DNA from: Litorihabitans aurantiacus
Lineage (GTDB): Bacteria; Actinomycetota; Actinomycetes; Actinomycetales; Beutenbergiaceae
Direction of reading: 5' to 3'
DNA: 64,000 nt
NCBI RefSeq assembly: GCF_030161595.1
Contig: NZ_BSUM01000001.1
Coordinates: 930,001 to 994,000, forward strand
Shown here: positions 1-64,000 of the stretch, piece after piece
Position numbering within the stretch: the first letter of the stretch is position 1
Layout of the letters: each line of letters begins with the position of its first letter
Position numbers and translations under genes: made by a program
Notes under the pieces: model-generated
The model's database searches: none
What the model saw: the letters and a program-made list of their open reading frames with translations, nothing else
What the model was told of the DNA's origin: nothing

Positions 1-1043
1 GGCGAGCTGACCACCGAGCTCGGCACCTCGGTGCTGCTGATCACGCACGACCTGGAGCTGGCCGCCGAGCGGTCGGAGCAGGTCGTGGTCATGCAGCGCG
101 GCCGCGTGGTCGAGCAGGGGGCGTCGACCCGACTCCTGCGTGCGCCCCGCGAGCCGTACACCCGCGCCCTGGTCGCCGCGTCGCCCACCATGCGCAGCAC
201 CCCTCTCGTCGAGGGATCCGTCCCCGACACCGCCAGCACGCTGCTCGAGGTCCAGCACCTGCGCAAGACCTATCGCCGCGGTCGCGGCCGTGAGGACTTC
301 GTGGCGGTGGAGGACTCCTCGTTCGCGCTGCACCAGGGCGAAACGGTCGCCATCGTGGGGGAGTCCGGCTCGGGGAAGTCGACGACGGCGAGGATGATGC
401 TCGGGCTGGAGCGTCCCGACTCCGGTCGCATCCTCGTGCGCGGCCGAGACCTGACGACGATGCGACGGCACGAGCTGATGGACGTGCGCACCCGGGTGCA
501 GCCCGTGTTCCAGAACCCCTACGGCTCTCTCGACCCGCACCTGAGCGTCATGGCGTGCATCACCGAGCCGCTCGACATCCATCGGGTCGGGAGCCCGCGG
601 AGCCGGCGCGCGCTCGCGACGGAGCTCCTGGAGATGGTGGCGCTCCCGGCCGAGCTCGCGACGCGCCGACCGGCCGCGCTCTCGGGCGGGCAGCGGCAGC
701 GCGTCGCCATCGCCCGGGCGCTCGCGCTGCAGCCGGAGCTCGTGGTGCTCGACGAGGCGGTGTCGGCGCTCGACGTCGTGGTGCAGAAGCAGATCCTCGA
801 GCTCCTCGTGCGGCTCCAGCGCGAGCTCGGCCTGAGCTACCTCTTCATCAGTCACGACCTCGCCGCCGTCCGGCTCGTGGCCCACCAGGTCCTCGTGATG
901 CAGCGCGGCCGCATCGTCGAGCGCGGGACACCGGCCGAGATCTTCGACGCCCCCGGGATCCCTACACGCGTGAGCTGCTGGCTGCGCTGCCCGCCGCCGA
1001 GGCGGCCGCGCCGGACGAGGCGGACCAGGCCCTCCACGTCTGA
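1..1043 (+). CDS. ABC transporter ATP-binding protein, peptide/nickel type, two fused ATPase domains (5' end missing, apparent frameshift)
   Basis: ATPase of an oligopeptide/dipeptide/nickel-type importer; the C-terminal part of a protein with two fused ATPase domains. The window opens inside the first domain (its H-loop reads LLITHDLEL). The second domain is complete: Walker A GESGSGKST, signature LSGGQRQR, Walker B LVVLDE, H-loop LFISHDL. The residue after the catalytic Glu region is Ala (DEAVSALDV) where family members usually have Pro. The frame breaks at the C5 run 950-954; adding one C restores the usual ending (DPYTRELLAALPAA) and a stop at 1043. Without it the frame runs wrongly to 1140. 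The permease and binding-protein genes must lie upstream, outside the window. Family assignment is secure; substrate is unknown. Confidence 0.88.
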
Positions 1044-1063
1044 GCGAGGGCGGTCCGGCCCGC

Positions 1064-1122
1064 GCCGCGACGCACCGGAACCTTCCGCGCCCGCACCCCT
1101 GGCGCGGGCGGTGCGTCGCGGC
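1064..1122 (+). terminator. Long nested hairpin between the ABC gene and the WXG100-fusion gene
   Basis: Outer arms GCCGCGACGCACCG (1064-1077) and its exact complement (1109-1122) enclose a second perfect stem, CCGCGCC (1085-1091) with GGCGCGG (1101-1107). There is no T-run, which is common for high-GC terminators. It probably ends the ABC operon, but it finishes only 14 bases before the next ATG, so an effect on translation of that gene is also possible. Confidence 0.6.
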
Positions 1123-1136
1123 GCAGGATCGGCGCC

Positions 1137-2147
1137 ATGACGACCTTCAGCGGCGCCGACGTCCAGCTCCTGCGCGATCTGGCCGGGGCGATGAGCACCG
1201 GTGGTGACGAGATCGACGGCGTGCGCGCCCGGCTCGGCGCCGCCGTCCCGGCCCTCGCCTGGAGCGGACGCGACCAGCAGCGGTTCGCGCAGGACTGGGC
1301 CGGCACCTTCGACCCGGCCCTCGCCGGCGTGGTCGGCGCTCTGCGCGGCGCGTCGCAGACGGCTCAGGCCGAGGCGGAGGACCAGGACGTCGCCTCGAGC
1401 GCCGGGGGCGCCGGGGGAAGCGGCGGCGGGGGTGGCGCGGGTGGGGCCACGACCGGCGCGGCGGCGATCGGCGGCGACGTCGGCGCGTCGTCAGGCTCGT
1501 CGTCGGGCGCCACCACCGCGGCAGCGGGCACGACCGCCGCGTCACCGACCACGGACCGCTACGGCCACCCCACCGGCGACCTCTCCGCCCGCTACGAGTC
1601 GCGCGGCGACGTCGCCACCGTCTCGACGGGCAGGAACGACCCCGGCGGCATCTCCTACGGCACCCACCAGCTCGCCACCAACCGGGGCACGCCGGAGCAG
1701 TTCGTGGCGTGGTCGCGCGAGCACTATCCCGCCGCGCACGAGGAGCTGCAGGGCCTGACCCCGGGGACCCCGGCGTTCGCCGACGCGTGGCGCTCGGTCG
1801 CCGCCGCCGACGCCGAGGGCTTCGGCCACGCCCAGCACGATTTCATCGCGGAGCACCACTTCCGCCCCGGCGTCGACAAGATCGCCCAGCGCCTGCCCGG
1901 CTTCACGCTCGAGGGCCGTGACCCTGTGATCGCGGACGTCGTGTGGTCCTCCGCGGTGCAGCACGGCCCCACGGGTGCGGGTCGGATCTTCGCCGAGGGC
2001 ACCGCCGGCCAGGACGTCGGCGCGATGAGCGACGCCGACCTCGTCCGGGCGGTCTACGCCGAGCGCATCCGCCGGTTCCCGAACCTGTCGCCGCGCTTCC
2101 GCGACGAGCAGGCCGACGCACTGGCTCAGCTCGGCGTCACGCCCTGA
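1137..2147 (+). CDS. WXG100-like N-terminus fused to a VgrG3-C-like (muramidase/chitosanase-fold) domain; candidate type VII-secreted hydrolase
   Basis: 336 residues in three parts. Residues 1-87 are a helical, ESAT-6/WXG100-like region with the WSG turn at 42-44 and no signal peptide. Residues 88-139 are a Gly/Ala/Ser/Thr-rich linker. Residues 140-336 resemble the VgrG-3 C-terminal hydrolase domain: an ARYESRGD stretch with candidate catalytic Glu154, then NDPGGISYGTHQLA with candidate acidic Asp168. Known members of that fold cut peptidoglycan or related glycans. The architecture suggests export by an ESX/type VII system and action on cell wall. No EccC-type ATPase, partner WXG100 gene or immunity gene is seen nearby, so target and route are inferred. 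A CAGGAT element seven bases before the ATG suggests a leaderless or near-leaderless mRNA. The 3' end overlaps the convergent SnoaL-like gene by 22 bases. Confidence 0.7.
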   Translation: MTTFSGADVQLLRDLAGAMSTGGDEIDGVRARLGAAVPALAWSGRDQQRFAQDWAGTFDPALAGVVGALRGASQTAQAEAEDQDVASSAGGAGGSGGGGGAGGATTGAAAIGGDVGASSGSSSGATTAAAGTTAASPTTDRYGHPTGDLSARYESRGDVATVSTGRNDPGGISYGTHQLATNRGTPEQFVAWSREHYPAAHEELQGLTPGTPAFADAWRSVAAADAEGFGHAQHDFIAEHHFRPGVDKIAQRLPGFTLEGRDPVIADVVWSSAVQHGPTGAGRIFAEGTAGQDVGAMSDADLVRAVYAERIRRFPNLSPRFRDEQADALAQLGVTP

Positions 2148-3145
2148 CGCGCCCGCTGCGCCTCGATCTGCGCCAGGACTGCGATCTCGTCGAAGATGCG
2201 GTACTCGCGCCGCACCCGGCCGCCCTCCAGCTCGTACTGGGACACGCCCAGCACCTCCACGCGCTCGCCGCGCGGCGTGCCGTAGACGGGCAGTCCGGAG
2301 TAGGTGCCGCGCAGCTGCCACATCACCGAGGCGCGCAGGCCGCGGTCCGGGCTGCGGTGCACCGCGATGTCGCGCACGTTCACCTCCGCGTCGGGGAACG
2401 GCGCGAGCAGCTCCATCAGGTCGCCGCGCACGCCGTCGAGCCGCGTGACCGTGCGGTTGCGTGAGGTGTGCACGATGCAGTCGCGCGAGTAGAAGTCGGG
2501 GACGCGGTCGAAGCGGCGTTCGCGTACGACGTCGGACCACAGGGACGCGACGAACGTCGCCTCCTCGCGGTGGGTCGCGGGGCGCGGGCCGCTGTCGCCC
2601 TCGAGCACCGGGTCGGCGGGCGCCGGGCGTCCGAAGATGCCGCCCGCGCCGAGCGGCGACAGGTCGACCGGAGCCGCGATCGCGACGGCGGACGGGTCGT
2701 GGCCCAGGCCCTCGACGACGGCCCACTCGTCGCGCACGACCCACTCCTCGGTGACCATGGCGTCCTCGACCAGGCACACCGGGAGGTTGCGCGAGACGGC
2801 GGCCCGCCCGGTCGTGGGCCCGTAGGCCCACGGACCGTGCTGGGCCCCCGTGTGCAGCACCCGGTGGTGGGAGACGAAGCTGGAGGGTCCGCGCGACTCC
2901 CACACGACGTCCTCACCCACGCCGATGCGGTGCAGGAAGGCCGCCTTCTTCGCGAGCGAGCCGCGGATGACGCCCTCGACGCCGACACCGACGCCGGAGG
3001 CCGTGCGCACGGGGAGGTCCGCCGCGTACATCCCGGCGATGTCGCCGATCGCACCGTCGGCCCAGATGCGGTCCGTCCAGTCGAGGATGTACTCCTCGAC
3101 GCTCGGGTAGGGGGCGTAGGACGCGGGCGACAGCGGATCGGACAC
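2126..3145 (-). CDS. SnoaL-like / NTF2-fold protein with two tandem domains
   Basis: 339 residues with two NTF2/SnoaL-like halves (about 10-150 and 195-335), the second containing the polyketide-cyclase-like stretch SRDCIVHTSRNRTVTRLDGV. Such domains act as small-molecule cyclases, isomerases or hydrolases; no substrate can be assigned. The GTG at 3145 is chosen because GAGGAG lies five to six bases upstream; a longer reading to 3235 has no ribosome site and runs through the operator. The gene is divergent from the sugar-transport operon and shares its control region, including a LacI-type site at 3173-3185, so it is probably co-regulated and may act on the imported compound. Confidence 0.6.
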   Translation of the reverse strand: MSDPLSPASYAPYPSVEEYILDWTDRIWADGAIGDIAGMYAADLPVRTASGVGVGVEGVIRGSLAKKAAFLHRIGVGEDVVWESRGPSSFVSHHRVLHTGAQHGPWAYGPTTGRAAVSRNLPVCLVEDAMVTEEWVVRDEWAVVEGLGHDPSAVAIAAPVDLSPLGAGGIFGRPAPADPVLEGDSGPRPATHREEATFVASLWSDVVRERRFDRVPDFYSRDCIVHTSRNRTVTRLDGVRGDLMELLAPFPDAEVNVRDIAVHRSPDRGLRASVMWQLRGTYSGLPVYGTPRGERVEVLGVSQYELEGGRVRREYRIFDEIAVLAQIEAQRARQGVTPS

Positions 3146-3172
3146 GGTTCTCCTCGGTAGGCGTCCAGCCAA

Positions 3173-3185
3173 TGTATACGGATAC
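3173..3185. promoter_or_regulatory. Putative LacI-family operator A (SnoaL-like gene side)
   Basis: TGTATACGGATAC is a near-palindrome with the central CG typical of LacI-family operators. It lies about 28 bases upstream of the divergent gene's start, over its likely -10 region. It matches the site at 3262-3274 in 11 of 13 positions (TGTATACGKATAM). Confidence 0.6.
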
Positions 3186-3261
3186 CCGAGATGCCCACTG
3201 AGGTAGCAGCGGGGTTTTACACGAGCGCAACACAACAGCCCTCGGCGGTAGCACTACAGCG

Positions 3262-3274
3262 TGTATACGTATAA
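3262..3274. promoter_or_regulatory. Putative LacI-family operator B (transport operon side)
   Basis: TGTATACGTATAA contains the perfect palindrome TATACGTATA (3264-3273) with a CG centre. It lies 47 bases before the solute-binding protein start and overlaps TATAAC, a possible -10 element. The obvious candidate regulator is the LacI protein encoded at 6491-7488 in the same operon. Confidence 0.65.
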
Positions 3275-3320
3275 CCAGCCGTGATAGCCACGGCGTCCCG
3301 TCGACCACGAGGAGCCCTCG

Positions 3321-4664
3321 ATGTCACGCCCCGCACGCATCGCCCGTCAGTCCCGCAGGAGGGTGTCGGCGACCGCCGTCCTCGCCCTCGCCGGCACCCT
3401 CGGCCTGGCCGCGTGCGGTGCCGGCGCCGACGTGGCCGGCGCCGGCGTCGAGTGCGACGTCGACCTGCCGCAGGAGACGACCGTCGTGAACCTGCTGTCC
3501 TACACCAGCCCCGCGACCGACCCGTTCGCCGACGCGATCGTCAACGGCTGCACCACGGGCACGCTGCGCGTGGACGCCCCCGAGACCGACTTCGCCGGGC
3601 AGAACCAGCGCGCCGTGCAGTCCATGTCGAGCGCGAACCCGAGCTACGACCTCATCGAGGTCTACGGCACCGTCTACCCGCTCTACGCGGAGCGCGGCTG
3701 GATCGCGCCGCTCGACGACCTCATCGCGGACCGCGGCGACGACCTCGGCCTCGACGACATCGACCCCGCGCTGCTCGAGTCGCTCTCCTACAACGGTCAG
3801 CAGGTCGGGATCCCCACGTTCTGGGGGCCGATCATCCTCGTCTACCGCGAGGACGTCTTCACCGATCTCGGCCTCGAGGTGCCGACGACCTTCGAGGAGA
3901 TGTTCGCCGCCGCCGAGACGATCCGCGCCGAGACCGACATGGCGAACCCGCTCGCGCTGCCCATGGCCACGGCCGGTGGCGTCGCGACCGTCTACAACCA
4001 GCTCCTCGGATCGCTCGGCGGTCACTGGTTCGAGGACGGTGCCGCCGTCCCGACGCTGGACTCGCCCGAGTCGGTCGCGGCGCTCGAGGCGCTGCGCGAC
4101 ACCTACGGCAACATGAGCTCCGAGTCGATCTCCTGGGCCTCGCCCGAGGTCGTCACCCAGCTGCAGACCGGGCAGGCAGCGATGTCGATGCTCTTCGCCG
4201 GCCGGGTCTCCGCACTCCTGGAGGAGCGTCAGACCGAGCACTTCGACGACTTCGCCTTCGCCGTCCCGCCGGCCGTGGTCGAGGGTGGCACCCCCGCCAC
4301 CAGCCTGTCGGTCGACGGCCTGGCGATCGCGTCGAACTCGGCCGTGGACGAGGACCTGCTGTTCGACCTGATCGCCGTGGCCACGGGCCCCGAGGCCGCC
4401 GAGGCGGCCTCGGCGGTGACGATCCCCGCGCGGACCGCGCAGGCCCAGGCCGCCGAGCTGCCCTTCGAGCCCGCCGCGCGCGAGGTGCTCGAGAGCGAGC
4501 GGCCCAACGGCCTGCCGCTGGTGCCGTGGATGTCGGACGTCTTCGCCGTCGCCGCCCCGATCCTCAACGAGGTGCTGTCGGGCACCGTCGAGCCCGCCGA
4601 CGCCGCCGTGCAGCTGCAGGCGGCCGCCGAGCAGGCGATCGCCCAGGCCGGCTTCGCCCCCTGA
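3321..4664 (+). CDS. Extracellular solute-binding lipoprotein of a carbohydrate ABC importer (family 1)
   Basis: 447-residue binding protein. The N-terminus has a twin-basic start, a hydrophobic stretch and a lipobox (LGLAAC, Cys32), so it is anchored outside the membrane. The mature part has the family 1 fold, for example GIPTFWGPIILVYREDVF and the YNQLLGSLGGHW region. It captures a sugar or oligosaccharide for the two permeases downstream; the ligand is not deducible. ATG 3321 has ACGAGGAG upstream. It is the first gene of the operon under operator B. A strong hairpin follows its stop, as is common where the binding protein is made in excess. Confidence 0.9.
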   Translation: MSRPARIARQSRRRVSATAVLALAGTLGLAACGAGADVAGAGVECDVDLPQETTVVNLLSYTSPATDPFADAIVNGCTTGTLRVDAPETDFAGQNQRAVQSMSSANPSYDLIEVYGTVYPLYAERGWIAPLDDLIADRGDDLGLDDIDPALLESLSYNGQQVGIPTFWGPIILVYREDVFTDLGLEVPTTFEEMFAAAETIRAETDMANPLALPMATAGGVATVYNQLLGSLGGHWFEDGAAVPTLDSPESVAALEALRDTYGNMSSESISWASPEVVTQLQTGQAAMSMLFAGRVSALLEERQTEHFDDFAFAVPPAVVEGGTPATSLSVDGLAIASNSAVDEDLLFDLIAVATGPEAAEAASAVTIPARTAQAQAAELPFEPAAREVLESERPNGLPLVPWMSDVFAVAAPILNEVLSGTVEPADAAVQLQAAAEQAIAQAGFAP

Positions 4665-4670
4665 CGGCGA

Positions 4671-4706
4671 GCTCCCGTCCCGGCGGCGTGCCGTCGGGAC
4701 GGGAGC
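4671..4706 (+). terminator. Intra-operon hairpin after the solute-binding protein gene
   Basis: Perfect 12-base arms GCTCCCGTCCCG (4671-4682) and CGGGACGGGAGC (4695-4706) with a short loop sit seven bases after the stop and before the first permease gene. There is no T-run. The likely role is 3' stabilisation of the upstream message or partial termination, giving more binding protein than permease. Confidence 0.7.
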
Positions 4707-4751
4707 GGATTCCGCCGCCCCACCCGCACCACCGACAGAACGGAGCGCGAC

Positions 4752-5615
4752 GTGCGCCGTCGGCAGTTCCTGCTCTTCTCCGCACCCGCCGTCCTGCTGA
4801 TGGCCGGGCTGCTCATCGTCCCCCTCGTCATGACGCTCGTCTGGAGCTTCCAGAACGTGCCGCTCGGATCGGCCGGCACCTTCAACGGCGGGGCCAACTT
4901 CGCCGAGGTGCTGGGCAACCCGCGCTTCCGCAGCGCGGCCACCTTCACCGTCGTGTTCACCGTGATCCTCACCAGCGTCAAGATCGTGGTCGGGTACGGG
5001 ATCGCGCTGATGCTGAACCGGCTGCGCCGCGGTCGGATGGTGGTGCTCGCGCTCCTGATGGCCTCCTACGTGGTGCCCACCGTCGTCGGGGCCCTGAACT
5101 TCTCCTGGCTGTTCAACGACATCTTCGGCGGCGTGGTCAACCAGATCCTCGCCGTCGTCGGCATCGAGGTCGGATGGCTGTCGGAGACCGGCCCCGCGCG
5201 CGTCCTGCTCGGGCTGCACGCGCTGTGGCACGAGGTCCCGTTCGTCATCCTCGTGCTGCTGGCCGGCCTGCAGACCCTGCCGGAGGAGCCGCTCGAGGCC
5301 GCGCAGCTCGACGGCGCGAACTGGTGGCAGCGCCAGCGCTACGTCGTGATGCCGCTTCTCGGCCGCCTGTTCTCGTTCGTCGTGCTCATCACGATCATGG
5401 ACAGCCTCAAGATCTTCGACTCGATCCAGATCATCACGCCCGCCGCGAGCACGCTGGGCACCGAGTCGCTCATGACGTTCGTCTACCAGACTGCGCTCTC
5501 GGAGTCCTACCGCCTCGGCCTCGCCAGCGCCGTCAACGTCCTGTTCATCGTGCTGACGATCGCGCTGCTCGTGCCGTTCCTGCGCCACACCTGGAAGGAG
5601 TCGCGAGGACTGTGA
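4752..5615 (+). CDS. Carbohydrate ABC transporter permease (MalF/LacF type)
   Basis: 287-residue inner-membrane subunit with about six transmembrane helices. The EAA loop that docks the ATPase reads EEPLEAAQLDGANWWQRQRYVVMPLL. The GTG start is preceded by a purine-rich GGAGCG. It pairs with the next permease, whose GTG start overlaps this stop. No ATPase gene is present in the operon; actinobacterial sugar importers often share one MsiK-type ATPase encoded elsewhere. Confidence 0.92.
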   Translation: MRRRQFLLFSAPAVLLMAGLLIVPLVMTLVWSFQNVPLGSAGTFNGGANFAEVLGNPRFRSAATFTVVFTVILTSVKIVVGYGIALMLNRLRRGRMVVLALLMASYVVPTVVGALNFSWLFNDIFGGVVNQILAVVGIEVGWLSETGPARVLLGLHALWHEVPFVILVLLAGLQTLPEEPLEAAQLDGANWWQRQRYVVMPLLGRLFSFVVLITIMDSLKIFDSIQIITPAASTLGTESLMTFVYQTALSESYRLGLASAVNVLFIVLTIALLVPFLRHTWKESRGL

Positions 5616-6494
5616 CCAGCCCCGCCACCACCCCGTCCGACGCCCGCCGTCTCGCCCGACGCCGCCGCGACCGCCGCGAGCGAGCCATCACCGGTTCGGC
5701 CGCCCTCACGCTGGGCGCCATCGTCGTGCTCGCGCTGAGTCCCTTCGTCTGGGCGCTCCTGACGGCGATCAAGCCGTTCCGGGACGCGTTCCGCAACCCC
5801 CGGTGTGGGCCTTCACCCCCAGCTCGACGCCGTCTCCGACCTCTGGCGCGGCACGCTGTTCGCCTCCGTGCTCGGCAACACCCTGGTCATCGCGGTCGTG
5901 ACGGTCGTGGTGGCGCTCGCCGTCGGGGCCCCGGCCGCCTACGCCTTCTCGCGCTACGCCGGGCTGATCGGGCCGATCATCCTCATCATCGCCGTCGTGA
6001 TGCGGACCATCCCGCGCTTCGCCGTCGTGCTGCCGTTCTACGAGATCTCCCAGGCGCTCGGCATCTTCGACACGCGGATCGCCCTCATCGCGGCGCTCGT
6101 CGCGCTCAACATGCCGTTCACCCTGCTCCTGCTCATCGGGTTCTTCCGAGACATCCCGGTGGAGCTCGACGAGGCGGCGATGATCGACGGCTGCAGTCGC
6201 CTGGGGGCCTTCACCCGTGTCATCCTTCCGATCATGGGCCCGGGCCTCGTGACCGCCGGCGTCTTCACCTTCCTCATCGCGTTCCAGGAGTACCTCGTGG
6301 CGCTGACGCTCACCCGCACGCAGGCGCTGACGATCCCCGTCTTCCTCGCTGCGCAGCGCGGGGCCGACGACGTCTCGACGTACCAGACGCTCGCTGCGGC
6401 CAGCGTGCTGCTGGTGATCCCGGTCATCCTCATCGCCGTGTTCGCCCGCAAGTACCTGGTCGCCGGCCTCGGGGGCGGTGCGGTCAAGGGATGA
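5612..6494 (+). CDS. Carbohydrate ABC transporter permease (MalG type), two apparent frameshifts
   Basis: Second permease, 294 residues once repaired. The start is GTG 5612, overlapping the previous stop. The N-terminal frame (VTSPATTPSDARRLARRRRD, then a first membrane helix) breaks at the C5 run 5797-5801 and again at C5 5816-5820. Adding one C to each gives FRNPPVWAFTPQLDAVSDLW and joins the two halves. The EAA loop reads ELDEAAMIDGCSRLGAFTRVILP. The end overlaps the LacI ATG by four bases (ATGA), so translation is coupled. With the deletions taken literally, no working permease would be made, although the rest of the operon looks intact. Confidence 0.88.
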
Positions 6495-7488
6495 GCCCGC
6501 GGATCACGAGCCACGACGTCGCGCGCGAGATCGGCGTCTCGCAGGCGACCGTCTCGCGCGCGCTGCGCGGCGACCCGAAGATCACCCCGGCGACGGTGCG
6601 GCGCGTGCGCGAGGCCGCCGAGCGCCTCGGGTACGTCCCGAGCCACCTGGGGCGGAGCCTGAGCAGCCGCTCGACCGGCAACGTCGCGGTGGTCGCCGAG
6701 CTCGGCAACCTGACCTATCCGGACACGCTGCCGGTCATGCACGACGAGCTCGAGCAGCACGGCTACCGCACCCTGCTCGTGGCGGCCCAGGAGGGCCGCG
6801 AGCTCGACCACGCGCTGCTGTTCGACGGGTCGGTCGACGGCGTCGTGCTCACCACGTCCCGGCTCACCTCGGAGTTGCCCGCGCGGCTGCAGGAGCGCGG
6901 GGTGCCGTTCGTCTTCCTCAACCGGGTCGCGCGCGGCGTGCAGGCCGACACCGTGGTGGCCGACAACGCCGGCGGGGGCGGGCCGCAGCCCGGCTGCTCC
7001 TGGGGGAGGGGCACCGCCGCGTCGCGATGCTCGCCGGGCCCACCGACATGAGCAGCGCTGCGGCACGCGAGCGTGCCTTCACCGCCGAGCTGCGGGAGGC
7101 CGGTCTCGACGCCGTCGACCGGCCGGTCGTGCGTCACGGCCTCACGCACGCCGACGGCGGTCGCGGCTGGGCCCAGCTGATGGCGCTGCGGGAGCGGCCG
7201 ACCGCGGTCTTCTGCACGAGCGACGCCGTCGCCGTCGGTCTGCTGAACGCGTGCCACGAACAGGGCGTCGCGCCACCCGCGGTGGTCGGGTTCGACAACT
7301 CGCCCGTCTCGAGCTGGTCGACGTTCGCCCTGACGACCGTGGACACCCACCTGTCGACGATGGCCCGCACCGCCTCGGCGATGCTCGTGCGCCGCCTGGC
7401 CGAGCTCGCCGACGGGCACGACGCCCCGGCACGCCGCACCGTGGTGCCCACCGAGCTCGTCGTGCGCCGATCGCATGTCGTCGCATGA
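6491..7488 (+). CDS. LacI-family transcriptional regulator (apparent frameshift)
   Basis: 332 residues after repair. The N-terminal helix-turn-helix (ITSHDVAREIGVSQATVSRALRG) and hinge are typical, followed by a periplasmic-binding-protein-like effector domain ending ...TELVVRRSHVVA. The frame breaks at the G5 run 6974-6978; one extra G gives DNAGGGRAAARLLLGEGHRRVAMLAG. It sits inside the transport operon and probably represses it and itself through the CG-centred palindromes at 3173-3185 and 3262-3274, with the imported sugar as inducer (inference). Confidence 0.9.
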
Positions 7489-8915
7489 GACCGGCCACCT
7501 GCACGAGCACGGGCCGGGGGTGCGCCGGCGCGACCTGATCCTGCTCGGGACGGTGGTCGTGCTCATCATGGCGACCGTCTCCGTCGCGAACCTCGCCGTC
7601 CCCGACCTGGCGAACAGCGACCTCGCGCCCCGCGCGGTGGAGCTGACCTGGTTCGTCAACGCCTACGTGATCGCCTTCGCGTGCCTCCTGCTGCCCGGCG
7701 AGATGCTCGGGCACCGATTCGGGGAGGAACGGGTGCTGCTGGCCGGGCTCGGCCTGGTCGCGGTGGGCGGTCTGCTCGCCCTCGTCGCGGACGCGATGCC
7801 GCTCCTGGTGGCCTCGCGCGCCGTGGCCGGGGTCGGGGCCGGGCTCGCGCTCCCGCAGACACTGTCGATCTTGCTGATCCGCGCGCGGCCGGCGCAGCAC
7901 GCCGGTGTCGTCGCGACCTGGACGGCCGCCACGAGCGTGGCCGGCGTCGTCGGCAACGGCCTGGGCGGCGCCGCCATCTCGCTGCTGGGGTGGCGCGCCG
8001 CCGTCGTCGCCACCCTGCCGCTCGCGCTGGTCTGCCTGCTCGGCGTGGTCCTCGTGACCGGGGTGCGTCGCCCGCCCGACCCCGCGGTGCGGTTCGACGC
8101 CCGGGGGCCGGCCTCGTCGTCGTCGTCGCGGTGGGTCTGCTCGTGGCGGTGGTGCAGGGGCCGCACCTGCTGGACCGCGCGTGGCTGCTCGCGGTCCCGC
8201 TCCTGGCGGCGCTCGGCGCGGCGCGCACCCTGTCGCTGCGCTCGCGGCGGGTCGAGCAGCCGCTGCTCGAGGAGTCGGTGCTGGCCTCGCCGGCCGTCCG
8301 TGGGAGCGCCGGGGGGATCGTGGCGACGTTCGTCGCGCTGTTCACCGTGTTCTCGCTGAACGCCCACCTGGTGCAGACCGTGCGGGGGAGAGCGCCGCCG
8401 TCGCGGGACTCGCGCTCGTACCGGTGTCGGTGACGATGCTCGCCGTGACGTGGCTCAGCCTGCCGCTGCTGCGACGGTTCGGCACCGGGCGGGTGGTGAC
8501 GGGTGGTCTGCTCGTCACCGCGCTCGGGCTCGGCGCGCTCGCCGCGGCCGTGTCCGGGCCGGCGTGGGCCTACGTGCTCGCGCTCGTCGTCGTCGGTGCC
8601 GGTGCAGGTCTGTGCTCCTCGCCGCTGTCGACGCTGCTCACGCGCGTGCACCGCGAGCGGACCGGGCGATCGGGGGCGGGCGTCAACAGCACGCTGCGCG
8701 AGCTGGCCTCGGCGGGCGGCGTGGGGCTCGCGGGTCTCGCCCTCGCGGTGGCCGCGCACGGCGACGGCGCGCCCCGGCCCGAGGAGATCGTCGCGGCCGC
8801 ACGCGGGGTCTTCGCCTCGGTCGGGGCGGTGCTGCTGGTGGCCGCGGGCGTGGTGGCGGTGCCCCGGCGGCGCGGGCTCAGCCCGCGTTCCACCCGCTCG
8901 TCGCGGCGAAGGTGA
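7475..8915 (+). CDS. MFS transporter, DHA2 (drug efflux) type, two apparent frameshifts
   Basis: 480 residues after repair. The start lies inside the end of the LacI gene, so it is probably the last gene of that operon. Early helices contain the DHA2-like TWFVNAYVIAFACLLLPGEMLGHRFG. Frame breaks fall at G5 runs 8103-8107 and 8384-8388; restoring one G in each joins three reading frames into one protein of about 14 membrane helices. The likely role is proton-driven export of a drug or metabolite. The 3' end overlaps the convergent PBP gene by 38 bases. Confidence 0.83.
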
Positions 8916-10842
8916 GGACGTCGGCGATGATCGGGCCCGCCGTCGCGGTGCCGTAGTCGCCGACCTCCACCAGGACTGCGACGGCGAGGTCACCCTGGTA
9001 GGCGATCATCCACGCGTGGGTCTGCGGCGGGTCGTCCGTGCCGAACTGCGCGGTGCCGGACTTCGCGCCCACGCCGCCGCCCGGGACGGACTGCAGGAAC
9101 GTGGAGGAGCCTGACGCGACGACGGCGCCCATGAGGTCCTGGAGCATCGCGGCCTCCTGCTCGCCCAGCGGCGTCGCGGGCGCGTCCGGCGTCGCGGCGC
9201 CCTCGATCTGCACCAGCGTCGGCGTGACGGTCCGCCCGGCGGCGACCGAGGCGGCGACCCCGGCCATCGCGAGCGGCGAGGCGAGCACGTCGCCCTGCCC
9301 GATGAGGTCGGCGGCGTGGGTCGTTCCCGTCGCCTCCGTAGGGACCGAGCCGGAGAAGTAGCCGAACGGCCACGCCTGCCCCTCGGGCATCGCCGCCGTG
9401 ACGCCGAGGCTCGCCGCGGCGTCCGCGACGTCGGCCGCGCTCACCGTCTGCGCCTGCGAGATGAGGGCCGTGTTGCACGACTGGCCGATCGCCTCGCGCA
9501 GCGTGATCGTGCCGAGCGAGGACTCCGGATAGCCCGGGAAGTTGCGGAACTCGCGGCCGTCGACCGTCGTGGTGGGCGTGCACTCCACGGGGGAGTCGGG
9601 GGTGAGGCCCGCACGCAGCAGCGCGAGCGCGGTCACCACCTTGAACGTGGAGCCGGGCGCGTACTGCCCGACCGTCGCGGTGCTGAGGCCGGCGCTCCCG
9701 GGCCCGCTCGCCGCCACGAGCACGGACCCGGTCGAGGCCTCGAGCGCGACGACGGCGCTCGCGGACTCCACGCCCGCCAGCCGCTCCTCGGCGAAGGTCT
9801 GCAGGGCCGGATCGAGGGTGGTGACGAGGTCGACGCCCTCGACGGCGTCCCTCCCGCCGAGCAGGAAGTTCCCTGCCGCCCCGTTGGTCAGCACGACCTG
9901 CGTGGCGGGCGTGCCGCGCAGCTGCGCGTCGTAGGTGCGCTGGAGGCCGGAGGTGCCGACGACGTCGCCCGGCTCGACCTGCCCCTGCGACTCCTCGACG
10001 ATCTCCGCGGTGGCCTCACCCACGCCGCCGAGGATGGCGCGCGCGAAACCCGCGGTGGGGGCGAGCGGCATCGTGTCCTCCTGGAGCAGCACGCCCTCCA
10101 TGCCGCGCAGCCCCTGCGTGTTGTAGCGCTCCTCGTCGGCCTGCCGGATGGTGAGGGCGATCGGGAAGGCGGCGGCTCCGGCGTCGAGCACGCGCTGCAC
10201 GTAGCCGGCCTGGTCGTCGAGCTCGAGGGCGGCGGCAAGCGCCTCCGCGGCCGGCTGCCAGCGGTCCTCGGTGAGGTTGGCCTTGTCGATGCCCACGCGG
10301 TAGACGGTCCGCTCGATGACGAGCGGCTGACCGCCTCGGCCGTCGACGTCGCCGCGGGCGGCCTGCGTGCGCTCGACCGTGACGACCGAGTCCGCCGTCG
10401 CCTCGGGGTGCAGGAGCGCGGGGCTCCAGGTCGCGCGCCAGGCGGGCTGCGCGTCGTCGTCGCCCTCGGCGGGGTCGGTCAGGGTGAGGGTCGTCGTGGT
10501 CGCGAGCTCGAGCGGGTCCACGCCCTCGCCGAGATCGAAGGACCAGGCGAGCTCGACGTCGCGCGTGGCGGGGCCGTCGCCGCTCTCCTCGCCGTCGGCG
10601 GGCTCGACGACGGTGGCCGCGACCTCGCGCGGGAACGCGGCGAGGTCGCCCAGGAGTGTGGTGAGCTGCTCGGTGGCGACGTCGGGGTCGTCGACCGGGG
10701 CGCCGTCGAACACGCCGTCCGTGAGATCGGCCGCGAGCGCCGTCGCCGCGGGCCCGGGCTCCGGATCGGGCTCGGGGGTGCACGCCGCCAGCGGCACGAT
10801 CAGCGCGAGGACGACGGCGGGCGCGAGGCGGCGGTGCGGCAT
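8878..10842 (-). CDS. Lipoprotein penicillin-binding protein with MecA-N-like domain (PbpA/PBP2a-like transpeptidase)
   Basis: 654 residues, intact. A lipobox (LIVPLAAC, Cys21) anchors it outside the membrane. Next come an NTF2-like MecA N-terminal domain (about 30-150), a PBP dimerisation domain and the transpeptidase. Active-site motifs are complete: S398-T-F-K, S455-C-N and K594-S-G-T. It cross-links peptidoglycan stem peptides. MecA-N-bearing PBPs include low-affinity, beta-lactam-insensitive enzymes, but sequence alone does not show resistance. The start is supported by TAGGCT six bases before the ATG, implying a leaderless message. Confidence 0.9.
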   Translation of the reverse strand: MPHRRLAPAVVLALIVPLAACTPEPDPEPGPAATALAADLTDGVFDGAPVDDPDVATEQLTTLLGDLAAFPREVAATVVEPADGEESGDGPATRDVELAWSFDLGEGVDPLELATTTTLTLTDPAEGDDDAQPAWRATWSPALLHPEATADSVVTVERTQAARGDVDGRGGQPLVIERTVYRVGIDKANLTEDRWQPAAEALAAALELDDQAGYVQRVLDAGAAAFPIALTIRQADEERYNTQGLRGMEGVLLQEDTMPLAPTAGFARAILGGVGEATAEIVEESQGQVEPGDVVGTSGLQRTYDAQLRGTPATQVVLTNGAAGNFLLGGRDAVEGVDLVTTLDPALQTFAEERLAGVESASAVVALEASTGSVLVAASGPGSAGLSTATVGQYAPGSTFKVVTALALLRAGLTPDSPVECTPTTTVDGREFRNFPGYPESSLGTITLREAIGQSCNTALISQAQTVSAADVADAAASLGVTAAMPEGQAWPFGYFSGSVPTEATGTTHAADLIGQGDVLASPLAMAGVAASVAAGRTVTPTLVQIEGAATPDAPATPLGEQEAAMLQDLMGAVVASGSSTFLQSVPGGGVGAKSGTAQFGTDDPPQTHAWMIAYQGDLAVAVLVEVGDYGTATAGPIIADVLTFAATSGWNAG

Positions 10843-10848
10843 GCCGCC

Positions 10849-10854
10849 AGCCTA
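10849..10854 (-). promoter_or_regulatory. -10 element of the PBP gene (leaderless)
   Basis: TAGGCT on the minus strand, followed by exactly six bases and the ATG at 10842. No ribosome-binding site is present, so the transcript should begin at or next to the start codon. Confidence 0.55.
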
Positions 10855-10967
10855 GGGAGCGCCACCGACACCGCCGTGCCGAGCGGGCGCCGCTGCGCGG
10901 ATCTTCACCCGATCGATACGTTCAGGTGTTACCCGACCCACCCACGCATCCCCGGCTCGGCCGGTCG

Positions 10968-10973
10968 TAGGCT
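10968..10973 (+). promoter_or_regulatory. -10 element of the alcohol dehydrogenase gene (leaderless)
   Basis: TAGGCT, six bases, then ATG 10980. It mirrors the divergent PBP promoter 114 bases away; the 137-base divergent region holds both promoters and no other feature I can support. Confidence 0.55.
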
Positions 10974-10979
10974 CGAACC

Positions 10980-12044
10980 ATGCGAGCCACCCTCATCCAC
11001 GCCGCCGGCGACATCCGTCTCGAGACCGTGCCCGACCCGGTCCTGTCCACCGGGGGCGACGCCGTCGTCCGCGTGACCGCGAGCTGCGTGTGCGGCTCGG
11101 ACCTGTGGCCCTTCCGGGGCGTGACGGAGACCAAGAAGGCCCACCGCATCGGGCACGAGTTCATCGGCGTCGTCGAGGCGGTCGGAGACGACGTCACCAC
11201 CCTGAAGGCGGGCGACTTCGTGATCGCCCCGTTCTACGTGTGCTGCGGCGAGTGCGCGAACTGCCGCAACGGCGTCAGCACCTCCTGCCTCACCGGCGGC
11301 TGGTGGGGTTCGGACGTGCGCGACCTCGGGTTCGCCGACGGCGCGCAGGGCGAGCTCGTGCGCGTCCCGCTCGCGGACGGCACGCTCGTCAACGTCTCGG
11401 CGTCCCTGGACGGCGGCCAGCCCGACGACGCGCTGATCCCCAGCCTCCTCACGCTCGCCGACGTCATGGGCACGGGCCACCACGCCGCGGTCTCGGCCGG
11501 TGTGCGCGAGGGATCCACGGTCGCCGTCGTCGGCGACGGAGCGGTCGGCCTCTGCGGCGTGCTCGCCGCGAAGCGCCTCGGTGCCGGTCGCATCATCGCG
11601 ATGTCGCGGCACGAGGCGCGCCAGGCGATCGCGCGCGAGTTCGGCGCGACCGACGTGGTCCAGGAGCGGGGCGACGACGGCGTCGAGGCCGTCCGGGCCC
11701 TGACCGGCGGCATCGGCGCCGACGCCGTTCTCGAGTGCGTCGGCACGAAGGAGTCGATGGACCAGGCGCTGCGCTCGGCCCGCCCCGGCGGGCGCGTCGG
11801 GTTCGTCGGGGTGCCGAACGGCGGCCCCGAGCTGCCGATCCGCACGATGTTCGGCACCAACGTCGGCGTCGTCGGTGGAGTGGCGCCCGTGCGCGGCTAC
11901 ATCCCCGAGCTGCTGGCCGACGTGCTCAGCGGCGCCATCGACCCCGGCCGCGTCTTCGACCTCGAGCTGCCGCTGGCGGAGGTCGCCGACGCCTACGTCG
12001 CGATGGACGAGCGCCGCGCCACCAAGGTGCTGCTGCGGCCCTGA
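10980..12044 (+). CDS. Zinc-dependent alcohol dehydrogenase (MDR superfamily)
   Basis: 354-residue medium-chain dehydrogenase. Visible elements are the catalytic zinc ligands (CGSD and GHEFIGVVEAVGDDV), four closely spaced structural-zinc cysteines (CCGECANCRNGVSTSC) and the NAD(P)-binding turn VVGDGAVGLCG. It should oxidise an alcohol, polyol or aldehyde using NAD(P)+; the substrate is unknown. It appears to be a single transcription unit. Confidence 0.9.
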   Translation: MRATLIHAAGDIRLETVPDPVLSTGGDAVVRVTASCVCGSDLWPFRGVTETKKAHRIGHEFIGVVEAVGDDVTTLKAGDFVIAPFYVCCGECANCRNGVSTSCLTGGWWGSDVRDLGFADGAQGELVRVPLADGTLVNVSASLDGGQPDDALIPSLLTLADVMGTGHHAAVSAGVREGSTVAVVGDGAVGLCGVLAAKRLGAGRIIAMSRHEARQAIAREFGATDVVQERGDDGVEAVRALTGGIGADAVLECVGTKESMDQALRSARPGGRVGFVGVPNGGPELPIRTMFGTNVGVVGGVAPVRGYIPELLADVLSGAIDPGRVFDLELPLAEVADAYVAMDERRATKVLLRP

Positions 12045-12083
12045 GCAACCGTTCCGAGACCCCGCCGGCTGGGGCGGCGTGGC

Positions 12084-12089
12084 TAGTCT
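12084..12089 (+). promoter_or_regulatory. -10 element of the GPP34 gene (leaderless)
   Basis: TAGTCT followed by six bases and ATG 12096; no Shine-Dalgarno sequence is present. Confidence 0.5.
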
Positions 12090-12095
12090 GAAGCG

Positions 12096-12775
12096 ATGAA
12101 CATGCTCATCGTCGAGGACGTCATGCTGCTCCTGCTGGACGACGGCACCGGTCAGATCGCGGGGTCCAGCAGCCTCACGCCGGTGCTCGGCGGCGGCGTG
12201 CTGCTCGAGCTCGCGCTCGCCGAGCACGTCTGGGTCGAGGAGAAGCAGGGCTTCTGGCACGCGGCCAAGGTCCATCCCGTCCCCGGCACGCCCGCGCCGG
12301 CCGACCCGCTGCTGCAGGGCGCGCTCGGCGTCGTGGCCGAGAAGCCCCGCACCGCGCAGGACCTCGTCGGCCGGCTCGGGCGCAACCTGCGCGACCACGT
12401 GACCGAGCGGCTCGCGCAGCGCGGCATCGTGCGGCGCGAGGACACCACCGTGATGGGCATCTTCCCGTCCACCCGCTGGCCCGCGCAGGACGTGCGCCAC
12501 GAGCAGGAGCTGCGCGGCGCCGTCGAGCTCGTGCTCGGCCACGGCGCGGCCCCGGACGCGCGGGTCGGCGCGGTCATCTCGCTGCTCTCGGCGGCCGACC
12601 AGGCCCACAAGGTGCTGACGGTGCCGGGCGTCCCCCGCGCGAGGTCAAGGCCCGGGCGAAGGTGGTCGCCGAGGGGGCCTGGGCCGCCAAGGCCGTGCGC
12701 GACTCGATCGCCGCGATGAATGCGGCCGTGGTGGCCGGCATCACGGTCGCCATCACCGCCGGCGGGGCGAGCTGA
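12096..12775 (+). CDS. GPP34 (GOLPH3-like) family phosphoprotein, apparent frameshift
   Basis: 226 residues after repair. The start MNMLIVEDVMLLLLDDGTGQ and the body match the GPP34 family, the bacterial relatives of eukaryotic GOLPH3, which binds phosphatidylinositol 4-phosphate. The role of the actinobacterial proteins is unknown. The frame breaks at C5 12632-12636; one extra C gives VPGVPPREVKARAKVVAEGAW and a hydrophobic tail ending at 12775. It ends three bases before the convergent hydrolase gene. Confidence 0.82.
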
Positions 12776-12778
12776 GCC

Positions 12779-14094
12779 TCAGCGCGCGGTGACGCGCACC
12801 CTGCCGGCGGCGATGTCCATCAGTCGCGGCAGGATCGTCGCGCCGCTCGTGCGCAGCCCGTCGTGCAGGAACTCGTTCGTCACCCACACGTGCGCGTTCC
12901 CGACGGCGCGAGCCGTCTCGAGCGCGAGGTCCAGGTCCACGTAGGGGTCGTCCACGTACTGCGCGGCGGCGAGCGGCACCTCGTTGCGGGCCAGCGCCTC
13001 GGCGTCGTACAGCGCCGGCCAGTGCTCGCGCTGGGCCAGGGCGTGCGCCACCGCCTCGTAGGGCCGCAGGCCGGGGATCTCGGTGTACATCCACGGGAAG
13101 ATCGCCTCACCCGTGAGCTGGAGCGGGCGGGCGCCCGCGGCGAACGCCGGCCGCCGGTCCAGCTCGGCCTGGGCCGCCCAGCCCGGCTCGCGCTCGCCGG
13201 AGTGGTAGATGACCTCCTGCAGGACGGCGTAGAGCGGGTTGGTCAGGAACGACGTCTCCTGCGCCAGGTGGGTCAGGAGCGCCGGCGTGGGCGTGACGAG
13301 GTGGTCGCCGTCGCCGTCAGCGCCGTCGTTCGAGCCCTCCAGCGCCCAGTGCACCTGCTCCACGCCAGTGCTCATCCCCAGCCCCATCCCGAGCAGCTGC
13401 AGCCGGCGCGTGCTCAGGCGCTCACCGGTCGGGAGGGTCACGGGTGCGGCCTCCACGCGGTCGGCGAGCGCGCCGAGTGTCGCGACGTCATCGGGGTAGC
13501 GCGCGGCGAGCTCGCGGTTGCGGGCCGCCTGCAGGTCGAACGTGCGGCGGTAGACCTCGCGCGCGTCGGCGTGGATACCCGGGAGGCCGCCCGTGACGTA
13601 GGCGGTCGTGATCGCCTCGGGATGGCGCGAGAGGTAGGTGAGCGTGACGAAACCGCCGTAGGACTGCCCGAGCGTCGCCCAGCGACGACCGCCGTACACG
13701 CGAGCGCGGACCGCCTCGGCGTCGGCGACGATCGCGTCGGCGCGGAAGCACGCGAGGTAGTCGGCCGCGGTGGCGGCGTCGGGGAAGCGGTCCAACGTGG
13801 CCGGCGTCACCGCGCCCGACCGGCCGGTGCCCCGCTGGTCGAGGAGGATCACGCGGTGGGTGCGCGTCGCCGTCGGGAGCCACGCGCCCCCGCCCGCGCC
13901 GGAGGGCCGCGGGGCGCGCCCGCCCGGCCCGCCCTGCAGGAACAGCAGCAGGGGAGGTCCTCGCCGTCGCGCTCGGGATCGACGACCTCGCGCGCGTGCA
14001 GCGGGATCGTGCCGAAGCGCGCGTGGTCCTCGCGGTCGACGGGGACGGTCAGGAGGTGGTCGCGGTACAGCAGTCCGCCGGCGCTCAGGGGCAT
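12779..14094 (-). CDS. Alpha/beta hydrolase, proline iminopeptidase-like (S33 family), apparent frameshift
   Basis: 438 residues after repair. Family S33 hallmarks are the oxyanion-hole LQGGPGG, DQRGTGRSG and the nucleophile elbow GQSYGG. A late NEFLHDG may carry the catalytic His. Enzymes of this type remove N-terminal proline or hydrolyse related amides. The frame breaks at the G4 run 13951-13954 (plus strand); one more base changes LPCCCSC to LPLLLFLQGGPGG. ATG 14094 has GATGAT six bases upstream, a possible leaderless promoter. Confidence 0.83.
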
Positions 14095-14146
14095 GGCTCC
14101 ATCATCGCCGCACGCGCGGGCCGCTCCTCCGACGTCGTCAGGGGGC

Positions 14147-14758
14147 TCAGGCGTGGCGCGCCCGCGCCGCGACCGTGGTGGTGACGCGGGTGAGGCCGCT
14201 CGCGCGCGGCGTCGAGCTGAAACCGAAGCGCACGGGCGGGTCGACGTCGGCCAGGTCGCCCAGGTCCTCGCCGTGCCACGACGCCGCGAGCGCCAGCACG
14301 CGGCGCCGGTCGGTCGCGCCGTAGGCCTCGGTGCGGCCGCGGCCCGCCGTGCCGTACGTGCGCACGCCCGCGACCGCGCGGGCGGCGGGGGAGACGGCGC
14401 GCGAGAAGCCGGGGTGGGTCGCGAGGCCGCGGGGCAGGAGCGTCAGCGCCCGTCCGAGGGCGTCGCGGGAGCCGAGGCGGGCGCGCAGGTGGAGGCCGCC
14501 GCCGTCGAACGCGACCTCGTGGGCGTCCCTGTGGGCGCGCAGGCGGGCGATGACGACGTCGTCGAAGGAGTAGGTCTCGGCGATGAAGGTGGCGACGCGC
14601 TCGCTCGGGGCGACGAGGGTGCGCCGGCCCGCGGCGTCGGACACCATCGCGTCGGCGAACGGGCCGAACGGGGTCGTGCTCCACATCCCGACGACCGCGC
14701 GGACGCCCGAGGTGCTCCCGACGCCCAGGATCGCGCCGTCGAATCTCCAGGTGCTCAT
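14147..14758 (-). CDS. Conserved hypothetical protein
   Basis: 203 residues, unrecognised. It starts MSTWRFDGAILGVGSTSGVRAVVGMW and is rich in Arg, Ala and Gly, without signal peptide or membrane helix. The repeated mentions of regular beta-like segments (FDDVVIARLRAHRDAHEVAFDGGGLHLRARLG) suggest a soluble fold. CAGACT six bases upstream of ATG 14758 supports the start and a leaderless message. Its end is separated from the PIP-like gene by 52 bases on the same strand, so the two may be co-transcribed. Confidence 0.55.
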   Translation of the reverse strand: MSTWRFDGAILGVGSTSGVRAVVGMWSTTPFGPFADAMVSDAAGRRTLVAPSERVATFIAETYSFDDVVIARLRAHRDAHEVAFDGGGLHLRARLGSRDALGRALTLLPRGLATHPGFSRAVSPAARAVAGVRTYGTAGRGRTEAYGATDRRRVLALAASWHGEDLGDLADVDPPVRFGFSSTPRASGLTRVTTTVAARARHA

Positions 14759-14779
14759 GACCCCAGTCTGCGGTCGGCG

Positions 14780-14819
14780 ATCCTCTCGGGGTACGTCGGG
14801 AATCCTCTCGGGGTACGTC
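14780..14819. repeat. Two 18-base direct repeats, 22-base period
   Basis: ATCCTCTCGGGGTACGTC occurs at 14780-14797 and again at 14802-14819, perfectly conserved, in the 185-base divergent region between the hypothetical gene and the EamA gene. The 22-base period equals about two helical turns, as expected for a dimeric regulator binding one DNA face. A recent small duplication is the alternative. Confidence 0.7.
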
Positions 14820-14943
14820 AGCAAAGCTCTCGCGAAGGGGGCTTCCGTCCAGGGTCTGCTGCCAGGGGCTGCGCCCAGAGGGCGTCGCGTCCAGGGGGCG
14901 GGCGGGGCGGGAGGTGCCGGGCGGTGCGGGTGAGGATGGCGGC

Positions 14944-15927
14944 ATGGTCGCGCCGTCCCCCACCGCCGTCGGCACCTCCAGCTCCGCCGGCACGCGCGCG
15001 GCCGGGCTCGTGCTGGCCGCGGCGGTCTGCTTCGGGACCACCGGCACCGCGCAGACGTTCGCGCCCGACGGCGCCGGCCCCGTCTCGGTCGGGGCCGCCC
15101 GCCTCGTGCTCGGCGGGCTGCTGTTGGCGCTCGTCGGCGGCGTCGTCGCCCTGCGGGCGCGGGCCGAGCCGCGCCCGGTCGCACCGCACCCGGGCCGCCC
15201 GGGCCGTCCGGCGGCGACGCGGAGGACGGCGGCGCTCGTGGCGCTCGCGGCCCTCGCAATGGTCGCCTACCAGCCCGCCTTCTTCGTCGGGACGCGCGCC
15301 AACGGTGTCGCCGTCGGCACCCTCGTCGCGCTCGGCAGCGGCCCGCTCGTGGCCGGCGCGCTCGAGTGGGCGGTGCTGCGCCGTCGCCCCTCGCGGCGGT
15401 GGGCGGTGGCGACGGCGGTGGCCGTGCTCGGCGTCGCCCTCCTCGCGCTGGCACCCGGGGCGGGCGCCGGGCCGCTCGGGCTGCTGGCCTCGCTCGGGGC
15501 CGGGGTGAGCTACGCCGTCTACGCCGTCGCGACCAAGGTGCTGCTCGAAGCGGGGTGGCCGGTCCTGCGGGTGGTGCCGCTCGTCTTCGGCGCGGGTGCC
15601 CTCCTGGCGCTCCCGATCCTCCTCGCGGGCGACGTCGCGTGGCTCGCGACCGGCGCGGGCGCCGGGGTCGCGCTCTGGCTCGGCGTCGTGACGCTCGCGT
15701 GCGGCTACCTCCTGTTCGCCGCGGGCCTGCGGCACCTCCCGGCCGCGACGGCGGCGACGCTCACCCTCGCCGAACCCGTGACCGCCGGCCTGCTCGGCGT
15801 GCTCGTGCTGCACGAGGTGCTCCCACCCCAGGCGTGGCTCGGCGTCGGTGCGGTGGTGCTCGCCGTCGTCCTCCTCAGCGCGCCGGCGCGGCGCCGTCCC
15901 GCGGTGACGACGACCCCCGTCGGGTGA
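14944..15927 (+). CDS. EamA/DMT-family transporter (RhaT/RarD-like)
   Basis: 327 residues with about ten membrane helices in two homologous halves, the EamA (drug/metabolite transporter) pattern; the second repeat ends LTLAEPVTAGLLGVLVLHEVL, a typical family signature. It probably exports an amino acid or other metabolite. ATG 14944 is preceded by GAGGAT and six bases, so it may be leaderless; a longer reading to 14914 is less likely. The 3' end overlaps the convergent BenE gene by 53 bases. Confidence 0.85.
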   Translation: MVAPSPTAVGTSSSAGTRAAGLVLAAAVCFGTTGTAQTFAPDGAGPVSVGAARLVLGGLLLALVGGVVALRARAEPRPVAPHPGRPGRPAATRRTAALVALAALAMVAYQPAFFVGTRANGVAVGTLVALGSGPLVAGALEWAVLRRRPSRRWAVATAVAVLGVALLALAPGAGAGPLGLLASLGAGVSYAVYAVATKVLLEAGWPVLRVVPLVFGAGALLALPILLAGDVAWLATGAGAGVALWLGVVTLACGYLLFAAGLRHLPAATAATLTLAEPVTAGLLGVLVLHEVLPPQAWLGVGAVVLAVVLLSAPARRRPAVTTTPVG

Positions 15928-17113
15928 GCGCCAGCGCGCCGTGCACCGCGAGCCCGGCGAGCAGGGCCCACAGCGCGGCGCCGACGCCGGCGATCGTGAC
16001 CCCGGAGACCGCGACCACGAACGTCACGACGGCGGCCTCACGACCGCGCTCGGCACGGACCGCGGCGCCGAGGCTGGACCCGAGCGTCCCCACCAGCGCC
16101 AGCCCCGCGGCCGCGAGCAGCACCTCGCCGGGTGCCGCCAGCACGAGCGCGGTCAGCGCCGCGGACGCGAGCGCGAGCACGAGGTAGGTCAGCCCCGCGG
16201 TGCGGGCGGCCAGCCAGCGGCGCGCGGGATCCGGGCCGCCGTCGGGACCCGCCGCCAGCGCCGCCGAGATCGCGGCGAGGTTGAGGGCGTGCCCGCAGAA
16301 CGGAGCCGCCAGCACCGTGGTCGCACCCGTGACCGCGAGGCTGCTGCGCCACGGCACGGGATACCCGAACGAGCTCAGCACGGCCGCACCCGGGACGTTC
16401 TGCGCCGCCATCGTCACGACGTACAGGGGCAGCGCGACGCCGACGACGGCGGCCCACGTCAGCGTCGGCGTGGTCCACGCCAGGTGCGGCAGCAGCGGAC
16501 CGTCCACGCCGTCGCCCGGCAGCACGACGGCGAGCGTCACCGCGAGCGCGACGAGGATCGACGCCGGCGGGGCCAGGCGCGGTCGCAGCGCCAGTACCAC
16601 GAGCCACGCCAGGACGACGGGCGTCAGGAGCAGTGGTTCGGCCACGAGGGCGCGCACGGGCGCGAGGCAGAGCGGCACGAGCACGCCGGCGAGCATCGCC
16701 TGGGCGAGCGGTGCGGGGATGCGGGCGACGGCGTCGCCCAGGGCGGGGACCGCCGCCGTCACCGCGAGCAGCACACCGGTCAGCGCGAACGCGCCGACGG
16801 CCGCCGGCCAGCCGCCCGCCGGCACGGTGCCGGCCGCCAGCAGCGCGGCCCCGGGCGTCGACCACGCCAGCACGACCGGGAGCCGGTGGCGCTGCGCGAG
16901 CAGGATCGTCCCGAGACCCTGCATCACGAACAGGACGGTCAGTCCGGAGGCGGCCTGCGCGGGTGAGGCCCCGGCGGCGGTCAGCCCGGCGAGCACGACG
17001 GCGAAGGACGAGGTGCTGCCGACGACCCCCGTGACGACCCCCGCGACGTGCACGCGCCAGGACGGCTCGGGGCTGATGAGCGCGGGATCGGCGGGCGGCG
17101 GGGCGGTCGGCAC
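15875..17113 (-). CDS. BenE-family benzoate/H+ symporter
   Basis: About 412 residues and 11-12 membrane helices; the whole length resembles BenE (for example LPLYVVTMAAQNVPGAAVLSSFGY and FCGHALNLAAISAA). The family imports benzoate or related aromatic acids. The start is uncertain: GTG 17113 has TACCAT seven bases upstream (leaderless type), while ATG 17152 and a still longer reading to 17215 have no recognisable signal. No aromatic-catabolism gene is adjacent. Confidence 0.85.
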   Translation of the reverse strand: MPTAPPPADPALISPEPSWRVHVAGVVTGVVGSTSSFAVVLAGLTAAGASPAQAASGLTVLFVMQGLGTILLAQRHRLPVVLAWSTPGAALLAAGTVPAGGWPAAVGAFALTGVLLAVTAAVPALGDAVARIPAPLAQAMLAGVLVPLCLAPVRALVAEPLLLTPVVLAWLVVLALRPRLAPPASILVALAVTLAVVLPGDGVDGPLLPHLAWTTPTLTWAAVVGVALPLYVVTMAAQNVPGAAVLSSFGYPVPWRSSLAVTGATTVLAAPFCGHALNLAAISAALAAGPDGGPDPARRWLAARTAGLTYLVLALASAALTALVLAAPGEVLLAAAGLALVGTLGSSLGAAVRAERGREAAVVTFVVAVSGVTIAGVGAALWALLAGLAVHGALALTRRGSSSPRDGAAPAR

Positions 17114-17213
17114 GGCGTCGATGGTAGTGAGCGCCAGGAACACCGCCCGCATGGGTCCGCGCAGTAGTCTCGTGCCCGGCGCTGACCGCGCCGACCACGT
17201 CGTGAGGAGCACC

Positions 17214-17813
17214 ATGTCGCAGCCGTTCGAGCCCTCGGGTCAGCAGCCGAACCCGTGGGGGGCCACGCCGGCTCCCCAGCAGGGCTCCGCCCCGCAGCCC
17301 CCGCAGCAGGGGGCGCCCGCCGGGTACGGCCAGCAGCCCGGGTTCCCCCAGGGCCAGGGCGATGCGCAGCAGGGCCAGCAGGGCCACCAGGGCTACCAGG
17401 GAGCGCCCGCCCACCAGGGCTACGGCGCCCCGTCCCAGATCCCCGGCTACGGCGCTCCCGGCGGCGGTCAGCCGCAGCAGCAGTGGTCCGCCCCGGGCCA
17501 GACCGCCGAGCCGGGTGTGCTCGCGCGTCTGTTCGACGTCTCGGTCACCAAGCTGGTCGCCCCGACTCACCTGCGGGGCGCGATGGTCCTCGTCCTGATC
17601 GTCGCCGGCGGCGTCACGCTGCAGCGGGCGGTCAGCGCCCTGTTCTACTTCGACTACCCGGACGCCGGCCGTATCCTCATCGGCGTCCTGAGCCTGCTCC
17701 TGTCGGTGGTCTACGGCCTCGCGGTCCTGCTGATCGGCCGCGCCGTCATCGAGCTGCTCGTGCACGTCGCCGCGATCCGCGAGCGCGCGGGGAAGAGCGG
17801 CTCGGGCGAGTGA
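17214..17813 (+). CDS. DUF4282 membrane protein with Gln/Pro/Gly-rich N-terminus
   Basis: 199 residues. Residues 1-100 are low-complexity, rich in Gln, Gly and Pro (QQGQQGHQGYQGAPAHQGYG), probably disordered and cytoplasmic. Residues 103-195 form the DUF4282 domain: FDVSVTKLVAPTHLRGAMV followed by two membrane helices. Function is unknown. GTGAGGAGC upstream of ATG 17214 is a good ribosome site and TAGTCT at 17165-17170 a possible -10, so this gene has a normal leader. The stop overlaps the next GTG (GTGA). Confidence 0.85.
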   Translation: MSQPFEPSGQQPNPWGATPAPQQGSAPQPPQQGAPAGYGQQPGFPQGQGDAQQGQQGHQGYQGAPAHQGYGAPSQIPGYGAPGGGQPQQQWSAPGQTAEPGVLARLFDVSVTKLVAPTHLRGAMVLVLIVAGGVTLQRAVSALFYFDYPDAGRILIGVLSLLLSVVYGLAVLLIGRAVIELLVHVAAIRERAGKSGSGE

Positions 17814-18655
17814 GCACGAGCGCCGGGACCACCGCCGCCGGGCTGCCCGACCTCGCCGCCGCGGCCCTCGCCGCGGCGCCGGTCGCCCTCGTCGCGTTCG
17901 ACCTGGACGACACGCTGGCGCCCTCGAAGTCGCCCCTGCCCGACGCCGTCGCGCAGGTGCTCGGAGATCTCCTGCAGCGCGTCCCGGTCTGCGTCATCTC
18001 GGGCGGTCAGTACGGGCAGTTCACGCAGCAGCTCCTCGCGCGCCTGGACCTCACGCCCGAGCTCGCCGCGCGCCTGCACCTCATGCCCACGTGCGGGACG
18101 CAGTACTACCGGTGGGACGGCGAGGGTTTCGGTCAGGTCTACGCCCACACGCTGACGCAGGACGAGCGGGACCGCGCCCTGACCGCGCTGCGCACGCGCG
18201 CCGTCGAGCTGGGGCTGTGGGAGAGCGAGACCTGGGGTGAGGTCCTGGAGGACCGCGGCTCGCAGGTGACGTTCTCCGCCCTCGGCCAGCAGGCGCCGGT
18301 GGACGCCAAGGCCGCGTGGGACCCCACGGGGGAGCGCAAGGGTGCCCTGCGCGACGCCGTCGCGGCCGACCTGCCCGACCTCGAGGTCCGCTCCGGCGGT
18401 TCGACGTCGGTGGACATCACGCGTCGCGGTGTCGACAAGGCCACGGGGATGCGCGCACTGGTGGACCTCGTCGGCGTGCCGCTGACCGACATGGTGTTCG
18501 TGGGTGACCGGCTCGACGAGGGCGGGAACGACCGCCCCGTCCTCGACCTCGGGGTGCGCTGCCACGCCGTGCACGGCTGGGAGGACACGGTCGCGTTCCT
18601 GCGCGGGCGGCTCCTGCCGCACCTCGACGCCCGCCACGGCGACGCGGGGTCCTGA
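17810..18655 (+). CDS. HAD-superfamily IIB phosphatase (phosphomannomutase-like)
   Basis: 281 residues. Motif I is FDLDDTLAPSKSPLP with the nucleophile Asp; motif II lies in CVISGGQ; the C-terminal GDRLDEGGNDRPV supplies the Mg-binding acidic residues. The IIB cap region is present, and the TCGTQYYRW segment is typical of the eukaryotic-phosphomannomutase-like subgroup. A sugar phosphate is the likely substrate. Translation is coupled to the DUF4282 gene by a four-base overlap. Confidence 0.87.
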   Translation: MSTSAGTTAAGLPDLAAAALAAAPVALVAFDLDDTLAPSKSPLPDAVAQVLGDLLQRVPVCVISGGQYGQFTQQLLARLDLTPELAARLHLMPTCGTQYYRWDGEGFGQVYAHTLTQDERDRALTALRTRAVELGLWESETWGEVLEDRGSQVTFSALGQQAPVDAKAAWDPTGERKGALRDAVAADLPDLEVRSGGSTSVDITRRGVDKATGMRALVDLVGVPLTDMVFVGDRLDEGGNDRPVLDLGVRCHAVHGWEDTVAFLRGRLLPHLDARHGDAGS

Positions 18656-18659
18656 GCCG

Positions 18660-20395
18660 GTGACACCGGTGCGGGTACGACGCCGCGGCGGGGCGGGCGC
18701 GCGCGTCGCGGCCCGCGCCGCGGCCGTGCTCGCGTCGCTGGCGCTCCTGGGCGCCTGCACCGGTGAGGTGGTGCTCGAGGCGGATCCCGCGACGGAGGTG
18801 AGCGCGGGCGCGAGCACGACCGGCGACGGTGACGGCGTGACCATCCTCGAGGGCGGGTCCGCGGGGCAGCTGGCGATCGCGGCCAGCCAGGCGTACTTCG
18901 CCTCGGCCGGGATCGTGGTGCTGACGCCCGCCGACGCCGGGCAGCAGCTGCGGGGCGCCTCGATCGCCGCGATCCTCGGTCTGCCCGTGCTGGTGGCCGA
19001 CGAGGACGGGGTCGCCGCCGAGCTGGAACGTCTCGAGACCCACACCGTCCTCGTCCTGGGTGGCGTGGAGGTCCCGGAGCTGTCCGAGGACCGCCCCTTC
19101 CTGCGCGCGGTGCCGGCGCCCGACCGGCTCGACGCCCTCCAGGTGGTCATCGGGCGCGACCTCTCCGGTGAGACGGCCGTGGCGCCCGGGGGCGAGGTCG
19201 CCGCGCTCGCGGAGCTGGCCACGCCGTCGGACCGTCTGCTCGTCCTCGAGGGCGAGCAGGCGTCGCAGGACGTCGAACCCACCGACGGCGAGAGCGAGAA
19301 CCTGGCCGACGTCCCCGGGCTGCCGCCGTTCCTGCCCGCGGCACCGCTGACGACCGACGCGCTGGTCACCGACGGCGGGCCGGGTCAGATCGCAGCGGTC
19401 GGAACGGCTCGCGCCGCCGGTGCCGGCGTCGTCGTGACCGACGACGGGCTCACGGACCCCGCGGCCGTGGAGGCGCTCGGCGCGCTCGAACCGCGCCGCG
19501 TCGTCGGGATCGGCGACGTCGGACCGCCGGAGGACTTCTCCTACCGTGCGCGCGTCGCCGCCTCCGGCGTCGAGCTCCCGGGCGGTGGGCAGGAGCTGGT
19601 GGGCGACAAGATCTACGTCGGGCTGCGCGGAGCTCCGGGTGCACCCGAGCTCGGGTCGCTCGGTGCCCAGGACGTCCCCGCCACGATCGCTCGGCTCGAC
19701 GAGCTCGCCGCGACCTCCGGGGCCTCCGGGACCGCCGTCCCGACCGCGGTGCTGCTGACGACGGTCGCCTCCGCGACGCCGGGCTCGGACGGCTCCTACT
19801 CCGGCAAGCGCTCGCTCGAGGACGTCATCTCGTTCGTCGACGCCGCGGAGGAGGGGGTGTGAGCGTCCTGCTGACGTTCCAGCCGGGGCGCCAGAGCATG
19901 GTCGAGCAGGTCGCGCTCTACGACGAGGTGCTGCGCCGCCCGGGGGTGGGGGTCGCGCTCGAACCCGCGTGGCGGCTGCAGCCGGGTGAGGTCCCCGGTT
20001 CCGGCTCCGGGGTCGTGGCCGCGGACGAGGTGAACGCCGTCGTGGACCACCTCGCCGCCCTGACGGACGAGGCGGCGCTCCCGCCCAAGATGCTGCTGGT
20101 GCGCATGGCGAACCCGGGCAGCGTGACCGATGTCGGCGGTATCGAGGCCGACCGGGTCCAGGTCGGCGTGGTGCTCGAGGTCAACGGCGCCGGGGTCACG
20201 GCGCCCGCCGACCCGGCCGACCCGGCGGCACCGGCCGCCGTCACCCCGGCTGACGTGTGGGGTGCCGGCACCGCGCTGCCGTGGGGTCCGTCGCAGGGCC
20301 GCGGCTGGTGGGGCTGGGGGCAGGGGCGCAACGCGGTCGGGATCACCGAGCTGCAGGCGCTCGTGCCCGCACCCGTGGTGGTCACCTCACCCTGA
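18660..20395 (+). CDS. Cell-wall-binding-repeat-like lipoprotein (one gene split by an apparent frameshift)
   Basis: 578 residues after repair. The N-terminus is basic, then hydrophobic, with lipobox LALLGAC (Cys33). The body has repeated segments such as TVLVLGGVEVPE resembling cell-wall-binding repeat modules. Two frames overlap by GTGA at 19859-19862 and could pass for coupled genes, but adding one G to the G5 run 19853-19857 gives VDAAEEGGVSVLLTFQPGRQS. This matches the family pattern in which a GVYVVLDLQPGR-like motif follows an SGRRS segment; here that segment is SGKRS at the end of the first frame. It is probably a surface protein of unknown job. Family naming is from memory and tentative. 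Confidence 0.65.
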
Positions 20396-20425
20396 GGGAC
20401 GAGCCCCTGAGGGATGATGGGGGCG

Positions 20426-22304
20426 ATGCCCGACACTCCCGCCACGCCCACCGACCCCGCCGCCGGCAGCGCCTCGACGCCCACACGCGCTCCGGCCCGC
20501 CGGGGTCCTCACCCCTCGGCCGCTGGTGGCACGCGCGTCGACCGTGGCAGCGCCGCACGATCCGCCAGGTCGTCGTCGTGCTCCTCACGGGTGTCGCGGC
20601 CGCGGTGGTCGGCGTGTTCACGGCGACGGCGCAGGGGTCGGTCGGCCCGCACGAGGCCGAGCTGGCGATCACCGGCACGCACGAGGTCACCCTCGACCTC
20701 GGACCCCTCGGCTCGGTCATCCTGGACTCACCGGCACCCTGGCCGATCGGCGTGCAGGTGGACGTCGGGGAGATCCCCGCGAGCCTGACCGAGGTCGACA
20801 ACCCGCTCGACGCCCTGGGTGGCGACGTCACGGCCTACGCGGCGTTCTTCGGGCAGCCCGGGAGCGCGATCACGGCCGCCGTCTGGGCCCTGGTGACCGA
20901 CGCCGTCGCGCGCACGGTGCTGTGGTGGTCGATCGCGCTCGTGGCGATCGCCGCCGGTCAGCTCGGCGCGGGCGGACTGCTCCGTGCCGAGCTGCGCGCG
21001 AAGCTGCACCGGCGGGGGTGGCGCCGCTCGCCGCGGCGGTGGCGCTCGCCGTCGTCGCCGTGCCCGTGGTCGGCGTGCTGGCGACGCCGACCGAGCGCGG
21101 CCGACCCTCGCAGGTGCTCGCCGAGATCGGCGGCCCGATGGCGGGAGCCCGCGTGACGGGCCGGCTCGGAGCCCTCGTCGACACCTACGGCGAGCGGGCG
21201 ATCGCGACGCTGCGCAGCAACGACGCGTACTACGACGAGGTCCGGGAGAACGTCGTGCAGGCCTACGCGGACGACCCCGCACCGCTCGCACCGCGGGTCC
21301 CGCTGCGGCCGTTCGCGGTCGCGGGGGCCGACGAGCCCGACACCGACGAGGAGGCGGCCGACGCGGACGCGACCGACGAGACGACCGACGGCGAGCAGCC
21401 GACCGGTGGCGACGCGTCCGGCGACGCGTCCGGCGAGGACGCCGACGGGCGCGCGGCCGGTGCCTCGCCGTCGTCGACGCCCTCACCCTCCCCACGGGAG
21501 GAGGAGCCCGACGAGGTGACGCTCGTGCTGATCTCGGACAACCACTGCAACACCGGGATGGGGCGCGTGATGGGCGAGGTCGCGCGGCAGGCGGAGGCCG
21601 ACGTCGTGCTGAACATCGGCGACACCACCATGGGCGGTTCGGGACCGGAGGCGCTGTGCGTGGACGCGCTCGCGAGCGAGTTGCGCGATTTCCCGGTGGT
21701 GGTGGCCGACGGCAACCACGACTCGCTCCTGACCGGCGACCAGGAGCGCGCGCAGGGCTGGACCGTGCTCGACGGCGGCGTGGTCGAGGTCGAGGGCCTG
21801 CGGATCGTGGGCGACCGCGACCCGCGCCTGACCTCCGTGACGCTGGGGGACCGCGAGTTCGCCACGAAGCCCGAGGCGGCCCAGGTGCTCGTCGACGCCG
21901 CGTGCGCCGGCCACGACCCCGACGACCCGAGCACGCGCGTCGACATCCTCGCCATCCACGACCCCTACGTCGGCAACCGCGTGATGCCGTCCGGGTGCGT
22001 GGTGCTGGAGCTGTCGGGCCACCTGCACCGGCGCGTGGGCCCGTTCCAGGAGGGTCTCGGCGTCATGTTCGGCATGTCCTCCAGCGGTGGTGCGACCGCC
22101 GGTCAGCTCACGCTCGGCGAGCTGCCCGCGACCGCGACGATCGGTGTGCTGCGCTACGACCGCGCGAACAAGCGTCCGACGGCGCTGCGCGAGGTGCTGA
22201 TCGACCCGGACCGCAGCGTCCGGCTCACGCCCTGGGAGGCGTTCCCGGAGCCGCCGACCACCCCGGTGCTGGCCGACCTCTCGCCGGCGGCCTCGCAGCG
22301 CTGA
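20426..22304 (+). CDS. Membrane-anchored metallophosphoesterase (calcineurin-like), two apparent frameshifts
   Basis: 626 residues after repair. Membrane helices flank an extracytoplasmic segment (RTIRQVVVVLLTGVAAAVVG near the start; AAAVALAVVAVPVVGVLAT later), followed by an acidic, Ser/Asp/Glu-rich spacer and the metallophosphoesterase domain. Metal-binding motifs are LISDNH, NIGDTTMGG, DGNHDS, AIHDPY and SGHLHR. Frames join if one base is added at C4 20512-20515 and at G5 21014-21018. It probably hydrolyses a phosphoester outside the cytoplasm. The start is set at ATG 20426; 20414 and 20417 are alternatives. Confidence 0.8.
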
Positions 22305-22360
22305 CCGCGGGGACCTCGACGTGGGGAATACCTCCCGCCGGGCGACGGTTGACCCCGACA

Positions 22361-22380
22361 GTCCATGCAGATGCATGGAC
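22361..22380. promoter_or_regulatory. Perfect 9+2+9 palindrome, probable MarR operator
   Basis: Arms GTCCATGCA (22361-22369) and TGCATGGAC (22372-22380) are perfectly complementary around a GA centre. The site lies 17 bases before the monooxygenase start and 17 bases (to its second half) after a TTGACC -35-like hexamer at 22349-22354, so bound protein would block transcription. The MarR gene of the same operon is the natural candidate. Confidence 0.7.
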
Positions 22381-22397
22381 GAGGTGAGGAGGACGGC

Positions 22398-23557
22398 ATG
22401 AGCGGCATCCAGTTCGGGATCTTCAGCGTCGGGGACGTCACGACCGACCCGACGACCGGGCGCACCCCGACCGAGGCGGAGCGCATCAGGGCGATGACGA
22501 CGATCGCGAAGCACGCCGAGGACGTCGGCCTCGACGTCTTCGCGACGGGCGAGCACCACAACGAGCCGTTCGTGCCGAGCTCGCCGACTACGCTGCTCGG
22601 CTACGTCGCGGCACAGACCTCGCGCCTCATCCTGTCGACCTCGACGACGCTCATCACCACGAACGACCCGGTGAAGATCGCCGAGGACTACGCGATGCTG
22701 CAGCACCTGTCCGACGGCCGCACCGACCTCATGCTCGGCCGCGGCAACACCGCCCCGGTCTACCCGTGGTTCGGGCAGGACGGTCGCAACGCGGTCCCGC
22801 TCACGATCGAGAACTACCAGCTGCTGCGGCAGCTGTGGGACAACCACACGGTCGACTGGGAGGGCCGCTTCCGCACCCCGCTGCACGGCTTCACCTCCAC
22901 GCCACGCCCGCTCGACGGCGTCGCCCCTTCGTGTGGCACGGCTCGATCCGCACGCCGCAGGTCGCGGAGCTGGCCGCCTACTTCGGCGACGGCTTCTTCG
23001 CCAACCACATCTTCTGGCCCAAGGAGCACTTCGCGCGACTGATCGGCCTGTACCGCGAGCGCTACGAGCACTACGGCCACGGCCGCGCCGACCAGGCGAT
23101 CGTCGGGCTCGGCGGGCAGGTCTTCCTGCGGAAGAACTCGCAGGACGCGGTGCGCGAGTTCCGCCCGTACTTCGACAACGCACCGGTCTACGGCCACGGA
23201 CCGAGCCTCGAGGAGGTCTCGGACGCGACCCCGCTGACCGTCGGGTCCCCGCAGGAGGTCATCGACAAGACGCTGACCTTCCGCGAGACGTTCGGTGACT
23301 ACCAGCGCCAGATGTTCCTGATCGACCACGCGGGCCTCCCGCTGGCGACCGTGCTCGAGCAGCTCGACCTGCTGGGGGAGCACGTGATCCCGGTCCTGCG
23401 CCGCGAGCTGGACGCGCTGCGCCCCGCCGACGTCCCCGGCGGTCCGACCCACGCCGAGCGCGTGGCGGCGAGGAGGGCGGCCGAGGCAGCGGACGCGGAC
23501 GGCGAGGGAGGCAGCGACCGGACGACCGCTGACGACCTCGTCGCGGTCGCCCCGTGA
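22398..23557 (+). CDS. Luciferase-like monooxygenase, CE1758 family (apparent frameshift)
   Basis: 386 residues after repair; a flavin-dependent LLM-class oxidoreductase using reduced FMN and O2. Recognisable stretches are TGEHHNEPFVPSSPTTLLGY, LMLGRGNTAPVYPWFGQDGR and GDYQRQMFLIDHAGLP. The frame breaks at C4 22924-22927; one C gives DGVAPFVWHGSIRTPQVAEL. ATG 22398 is chosen for its GAGGTGAGGAGG ribosome site; 22365 would start inside the operator. The pairing with MarR and an FMN reductase is the known CE1758/CE1759 partnership. The physiological substrate is unknown. Confidence 0.88.
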
Positions 23558-24045
23558 CCAGCCGCGCCGGCGCCACCCGTGCCTGGAGCGAGATCCTGCG
23601 CACCTCGACGCTGCTCATGCGCCGGTTCGAGCAGGCGGGGGACTTCGGCGAGCTCGCGCCCCGCGAGTACGACGTCCTGCTCTCGCTGGCGGAGTCGGAC
23701 CGCGAGGAGGCACGCGTCGGGTTCCTGGCGAGCTCGTCGTCGCTCCCGCAGCCCAGCATGAGCCGCATCGTCGACCGGCTCGAGCGCCGGGGGCTGCTGT
23801 CGCGGTGCCCGACGCCGGACGACGGCCGCGGCGTCGTCGTCCGACTGACCGACGCCGGGCGCGCGATCCAGCGCGACGCCGCCCGCCGCCACGTCCGCAG
23901 CATCACGACGGCGATGGCGGCCGGCCTCGACGACGACGAGATCGCCACGCTGGCGCGCCTGCTGCGCAAGGTCCGCTCCGCCAACGGCACGAGCACCGCG
24001 GGCACCACGGGCAGCACGAGCACCACGGAAGGCAGGACGCGATGA
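23554..24045 (+). CDS. MarR-family transcriptional regulator
   Basis: 163 residues with a winged helix-turn-helix: SSSLPQPSMSRIVDRLERRGLLSR recognition region, then the wing (PDDGRGVVVRLTDAGR). A Ser/Thr/Gly-rich tail ends the protein. The GTG start overlaps the monooxygenase stop by four bases and its own stop overlaps the next ATG, so all three are co-translated. It probably autoregulates through the palindrome at 22361-22380 in response to the monooxygenase substrate or oxidative stress (inference). Confidence 0.88.
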   Translation: MTSRAGATRAWSEILRTSTLLMRRFEQAGDFGELAPREYDVLLSLAESDREEARVGFLASSSSLPQPSMSRIVDRLERRGLLSRCPTPDDGRGVVVRLTDAGRAIQRDAARRHVRSITTAMAAGLDDDEIATLARLLRKVRSANGTSTAGTTGSTSTTEGRTR

Positions 24046-24593
24046 GGCTGGTCGGACTCTCCGGCGGTGTCGGCATCCCCTCGAGCACGACGACGGTGGT
24101 GCGACTCGTCCTCGACGCGGCGGCCGCGCTGCTGCGTGACCGCGGCGTCGCCGACGTCGAGGTGACGGTCCTCGAGGTGCGCGACCTCGCCGTCGCCGCG
24201 GCGAGCGAGACCGTCGGCGGTCTGCGCGAGCCCCACCTGGACGCGGCGCTGCGCACGCTCGAGGGTGCCGACGCGCTCGTCGTGGCCTCGCCGGTGTTCC
24301 GCGGGTCGTACGCCGGGGTGTTCAAGGCGGTGCTCGACCTCCTCGAACCCGGGTCGCTGCGCGGCACGCCGACGGCGCTCGCGGCCACGTCCGGCACGGT
24401 GCGCCACACGCTCGTGACGGAGCACGCGATGCGCCCGCTGCTGTCCTACCTCGGCGCCCTCACCCTGCCCACCACGATCGTCGCGACGCCGGAGGACCTC
24501 GTCCTCGGTTCGCGACCGGTGCCGGAGCTCGCCGCCCGCGTCACGCGCAGCGCGCGCGAGCTCGCCGACGCCGTCGCTAGGATGGGGGCATGA
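24042..24593 (+). CDS. NADPH-dependent FMN reductase, CE1759 family (LLM partner)
   Basis: 183 residues with a flavodoxin-like fold: phosphate-binding loop [16 protein letters not shown] and the [23 protein letters not shown] helix. It supplies reduced FMN to the luciferase-like monooxygenase two genes upstream. Its stop codon (24591-24593) overlaps the ATG of the leuS leader peptide, and its last codons contain the leuS promoter -10 element. Confidence 0.87.
24578..24583 (+). promoter_or_regulatory. -10 element of the leuS leader transcript (leaderless)
   Basis: TAGGAT, six bases, then ATG 24590 of the leader peptide. It lies inside the 3' end of the FMN reductase coding region. The transcript should begin at the ATG itself. 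Confidence 0.6.
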
Positions 24594-24628
24594 CTCGTCG
24601 GGCGCTCCTCCTTACCCAGCCGCGCTGA
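24590..24628 (+). CDS. leuS leader peptide (12 residues, three consecutive Leu codons)
   Basis: Reads [12 protein letters not shown] and stops at 24626-24628. The codons CTC CTC CTT are consecutive. It has no ribosome site and sits at the predicted transcription start. It is followed by a competing hairpin and a T-rich terminator before leuS, the standard layout of ribosome-mediated attenuation: a ribosome stalled at Leu codons when charged tRNA-Leu is short would let transcription reach leuS. Confidence 0.75.
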
Positions 24629-24681
24629 CCCCAGCGGGCGCCTCGCTCCAGCAGCGAGCGGGCGTCGCAGCAGCGCGGCCG

Positions 24682-24710
24682 ACCTCCCCACCTCGCGGGA
24701 GGTTTCTTTT
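24682..24710 (+). terminator. leuS attenuator terminator
   Basis: ACCTCCC (24682-24688) pairs perfectly with GGGAGGT (24697-24703), and TTTCTTTT follows. A shorter alternative stem uses ACCTC at 24690-24694. An upstream hairpin, CTCGCT (24642-24647) with AGCGAG (24653-24658), lies between the leader peptide and this stem and may take part in the switch. The first leuS codon is 29 bases after the T-run. Confidence 0.75.
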
Positions 24711-24738
24711 GCCCCGACGCCACCACGAAGGAACTGTG

Positions 24739-27666
24739 ATGACCGAGCAGACCGCGCCCACCGCCGCCACCGACACCCCGCCGTTCCGCTACACCCCGGA
24801 GCTGGCGAACACGATCGAGCTCGCGTGGCAGGAGCGGTGGGAGGCCGAGGGCACCTACGAGGCGCCGAACCCGGTCGGCGACCTCGCGCCCACCGATGGT
24901 GCCGCCGTCCCCGAGCAGTCCTTCGTCGTGATGGACATGTTCCCCTACCCCTCCGGCAAGGGTCTGCACGTCGGTCACCCGCTGGGCTACATCGCCACCG
25001 ACGTCACGGGCCGCTTCGAGCGCATGCGCGGCAAGAACGTGCTGCACGCGCTGGGCTACGACGCGTTCGGCCTGCCGGCCGAGCAGTACGCCGTCCAGAC
25101 CGGTCAGCACCCCGCGATCACCACGGACGAGAACATCGCCGTGATGCGCGGTCAGCTGCGCCGCCTCGGCCTGGGGCACGACCCCCGCCGCACGTTCGCG
25201 ACCACCGACCCCGAGTTCGTGCGCTGGACGCAGTGGATCTTCCTGCAGATCTTCTCCTCCTGGTTCGACCCGAGCGCGACGGCGCCCGACGGCTCCGCCG
25301 GTGCCGCGCGCCCCGTGAGCGAGCTGGTCGCGGCGTTCACCTCGGGCGAGCGCGCGCTGCCCGCGCCGCACGAGGGGCGGGCGTGGGACGACCTGACCCC
25401 GCGCGAGCGCGAGGACGTCCTGGCCGGCTTCCGCCTGGCCTTCGTCGCGGACGTCCCGGTCAACTGGTGCCCCGGGCTGGGCACCGTGCTGGCCAACGAG
25501 GAGGTCACGGCCGACGGCCGCTCCGAGCGCGGCAACTTCCCCGTGTTCAAGCGCAACCTGCGCCAGTGGGTCATGCGGATCACGGCGTACGCCGACCGGC
25601 TGGTGGCCGACCTGGACGAGCTGAACTGGCCCGAGAAGGTCAAGTCGATGCAGCGGCACTGGATCGGTCGGTCGGAGGGCGCCCACGTCGACTTCGCCGT
25701 CGACGGCGCGAGCGCGCCCCTGACCGTCTTCACCACGCGCCCGGACACGCTGTTCGGCGCGACCTACGCCGTCGTGGCGCCCGAGCACCCGCTGGTGGCC
25801 GAGCTGCTGGCCGCGGACACCGCCGCGGCGTGGCCCGCCGACGTCGCGCCGTCCTGGACCGGCGGCGCCGCGACGCCGGCCGAGGCGGTGCGCGCCTACG
25901 TCGCCGCGGCCGCCGCGAAGACGCCCGAGGAGCGCCAGGCCGACGCCGGAGCCAAGACCGGGGTCTTCACCGGCGGCTGGGCGGTCAACCCTGTCGACGG
26001 CGATCGCCTGCCGATCTTCGTCGCCGACTACGTCCTCATGGGCTACGGCACCGGCGCGATCATGGCCGTCCCCGGCCACGACGAGCGCGACCACGCGTTC
26101 GCGACCGCCTACGACCTCCCGATCCGCGAGGTCGTCTCGGGCGCGCCCGACGGCGTGGCGCAGGCCGCGTGGACCGGCGACGGCACGGCCGTGAACTCGG
26201 CGAACGCCGAGATCTCGCTGGACGGGCTGCCGGTGGCCGAGGCCAAGGGTGCGATCGTCGCGTGGCTGGAGGAGCGCGGCGCGGGCCGCGGCACCACCAC
26301 CTACCGCCTGCGCGACTGGCTGTTCAGCCGCCAGCGCTACTGGGGCGAGCCGTTCCCGGTCGTGTACGACGAGCAGGACGGCCGGGTCGTGCCCGTTCCC
26401 GAGGAGATGCTGCCGGTCGCGCTGCCCGAGGTCGCGGACTTCTCGCCCCGCACCTTCGACGTCGACGACGCGGACTCCGACCCCGAGTCGCCGCTCTCGC
26501 GCGCGTCCGAGTGGGCCACGGTCGAGCTCGACCTGGGCGAGGGCCTGCGCACCTACCGCCGTGACACCAACACGATGCCGAACTGGGCGGGCTCGTGCTG
26601 GTACTACCTGCGCTACCTCGACCCGCACAACTCGACCGCCGCCGTCGACCCGCGCCTGGAGGAGTACTGGGTCTCGCCGCAGCCGGGCGGCCCGCGCGGC
26701 ACGACCGGCGGCGTCGACCTGTACGTCGGCGGCGTGGAGCACGCGGTGCTGCACCTGCTGTACTCGCGGTTCTGGCACAAGGTGCTGTTCGACCTGGGCG
26801 TGGTGACCTCGCGCGAGCCGTTCCACCAGCTGTTCAACCAGGGCTACATCCAGGCGTACGCCTACACCGACGCGCGCGGCGTCTACGTGCCGGCCGAGGA
26901 GGTCGTCGAGGTGGCGGGCACCGGGGGAGCGGAGCCCACCTTCACCTGGAACGGCGAGCCCGTCACGCGCGAGTACGGGAAGATGGGCAAGTCGCTGAAG
27001 AACATGGTGACGCCCGACGAGATGTACGCCTCCTACGGCGCCGACACGTTCCGCGTGTACGAGATGTCGATGGGTCCGCTGGACCAGTCGCGGGCGTGGG
27101 AGACGCGCGCCGTCGTCGGCGCCCAGCGGTTCCTGCAGCGCCTGTGGCGCACGATCGTGGACGAGACCACGGGCGAGGTCGTCGTGACGGAGGGTGCGGG
27201 CTCGGAGGAGACGCGCCGCGCCGTCGCCCGGACGATCGCGGACGTGAGCGTCGAGTACGCGGCCATGCGACCCAACACCGCGATCGCCAAGCTGATCACG
27301 CTGACCAACCACCTGACCGCCGCGCCCGAGGTGCCGCGCGAGGCCGCCGAGGCGCTGGTGCTGATGACAGCGCCGGTCGCCCCGCACATCGCGGAGGAGC
27401 TGTGGCAGCGGCTCGGGCACACCACCTCGCTGGTGCACCACGCGTTCCCCGTGGCCGACCCGGCGCTGCTCGTGGAGGACACGGTCACGTGCATCGTGCA
27501 GGTCGCGGGCAAGGTCCGGGACCGGCTCGAGGTCGACCCGTCCATCGACGCGGCCGCGCTCGAGGAGCTCGCGCTGGCGACCGACGGCGTGCAGCGCACC
27601 CTGCAGGGTGCCGCGCCGCGCAAGGTGATCGTGCGCGCGCCCAAGCTCGTCAACGTCGTGCCGTGA
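24739..27666 (+). CDS. leuS: Leucyl-tRNA synthetase
   Basis: 975 residues, a class I synthetase charging tRNA-Leu in the cytoplasm. The HIGH-type motif is HVGH at 77-80 and the KMSKS-type motif KMGKS at 748-752; the CP1 editing domain lies between. It is somewhat longer than the E. coli enzyme, as usual in actinobacteria. ATG 24739 has GAAGGAACT upstream; an in-frame extension to 24709 would begin in the terminator T-run. Expression is probably controlled by the leader peptide and attenuator. The stop overlaps the next GTG. Confidence 0.98.
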
Positions 27667-28898
27667 CGCTGCGGGAGCACGCCGGTCCGGACGTCCCGGG
27701 CGTCTCGGACGATCTGCGGCGGCGCCGCTTCGCGCTCTTCGCCCTCTTCTTCGTCCCGGGCGTCGGGATCTCCTCGTGGGTCACGCGGACGCCGGCGATC
27801 CGGGACGCGCTCGAGGCGTCGACGGCGCAGATGGGCCTGGTCCTGTTCGGCCTGTCGGTCGGCTCGATGATCGGCATCCTGGCCAGCGGCCCCCTCGTGG
27901 CCCGTCTCGGCACGAGGCCCGTCATCGTCACCGGGTCGCTGTCGGTCGTGGTCAGCATGCTCGTGATCGGGTTCGGCGCGCTCGGCGGGTTGGCCGGGGT
28001 GGTCGCCGTCGGGCTCGCGCTGTTCGGCCTCGGGATGGGCGGCGGCGAGGTCGCGCTGAACGTCGAGGGCGCCGACGTCGAGCGCGGCATCGGCCGTCCG
28101 GTCCTGCCGGCGATGCACGGCTGCTTCAGCCTCGGCACGGTCGTGGGCGCCAGCCTCGGGATCGCGCTCACGGCGGGTCAGGTCTCGGTGGTGGGGCACC
28201 TCGTGGGCATCTCCGTCCTCACGCTGACGATGTTCCTGCTGGTGATCGGCCGCCTCGGACCGGGGCTGGCCCCCGCGCGGGAGCGAGCGGGCGCGGACTC
28301 CTCGGGCGCGGGCCCCGACGCCGCCGCGCATCGACCCGTGTGGCGCGACCCCACGCTCCTCCTCATCGGCGCCATCGTGCTCGCCATGGCGTTCGCCGAG
28401 GGGGCCGCGAACGACTGGCTGCCGCTCGTGATGGTCGACGGCCACGGGTTCGCCCCGGCCTGGGGGTCGGCGGTCTACGCCCTGTTCGCGGCCGCGATGA
28501 CGGTGGGCCGGTTCTGCGGGTCCTGGGTCCTCGACCGGGTCTCGCGCGTGAACGTCGTCCGGCTGAGCGCGCTCGCCGGTGGGATCGGTCTCGCCCTCGT
28601 CGTGTTCGTCGACAGCCAGCCGGTCGCGGCGGCCGCCGTCGTGCTGTGGGGGCTGGGCGCCTCGCTCGGGTTCCCGCTCGCGCTCTCGGCCGCGGGGGAC
28701 TCGGGCGAGAACCCTGCCGGGCGGGTCGCGCTGGTGGCCACCCTGGGCTACGTCGCGTTCCTCATCGGTCCGCCGATCCTCGGGTTCGTCGGCGAGGAGC
28801 ACGGGCTGCGCGGTGCGCTGGTGGTGGTGCTCAGTCTCGTGGTGGTGGCGGGTCTGCTCGCACCGGCGGTCCGGCCGCGGGACGCCGTCGCCAGGTGA
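27663..28898 (+). CDS. MFS transporter
   Basis: 411 residues and about 12 membrane helices, intact. The [25 protein letters not shown] start and [15 protein letters not shown] segment resemble actinobacterial MFS proteins of the YbjJ/fucose-permease-like group. Substrate is unknown. The GTG start overlaps the leuS stop by four bases, so it is probably translated from the leuS message and subject to the same attenuation. Confidence 0.85.
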
Positions 28899-28943
28899 CC
28901 GGCGGCTGACGGGGCGCTGACGGGCGGCTGACGGGCCGCTGAC
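28896..28943 (+). repeat. Five TGAC motifs at exact 11-base spacing
   Basis: TGAC recurs at 28896, 28907, 28918, 28929 and 28940. The last four lie in near-identical 11-base units of the form CGGCTGACGGG. The array lies between the MFS stop and the -10 element of the next gene. Regular one-turn spacing could present sites for an oligomeric activator; slippage is the simpler explanation. Confidence 0.6.
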
Positions 28944-28946
28944 CGG

Positions 28947-28952
28947 TACGGT
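28947..28952 (+). promoter_or_regulatory. -10 element of the DUF6928-like gene (leaderless)
   Basis: TACGGT, six bases, ATG 28959; no ribosome site is present. Confidence 0.5.
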
Positions 28953-28958
28953 CGCCGC

Positions 28959-29525
28959 ATGGGCATGACCTTCGCGCTGCTGGCGCTCACGGACGAGGGA
29001 TCGCTCGACCTCACCCGGCCGGCACTGCCGGAGGCGGCCGATGCGGTGATCGGCGCGCTGTTCCCGCGCACGCCGTACCGCCGCGCCGGGGAGGGTGCGC
29101 TCGGCGGAGCCGGGATCCCGCCTCGTCAGGAGCCGTGGGTCGGGGTGTTCGACGGCGGTGCGCTCCTCGCGACGCGGGACGCCTTCCTCTACGACCCGAG
29201 GATCCTGCACGCCCGCTACCTCCGGTTCGAGGCGTGGCCGGACGTGCATCTGATCGCGTCGCAGTCCTCGACGAACATGTTCGCCTACGGCCGGTGGCGC
29301 GACGGCGAGCTCGTCCGCTCCGTGTCGGTCAACCCCGTCGCGGGGGTCCGCAACGTCACCGGGGTCCGCCAGGACTTCGAGGTGCCGGAGGTCCGCGTGG
29401 ACACCTGGCTCGACGCGGCCAACGCGACGCTCGCGGCGGTCCTCGGGCTCACCGGCGACACGGCGACGCCCGTCCCCGGCGGCGCCGGGTGGGACGAGGT
29501 CCACCTCCAGCGCTACGCGAGGTGA
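28959..29525 (+). CDS. DUF6928-like conserved hypothetical protein
   Basis: 188 residues, soluble. The pattern MGMTFALLALTDEGSLDL, an internal WVGVFDGGALLATRD and SSTNMFAYGRWRDGELVRSVSVNP resemble the actinobacterial DUF6928 family; this family match is from memory and moderate. Function is unknown. The next small gene begins five bases after the stop, so the two are probably an operon. Confidence 0.6.
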   Translation: MGMTFALLALTDEGSLDLTRPALPEAADAVIGALFPRTPYRRAGEGALGGAGIPPRQEPWVGVFDGGALLATRDAFLYDPRILHARYLRFEAWPDVHLIASQSSTNMFAYGRWRDGELVRSVSVNPVAGVRNVTGVRQDFEVPEVRVDTWLDAANATLAAVLGLTGDTATPVPGGAGWDEVHLQRYAR

Positions 29526-29530
29526 CACGC

Positions 29531-29740
29531 ATGGGCCTCGACGACGACCCCTTCGACTACGAGATCACGAAGGCCGGTGCGGTCCGCGTCTTCCGCGGCG
29601 GCGCGCTCGTGGTCACCGTCGGCGGCCGCGACGCCGCCCGCCTGGCCGACCAGCTGGGTCGCGACGACGAGCGGGACCAGCGCCTCCTCGCGCGCGTCAC
29701 CGGGAACTACCGGCGCGGGAACGAGCGCCGGGGGCGCTGA
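29531..29740 (+). CDS. Small conserved hypothetical protein (69 residues)
   Basis: MGLDDDPFDYEITKAGAVRV... ends in a basic GNYRRGNERRGR. The acidic start, a short beta-rich core with VTVGGRDAARLADQL, and a conserved-looking basic end recur in related actinobacteria as far as I recall; no function is known. It follows the DUF6928-like gene by five bases with no separate promoter seen. Confidence 0.65.
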   Translation: MGLDDDPFDYEITKAGAVRVFRGGALVVTVGGRDAARLADQLGRDDERDQRLLARVTGNYRRGNERRGR

Positions 29741-29801
29741 CACGTCCCTCTCGCATGCTGGGACCGATCCGCGCCCCGGGTCGCCCGAGCCGGATCGTGC
29801 C

Positions 29802-29807
29802 TAGCGT
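29802..29807 (+). promoter_or_regulatory. -10 element of the M20 amidohydrolase gene (leaderless)
   Basis: TAGCGT, six bases, ATG 29814. Confidence 0.5.
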
Positions 29808-29813
29808 CGGGCC

Positions 29814-33466
<3,653 letters not shown>

Positions 33467-33516
33467 CTCGGTGACGGTGCGTGTGATCCGTTCCACCACG
33501 GCCGGCGCGGCCCCGC

Positions 33517-33522
33517 TAGCGT
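33517..33522 (+). promoter_or_regulatory. -10 element of the CPBP protease gene (leaderless)
   Basis: TAGCGT, six bases, ATG 33529. Confidence 0.5.
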
Positions 33523-33528
33523 CACGTC

Positions 33529-34272
33529 ATGGCGACGACGACGCAGGGCGGCACGAACGGCGCGACGGGAGCGACACAGGAGTCTCCCGGTCCCTGGTAC
33601 ACGAGGGTCAACGACCCCACCTTCCGCTTCGCACCACGGGACGTGGTGGCGCTCCTGGCGGGCCTCGCCGTCGTGCTCCTGGTCTACGAGGCGCGGGTCA
33701 ACGACATCTTCCCCGGCCTCGACCTCAGCCTCGGGCTGACCGGCCCGGCCTCGACCACGCTCCTGAAGTGGGTGGGGGCGGCACTGCTGCTCGCGGTCGT
33801 GCTCGTGCTCGAGCGACGCCGGCTCGCCACGATGCTGCTCGTGCGGCCCACCGGGAAGGACGTCTCGTTCGCCGTCTACGCGTTCGGTGTCGCGATCGTC
33901 TGGTCGTGGCTGGCGAGCATGATCTGGCCGCAGGGAGCCAACGAGGGCCAGGACTCGATCACCGGGCTGGGCGTCGGCGGCGTGCTGATCCTCCTGATCA
34001 CCGCGGCCGTGACCGAGGAGATCGTCTACCGGGGCTACCTGGCCGAGCGGTTCGGTGCGCTGCTGCGCTCGCGCTGGATCGGGGCGGCCGTGAGCCTGGC
34101 GATCTTCGTCGTGCCGCACGTCGTGGTGTTCGGACCGTCCTGGCTCCTGATCCACCTCGTCGGATCGCTCGCGATCGTGACGGTCGTGCTCGTGCGGTGC
34201 AACCTCTGGGCCGCGATGCTCACCCACCTGCTCGTCAACGCGCCGATCCTCATCCCCACGATCCTGGGGTAG
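33529..34272 (+). CDS. CPBP-family intramembrane glutamic protease
   Basis: 247 residues and about seven membrane helices. The three conserved motifs are visible: EEIVYRG (EExxxR), FVVPH (FxxxH) and THLLVN (HxxxN/B). CPBP proteins are Abi/Rce1-like membrane proteases; bacterial ones often have unknown substrates. It is a single gene, ending 12 bases before the convergent HerA-like gene. Confidence 0.88.
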   Translation: MATTTQGGTNGATGATQESPGPWYTRVNDPTFRFAPRDVVALLAGLAVVLLVYEARVNDIFPGLDLSLGLTGPASTTLLKWVGAALLLAVVLVLERRRLATMLLVRPTGKDVSFAVYAFGVAIVWSWLASMIWPQGANEGQDSITGLGVGGVLILLITAAVTEEIVYRGYLAERFGALLRSRWIGAAVSLAIFVVPHVVVFGPSWLLIHLVGSLAIVTVVLVRCNLWAAMLTHLLVNAPILIPTILG

Positions 34273-34284
34273 CGAGGGCCGCGG

Positions 34285-36216
<1,932 letters not shown>

Positions 36217-36340
36217 CGGTGTCCTTCCGCTCGCGGCCGAGCCTAGGACAGTCGCGGCGCACCGCTGTCCCCAACCACCGCGGGTGGAGGCACCGTCCCC
36301 GGCGAGCGGTGGCGCCCCTCGCGGGCGTCGGTGCCCCGCC

Positions 36341-36346
36341 TACGGT
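36341..36346 (+). promoter_or_regulatory. -10 element of comEA (leaderless)
   Basis: TACGGT, six bases, ATG 36353. Confidence 0.5.
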
Positions 36347-36352
36347 CGCGCC

Positions 36353-37353
36353 ATGCCCACGCCACGATCCACCGCTCGACGCCTGGATCAGCGCGCCCGC
36401 GTGATGGCCCTGACGCGGGCCGCCTACACCGTCAGCGAGGGAGGGATGCCCGCGGGCGGTGAGGACGAGCTGATCGGCGGCGCGGACGACACCGGCGCCG
36501 GCCCGGAGGATCGGGCCGTGACGCCCGCGGCGTCCGCACCGGCCAGGCACGGCGCGCGACCTCGGGTGCGACGGCGCCGCCTCGCTCCGAGGGCCGCGCT
36601 CGCGGCGGCGGTCGCCCTGGCTCTGACGGTCGCGTTCCTCGTGGTGCGCACCGTGGTCACGACGGCCGCCGTGGTCGAGATCCCGCCCGGCGGTGGCGGA
36701 CCCGGTGGGTCCACGACGACGGGCGAGACACCCGTGCCAGGGGTGGCCGACGGTGCGGACGACACCGCTGCTGGGACGGCGGCGCCGGGGGTCGTGGAGG
36801 GACCGACCCCCGCGGTGGCACCCCCGCCCGGGTCGGGCGATCCGTCGACCGCCTCTACCCCGGTGGCTGTGCCGACGGTCGTCGTCGTCCACGTCTCCGG
36901 CGCGGTGCTCACCAGCGGCGTGGTCCAGCTGCCGGCGGGGTCGCGTGTGGACGACGCCGTCGCCGCCGCCGGGGGAGCCGCGCCCGAGGCGGACCTCGAC
37001 GCGATCAACCTCGCACGGCCTCTCGTGGACGGCGAGCAGATCCACGTCCCGCTCCCGGGGAGGTCCCGCCCACCGCACCGGCCGCGCCACAGGCGAGCGG
37101 TTCGGGGCCGCCGGCCGACGCGTCGCCGGGCGCGACATCAGGGGCGGCCCCGACGGCGGGTGCCCTCGTCAACCTCAACACCGCCACGACGGCGGAGCTG
37201 GACACGCTCCCGGGCATCGGCCCCGCCATCGCCGGCCGCATCGTCGAGTGGCGCGAGAGCAACGGCGGCTTCCGCAGCATCGACGAGCTGGACGAGGTCT
37301 CCGGCGTCGGACCGGCACTCATGTCCGACCTGCGCGATCGCGTCACGGTGTGA
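36353..37353 (+). CDS. comEA: ComEA-like DNA-binding protein (apparent frameshift)
   Basis: 333 residues after repair. A basic cytoplasmic part and one membrane helix (LAAAVALALTVAFLVVRTVV) are followed by a Gly/Pro/Thr-rich spacer, an SLBB-like domain (VVVHVSGAVLTSGVVQLPAG) and a C-terminal helix-hairpin-helix pair (LNTATTAELDTLPGIGPAIA). It should bind double-stranded DNA outside the membrane and pass it to ComEC. The frame breaks at G4 37057-37060; one G gives PLPGEVPPTAPAAPQ and restores the HhH domain, which is otherwise lost. The stop overlaps comEC. Confidence 0.88.
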
Positions 37354-39968
37354 GCGGCACCCGGCCCGCGCGCCAGGACCTGCGCCTCGTTGGCCCCGCG
37401 CTGACGGCGTGGGGAGCCGCCGCGCTGGCGGTGGGCCTGTCGACACCGGGTCGGCTCGCGCTCGTCGCCGGTGGTGCCGCGCTCGGCGCGCTCGCCGTCT
37501 GGCGCGGCACCCGACCGGCGCGGGCGCGTCACCGCGACCGCTGGCAGACCGGCACGCCCACGTTGGCGCTCGCGGCCCTGCTGGTGGCGCTCGTGGTCGC
37601 GAGCGTCGCGGCCCAGGACGCGCTGCGCACGCGTGGAGTCGCCGAGGCGCTGGCCTGGTCAGGATCGGCCGACGTCGTCCTGCGCACGAGCGAGCCGGCC
37701 TCGCCGCTCGCCTCGAGCGGTCCCGACGGCGCCGCACGCGTCATCCTCGAGGCGACCCTGACGGGACTCGAGGTCCGCGGTCACGAGATCGGTGCAAGGG
37801 CCCCCGTGCTGGTCATCGGGTCGGCGGCGTGGAGCGAGGTGGTGCCAGGGTCGGTGGTCCACGCGCGCGTCCGCCTCCGCCCCACGGAGCCGGGGGAGCG
37901 GCCGGTCGCGCTCGTGCTCGCCGACACGCCCGCCGTCGCGACGGGCCCGCCCTGGTGGCGCGCCGCGAGCCACGCCGTGCGCACGGGCCTCCTGGCGGCG
38001 ACCGACGGGCTGCCGCCCCACGCGGCACTCCTGCCCGGCATCGGGGTCGGCGACGACTCCCGCGTCCCGCCCGATCTCGCCGACGCCATGCGGGCGACGT
38101 CGCTGGGGCACCTCCTCGCCGTCTCCGGCGCCCACATCGCGATCGTGCTCACCGGTGTGCTGGTGGCGACGGCGTCGCTGGGCCGCACCGGCCGCGCCGC
38201 GTGCTGCGTCGCCGTCCTGGTGGCGCTGGTGGCACTGGTCGGGCCCGACCCCAGCGTCGTGCGTGCCGTCACGATGGGCGGTGTCGTCGTGCTCGCGCTG
38301 GTGCTGGGGCGGCGGGCGAGCGCGCTCCCGGCGCTGGGCTCCGCCGTCGTGCTGCTCGTGCTCGTGGACCCGTGGATCGCGCGCGAGATCGGTTTCGCAC
38401 TCTCGGTCAGCGCGACGGCCGGGCTCGTCCTGGGCGCCGGACCGCTGACGGAGGTGCTCGCGCGGCGGGTGCCGCCGGTGGTGGCCCCGGCGATCGCGGT
38501 GCCGCTCGCCGCGCAGCTCGCGTGCCTGCCCGTGCTCGTGCTGGTGGACCCCGGGGTGGCGACCTACGGCGTCCTCGCCAACGCTCTGGTCGCGCCGGTG
38601 ATCGCCCCGGTCACCGTGCTGGCGCTGCTGGCGGCGGCCGCGTCGACGTGGTGGGCGGCGGGGGCGCACGGGCTCCTGTGGGTCGCCCAGGGGGGCACCT
38701 GGTGGATCGACCAGGTGGCGCGCCGGGGTGCGGAGCTGCCGCTCGCACGGCTGCCGTGGCCGCCGGGGTGGGTCGGGACCGCGCTGCTCCTCGGCGTCGT
38801 GGTGGTGGTCGTGGCACTCGCGCGGACGCGCGCCGGTCGCGCGCTGCTGGCCCGTCTCGAGGGCCGGTGGTCCGCCCTGCTCCTCGGTGCGGGAGGCGCG
38901 GTCGCGGCGGTCGCGTGTGCGGCGGCGCTCGTCGCACCGTGGCGCCCGGCACTGGTCCGGGTCGCCACCCCGGTGGTCGAACCCGCGTTCCCGCCGCCCG
39001 ACTGGCGCCTGGTGCAGTGCGACGTCGGCCAGGGTTCGGCCCTGCTGATCTCGACCGCGGCCGGGGGCGGGGGCGGATCCGCGGTGATGGTCGACGTGGG
39101 TCCGCCCGACGGCGACGTCGCGGGCTGCCTCGCCGACGTCGGGATCACCCGCCTCGAGCGGCTCGTGCTGACGCACGCCGACGCCGACCACGTCGGGGGC
39201 CTGGCGGCGGTGCTCGGGGCGGTCGTCGTCGAGCGCGCTCTCGTCCCGCGCACCACCGACCCGCGCGCCGCCGGGGTCGTGCGGGCCCTGACGGACGCCG
39301 GTGTCGCGGTGGAGGAGACGGTCGTCGCGACGGATGCGGACGGGGGCGCCACCGCGCCGCACGACGTGGTGGGAGCGGCCGACCTGCGCGTGCTGTGGCC
39401 GACCGACCGTGCGGTTCAGCTGGCGGACCCCGACGACGCCAACGACCTCAGCCTGACCCTGTGGGTCCAGGCGCCGGAGCTGAGCGTGCTCGTGCACGGC
39501 GACCTCGGCGCCTCGGCCCAGCAGGGGCTGGTGCGGACGTGGCCCGGACTGCTCGAGCGGCCGCCCGACGTCGTCGTGGTCGCCCACCACGGGTCGGCCG
39601 ACCAGGACCCGGCGCTGCTCACCGCGGCGGCCGGTCGGCTCGCGCTCGTCAGCGTGGGCGCGGACAACGACTACGGGCACCCGGCGTCGGTGACCTCGGA
39701 CACCCTGACCGCCGCGGGAGCCGTCGTGGTGCGCACGGACCGGTGCGGCGCCGTCGCGGTGGCGGGTGCCTCTCGCGGGTCCGGGGCGCACGGTACGGGG
39801 ACCGGGGCGGGCGACGGCGACGGCGCCCTGATCGTCTCGGGCTGCCGCGCCGATCTGGGCGCGGCGGCCGGTCCCGGTGCAGGGACCGGTGTCGGTGCAG
39901 GGGCCGGTCCCGGTGCCGGGATCGACGCCCGGTCGTTCGCTGCGGCGCGGGCCGGCGGCCCCTCGTGA
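37350..39968 (+). CDS. comEC: ComEC/Rec2 competence DNA channel with metallo-beta-lactamase domain
   Basis: 872 residues. Many membrane helices form the competence domain (PGIGVGDDSRVPPDLADAMR and HLLAVSGAHIAIV are signatures), and the C-terminus is a metallo-beta-lactamase domain with THADADHVGG. It carries single-stranded DNA across the membrane. The GTG start overlaps the comEA stop. The last 60 residues are an unusual Gly/Ala/Thr repeat (GTGTGAGDGDG...GAGTGVGAGAGPGAG), absent from the core family. Whether this strain is naturally transformable cannot be told from these genes alone. Confidence 0.92.
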   Translation: MSGTRPARQDLRLVGPALTAWGAAALAVGLSTPGRLALVAGGAALGALAVWRGTRPARARHRDRWQTGTPTLALAALLVALVVASVAAQDALRTRGVAEALAWSGSADVVLRTSEPASPLASSGPDGAARVILEATLTGLEVRGHEIGARAPVLVIGSAAWSEVVPGSVVHARVRLRPTEPGERPVALVLADTPAVATGPPWWRAASHAVRTGLLAATDGLPPHAALLPGIGVGDDSRVPPDLADAMRATSLGHLLAVSGAHIAIVLTGVLVATASLGRTGRAACCVAVLVALVALVGPDPSVVRAVTMGGVVVLALVLGRRASALPALGSAVVLLVLVDPWIAREIGFALSVSATAGLVLGAGPLTEVLARRVPPVVAPAIAVPLAAQLACLPVLVLVDPGVATYGVLANALVAPVIAPVTVLALLAAAASTWWAAGAHGLLWVAQGGTWWIDQVARRGAELPLARLPWPPGWVGTALLLGVVVVVVALARTRAGRALLARLEGRWSALLLGAGGAVAAVACAAALVAPWRPALVRVATPVVEPAFPPPDWRLVQCDVGQGSALLISTAAGGGGGSAVMVDVGPPDGDVAGCLADVGITRLERLVLTHADADHVGGLAAVLGAVVVERALVPRTTDPRAAGVVRALTDAGVAVEETVVATDADGGATAPHDVVGAADLRVLWPTDRAVQLADPDDANDLSLTLWVQAPELSVLVHGDLGASAQQGLVRTWPGLLERPPDVVVVAHHGSADQDPALLTAAAGRLALVSVGADNDYGHPASVTSDTLTAAGAVVVRTDRCGAVAVAGASRGSGAHGTGTGAGDGDGALIVSGCRADLGAAAGPGAGTGVGAGAGPGAGIDARSFAAARAGGPS

Positions 39969-40006
39969 TCCGGTGGACGCCGCGGTCGACGTGGCAGGCT
40001 TGCCCC

Positions 40007-41038
40007 GTGCCTCCCGCCCGCCGCGCCCCGTCCCGATCATCCCGATCCGCCGGCACACCCGGGGTGCCGTGGGACCGCGCGGAGCTGGCTCCGATCGTCC
40101 TCGTGCGGGGGACGGAGGGGCTGCTGGCGGACCGTGCCGTCGCTCGGCTGGCGCGTCTCGCGCGGGAGGCGGCCGTTGCCGCGGGCGAGGCCGAGCTCGA
40201 GGTCACCAGTCTGGAGGCCGCGCAGTACGAGGGCGGCCGGCTGTCGGTCATCACCTCGCCGTCGCTGTTCGCCGAACCGCGCCACGTCGAGATCCTCGGC
40301 TTCGAGGCCATGACCGACGCGTGCGCCACCGACGTGCTCGCCTACCTCGCCGACCCTGCACCCGACGTCACGCTGGTCATCCGGCACGGCGGGGGAGTGC
40401 GGGGCAAGAAGGTGCTCGACGCGCTCGTGGCGGCGAAGGTCGGCCAGGTGGCGTGCGACCCCGTCGCGGACCGCGACAAGCCGGCGTTCGTCACGGCCGA
40501 GTTCTCGCGCGCCCGACGCAAGATCGCGGGCGACGGCGTGGCGGCGCTCGTCGACGCCGTCGGCTCCGACCTGCGCGAGCTCGCCGCCGCGTCGCAGCAG
40601 CTCATCAGCGACACCACGGGTGTCGTGACCGAGACCGAGGTCGACCGCTACTACGGCGGCCGGGTCGAGGCGACCGGGTTCAAGGTCGCGGACGCCGCCG
40701 TCGCCGGGGACGTCGCGGCCGCCCTCGTCCTCGTGCGGCACGCGATGGCGAGCGGTACCCCGCCGGTCCCGCTCGTCGCGGCGCTCGCGCTGAAGCTGCG
40801 CACGATGGCGAAGGTGGCTGCCTCGCGGGGTCGCGACCACGGGGCGGAGGTGCTCAAGGGGCTCGCGCCGTGGCAGGTCGACCGGGCGCGCAAGGAGCTC
40901 GCCGGGTGGACGCCCGAGGGGCTCGCGGCGGCGCTGACCGCGACGGCGGCCGCGGACGCCGAGGTCAAGGGCGAGTCGCGCTCGCCCGAGTTCGCGATCG
41001 AGCGCGCCGTGCGCCGCATCGCCGCCGCCCGCGGCTGA
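40007..41038 (+). CDS. holA: DNA polymerase III delta subunit
   Basis: 343 residues, clamp-loader subunit that opens the sliding clamp. Typical segments are LAPIVLVRGTEGLLADRAVARL, GGGVRGKKVLDAL and the C-terminal PWQVDRARKELAGWTPEGLA. GTG 40007 is selected because CAGGCT stands six bases before it; a longer reading to 39966 would overlap comEC. It follows comEC, a widespread order. Confidence 0.93.
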   Translation: MPPARRAPSRSSRSAGTPGVPWDRAELAPIVLVRGTEGLLADRAVARLARLAREAAVAAGEAELEVTSLEAAQYEGGRLSVITSPSLFAEPRHVEILGFEAMTDACATDVLAYLADPAPDVTLVIRHGGGVRGKKVLDALVAAKVGQVACDPVADRDKPAFVTAEFSRARRKIAGDGVAALVDAVGSDLRELAAASQQLISDTTGVVTETEVDRYYGGRVEATGFKVADAAVAGDVAAALVLVRHAMASGTPPVPLVAALALKLRTMAKVAASRGRDHGAEVLKGLAPWQVDRARKELAGWTPEGLAAALTATAAADAEVKGESRSPEFAIERAVRRIAAARG

Positions 41039-41061
41039 CGCACGGCCCGGTCGACCCGAGC

Positions 41062-41114
41062 GAGCATGCGTGCGGCTGCTGTAAGGCGCCGATAGAGCAC
41101 TGACGCGCATTCTC
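41062..41114. repeat. 53-base palindromic repeat, copy B1
   Basis: Starts GAGCATGCGTGCGGCTGCTG and ends GCGCATTCTC; the central GATAGAGCA is shared with all copies. It lies 24 bases after the holA stop, between holA and convergent rpsT. Confidence 0.8.
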
Positions 41115-41143
41115 GACCGAGGCTCGGTCGACGCTGTCGGGTC

Positions 41144-41196
41144 GAGCATGCGTACGGCTGCTGTATTGCGCGGATAGAGCAGCGACGCGCATTCTC
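41144..41196. repeat. 53-base palindromic repeat, copy B2
   Basis: Starts GAGCATGCGTACGGCTGCTG and ends GCGCATTCTC. It differs from B1 mainly in the loop. Both B copies lie in the same orientation, 82 bases apart; the A pair is 71 bases apart. Confidence 0.8.
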
Positions 41197-41256
41197 GGTC
41201 GAGTGGAGGGCGCGCCGGCGCGGGGGTGCGCGGAGCGGCACCCGTCCGGGAACGCC

Positions 41257-41290
41257 GACGGCGCCGCACCCCGAGGGGTGCGGCGCCGTC
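41257..41290 (-). terminator. rpsT terminator
   Basis: Perfect 16-base stem, GACGGCGCCGCACCCC (41257-41272) with its complement (41275-41290), two-base loop. It begins 20 bases beyond the rpsT stop. No T-run. Confidence 0.85.
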
Positions 41291-41309
41291 GATCAGCGCG
41301 GTGGCCGGC

Positions 41310-41570
41310 TCAGAGAGCGGCAACCTGCTTCGCCAGACCCGACTTGCGGTTGGCGGCCTGGTTCTTGTGCAGCACGCCCTTGGAGACGGCCTTGTCCAGC
41401 TTGCGCGACGCGACGCTCAGGGCGGCGGCGGCCGCCTCCTTGTCGCCACCGGCGATGGCCTCGCGCGTCTTGCGCACGTAGGTCTTCAGCTCCGACTTGA
41501 CGGCCTTGTTGCGCAGGCGCGCCTTCTCGTTGGTGAGGATGCGCTTCTTCTGGGACTTGATGTTTGCCAC
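41310..41570 (-). CDS. rpsT: 30S ribosomal protein S20
   Basis: 86 residues, [20 protein letters not shown]..., matching S20 end to end; binds 16S rRNA in the small subunit. Usual length and very basic. The 150 bases upstream, before the PemK-like gene, contain its promoter region but no element I can define. Confidence 0.98.
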
Positions 41571-41720
41571 GTTCTACGTCCTGGTGCTTGAAGTGATGGG
41601 TCGGCGAGGGTTCTTGCCGCCGGCCTGAGACCGGGCGTGGGGCACCCGTGGCGGTCAGCGGAACGAGCCGGCCGACCCGTACGGGCGCCATGCTCGACCA
41701 GCGATGCTACCACCCGTGCG

Positions 41721-42302
41721 TCACCACCCGTGGTGGCCCCGCAGCGCCGCCACCACGACGTCGAACCGTACCCGCGCCAGGGTCGCGCCCTCGCGGCGCA
41801 CCGCACCCCGGGGCACGAGCAGCACGCGGTCCACCCTGACCTCGCTCTCGCGCCCCCGCGAGTCCCACGCGCCCGACCCGACGTCCACCCAGGTGCGGCC
41901 GCGGGCGGCCTCGCGCCCGCCGTCGCGCGAGTGGTCCTTCGAGGTGAGCTGCACGCCCACGAGGTCACGCCCGCGCGTGCCGACGACGAGCACGGGGCGG
42001 TCCTTGCCCTGCCGGGGGTCGTCCTCGTAGGGCACCCAGCCCCAGACGACCTCGCCGGGGTCGGCCTCGTTGTCGGGATCGGGGGAGTAGGAGAGCGACG
42101 GCGTGCCCCAGCCCTCGACGTCGTACTCCCGGATCGTCGCCCCCGAGGGCGCGAGCGACGGGGCCGACGGCTTCGGCCCCGCGGACGGGGACGGTGCGGC
42201 GGGACGGGAGCGCCGACGATCCCGTGGCGCGGCCGAGGTGCGCCGCGGCGCGAGCAGGGAGACGGCGGCGCGGAGCAGGCTGTCGATCCTCACGGGCGCC
42301 AC
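41721..42302 (-). CDS. PemK/MazF-like protein (solitary)
   Basis: 193 residues. The first 75 are Arg/Pro/Ala-rich and probably disordered. The rest has the PemK-like beta-barrel pattern: GEVVWGWVPYEDDPRQGKDRPVLVVG, VGVQLTSKDH, VDRVLLV. MazF-type members are mRNA interferases, but no antitoxin gene is adjacent and the N-terminal extension is unlike plasmid toxins, so a housekeeping or inactive role is as likely. GTG 42302 or 42293 may be the start. Confidence 0.6.
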   Translation of the reverse strand: MAPVRIDSLLRAAVSLLAPRRTSAAPRDRRRSRPAAPSPSAGPKPSAPSLAPSGATIREYDVEGWGTPSLSYSPDPDNEADPGEVVWGWVPYEDDPRQGKDRPVLVVGTRGRDLVGVQLTSKDHSRDGGREAARGRTWVDVGSGAWDSRGRESEVRVDRVLLVPRGAVRREGATLARVRFDVVVAALRGHHGW

Positions 42303-42394
42303 CCTGCCACGCGGGTACGACGCGCGTCAGGGGTGGGTCGGATCGATCACGGGGACGCACCGGCGCGTTTTACCCATCCGTTACCCCGGCGCAC

Positions 42395-42400
42395 TAGGTT
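42395..42400 (+). promoter_or_regulatory. -10 element of the ATP-grasp operon (leaderless)
   Basis: TAGGTT, six bases, ATG 42407. Confidence 0.5.
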
Positions 42401-42406
42401 CGAACA

Positions 42407-44062
42407 ATGGTCGATCTGTTCGAGGGGTACCCCGCCGGCGCCGCGTGGGACGAGATGACCGGCCTCACGCAGGCCTCGCCCGCCGAGGGGTCGGGGTCGT
42501 CGGACGGACCGGCGTGGCGCGACCAGTACGGCCAGCTGCGCGCGGCGATGGCGCGCCTCAGCCCCCAGGAGATCCGGGCACGCGGTGACGCGCTGGCCCG
42601 CTCCTACCTCGCCCAGGGCGTGACGTTCGACATCGGTGGTGAGGAGCGCCCGTTCCCCCTCGACCCCGTTCCGCGCATCCTCGACGCGGAGGAGTGGGAC
42701 ACCCTCGCCCCGGGCGTCGCCCAGCGGGTCAAGGCGCTGGAGAAGCTGCTCGACGACATCTACGGCCGGCAGAAGGTCGTGACCGACGGCGTCATCCCGC
42801 GGGCGCTCATCACCTCCTCCGCCCACTTCCACCGCCAGGCCAAGGGCATCGTCGCCGCGAACGGCGTGCGCGTGCAGGTCGCGGGCATCGACGTCATCCG
42901 CGACGGCGAGGGCGGGTGGCGCGTGCTGGAGGACAACGTGCGCGTCCCGAGCGGCGTCAGCTACGTGCTGTCCAACCGCCGGGCGATGGCCCAGACGTTC
43001 CCCGAGCTGTTCAGCTCCATGCGGGTGAAGCCGGTCGCCGACTACCCGCGCCGCCTCCTGGCGGCCCTGACCGCGGCGGCCCCCAGCGGCGTGGACGACC
43101 CGGTCGTCGTCGTCCTCACCCCGGGCGTGTACAACTCGGCCTACTTCGAGCACTCGCTGCTCGCGCGCCTCATGGGTGTGGAGCTCGTGGAGGGCCGCGA
43201 CCTCGTCGTGAGCGGCGGCCGCGTCTACATGCGCACCACGGAGGGCCGCCGCCGCGTGGACGTGATCTACCGGCGGGTCGACGACGAGTTCATCGACCCG
43301 GTCGCGTTCCGGCAGGACTCCCTCCTCGGCTGCCCCGGGCTGCTGGGTGTCGCCCGCCTCGGCAACGTCGCGATCGCGAACGCCGTCGGCAACGGGGTGG
43401 CCGACGACAAGCTGATGTACACCTACGTGCCCGACCTCATCCGGTACTACCTGGGCGAGGAGCCGCTGATCTCGAACGTCGACACCTGGCGGCTCGAGGA
43501 GCCCGACGCGCTCTCGGAGGTGCTCGACCGGCTCGAGGAGCTCGTGGTCAAGCCGGTCGACGGTTCGGGCGGCAAGGGCATCATCATCGGCCCGGCCGCC
43601 TCGCGCGCGGAGATCGACGAGGCCCGCACCCGGCTGCGCCTGGACCCGCGCGGCTGGATCGCGCAGCCCGTGGTGCAGCTCTCGACCGTGCCGACGCTGG
43701 CGGGGGACCGGCTGCGACCGCGGCACGTGGACCTGCGGCCGTTCGCGGTCAACGACGGCGACGACGTGTGGGTGCTGCCCGGCGGCCTGACCCGCGTCGC
43801 GCTCCAGGAGGGGCAGCTGGTCGTCAACTCCTCGCAGGGCGGTGGCTCGAAGGACACGTGGGTGATGAACCGCACCCGCCGGGGCGGCGAGACGGAGGCG
43901 CCGCGTGAACCGGCGCCCGCGCCCCCGCTGCGGCAGGGGCCGGCGGTGGACGCGCACCCCGACGGCGCGCGGGCCGTCGCGGCGGGCACGCAGCAGGAGC
44001 AGCAGCAGCAGATCCAGCAGCAGCATCAGCAGCGCAGGACCGAGGGGAGCACGACGTGCTGA
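42407..44062 (+). CDS. Circularly permuted ATP-grasp protein (type 2) with Gln-rich tail
   Basis: 551 residues. The circularly permuted ATP-grasp core (about 70-500) has family segments FDIGGEERPFPLDPVPRIL, WRVLEDNVRVPSGVSYVL and VVKPVDGSGGKGIIIGP. ATP-grasp enzymes join a carboxylate to an amine via acyl phosphate; comparative genomics predicts a role in peptide synthesis or tagging, not shown experimentally as far as I know. The last 25 residues hold QQEQQQQIQQQHQQ, encoded by CAG-type repeats at about 43990-44031, unlike the family and possibly expanded by slippage. The next gene's GTG overlaps the end by seven bases. Confidence 0.88.
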   Translation: MVDLFEGYPAGAAWDEMTGLTQASPAEGSGSSDGPAWRDQYGQLRAAMARLSPQEIRARGDALARSYLAQGVTFDIGGEERPFPLDPVPRILDAEEWDTLAPGVAQRVKALEKLLDDIYGRQKVVTDGVIPRALITSSAHFHRQAKGIVAANGVRVQVAGIDVIRDGEGGWRVLEDNVRVPSGVSYVLSNRRAMAQTFPELFSSMRVKPVADYPRRLLAALTAAAPSGVDDPVVVVLTPGVYNSAYFEHSLLARLMGVELVEGRDLVVSGGRVYMRTTEGRRRVDVIYRRVDDEFIDPVAFRQDSLLGCPGLLGVARLGNVAIANAVGNGVADDKLMYTYVPDLIRYYLGEEPLISNVDTWRLEEPDALSEVLDRLEELVVKPVDGSGGKGIIIGPAASRAEIDEARTRLRLDPRGWIAQPVVQLSTVPTLAGDRLRPRHVDLRPFAVNDGDDVWVLPGGLTRVALQEGQLVVNSSQGGGSKDTWVMNRTRRGGETEAPREPAPAPPLRQGPAVDAHPDGARAVAAGTQQEQQQQIQQQHQQRRTEGSTTC

Positions 44063-44985
44063 GCCGGATCGCGGAGTCCCTGTTCTGGGTCGGCCGCTAC
44101 GTCGAGCGGGCGGACGACACGGCCCGCATCCTCGACACCCACCTGCAGCTCCTCCTCGAGGACCCGTGGGTCTCGGAGGACCTCGCGTGCCGGTCGCTGC
44201 TGGCGGTCATGGGGGCGCCACCCCCGCCGTCGGACGCCGAGGTCACGCCCTCGCACGTGATGCAGACGCTGGGCTACGACCGGGTCAGCCCAGGGTCGAT
44301 CGCCGGCGTGCTGGACGCCGCGCGCGAGAACGCGCGCCGCGCCCGCGAGACGATCTCGACCGAGCTGTGGGAGTGCCTCAACACCACCCGCAACGACCTC
44401 CCGAGCGCCATCCGGGAGCGAACCACGCCCGAGTACTTCGCGTGGGTGCGCGAGCGGGCGGCGGTCGCAGCCGGCATCACCGACTCGGCCACGAGCCGCG
44501 ACCAGATCTGGACGTTCCTGGTGCTGGGCCGGTCCATCGAGCGCGCGGACATGACCGCGCGCCTGGTCGCCACGCGCGCGATCGCCGGCTCCAGCGGTCC
44601 GAGCTGGACCACGCTGCTGCGCTCGTGCGGCGCGTACGAGTCGTTCCTGCGGGCCTACCGCGGCAGTGCGAGCGACGCCCTGGCCGCGGAGTTCCTGCTG
44701 CTCGACCCGCTCTTCCCGCGCTCGGTCGTGTACGCGCTGCGGCAGGCAGAGCAGTGCCTCGTCTCCCTCGGCGAGGGGAGCGCGCGCACGAGCACCGAGA
44801 GCGCGGTCCGGATCCTGGGCCGCGTCCGATCGGGCCTGGAGTTCCGCCCGGTCGGCCAGCTGCTGGATGACCTGCCCGCGGAGATGGAGGAGGTGCAGCG
44901 CGCGTGCTCCTCGGCGAGCGACGCCGTGCGGCTGCGCTACTTCCCGACCGGGGCGCACGACGACTGGGTGGGAGAGCGGCTGTGA
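44056..44985 (+). CDS. Alpha-E domain protein
   Basis: 309 residues, almost wholly alpha-helical. The start MLSRIAESLFWVGRYVERADDTARILDTHLQLLLEDP is the family hallmark, and a second similar helix follows (DQIWTFLVLGRSIERADMTARL). Alpha-E proteins are nearly always encoded with the permuted ATP-grasp and a transglutaminase; their biochemical role is unknown. It is translationally coupled on both sides. Confidence 0.9.
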   Translation: MLSRIAESLFWVGRYVERADDTARILDTHLQLLLEDPWVSEDLACRSLLAVMGAPPPPSDAEVTPSHVMQTLGYDRVSPGSIAGVLDAARENARRARETISTELWECLNTTRNDLPSAIRERTTPEYFAWVRERAAVAAGITDSATSRDQIWTFLVLGRSIERADMTARLVATRAIAGSSGPSWTTLLRSCGAYESFLRAYRGSASDALAAEFLLLDPLFPRSVVYALRQAEQCLVSLGEGSARTSTESAVRILGRVRSGLEFRPVGQLLDDLPAEMEEVQRACSSASDAVRLRYFPTGAHDDWVGERL

Positions 44986-45839
44986 CCCGACTGCACATCG
45001 TCCACACGACGCGCTTCGTCTACGAGCGCGCCGCGTCGGCGTCCTACAACGAGGCGCGCATGCGCCCGAGCACGCTGCCCGGGCAGATCGTGCTCTCCTC
45101 GCGCCTGACGGCGAGCCCGAGCAGCTTCAGCCACGAGTACCGCGACTACTGGGGCACGCAGGTCCTGGCGTTCGAGGTGCTGCGCAAGCACTCCGAGCTC
45201 ACGGTCGTCTCGGAGTCCACCGTGGATCTCGCGCCGCGGCCCGATCCGGGCGCCACCGGGCTGGCCGAGCAGGTCGAGTGGCCGATGCTCTCGGAGCCGG
45301 GGATCGTCGACCGCCTCGCGGAGTACCTCGCGGCGACGCCGGCCACGGCACCCCTGGACGACCTGGCCGCCCTCGCGCTCGACGTCGGGGCCGGTCGCTC
45401 GCCGTCGGAGGCCGCGCTCGCGGTGTGCCACGCGATCCGCGACGCCGTGCAGTACGTCCCCGGCGCCACCGGCGTCCACACGCGGGCCGCGCAGGCGTGG
45501 GAGCAGCGCTCCGGCGTCTGCCAGGACATCGCGCACCTCGCGATCGGCGCGCTGCGCAGCCTCGGCATCCCGGCGCGCTACGTCTCGGGCTACCTGCACC
45601 CGCTGGGGCACGAGGCCGTCGTCGGCGAGACGTTCGTGGGGGAGTCCCACGCCTGGATCGAGTTCTGGTGCGGCGAGTGGTACCCCTACGACCCGACCAA
45701 CCGCAGCGAGATCGCCGACCGGCACGTGGTGGTCGGTCGCGGTCGCGAGTACGCCGACGTCACCCCGCTCCGCGGCGTGTTCGCCGGCGGTGGTCGCTCG
45801 CAGCAGTCCGTGGAGGTGGCGCTCACGCTCGAGGCGTGA
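44982..45839 (+). CDS. Transglutaminase-like cysteine protease-fold protein
   Basis: 285 residues: an N-terminal beta-rich region (TRLHIVHTTRFVYERAASASYNEARMRP) and a transglutaminase core. The catalytic triad is readable: Cys in RSGVCQDIAHL, His in GESHAWIEFW, Asp in PYDPTNR. It should form or hydrolyse peptide bonds, perhaps acting on the product of the ATP-grasp enzyme. The GTG start overlaps the alpha-E stop, making the three a tight operon. Confidence 0.9.
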   Translation: MTRLHIVHTTRFVYERAASASYNEARMRPSTLPGQIVLSSRLTASPSSFSHEYRDYWGTQVLAFEVLRKHSELTVVSESTVDLAPRPDPGATGLAEQVEWPMLSEPGIVDRLAEYLAATPATAPLDDLAALALDVGAGRSPSEAALAVCHAIRDAVQYVPGATGVHTRAAQAWEQRSGVCQDIAHLAIGALRSLGIPARYVSGYLHPLGHEAVVGETFVGESHAWIEFWCGEWYPYDPTNRSEIADRHVVVGRGREYADVTPLRGVFAGGGRSQQSVEVALTLEA

Positions 45840-45854
45840 GCGCCCGGCCCGGGG

Positions 45855-46340
45855 TCAGTACGCGGCACCCTCGAGGGTGCCCGTGACGGGACCGGCCGGG
45901 TCCCAGATGGCGCAGCTCACGACGCGGTCGTCGGCCTGCTCCCAGCTGCCCTGCGTCGGGTAGATCGGGTAGACCTCCAGCGCCGAGGCCTCGAAGTCCA
46001 GTCCCACGAACGTCTTCCACTGCGCGAGGCACTCCTGCGTGGCGGTGGTCTCGACGGCGTCGGTTCCCGGGTAGTCGCCGTCGGGGAACACGTACTCGGC
46101 GTACACCTCGTTGTCGTGCGCCTGCGAGCAGGGGACCGTGGGCAGCGAGTTGACCTCGGTCGTCCCGCTGAGGTCGCCCTCGTCGTCGAAGCAGTCCCCG
46201 ACGGCGATCGTGAAGACGTCCGTGTCCCCACCGGTCGTGATCTCGCCCGACTCGTCCCGCGTCTCGCCCTGGCCGCACGCGGCCAGGACGAGCGGGAGGG
46301 TGAGGAGAGCGACGAGCAGAGGGGTGCGGCGCATCGTCAT
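45855..46340 (-). CDS. Septum-formation-family lipoprotein
   Basis: 161 residues. The signal peptide MTMRRTPLLVALLTLPLVLAAC carries a lipobox (Cys22). The mature domain, FTIAVGDCFDD ... VPCSQAHDNEVYAEYVFPDGDYPG, resembles the actinobacterial septum-formation family with paired cysteines. ATG 46340 has GGAGG eight bases upstream. No direct evidence for a role in division exists in this window. Confidence 0.75.
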   Translation of the reverse strand: MTMRRTPLLVALLTLPLVLAACGQGETRDESGEITTGGDTDVFTIAVGDCFDDEGDLSGTTEVNSLPTVPCSQAHDNEVYAEYVFPDGDYPGTDAVETTATQECLAQWKTFVGLDFEASALEVYPIYPTQGSWEQADDRVVSCAIWDPAGPVTGTLEGAAY

Positions 46341-46447
46341 GGGAACCTCCACCCGGGTCGGTGAGCGGATGACGACGCCCGGGTCCGCCGGCAGTCCGCC
46401 GATGGTGGGGAGCGTAGCGAGGCCGACCCCGCCCCGGGGAGGTCGGC

Positions 46448-46906
46448 TCAGAAGAGCTGGGCGAGCCCCACGATCAGCAGCAGCCCGAAGGACATCCCGG
46501 CGCTCCCGATCGAGGCGAAGCTCAGCGCCGCCAGGCCGCCGACGCCGAGCCGCGGCACCACGGTCTGCTCCGCGCCGCCGACGATGACCTCGAGCTGCTG
46601 ACCGTCGGGCGTCACGGTGCGCACCACGTTGTCCGGGTGCTCACCGGTCTCCTCCATGCGGTGCAGCCGCTGCAGCACCTGGTGACGGCGGACGGCGAGC
46701 ATCACGACGGGGACGGCGAGCGCCAGTGCGGCGACGCGCACGATCCAGGCGCCCACGCCGGACAGCGGCAGCGTCGCGGCGAGCAGGGCGGCGATCACGA
46801 CGGCGGCCACCACCACGATCACGAGCGTCGGCTTCCCGACGGCGCGCGACCCACCGCGCCCGATGGCGCCCCAGTCGATCCCGGCTCCCGGTGTCTGCCC
46901 GCTCAT
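46448..46906 (-). CDS. Hypothetical membrane protein
   Basis: 152 residues, unrecognised. Two membrane helices (LVIVVVAAVVIAALLAATLP and VRVAALALAVPVVMLAV) precede a cytoplasmic basic loop with HQVLQRLHRMEETGEHPDN, and a hydrophobic C-terminus may form a third. GAGGGT six bases before ATG 46906 may be a weak leaderless -10. The 107 bases to the neighbouring lipoprotein gene show no clear element. Confidence 0.6.
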   Translation of the reverse strand: MSGQTPGAGIDWGAIGRGGSRAVGKPTLVIVVVAAVVIAALLAATLPLSGVGAWIVRVAALALAVPVVMLAVRRHQVLQRLHRMEETGEHPDNVVRTVTPDGQQLEVIVGGAEQTVVPRLGVGGLAALSFASIGSAGMSFGLLLIVGLAQLF

Positions 46907-46952
46907 GGCTCCACCCTCGCACGGGGCCCGGCGGCGGGCCAGGCGGGTTCGC

Positions 46953-47750
46953 TCACGGCGTGAGCCCCGCGGCCACCAGCCCGGCGAGGGCGGCGTGCGC
47001 GTCGTCGTCGGCCATCCCCTCGCCCGCGACGGCGAGCGCGGACGACGCCGTCGGCACGCGTCCCCACACCATCAGTCCCAGGTCCTGCGCCCTCCCCGTG
47101 ACGACCACGCGCGGGGAGGCGGGCGCGGGGGCGACGGCGGACCCGCCGTCGAGCACGACGTCCACCGGTTCCGGACCGCCGTCGCCCCGCCGCAGCACCA
47201 GCGCCACCGGCGGTGCCGCGACCCGCCCGAGCCGCACCTGCCGCGGGTGCATCACCTCGGCGACCTCGCGCACGGCGTCCCACCACTGCGTCGCGTCCCC
47301 GAGCGGCCCGACGTCGGTCGCGAGCCCCGCCGCCGCGCGCAGGTCCCACAGGTGCACGAGCGTCTCGAGCTTCTGCCTCCGGTGCCAGAACGCGACCGTG
47401 CCGGTCTGCTGCTCGCGGGGAACGCCGTCGTCGGACAGGGTCCAGGCGTGCGCGGCGGGATCGAGACGGCGCAGCGTGGTGAGCAGCTCCTCGGCGCAGG
47501 TGCGGTAGAGCACGGGGAGGTCGAACGGGCCGCGCCCGAGCGGCGTCTCGCGCGTGCGCGAGGCCTGCCCGGCCGCCCAGTGGTGCACGCGTGCGAGGTG
47601 CACCACGAGGTGCCGGACGCGCCAGCGGCCGCACGAGGGGACGGGCACGTCGGGGTCGACGGTGTCGACCGTGGTGGCGAACGCGGCCTGCAGCGCGGCG
47701 AGCACGTCGAGGTCGGTGGCGGCGCCGCGCGGGTCCGGTGGCTGCGGCAT
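46953..47750 (-). CDS. Mycothiol-dependent maleylpyruvate isomerase-family protein (DinB-like fold)
   Basis: 265 residues. The N-terminal helical bundle has the metal-binding His pattern of the family ([17 protein letters not shown], later TLVHLWDLR), and the C-terminal part resembles the MDMPI C-domain ([20 protein letters not shown]). Such enzymes use mycothiol, the actinobacterial thiol; the substrate here is unknown. The start is uncertain: ATG 47750 is used, while ATG 47798 would overlap lepA. Confidence 0.75.
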
Positions 47751-47790
47751 GGGACCATGGTGCGTCCCCGTCAGCTCTTCCGGAGTCTTC

Positions 47791-49665
<1,875 letters not shown>

Positions 49666-49686
49666 GACTGTCGGACGGGCGCGCGC

Positions 49687-50889
49687 GTGAGTCCACAGCT
49701 CCCCGAGGGTGAGAGCGCCCCGCTCGACGGCGCGCTCCCCACCTCCGTCCGCGACGGCGCCGCGGACCGGGCGTTCGGTGTCTACCTGCACGTCCCGTTC
49801 TGCCGGGTGCGCTGCGGCTACTGCGACTTCAACACCTACACCTCCTCCGAGCTCGGGGAGGGCGCCAGCCAGGCGACCTACGCCAGCAGCGCGCTCGCGG
49901 AGATCGCGCTGGGGGCGGACGTGCTGCGGCGTGCGGGTCTGTCCGCGCGCGAGGTCGCGACGGTCTTCGTCGGTGGCGGCACGCCGACGCTCCTGCCCGC
50001 GGCCGACCTCGCCGCGATGATCGACGGCGTGCGCGAGACCTGGGGTCTCGCGCCCGGGGCGGAGGTCACCACCGAGGCCAACCCGGACTCCGTGACGCCG
50101 CGGTACCTGGCCGACCTCGTCGCGGCCGGGTTCACGCGGGTCTCCTTCGGCGTGCAGTCCGTGGTGCCGCACGTGCTCGCGACGCTCGACCGCACGCACG
50201 ACCCGAGGCGCGTGCCCGACGTCGTGCGCTGGGCCCGCGAGGCCGGCCTCGCCGTCTCGGTCGACCTCATCTACGGGACGCCGGGGGAGAGCCTGGCGGA
50301 CTGGCGTATCAGCCTCGAGGCCGCGCTGGCGCTCGAGCCCGACCACGTCTCCGCCTACGCGCTGACGGTCGAGCCGGGTACCGCCCTGCACCGCCGCGTT
50401 CGCAGCGGCGAGCTGCCGGCGCCGACGGGGGACGACGAGGCGGCGAAGTACGAGCTCGCCGACGAGATCCTCGGGCGCGAGCTCGGCTGGTACGAGATCA
50501 GCAACTGGGCGCGCACGCCGGCGGACCGGTGCCGCCACAACCTCGCCTACTGGCGCGGTGACGACTGGTGGGGGATCGGCCCCGGCGCGCACAGCCACGT
50601 GGGCGGGGTGCGCTGGTGGAACGTCAAGCACCCTCGCGCCTACGCGAACCGCCTGGCGGCCGGGCACTCGCCCGCGCACGGCCGGGAGATCCTCGACGAC
50701 GAGGCGCAGCGGCTGGAGCGCGTCATGCTCGGCACGCGCCTCGCCCAGGGTTTCCCGACGGCGGGGCTCGACCCGCGCGCCGTCGCCGGGCTGATCGCCG
50801 AGGAGCTGGTGACGTTCCGCCCGGGCACGATCACACTCACGAGGCGGGGGCGGCTGCTCGCCGACACCGTGGTGCACCGGCTGACCTGA
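49687..50889 (+). CDS. hemW: HemW-like radical SAM heme chaperone
   Basis: 400 residues. Radical SAM cluster ligands are in CRVRCGYCDFNTY (CxxxCxxC), with GGGTPTLLP, TTEANPDSVT and GVQSVVPHVLATL further on; the HemW C-terminal domain is present. HemW binds heme and helps insert it; older annotations as coproporphyrinogen oxidase are usually wrong. It lies 21 bases after lepA in the same direction, as in most bacteria of this group. Confidence 0.93.
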   Translation: MSPQLPEGESAPLDGALPTSVRDGAADRAFGVYLHVPFCRVRCGYCDFNTYTSSELGEGASQATYASSALAEIALGADVLRRAGLSAREVATVFVGGGTPTLLPAADLAAMIDGVRETWGLAPGAEVTTEANPDSVTPRYLADLVAAGFTRVSFGVQSVVPHVLATLDRTHDPRRVPDVVRWAREAGLAVSVDLIYGTPGESLADWRISLEAALALEPDHVSAYALTVEPGTALHRRVRSGELPAPTGDDEAAKYELADEILGRELGWYEISNWARTPADRCRHNLAYWRGDDWWGIGPGAHSHVGGVRWWNVKHPRAYANRLAAGHSPAHGREILDDEAQRLERVMLGTRLAQGFPTAGLDPRAVAGLIAEELVTFRPGTITLTRRGRLLADTVVHRLT

Positions 50890-50907
50890 GGCGGGCCGTC
50901 CGCCTCG
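50887..50907 (+). terminator. Hairpin at the hemW stop
   Basis: GAGGCGG (50888-50894) and CCGCCTC (50900-50906) form a seven-base stem, five-base loop, starting within the stop codon. No T-run; a plausible terminator of the lepA-hemW unit. Confidence 0.5.
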
Positions 50908-51002
50908 GATCCGCCCCTCCCGCCCGCGCCGGTTCCCTTGACACCGCTCCCGGCGCGCCGGTTGGCTTGCTCGCGCACCGCACCCCGTGGAAGGACTCCG
51001 TC

Positions 51003-51887
51003 ATGACCGATCCGAGCAGCCCCGACCGCGAGCCGGGGTCCTACGGCGCCCCGCCGCCCCCGGCGCAGCCGGGCCCCTACGGCGCCCCACCGCCCCCGGC
51101 GAGCGCCTACCCCTCGCCGCAGCAGGGCGGATTCCCGCCGCCTCCCGGGTACTCCGGGGCGCCACAGCCGCACGACGCCGGCTTCCCGCCGCCGCCCCCG
51201 CCCGGGTACGGCTCCGGCGGCTCAGGCTCGAGCGACGTCGGCGCCGCATTCAGCTGGGCGTGGCCGCGGTTCGCCGCTAACTGGGGCGTGATGATCGGAG
51301 CGGCTCTCGTCTGGGGCGTCGGGATCGCCATCATCGCCGGCGTCGGGTTCGCGATCGCGGGCGCGGTCGCGGGGACGTCCTCGGCGGCGACGACGGAGCT
51401 CGGGTTCGCCGCAGCGACGTCCTTCGGCATCGGCGGCGTCATCATCGTCGGCATCCTCTCGATGGTCGCGGCGTTCCTGTCCACCCTCGCGCTCACGCAC
51501 GGCTACCTCCGGGTGGCCGACACCGGTCGGGCCGAGTTCGGGGACTTCTTCCGTTTCCGCAACGCCGGTCAGGGCATCCTGCTGGTGGTGCTCATGGGTC
51601 TCGCGGCCGGGCTGCTCTCGTTCACGGGGATCGGGACGCTGATCGTGAACTTCTTCGGGGCGTTCGCGGTGTTCCTCGTGGTGGACAGGGGCGCAGGAGC
51701 GATCGACGCGATCAAGGGGTCGATCCGACTCGCGCTGGACAACGCCGGTGTGACTGCGGTCGCGGTGCTCGTCTCGCTCGCCGGCGTGTTCGTCTGCTTC
51801 GCCGGCGCCCTGGTCACCATCCCGCTCGGGTCGCTCGTCCTGGCCCACGCCTACCGCCGCTCGACGAACGGGCACGTCCCGGCCTGA
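51003..51887 (+). CDS. Pro/Gly-rich multi-pass membrane protein (paralogue 1)
   Basis: 294 residues. The first 77 are Pro, Gly and Tyr-rich and probably disordered (PPPPGYGSGGSGSSD). The rest contains about five membrane helices, e.g. VMIGAALVWGVGIAIIAGVGF and GVTAVAVLVSLAGVFVCFAG. A ribosome site GGAAGGA precedes the ATG. The next gene encodes a similar architecture, suggesting tandem duplication. Function is unknown. Confidence 0.75.
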   Translation: MTDPSSPDREPGSYGAPPPPAQPGPYGAPPPPASAYPSPQQGGFPPPPGYSGAPQPHDAGFPPPPPPGYGSGGSGSSDVGAAFSWAWPRFAANWGVMIGAALVWGVGIAIIAGVGFAIAGAVAGTSSAATTELGFAAATSFGIGGVIIVGILSMVAAFLSTLALTHGYLRVADTGRAEFGDFFRFRNAGQGILLVVLMGLAAGLLSFTGIGTLIVNFFGAFAVFLVVDRGAGAIDAIKGSIRLALDNAGVTAVAVLVSLAGVFVCFAGALVTIPLGSLVLAHAYRRSTNGHVPA

Positions 51888-51930
51888 ACGGGTTCCCCAC
51901 GCGTCGCCGTCGCTCTGACACGATGCCGCC

Positions 51931-52949
51931 ATGAGCACCCCCACCAGCCCTGGCCGCCCGCCGACGACGACCGACCGGCGGGCGGCGGGTCGTACGGGAG
52001 CACGGGTCCTGCGGGCCCGGCCTGGGGTTCACCGGCCCCGCAGGACGCCGAGCCGGTCAGGAGCTGGCCCGCCCCGCCGCCCCCGCCGCCCGGCTACGGC
52101 GGCGGCTACGTGGGTTCCTCCGGCGGACCCACGGACGCCGGGCCGTGGGGCGGGGGCAACCCCTACGGCCCACCGCCGGGCTACGGGCCGTCCGGCTACG
52201 CCTCGCCCGGCTACGGTCCACCCGGCGCGCCGTACGGCGGATCCAGCCGCCCGGCACCCGCCACCGCCGGTGCGGCGACGTCGCTCGCGTTCTCGAGGTT
52301 CGGACGGGCCGCGGGGCCGATGATCGGCCTCTTCGTCATCCTCATCGCCGTCTCCGTGGCGCTCGAGTTCTCCCTCACCTCGGTGCTCGCCGCCGCCGGT
52401 CTCGAGGGACCCTACGGCGACCTGACCGAGGCCGGTTTCCGGGAGGACGGGCTGAGCTACACCGGCACGCTGATCGTCGCGCTCGTCACCGCCGTCGTCA
52501 CGGGTGCGAGCGCGCTCCTGCTGGCGATCGGGTCCCTGCGGGCGGTCCGCACCGGCAGCCTGCGGTTCTCGGAGTTCTTCGCGCTGCCCCGCGGCTGGGC
52601 GGCCTACGTCGGTGTCGCCGTCGCGCTCTCGGTGCTGCCCGAGCTGCTACCGAGCGCCGGCGGCGGACTCGTCCTCGGACTCGCGGCGCTCGTGGGGTGG
52701 GTGCTGGTCCTGTTCGTGCCGCACCACCTCGCGGACTCCGACCAGGGGTTCGCCGCGGCCCTCGCGGCGTCCGCCCGGACGGTCGGGGCGAACCTCGGCC
52801 AGGTCCTGCTCCTGATGCTCATCTCCCTCGGGCTGGTGGTGGCGGGCACGCTCGCGTGCGGCGTCGGACTCCTCGCCGCCGTGCCGATCGTCTCGCTCGC
52901 CCTGGCCGCGCTGTACACGGGCTTCCGCGGCGAGGTCGTGCCCGCCTGA
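51931..52949 (+). CDS. Pro/Gly-rich multi-pass membrane protein (paralogue 2), apparent frameshift
   Basis: 339 residues after repair. The frame breaks at C5 51938-51942; one C gives MSTPHQPWPPADDDRPAGGG and joins the Pro-rich head (PAPPPPPPGYGGGYVGSS) to five or so membrane helices (LFVILIAVSVALEFSLTSVL; VGVAVALSVLPELL). It shares layout and the SEFFALPR / GDFFRFRN-like cytoplasmic loop with the preceding gene. CACGAT six bases before the ATG may be a leaderless -10. Confidence 0.72.
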
Positions 52950-52967
52950 CCCGGCCTCGGAGCCCGC

Positions 52968-53843
52968 TCAGCCCTCGGGCAGCGTGACGAAGTCGACGAG
53001 CTCCTCGACCCGGCCCAGCAGGGCCGGGTCGAGGTCCTTGTAGTCACGCACCCGACCGAGGATCTTGGCCCACCCGCGCGCGACGTCGGCCTGCGTCGCG
53101 TGCGGCAGCCCGAGCGCGGCGAGGGTACCGGTCTTGATGTCGGTGCCGCGCGGCACGTGCGGCCACGCCGTCAGCCCGACGCGCTGCGGGCGGACGGCCT
53201 GCCACACGTCGACGTAGGGGTGCCCCAGGATCAGCACGTGCTCGGACCGCCGTCCGAGGGCGCGCAGCGCGTCGTCGGCGAGGCGTCGCTCCTTCGACCC
53301 GGCCACGAGGTGGTCCAGCAGCACCCCGGCGCGCCGCGTGGGAGCGGGGGCGAACGTCTCCAGCACCTCCACCAGGTGGTCGGCGCCCTCGAGCAGCTCC
53401 ACCACGATGCCCTCGATGCGCAGGTCGTCGCCCCAGACCTTCTCCACCAGCTCGGCGTCGTGCCTGCCCTCCACCCAGATGCGCGACGCGCGGGCCACCC
53501 GGGCGCGAGCGCCGACGACGGCGCGCGACCCCGACGCGGTCCGCGCCGTCACCGCCGGGGCCGCCCGGCGGGCGGGACGCACGAGGACGACCGGATCGCC
53601 GTCGACCCAGAAGCCCGGACCCAGCGGGAAGGACCGCCGCGCGCCGCGCCGGTCCTCGAGCACGACGACGTCGCCCCCGTTCGTGCGCTCGACGCGCAGC
53701 ACCGCGCCGACGTACCCGCTCTGGACGTCCTCGACCACCAGCCCGACGGCGGCGGCCTCCTCGCGCGCGACCTTGCGGGAGCCCGTGCGCACGCGGGGGT
53801 CGCTGGACAGGACGTCGGGGCCGTAGGGGTCGGTGGGGGGCAC
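52968..53843 (-). CDS. DUF3097 family protein
   Basis: 291 residues, an actinobacterial family of unknown function with Toprim-like character; recognisable stretches are [37 protein letters not shown] and [16 protein letters not shown] 53843 is fixed by TATCGT exactly six bases upstream; a longer reading to 53954 would cover the hrcA promoter. The ends face the membrane gene. Confidence 0.82.
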
Positions 53844-53849
53844 CGGGGC

Positions 53850-53855
53850 ACGATA
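53850..53855 (-). promoter_or_regulatory. -10 element of the DUF3097 gene (leaderless)
   Basis: TATCGT on the minus strand, six bases, GTG 53843. Confidence 0.5.
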
Positions 53856-53910
53856 TCCGCGTCTGCGCCCGACGCCGCGGCGCCACCCCGCCGGTGTCGG
53901 GGGCGGGGCG

Positions 53911-53941
53911 TAGAATTGGCACTCACCCCCGAGAGTGCGAG
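53911..53941 (+). promoter_or_regulatory. hrcA promoter with CIRCE operator
   Basis: TAGAAT (53911-53916) is a good -10. TTGGCACTC (53916-53924) and GAGTGCGAG (53933-53941) match CIRCE (TTAGCACTC-N9-GAGTGCTAA) but are separated by eight bases, not nine. The spacer contains a C5 run (53926-53930), so a missing C is likely. HrcA bound here would block transcription of its own operon except under heat shock. Confidence 0.85.
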
Positions 53942-53980
53942 GACCGGCCCGCACCCACGACGAGCGGACGAGGAGGCGGC

Positions 53981-55039
53981 GTGAGCGAGGACCGACGGCT
54001 CGACGTGCTGCGCGCCATCGTCAGCGACTACGTCGCCACCCGCGAACCGGTCGGGTCGCGCACCCTCGTGGAGCGGCACGCGCTGGGCGTCTCGCCCGCG
54101 ACGATCCGCAACGACATGGCGGCGCTCGAGGAGGCGGGGTACATCACGCAGCCCCACACCTCTGCCGGGCGCATCCCGACCGACTCCGGGTACCGGCTGT
54201 TCGTCGACCACCTCGCGACGCTCAAGCCGCTCACCGGTCCCGAGCGCCGCGCGATCGAGTCCTTCCTCGCCGAGTCGGTGGACCTCGACGACGCGGTCAA
54301 CCGCACGGTCCGGCTGCTGTCGCAGCTGACGCAGCAGGTCGCCGTCGTGCAGTACCCGTCGCTGCGGCGCTCCGGGCTGCGCCACGTCGAGCTCGTCCTG
54401 GTCGCTCCGACCCGGGTGCTGATCGTGCTCATCTCCGACACCGGCCGGGTCGAGCAGCGCATGCTCGAGGTCCCCGCCGGCGTCGGCGACCTGGACGAGG
54501 TCGTCGTCGCGGACCTGCGGGCGCGGATCAACGTGGCCGCCGCGGGTCTGCGGATGCCGGCCCTGCGGCCGGCGCTCGAGGGCATCGCCGACGACGTCCC
54601 GCCCGCGCTGGCGGCGCTCGTGCACGCCGTCGCCGCCGTGGTGGGCGAGACGCTGACGGAGGAGGTCGAGGACCGGATCGTGATGGCGGGCACGGCCCAC
54701 CTGGCCCGCGCCGGGTTCGACTTCTCCCGCACCATCTCCCCGGTGCTCGAGGCCATCGAGGAGCAGGTCGTACTCATGCGCCTGCTCGCGGAGATGGCCG
54801 CCGAGCAGGGCGGCGGCCCCGGCCGCGAGCACAGCGACGTCGCGGTCCGCATCGGGACCGAGACGCGCTACGCCGGGCTGAGCGAGACGTCCGTCGTCGC
54901 CTCGCCCTACGGTGGGGCGAGCCCGCAGGACGCCGTGGCTTTCCTCGGCGTCCTCGGCCCCACCCGGATGGACTACCCCACGACGATGACGGCGGTGCGC
55001 GCCGTCGCCCGCTACCTCTCACGGGTCGTGACCCCGTGA
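53981..55039 (+). CDS. hrcA: Heat-inducible transcription repressor HrcA
   Basis: 352 residues: an N-terminal winged helix ([37 protein letters not shown]) and a GAF-like core. It represses chaperone genes through CIRCE with GroEL as co-regulator. GTG 53981 follows GAGGAGGCGGC. The CIRCE site is 40 bases upstream, so the operon is autoregulated. Confidence 0.97.
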
Positions 55040-55078
55040 CCGCTCCCGAACCCCGACGTACGAGGATCTGACGAACAC

Positions 55079-56191
55079 GTGACGGACTACTACGAGGTCC
55101 TCGGTGTGGCGCGGGACGCCACCACCGAGGAGATCAAGCGCGCCTATCGCAAGCTCGCGCGCACCTACCACCCCGACATCGCCGGCGAGGCGGGTGCGGA
55201 GCGGTTCAAGGACATCACCGCCGCCAACGACGTCCTGTCCGACCCCGACAAGCGGCGCGCCTACGACTCCGGCGGCATGGGCGGGGCCGGCGGCGAGGGC
55301 GCCGGGTTCGGCTTCCAGGACATCTTCGAGACGTTCTTCGGCGCGGCCGGCGGCGGCAGCGCGCGCGGCCCCGTCCCGCGCGCCCGCCGTGGGCAGGACG
55401 CGCTCGTGCGCATCGAGCTCGAGCTCGCCGAGGAGGCCTTCGGCGTCCGGCGCGACCTCACAGTCGACACCGCCGCTGTCTGCGGCACCTGCCACGGCTC
55501 GTGCGCCGCCCCCGGCACCTCGCCGAAGGCCTGCACGGTCTGCGGCGGCCGCGGGTCGGTCCAGCGCGTGGCGCGCTCGTTCCTCGGCAACGTCATGACG
55601 CAGGCGCGCTGCGACGCGTGCCAGGGGTTCGGCTCGACTATCCCCGAGCCGTGCCCCGAGTGCTCGGGCGAGGGTCGCGTGCGCGCCCGCCGCACCATCA
55701 CGGTCGACGTCCCGCCCGGCGTCGAGAACGGCACGCGCATCAAGCTCGTCGGACAGGGCGAGGTCGGCCCGGGCGGCGGCCCCGCGGGCGACCTGTACGT
55801 GGAGATCCGCGAGCTGCCGCACGAGGTGTTCACGCGCCGCGGCGACGACCTGCACTGCACGCTCGCCGTGCCGATGACGGCGGCCGCGCTCGGCACCGTC
55901 CTCGAGCTGCGGACGCTCGACGGCGACGAGGAGGTCGACGTCGCGGCCGGCACCCAGGGCGACCACGTCATCACCCTGCGCGGCCGGGGCATGGGCAGGC
56001 TGCGCGGGCACGGCCGCGGCGACATGCACGTCCACCTCGACGTCACGGTGCCCACCCACCTCGACGAGCGGCAGGAGGAGCTCCTGCGGGAGCTCGCGAC
56101 GCTGCGCGGCGAGGAGCGACCGCAGGGTCGGCTCGCGCCGGTCGGTGCCGGGATGTTCTCGCGGCTGCGCGACAAGCTGGCGGGCCGGTGA
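55079..56191 (+). CDS. dnaJ: Chaperone DnaJ (DnaJ2 type)
   Basis: 370 residues. J domain with YHPD (the HPD loop), a Gly/Phe-rich region ([13 protein letters not shown]), four zinc motifs (CGTCHG, CTVCGG, CDACQG, CPECSG) and the C-terminal substrate-binding domains. It stimulates DnaK. Encoded after hrcA rather than after dnaK, this is the second, HrcA-linked DnaJ of actinobacteria. The stop overlaps phoH. Confidence 0.95.
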
Positions 56192-57197
56192 CGGGCGTGA
56201 ACCGCGGTGGCGGCTCCGGGTCGTCGAGTGGTCCCGTGACGCACCAGGTCACGGTGCCCGACGACGTCGACATGCGTGCGCTCGTCGGCCCGCGCGACGA
56301 GGTCGTGCGCACGATCGAGCGCGGTTTCCCGCGCGTGGACGTGCACGTGCGCGGTAGCGTCATCACGCTGGACGGTCCGGCGGACGAGGTCTCGCTCGCC
56401 GAGCGGCTGCTGGAGGAGCTCGCGCAGATCGCCCGCTCGGCGCAGCCGCTGTCGGCCGACGCCGTCGAGCGCGCGATCGGGATGCTCCGCTCGCCCGCGG
56501 CCACCTCGCCCTCGAGCGTGCTGACGATGAACATCCTGTCGACGCGAGGCCGCACCATCCGGCCGAAGACCGTGGGGCAGAAGGAGTACGTCGAGGCCAT
56601 CGACCGCAACACCATCACGTTCGGGATCGGTCCCGCCGGCACGGGCAAGACCTACCTCGCGATGGCGAAGGCCGTGCAGGCGCTGCAGGCCAAGCAGGTC
56701 TCCCGCATCCTGCTGACCCGCCCCGCCGTCGAGGCGGGGAGCGACTCGGGTTCCTCCCCGGATCGCTGACGGAGAAGATCGACCCCTACCTGCGTCCGCT
56801 CTACGACGCGCTGCACGACATGGTCGACCCCGACTCGATCCCGCGTCTCATGGCCTCGGGCGTCATCGAGGTGGCGCCGCTCGCGTACATGCGCGGTCGC
56901 ACCCTGAACGACGCGTTCATCGTGCTCGACGAGGCGCAGAACACCTCGCCCGAGCAGATGAAGATGTTCCTGACCCGCCTGGGCTTCAACTCGCACATGG
57001 TCGTCACCGGTGACGTCACGCAGGTCGACCTGCCCTCGGGCACCACGTCCGGCCTGCGGGTCGTGACCGAGATCCTGCGCGACGTCGACGACGTCGCCGT
57101 CTGCCGCCTGACGTCCTCCGACGTCGTGCGCCACCGTCTGGTGGGCGAGATCATCGACGCCTACGCGCGCTGGGACTCCGCGGGGGAGCGCCGATGA
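56188..57197 (+). CDS. phoH: PhoH-family ATPase (apparent frameshift)
   Basis: 336 residues after repair. A KH-like N-terminal region precedes the PhoH ATPase: Walker [24 protein letters not shown], Walker [13 protein letters not shown] helicase or ribonuclease-associated roles are proposed. The frame breaks at G4 56736-56739; one more G restores [17 protein letters not shown], otherwise the protein stops at 56769. It starts by overlap with dnaJ and ends by overlap with ybeY. Confidence 0.93.
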
Positions 57198-57655
57198 GCA
57201 CCGAGATCAGCAACGAGAGCGCGCACGAGGTCGACGAGGTCGAGTTCGCCGCGCTGGCCCGCTACGTGCTCGACCAGATGCACGTGCACCCGCAGGCCGA
57301 GCTGTCGGTCATCTTCGTGGACGTCCCGGCGATGACCGAGCTGCACGTGCGCTGGATGGACGAGCCGGGTCCGACCGACGTGATGTCCTTCCCGATGGAC
57401 GAGCTGCGCCCGGGGCGCGAGGGCGAGCCGTCGGACGAGGGCATCCTCGGCGACGTCGTCGTGTGTCCCGAGGTCGCCGCCACCCAGGCGCGCGAGGCCG
57501 GCCACTCGGCCCAGGAGGAGATGCTCCTCCTGGTCACGCACGGCATCCTGCACCTCCTCGGCTTCGACCACGCCGAGCCCGAGGAGCGCGAGGAGATGTT
57601 CGAGCTGCAGCGCACGCTGCTGCTGACGTTCCTCGCGGGGCGGACGGCGCGATGA
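57194..57655 (+). CDS. ybeY: Endoribonuclease YbeY
   Basis: 153 residues with the zinc-binding [11 protein letters not shown] motif. It processes 16S rRNA 3' ends and takes part in ribosome quality control. Overlapping starts on both sides give phoH-ybeY-era coupling. Confidence 0.96.
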
Positions 57656-58602
57656 CCGACCGGAGCGGGGCAGCGCCCACCTACGCCAGCCCGCGCGACC
57701 CCGAGAGCTACCGCGCGGGTTTCGCCTGCGTCGTCGGACGACCCAACGCCGGCAAGTCGACGCTCGTCAACGCCCTCGTGGGCACCAAGGTCGCGATCAC
57801 CTCCGACCGTCCGCAGACCACCCGGCACACGATCCGGGGCATCGTGCACCGCGACGACGCCCAGCTCGTGCTCGTGGACACCCCGGGGCTGCACCGACCC
57901 CGCACGCTGCTCGGCAACCGGCTCAACGAGCTCGTGATCGGGACGCTGGCGGAGGTCGACGTCATCGCGTTCTGCCTGCCGTCCGACCAGAAGGTCGGCC
58001 CCGGTGACGAGTTCATCGCCCGCACGCTCGCGGAGGTGCGCACCCCCGTCGTCGCGCTCGCCACGAAGGCCAACCTCGTGGAGAGCCAGCGCCTGGTGCA
58101 GCACCTCATCGAGATCGACCGCCTCGGCGACTGGGCCGACATCGTCCCGGTCAGCTCGCTGGAGGACTACCAGGTCGACGTCGTCGCCGACGTGCTGTGC
58201 TCCCACCTCCCCGTCAGTCCGCCGCTCTACCCCGAGGGCGAGCTCACGGACGAGCCCGACCGCGTGATGATCGCCGAGCTCGTGCGCGAGGCCGCCCTCG
58301 AGGGCGTGCGCGACGAGCTGCCGCACTCCCTCGCCGTCGTGGTGGAGGAGATGGTCGAGCGCCCCGGGCGCACCGAGAAGCAGGGTCCGCTGCTGGACGT
58401 GCACGTCACGGTGTTCGTGGAGCGGCAGAGCCAGAAGGCCATCGTCATCGGCGCGAAGGGCTCGCGGCTGCGCGACGTCGGCACCCGGGCGCGCGCGGGC
58501 ATCGAGGCGCTGCTCGGCACGCGCGTCTACCTCGACCTCCACGTGAAGGTCGCCAAGGACTGGCAGCGCGACCCCAAGCAGCTGCAGCGGCTGGGCTTCT
58601 AG
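57652..58602 (+). CDS. era: GTPase Era (unusual G4 motif)
   Basis: 316 residues. G1 GRPNAGKS (29-36), G3 DTPG (from 76) and a C-terminal KH domain (VIGAKGSRLRDVGTRARAGIE) identify Era, which binds 16S rRNA during 30S maturation. The G4 motif, normally [N/T]KxD, reads TKAN at 138-141: the Asp that recognises guanine is Asn (codon AAC, 58072-58074). No corC-type gene lies between ybeY and era, unlike many relatives. Confidence 0.95.
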   Translation: MTDRSGAAPTYASPRDPESYRAGFACVVGRPNAGKSTLVNALVGTKVAITSDRPQTTRHTIRGIVHRDDAQLVLVDTPGLHRPRTLLGNRLNELVIGTLAEVDVIAFCLPSDQKVGPGDEFIARTLAEVRTPVVALATKANLVESQRLVQHLIEIDRLGDWADIVPVSSLEDYQVDVVADVLCSHLPVSPPLYPEGELTDEPDRVMIAELVREAALEGVRDELPHSLAVVVEEMVERPGRTEKQGPLLDVHVTVFVERQSQKAIVIGAKGSRLRDVGTRARAGIEALLGTRVYLDLHVKVAKDWQRDPKQLQRLGF

Positions 58603-58607
58603 GCTCG

Positions 58608-60337
58608 ATGTCGCAGGAGGAGACGCCCGGGGTCGAGACGCAGCGGCGGCCCGGCGCGCGCCGCCGCGCGCTCGCGGCACGGCTGAGCACGCCGCCGATG
58701 CGGACGGCGGCCGCCGTCCTGGTCGGGGTTCTCGTCCTGGCGCTCGTGGGGACGTCGGCGGGGCCGCGCTGGAACCCCGAGCCGGTGAGCGCCACGGTCA
58801 CGGTCGCCTCGCCCGACGTCTGGGTCGGGGCCGGGCCGGCGGACGGCGCGGGCGACGGCGCAGCGGTGCTCGGGCGGTACGACACGCGGTCGCGCATCGT
58901 CGAGGTCGAGCTCGAGCCGGCGGACGAGACGGGCCGTGGCGGCGTCACGACCGACGTGCTCATCGTCGAGCCCGTGGACGCGCCGCGGCCGGCGCCCGCC
59001 GTCGTGTTCCTCCACGGTGCGGGTACGGGGCTCGCCGACGCGTTCGCGGAGCACGCCACCGCGTTCGCGAGCGCGGGCATCGTCGCGGTCTCACCGAGCA
59101 AGCGGCTGGACACCTACTCCACGCTCCACCGCGACTACGAGGCGATGGCCGCGGACTACGGGCGGACGCTCGAGCTCGCGCGCACGCTGGACGGGGTCGA
59201 TCCGGACCGCGTCGGCCTCTACGCGGAGAGCGAGGGTGCCTGGGTGGCACCGGTGCTCGCGGCGGGGGACGACGACGTCGCGTTCGTCGCGCTCGTCTCG
59301 GCCCCGGTCGTGCCCCCGCGGCAGCAGGCGGCGTTCGCCGTCGACGCCTACCTGCGCGAGGTGGGCGTCCCCCAGACGCTCCTGCGCGCGATCCCGCGCG
59401 CCACGGGGGCCCACTGGCCCGGGGGATCCTCGCGTACGCGGACTTCGACGTGCTGCCGTACCTGGAGCGCACCACGCAGCCCATCTTCATGGCGTACGGG
59501 ACGCAGGACCTGTCGATGCCGACGGTCCAGGGTCCCCAGCTCGTCCTGGGGGCCATCCCCGGTGGCGCCGAGCAGCTGATGGTGCGCTACTACCAGGACG
59601 CGAACCACGGCATCCGCGTCGGCAGCTCGACCGATCCGGTGGTCCCCGCCTTCCTCGACGGCCTCGCCACCTGGATGCTCGACCCGCGCGCGGCCGAGGA
59701 GGCGGGCCCCGCCGTCGCGGGGGCGACGCCGCGCCAGATCCACCTCGCTTCGGCCGTGCCGCAGCCGCGCTGGTACGCCGACGGCGAGATGATGCTGCGC
59801 GTCCCGCTGATCTCGGTCGGTGTCGCCGCGGGCGGTCTGCTCGTCCTGGCCGGAGGATCCGTCGCGGCGGTGCTCGCCGATCGGCGTCGCGGCCGTGTGG
59901 GGGCGGCGGGCGCGGATGTGTCCGCCGACAGCGGTGGATCCGACGGGCCCGGTGGACCCGGCGTCTCGCGAGAGACGGAGGTCGCCGCCGTCGTGAGCGC
60001 CCCGACGCCCCGTGTGGGCCGGGGGCTCGCCGCGTTCACGGTCGCGACCGCGGCGGTCGTGGTGGCACTGGTCGCCTACATCGTCGCCGTGGCGCAGCTC
60101 GCGCTCGCCTACAGCGGCAACGGCGTCGTGGTCTGGGGTGGCTGGGTGGCGGTGCAGGCGCTCGCCGTGCTGTCGGTCTGGACCGGGGTCCGCGCGGTGC
60201 GGCGCCTCCTCGCGCACGGACGGGGCCGCGGTCGCAGCGGTCTGGTCCGCGCGGCCGGCGGCTGGCTCGCGGTCGGGGGTCTCCTGGGAGTCCTGGTCGT
60301 CTCGGCCTACTGGGGAGCCTTCTCGCCGCTGTCGTGA
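58608..60337 (+). CDS. Membrane-anchored alpha/beta hydrolase with C-terminal transmembrane domain (apparent frameshift)
   Basis: 576 residues after repair. An N-terminal membrane helix (RTAAAVLVGVLVLALVGTSA) places an alpha/beta hydrolase outside the cell: VVFLHGAGTGLADAF oxyanion region, nucleophile elbow LYAESEGAWV, DxxxH-type end YYQDANHGIR. Four further membrane helices follow, starting VPLISVGVAAGGLLVLAGGS. The frame breaks at G5 59421-59425; one G gives AHWPGGILAYADFDVLPYLE. The combination of an external hydrolase with a terminal membrane bundle is unusual. The gene starts five bases after era. Confidence 0.75.
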
Positions 60338-60398
60338 GAGCGTCGTCGTAGGATCGCTGGCGGACGTGATCCGCACCCAGGGACGAGGAAGAGCAGCG

Positions 60399-62096
60399 AT
60401 GACGAGCCACGACGCAGGCGCCTGGAGCGTCTACACCCCCGGTCCGGACTCCGTCGTCGTCACCCCGGGCGCGGTCGCGCTGCTCGACCACCGGGTCGCG
60501 GCCGACGTCGTCGCCCGGGTGTGGGAAGCCGCGCGGGCGGGCCAGGGGCTGGCCGCCCTCGTCGCTCCTCTGGTGGGTTCGCTCGCCGACATGCCGACCT
60601 TCGCCGTCGTGGTGCTCGACTCGGGGCGCGCACGCGCGCTCGTCCGCGGTGACGTCGAGGTCCGCGCCGGCGGGGCCACGATCAGCGGTCAGGGCGTGGC
60701 GACGTGGCGGGAGGAGACGCTGACCGTCACGGACGGCGCGCTCGAGGTCGTGGTGGCCCGCGTCGCGGGCGCGGGGGCGCAGGAGTCGGTGGTGGGCGAG
60801 GACCTGCCCCTCCTCGCCGGGGTCGTGCGGTCCTCGCGAGCGACCGTCACGATGAGCCTGCCCGCCGACGACGAGGCCGGCGCGGTCGCCGACGGCGCAC
60901 CCGGGCGCGAGGACGACGTCTCGGGTCCGGTCTCCGTCTCCGACGCCGACGCCGGGTCGCCCGTCCCGGCGGTGGTGCCGGTGCCCGCTCCCGTCCCCGC
61001 CGACGAGGAGCCGCGCGACGTCCCCGTCCCGGACGAGACCGCGGACGACGAGGCAGCTGGCGACGAGCCGGCCGAGGTCGAACCGGTCGGTGACGACGTT
61101 CCTGACGACCAGCCGGGCGACGACGCGCCTGTCGCCGTCGCCGGCGAGGACGAGGCCGTCGTCGAGGCGCCCGCCGAGTCCGACACCGACGACGCAGCCG
61201 ACAACGCCGACGCCGACGCTCACGACATCGAGGGAACCGACGAGCCCACCCCCGACGTCACGGAGGAGTCGACGGAGGCGGCGCCCGTCCTCCCCGACGC
61301 GGAGCCCGACACCCCGAACGACACCGAACCGCTGCTCCCGCCGGACCCGCCGCTCGACGTGACGCTCCACCCGCACCAGGACGAGAGTGCGTACGACGGC
61401 GGCTACGGCGTCGTGAACCCCGGTGGCGCGGGCGTCGTCCCGCAGCGACCGGAAGCGGCGGGCGCCGCGGGCGCCCCCGCCGTCGACCGTGTCCCGGACG
61501 GGGACCCCACCGGGGCCGCGCCGTCGACCGACGACGCCGGCGCGACGCCGCTCGCACCCGAGCTCGTGACGGGAGTGTCACCCGCGCCGGCACCGAGCGC
61601 CCCGACCCCGGCGCCGAACGCCCCGCCGCCCGTCTCACCCGACCTGGACGACGACGGCGACCACGACGGCGGGACGATCCTGGACCACCAGGTGGCCGCT
61701 CTGCGCGAGGCGGGCCCCGGCCTCGTGACGGTCTCGCCGTGGGCGCAGCCCGCGGCCGAGCCGGAGGCCCCTCGGCTGCGCCTGGCGTTCTCGCACGGCA
61801 TCGACGTCGAGCTCGACCGCCCGGTGCTGGTGGGGCGGGCGCCCGAGGCGCGCACCGGCGTCGACGCCCGGCTCGTGGTGGTCCCCAGCCCGCAGCAGGA
61901 CATCTCGCGCACCCACTGCGAGCTCCGCCTCGACGGCGAGGACGTGCTGGTCACCGACCTGCGCTCGACCAACGGGACGGTCGTGGCCCGGCCCGGCCAG
62001 GTCCCGCACCGCCTGCACCCCGGGGAGGGCACGTCCGCCTCGGTGGGATCGCGGATCGACCTGGGCGACGGCGTCGTGATCGTGGTGGAGCGATGA
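60399..62096 (+). CDS. FHA-domain protein with long acidic linker
   Basis: 565 residues. An N-terminal domain of about 130 residues (SVYTPGPDSVVVTPGAVALL) of unknown fold is followed by roughly 330 acidic, Asp/Glu/Pro/Ala-rich residues and a C-terminal FHA domain with VGRAPEA, SRTHCEL and DLRSTNGTVV, which binds phosphothreonine. It is encoded with a Ser/Thr kinase and a second FHA gene, so it is a likely substrate or adaptor of that kinase. The ribosome site is GAGGAAGAGCAGCG. Confidence 0.87.
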   Translation: MTSHDAGAWSVYTPGPDSVVVTPGAVALLDHRVAADVVARVWEAARAGQGLAALVAPLVGSLADMPTFAVVVLDSGRARALVRGDVEVRAGGATISGQGVATWREETLTVTDGALEVVVARVAGAGAQESVVGEDLPLLAGVVRSSRATVTMSLPADDEAGAVADGAPGREDDVSGPVSVSDADAGSPVPAVVPVPAPVPADEEPRDVPVPDETADDEAAGDEPAEVEPVGDDVPDDQPGDDAPVAVAGEDEAVVEAPAESDTDDAADNADADAHDIEGTDEPTPDVTEESTEAAPVLPDAEPDTPNDTEPLLPPDPPLDVTLHPHQDESAYDGGYGVVNPGGAGVVPQRPEAAGAAGAPAVDRVPDGDPTGAAPSTDDAGATPLAPELVTGVSPAPAPSAPTPAPNAPPPVSPDLDDDGDHDGGTILDHQVAALREAGPGLVTVSPWAQPAAEPEAPRLRLAFSHGIDVELDRPVLVGRAPEARTGVDARLVVVPSPQQDISRTHCELRLDGEDVLVTDLRSTNGTVVARPGQVPHRLHPGEGTSASVGSRIDLGDGVVIVVER

Positions 62097-62115
62097 GGGC
62101 GACGGTGGTGCCCGC

Positions 62116-63778
62116 GTGAGCTCGCGCCGTCCCCCGCCACACCCCCGAGCTGCCCGGCTACACCCACGAGCGGCTGCTCGGCTCGGGTGGCTTCTCCGAC
62201 GTCTTCCTGTACCGCCAGGCGATGCCGCGCCGCGAGGTCGCCGTCAAGGTGCTGCGCATCGTGCCCGGATCGGAGCAGATGGCGTTCGTCGACGAGGCCA
62301 ACCTCATGGCGCACGTCTCCAGCCACCCCGCGATCGTGACGGTCTACCACGCCGACGTCGCGGCCGACGGCCGCCCGTTCCTCGTCATGGAGTACTGCGC
62401 CGGGCCGAACCTGTCCGAGCGCTACCGCTCCGAGCGACTCGGCATCGCCGAGGCCCTGCGGATCGGGGTGCGGCTCGCCGGTGCGATCGAGACGGCGCAC
62501 CGCGCGGGCATCCTGCACCGCGACATCAAGCCCGCCAACGTGCTCACCAACGACTACGGCTGGCCGGCGCTGACGGACTTCGGCATCTCGGTGATGGGGG
62601 CGAACGCGGCCGACACCGAGACGGGCATGTCCATCCCGTGGGCGGCCCCGGAGTTCTTCGCCGACGACTCCCCGCGCGGTGAGCAGGCCGACATCTACTC
62701 CCTGGCCGCCACGCTGTACACCGTGCTGGCCGGGCGCTCGCCGTTCGAGGTCGTCGGCGGCAGCAACGCGGCCTTCGACCTGATCTCGCGCATCACGCGC
62801 GAACCGGCGCCGCCGATCGGGCGCCAGGACGTCCCGGCGTCGCTCGAGCAGGTGCTCGCGCGGGCGATGGACAAGCGGCCGTCGCGCCGGTTCGCGACGG
62901 CGCTCGACCTCGGCCGCGCGCTGCAGCGGGTCGAGCTCGACCTCCACCTCGCCCCGACCCCGATCGACGTGCCCGACGTGCGTCGCGTCAGCGAGCCGGG
63001 GTCCGGCGGTGGCGTGGTCTTCGGCGAGACGCAGGTGCGTCCGGTGATCGACATCGACCCCGGTGGGGGAGCGGGCGACGGCGTGGGCGGGGCCTGGACG
63101 CCCGGCCTCCCGCCCGCGGCGGCACCGGCGGGTGTCGGTGGCACCACCGGCATCGCCGGCTACCAGGTCACGACGGCGCCGGCGGCGGCTGCGGCCGCCG
63201 ACCCGACGCACCGGGCGATCACCCCGGTCCGCGTGCCGCGGCGCCCCGACGACCCCGCCGTCTGGGCGGCGCCGGCCCGCTCGAGGCCGGCGTGGGAGCG
63301 CCCGCCCGAGGCCGACCGTCCGCAGGAGCGGGAGCAGCTGGTCGATCCCGAGGCTGCGCCGGCCTCGTCCGCGCGTCGGCCGTGGCTCGGGTGGACGGTC
63401 GGGGGTGCGCTGGTGGCGGTGGCGATCACCGCCGTCGTGCTGCTGAACCTCGGGAACGACGACGGCGACCTGGACGCCACGCCAACACCGTCGGTCACCG
63501 AGACCGGGGGGCCGACGGGGACGACGTTCGTGCCGGAACCGGTGAACGTCCGCGCTGCCCGCGACGCGGGCACGTCCTCCACGATCGTGGTCACCTGGGA
63601 CGCGCCCGACGGCGTGGACGGTGCGACGTACAGCTACCGCATCCCGAACACCGGGGAGAACGACACCGTCGAGGGGACCGAGGTGACGTTGACCGGGCAG
63701 TCGGAGTCGACCGTCTGTGTCGAGATCCGTACCGTGATCGACATGCGCGTGTCGAAGGACTACACCGTCTGCGCATGA
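62116..63778 (+). CDS. Transmembrane Ser/Thr protein kinase (two apparent frameshifts)
   Basis: 554 residues after repair. Kinase domain: glycine loop LLGSGGFSDVFLYRQ, VAVKVL Lys, HRDIKPANVL catalytic loop, DFGIS. A Pro/Ala-rich juxtamembrane region leads to one helix (GWTVGGALVAVAITAVVLLNL) and an external fibronectin III-like domain (about 80 residues). Adding one C to each of the runs 62131-62135 and 62142-62146 joins GTG 62116 to the kinase as SSRRPPATPPELPGYTHERL; without them the protein would begin at 62222, lacking the glycine loop. Two bases before GTG, an eight-codon frame (62093-62119) overlaps the FHA stop and may couple translation. Confidence 0.85.
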
Positions 63779-63805
63779 GACAGCTCGACAGGGAGGAGAC
63801 CGGCC

Positions 63806-64000
63806 GTGCAGGTCGAGTTCTGCGGTGAGTGGTTCGACGTCGACCCCGAGGAGGCGTTCGTCGTCGGGCGCGAGGGCGACCTCGAGATCGACGACAACCC
63901 CTACCTGCACCGGCGATTCCTCGCGATCACGCGCTCGGGCGACCTGTGGTGGCTCGAGAACGTCGGCTCCCTGATCCCCGCGACGGTGGCCGACGCCCAC
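63806..64000 (+). CDS. FHA-like domain protein, N-terminal part (runs off window)
   Basis: 65 codons visible, no stop. MQVEFCGEWFDVDPEEAFVVGREGDLEIDDNPYLHRRFLAIT has the GR...R pattern and WWLENVGS end of an FHA-like fold. GGGAGGAG lies about eight bases before GTG 63806. It follows the kinase by 27 bases and is likely part of the same operon. Confidence 0.7.
   Translation, partial: MQVEFCGEWFDVDPEEAFVVGREGDLEIDDNPYLHRRFLAITRSGDLWWLENVGSLIPATVADAH

Follow-up and report, generated by a model that had tools for sequence, protein, structure and literature searches.

A WXG100-headed VgrG3-C-type hydrolase of Litorihabitans aurantiacus as a candidate cargo of an FHA-EssC-like locus

Introduction

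How would the product of a lone gene, to all appearances an enzyme that cuts cell walls, get out of the cell, and whose wall would it cut? The question is raised by an open reading frame near the left end of a 64,000-nucleotide stretch of Litorihabitans aurantiacus DNA (contig NZ_BSUM01000001.1, positions 930,001 to 994,000 of the forward strand; hereafter the window). A first-pass annotation, made from the sequence alone, took the predicted protein for a WXG100-like N-terminus with a WSG turn, tied by a flexible Gly/Ser/Ala linker to a VgrG3-C-type hydrolase domain with Glu154 as its likely catalytic residue. It called the gene an orphan, with no secretion, partner or immunity gene beside it, and wavered between a housekeeping wall hydrolase and a contact-dependent effector. 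It expected a helical hairpin over residues 1-87, proposed a search of the genome for EccC/EsxA-like genes, and held that the absence of any ESX system would tell against it.

Results

The gene and its enzyme domain

The features of the gene, in window coordinates, are these:

1137-2147, forward strand: ORF of the WXG-headed VgrG3-C fusion, 336 aa
1137-1400, forward strand: WXG100-like head, residues 1-88, with long helices at 6-40 and 45-88
1260-1268, forward strand: W42-S43-G44, turn between the helices, from the sequence (turn 41-44 in the model)
1401-1553, forward strand: flexible linker, residues 89-139, rich in Gly/Ala/Ser/Thr, from pLDDT and alignment gaps
1554-2144, forward strand: VgrG3-C / GH46-like glycan hydrolase domain, residues 140-336 (PF21277 match at 147-313)
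1596-1598, forward strand: codon of Glu154, predicted catalytic acid, from conservation and alignment with 4noo/4nso
1638-1640, forward strand: codon of Asp168, candidate second catalytic carboxylate, not invariant, from the same two sources

There is little doubt about the family of the C-terminal domain. Residues 147-313 match PF21277 (T6SS_VgrG3-like_C) with an E-value of 1e-40 (140.1 bits, against a cut-off of 27), and PDB entries 4noo and 4nso are matched with E-values of 7.9e-18 and 1.8e-17. AlphaFold2 models nearly all of the domain with pLDDT above 91, and VIA-align lays the model on the VgrG3-C structures with Z of 19.2 (4nso) and 18.9 (4noo) at an rmsd of 3.1 over 182-183 residues, as one would want of the hydrolase domain first claimed. 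These structures share 27-28% identity with the domain. GH46-type chitosanases come next (Z 11.8-15.8 over 183-192 residues, 9-17% identity), followed by pesticin (Z 9.0-9.3).

Glu154 lies in the first helix of the domain and is likely the catalytic acid, to judge from conservation, and so the earlier choice of residue stands. It is E in all 40 rows of an alignment that drew on 38 of 80 viral loci (A4) and in all 10 rows of another (A3), and it is aligned with the Glu of YESAG in 4noo/4nso. Asp168, aligned with the Asp of GNGDYGG in the same structures, is D in 35 of the 40 rows and 8 of the 10. The active site of VgrG3, which I take to be E827 and D842, would fall on these two residues by the ranges of the structural alignment.

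An ortholog in Serinibacter arcticus K3-2 is 74% identical and keeps the start and both domains; alignment gaps show its linker to be shorter. By the NG86 method, dN/dS is about 0.57 in the head and about 0.31 in the enzyme domain. The flexibility claimed for the linker is borne out by pLDDT values below 50 at residues 94-133. Nowhere in the fusion protein is there a transmembrane-like stretch, nor, even after the second helix, a YxxxD/E motif in its short form (PMC3935865). GC and GC3 of head and enzyme have host values, so a foreign base composition of the enzyme domain is ruled out and there is no sign of recent transfer. A PHROGs search returned two families of unknown function. No tRNA lies inside the window.

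The WXG100-like head

The expected hairpin is there. Modelled alone by AlphaFold2 (pLDDT 88.1), the head consists of helices 6-40 and 45-88 with the turn A41-W42-S43-G44 between them, and the 12 best rows of its VIA-align search are all WXG100/Esx chains, with Z of 10.1-10.7, which upholds the reading of the N-terminus as WXG100-like. That level of Z is possibly generic for helical hairpins, other hairpins in the same list reaching 9.7 and below, and for this reason sequence kinship with the second locus described below weighs more. Curated profiles recognize the head faintly: 16.8 bits against PF06013 (cut-off 27.3) and 21.5 bits, E 2e-4, against TIGR03930 (cut-off 44.85).

Two type VII-type loci in the genome

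The gene is an orphan in the sense that no secretion gene adjoins it, not in the sense that the genome has none to offer. The proposed search turned up a canonical EccC, an Esx pair and, elsewhere, a second WXG100 locus, so the absence of an ESX system, on which the annotation might have foundered, is not what the genome presents. The canonical locus, at 2.39-2.41 Mb, has an EccC over cut-off, EccB and EccD Pfam domains and the Esx pair; a canonical EccC over cut-off is found in all 3 genus members searched. The second locus, at about 0.784-0.798 Mb, is 143 kb from the fusion gene:

about 785.8-798.0 kb of the contig (G000:C1; L019:4783-17001): the conserved run of genes of the second locus
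L019:6913-7182: WXG_B, a WXG100 protein 45% identical to the head

Its genes encode WXG_A (91 aa), a long WXG_C, WXG_B (89 aa) and an ATPase with FHA and FtsK/SpoIIIE domains, after which come a large protein, a MoxR-type AAA protein and DUF58 proteins. The ATPase scores 436 bits against EssC (TIGR03928) and 340 bits against EccCa, both under cut-off, and by these scores it resembles EssC more than EccCa. The stand-alone WXG_A and WXG_B likewise fail to reach the curated WXG100 cut-offs. WXG_A, WXG_B and the ATPase match recur in each of the 3 genus members searched. The large protein has no Pfam match in the window genome; its counterpart in G528, a genome of another family, has a weak fn3 match. 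The gene order WXG_A, WXG_C, WXG_B, FHA-EssC-like ATPase, FN3-type, MoxR, DUF58 is conserved across two families (L072, L073, L171, L172), with ATPase scores that stay below the EccC and the EssC cut-offs alike.

The window genome has an ATPase frame of 1104 aa; more EccCb-like matches begin at about 791.6 kb in a different frame, and a change of frame is also seen in WXG_C (L019 about 5170-6300; the ATPase near 10690). S. arcticus (L072) has both as whole frames, a WXG_C of 519 aa and an ATPase of 1509 aa. The frame changes would be either sequencing indels or decay. The stretch read at the second locus holds no EccB/EccD-type gene, and secretion by this locus is for that reason something that I infer.

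To which locus does the head belong? Smith-Waterman scores of the head with the WXG100 proteins of its own genome were compared with those of 500 shuffles. With WXG_B the head is 45% identical (score 175, z 30.7); z is 16.7 with WXG_A and 7.0 with the long WXG_C. Against the canonical Esx pair z is 0.6 and 0.2, that is, no pairwise similarity, and four other WXG100 matches of the genome give z from -1.5 to 2.4. Judged by sequence, the nearest kin of the head is a WXG100 protein of the FHA-EssC-like locus, not the canonical Esx pair.

Spread of the fusion

PF21277 carriers number 2 among 39 relatives, 1 in a class sample of 394 (the window genome itself), 3 in an order sample of 396, 2 in a set of 186 from a different family within the order and 17 in a phylum sample of 396, the samples overlapping. 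The carriers found in the class are four genomes of two families: that of the window, G002 of the same genus (with the gene of S. arcticus), G528 and G868. In each of them the enzyme follows a head and a linker, and a head HMM matches all four; two of the matches (L016, L017) are so by construction, and the other two (L157, L162) score 64.5 and 58.6 bits independently. In a tree of 41 rows, which drew on 29 of the 80 viral loci, the four enzyme domains fall into a single clade with support of 96/94. G528 and G868 also carry WXG_A and WXG_B next to the gene of an FHA-EssC-like ATPase (484-485 bits to TIGR03928).

Beyond the class the head is not seen: the HMM matches none of 16 carriers elsewhere in the phylum (flanks of 1.5 kb), none of the 80 viral loci (flanks of 1.5 kb or less) and none of 8 plasmid or phage loci (flanks of 0.3-4 kb). 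Among the 16 carriers outside the class, 9 of the 10 that could be placed have a hydrophobic stretch near the start, as Sec signal peptides do. From such starts it seems that the distant enzyme is exported by Sec in that group, and that the WXG head takes the role here.

Other relatives of the enzyme were met along the way. Distant VgrG3-C-like proteins of another class of the phylum (L174, L177, L179, L184 and others of L174-L189) have signal-peptide-like starts, and several of L174-L189 have a sortase-like C-terminal end. On a Priestia megaterium plasmid (L026, about 2018-4550) an 844-residue frame has a hydrophobic stretch in its N-terminal part and a VgrG3-C-type domain at its end. Phage and viral collections are rich in relatives of the domain (78 records; 542 of 600 candidate stretches). 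A scan of genome contigs with the single protein as query found no relative, and one with two rows found S. arcticus only, with patterns drawn from the head.

Like heads on other cargos

The same kind of head is found in front of other things. Among 23 genomes compared, 11 have a head match and 9 have the WXG_A/WXG_B pair. Two of these 9 (Serinibacter) carry the VgrG3-C fusion, 6 carry a hydrolase-like cargo and none carries both; the sister species G001 has a like head on the hydrolase-like cargo. In three genomes (G011, G010, G005) a third kind of cargo, rich in glycine, also follows a like head beside the WXG_A/WXG_B locus, and similar matches are listed in G012, G014 and G015. Thus a type VII-type head is common to different C-terminal domains, the pattern by which polymorphic toxins are recognized.

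The hydrolase-like cargo is about 300 aa long and conserved (L058-L063, from G012, G005, G010, G014, G015 and G001). It is perhaps an alpha/beta hydrolase, going by a T-H-S-Q-S stretch judged by eye; Pfam has no family for the one such cargo scanned. Like heads on glycine-rich, mostly helical-looking tails are seen at L067:7212-7472 (reverse strand), L068:2048, L069:2107, L054 and L070, the first three adjoining the WXG_A/WXG_B locus. Such tails may lodge in membranes.

The Serinibacter fusion heads group with those of the hydrolase cargo (85/87, not starred), and the head trees keep the two pairs of VgrG3-C heads apart. They are joined in 0% of bootstrap trees with 1 change for the first tree and in 14% for the second, a tree built without five of the six "other" heads, the long WXG_C rows and two near-copies each of WXG_A and WXG_B. 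Yet a single clade of VgrG3-C heads is not rejected on that second tree (p-AU 0.203), so I claim neither one origin of the fusion nor an exchange of heads.

Neighbors of the fusion gene

By sequence reading, the fusion gene stands between an ABC ATPase and a SnoaL-type gene (this one named by Pfam) in the window, and is accompanied by a flavin oxidoreductase and a penicillin-binding protein in S. arcticus, by a methyltransferase and a UspA-like protein in G528, and by PyrR-like and NusB-like proteins in G868. All ORFs of at least 45 aa that lie no more than 4 kb from any of the four fusion genes were compared all against all. Apart from the fusion and its shadow frames nothing recurs between the two families within that distance, and the same holds between the window and S. 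arcticus; the two genomes of the other family, G528 and G868, share upstream genes. No linked immunity or partner gene recurs near the four genes, and the earlier statement that none adjoins the gene, to which the local ORFs also conform, can be extended across families. An immunity gene specific to one lineage, and not conserved, would be compatible with this comparison.

The upstream ABC transporter ATPase gene (window 1-1140) changes frame near 955, its C-terminal continuation lying in an ORF at 555-1043; this too may be an indel error or decay. Downstream, about 6.7 kb (2129-8870) separates the fusion from a PBP-type gene at 8878-10842, and contains the SnoaL-type gene and genes for a solute-binding protein, permeases, a LacI-type regulator and an MFS-type protein. 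In S. arcticus the fusion and the PBP-type gene are 26 bp apart (L023:9633-9659).

Discussion

A modular cargo

I propose that the fusion protein is a glycan hydrolase of modular build, exported as cargo by the FHA-EssC-like system, and that its likeliest use is the lysis of other bacteria's walls. On balance I hold this to be probable, if not by much, given the computed domain content, fold and conserved Glu, the kinship of the head, the repeated architecture, the single clade of enzymes and the several cargos. Export, dimer partner, activity, substrate and target are what I infer from these. The 88-residue hairpin would serve as the export address. The product of the lone gene would most likely form a homodimer or take a WXG100 protein of the second locus as its partner; the FHA-EssC/EccC-like ATPase of that locus, on recognizing the hairpin, would push the protein through the membrane. 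With the disordered linker as a tether, the VgrG3-C/GH46-fold domain could then reach peptidoglycan, where Glu154, as general acid, would cut the glycan strand. The producer would be protected by something unlinked to the gene.

The patchy spread of the fusion and the swapping of cargos favor a cargo over a part of the machine. Against the proposal I count that the head and the stand-alone WXG100 proteins score under curated cut-offs, that YxxxD/E is missing, that 143 kb separate gene and locus, that no linked immunity gene recurs, that the ATPase frame is broken in the protein's own genome and that the head tree does not join the VgrG3-C pairs.

What else might the protein be? It might travel by the same route but work on the producer's own peptidoglycan, making passage, for example, for the machine or its cargo. 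The lack of a recurring immunity gene near the four fusion genes speaks for this, and there is a precedent in EssH of Staphylococcus aureus, like the enzyme proposed here a wall hydrolase tied to a type VII system (type VIIb); PMC13059805 also mentions two NLP/P60 hydrolases with plasmid T7SSa clusters. The precedent is imperfect, since by the same paper EssH, a CHAP enzyme, carries a Sec signal peptide and is no substrate of a type VII system. A part of the machine should follow the machine, but the fusion is present in only 2 of the 9 pair-bearing genomes, and the sister species G001 has the second locus without a VgrG3-C domain. I think a self-directed role unlikely, though it deserves to be kept in mind. 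Less likely again is that the WXG head exports a chitosanase or other glycan hydrolase, of nutritional or antifungal use, whose substrate is not peptidoglycan. The GH46-type folds do come directly after VgrG3-C in the structural ranking, but VgrG3-C is nearer in both Z and identity, and relatives of the domain occur in phage proteins with lysis, tail or endolysin-like annotations, from which wall cutting is to be expected.

The remaining alternatives concern the route. The canonical ESX locus has EccB, EccD, an EccC over cut-off and an Esx pair, its EccC recurs throughout the genus members searched, and the second-locus ATPase is broken in this assembly. But the head does no better than shuffles with the canonical pair, against z of 30.7 and 16.7 with WXG100 proteins of the second locus, and the fusion protein lacks YxxxD/E. 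I therefore drop the canonical ESX as first-choice cognate system and keep it as a rival, an improbable one. It would take most to persuade me that there is no type VII export at all, the hairpin being a dimerization module and the enzyme either reaching the wall only on lysis or being a domesticated phage part. The gene is an orphan and the enzyme's relatives are plentiful in phage and viral collections; even so, none of the 80 viral loci carries the head within the flanks searched, and close stand-alone WXG100 kin of the head adjoin the gene of a type VII-like ATPase.

The proposal of a modular cargo can be carried further, more tentatively. The second locus may be a working, separate type VII machine of Micrococcales, fed by off-site cargo genes that swap their enzymes, with the VgrG3-C fusions among its first-known effectors. 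I regard this as possible but somewhat doubtful, and would say the same of the address such a machine might read, a hairpin of the form G-x-D ... W-x-G ... F-x-x-x-W ... Q-x-x-x-S, and of the suggestion that the fusions are the first of their enzyme family to be exported by a type VII-type route. If it is so, then a single enzyme family is delivered in three ways, by T6SS spikes, by phage tails and by a machine of type VII kind. There would also be candidate cargos for the FHA-EssC-like/WXG100 loci of Micrococcales, which have been little studied and lie beside PFNA-like genes of unknown use. And with no recurring immunity gene, one must ask what spares the producer from a wall hydrolase that it secretes.

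Comparison with known systems

The open-licence literature searched yielded no description of a WXG100-VgrG3-C fusion. The head has the hairpin, the W-x-G at the turn and the full-length structural match of WXG100 proteins and EsxA-like homodimers; it differs from them in being fused to a linker and an enzyme, in scoring under curated cut-offs and in lacking YxxxD/E. A type VII head fused to an enzyme is also what one finds in CpnT of mycobacteria, where both the enzyme and the head are other ones. Mycobacterial PE-LipY, named as a T7SS substrate in PMC3935865, is again such a fusion, with another enzyme and head, and it has YxxxD/E.

With VgrG3-C of Vibrio cholerae, a T6SS spike effector (4noo, 4nso; PF21277), the fusion shares the enzyme fold and the aligned Glu. 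There the domain ends a T6SS spike protein, whereas here, in a Gram-positive organism, it comes after a WXG100-type head. VgrG3 has an immunity protein, TsiV3, according to PMC6099711, and the fusion here has no recurring neighbor gene. The LXG polymorphic toxins TelA-C of Bacillota resemble it in joining a type VII-type head to an exchangeable enzymatic end; PMC5555719 presents Tel and Tip as toxin/immunity pairs. The present case differs in its short, single WXG100-type hairpin, its actinobacterial host, its VgrG3-C enzyme and the want of a recurring immunity gene. As for the second locus, it has in common with the bifidobacterial PFNA cluster the order FN3-type protein, MoxR AAA ATPase, DUF58. 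In the text of the PFNA paper (PMC8430577) WXG and FtsK are absent, whereas here WXG100 genes and an FHA-EssC-like ATPase gene precede the FN3-MoxR-DUF58 genes.
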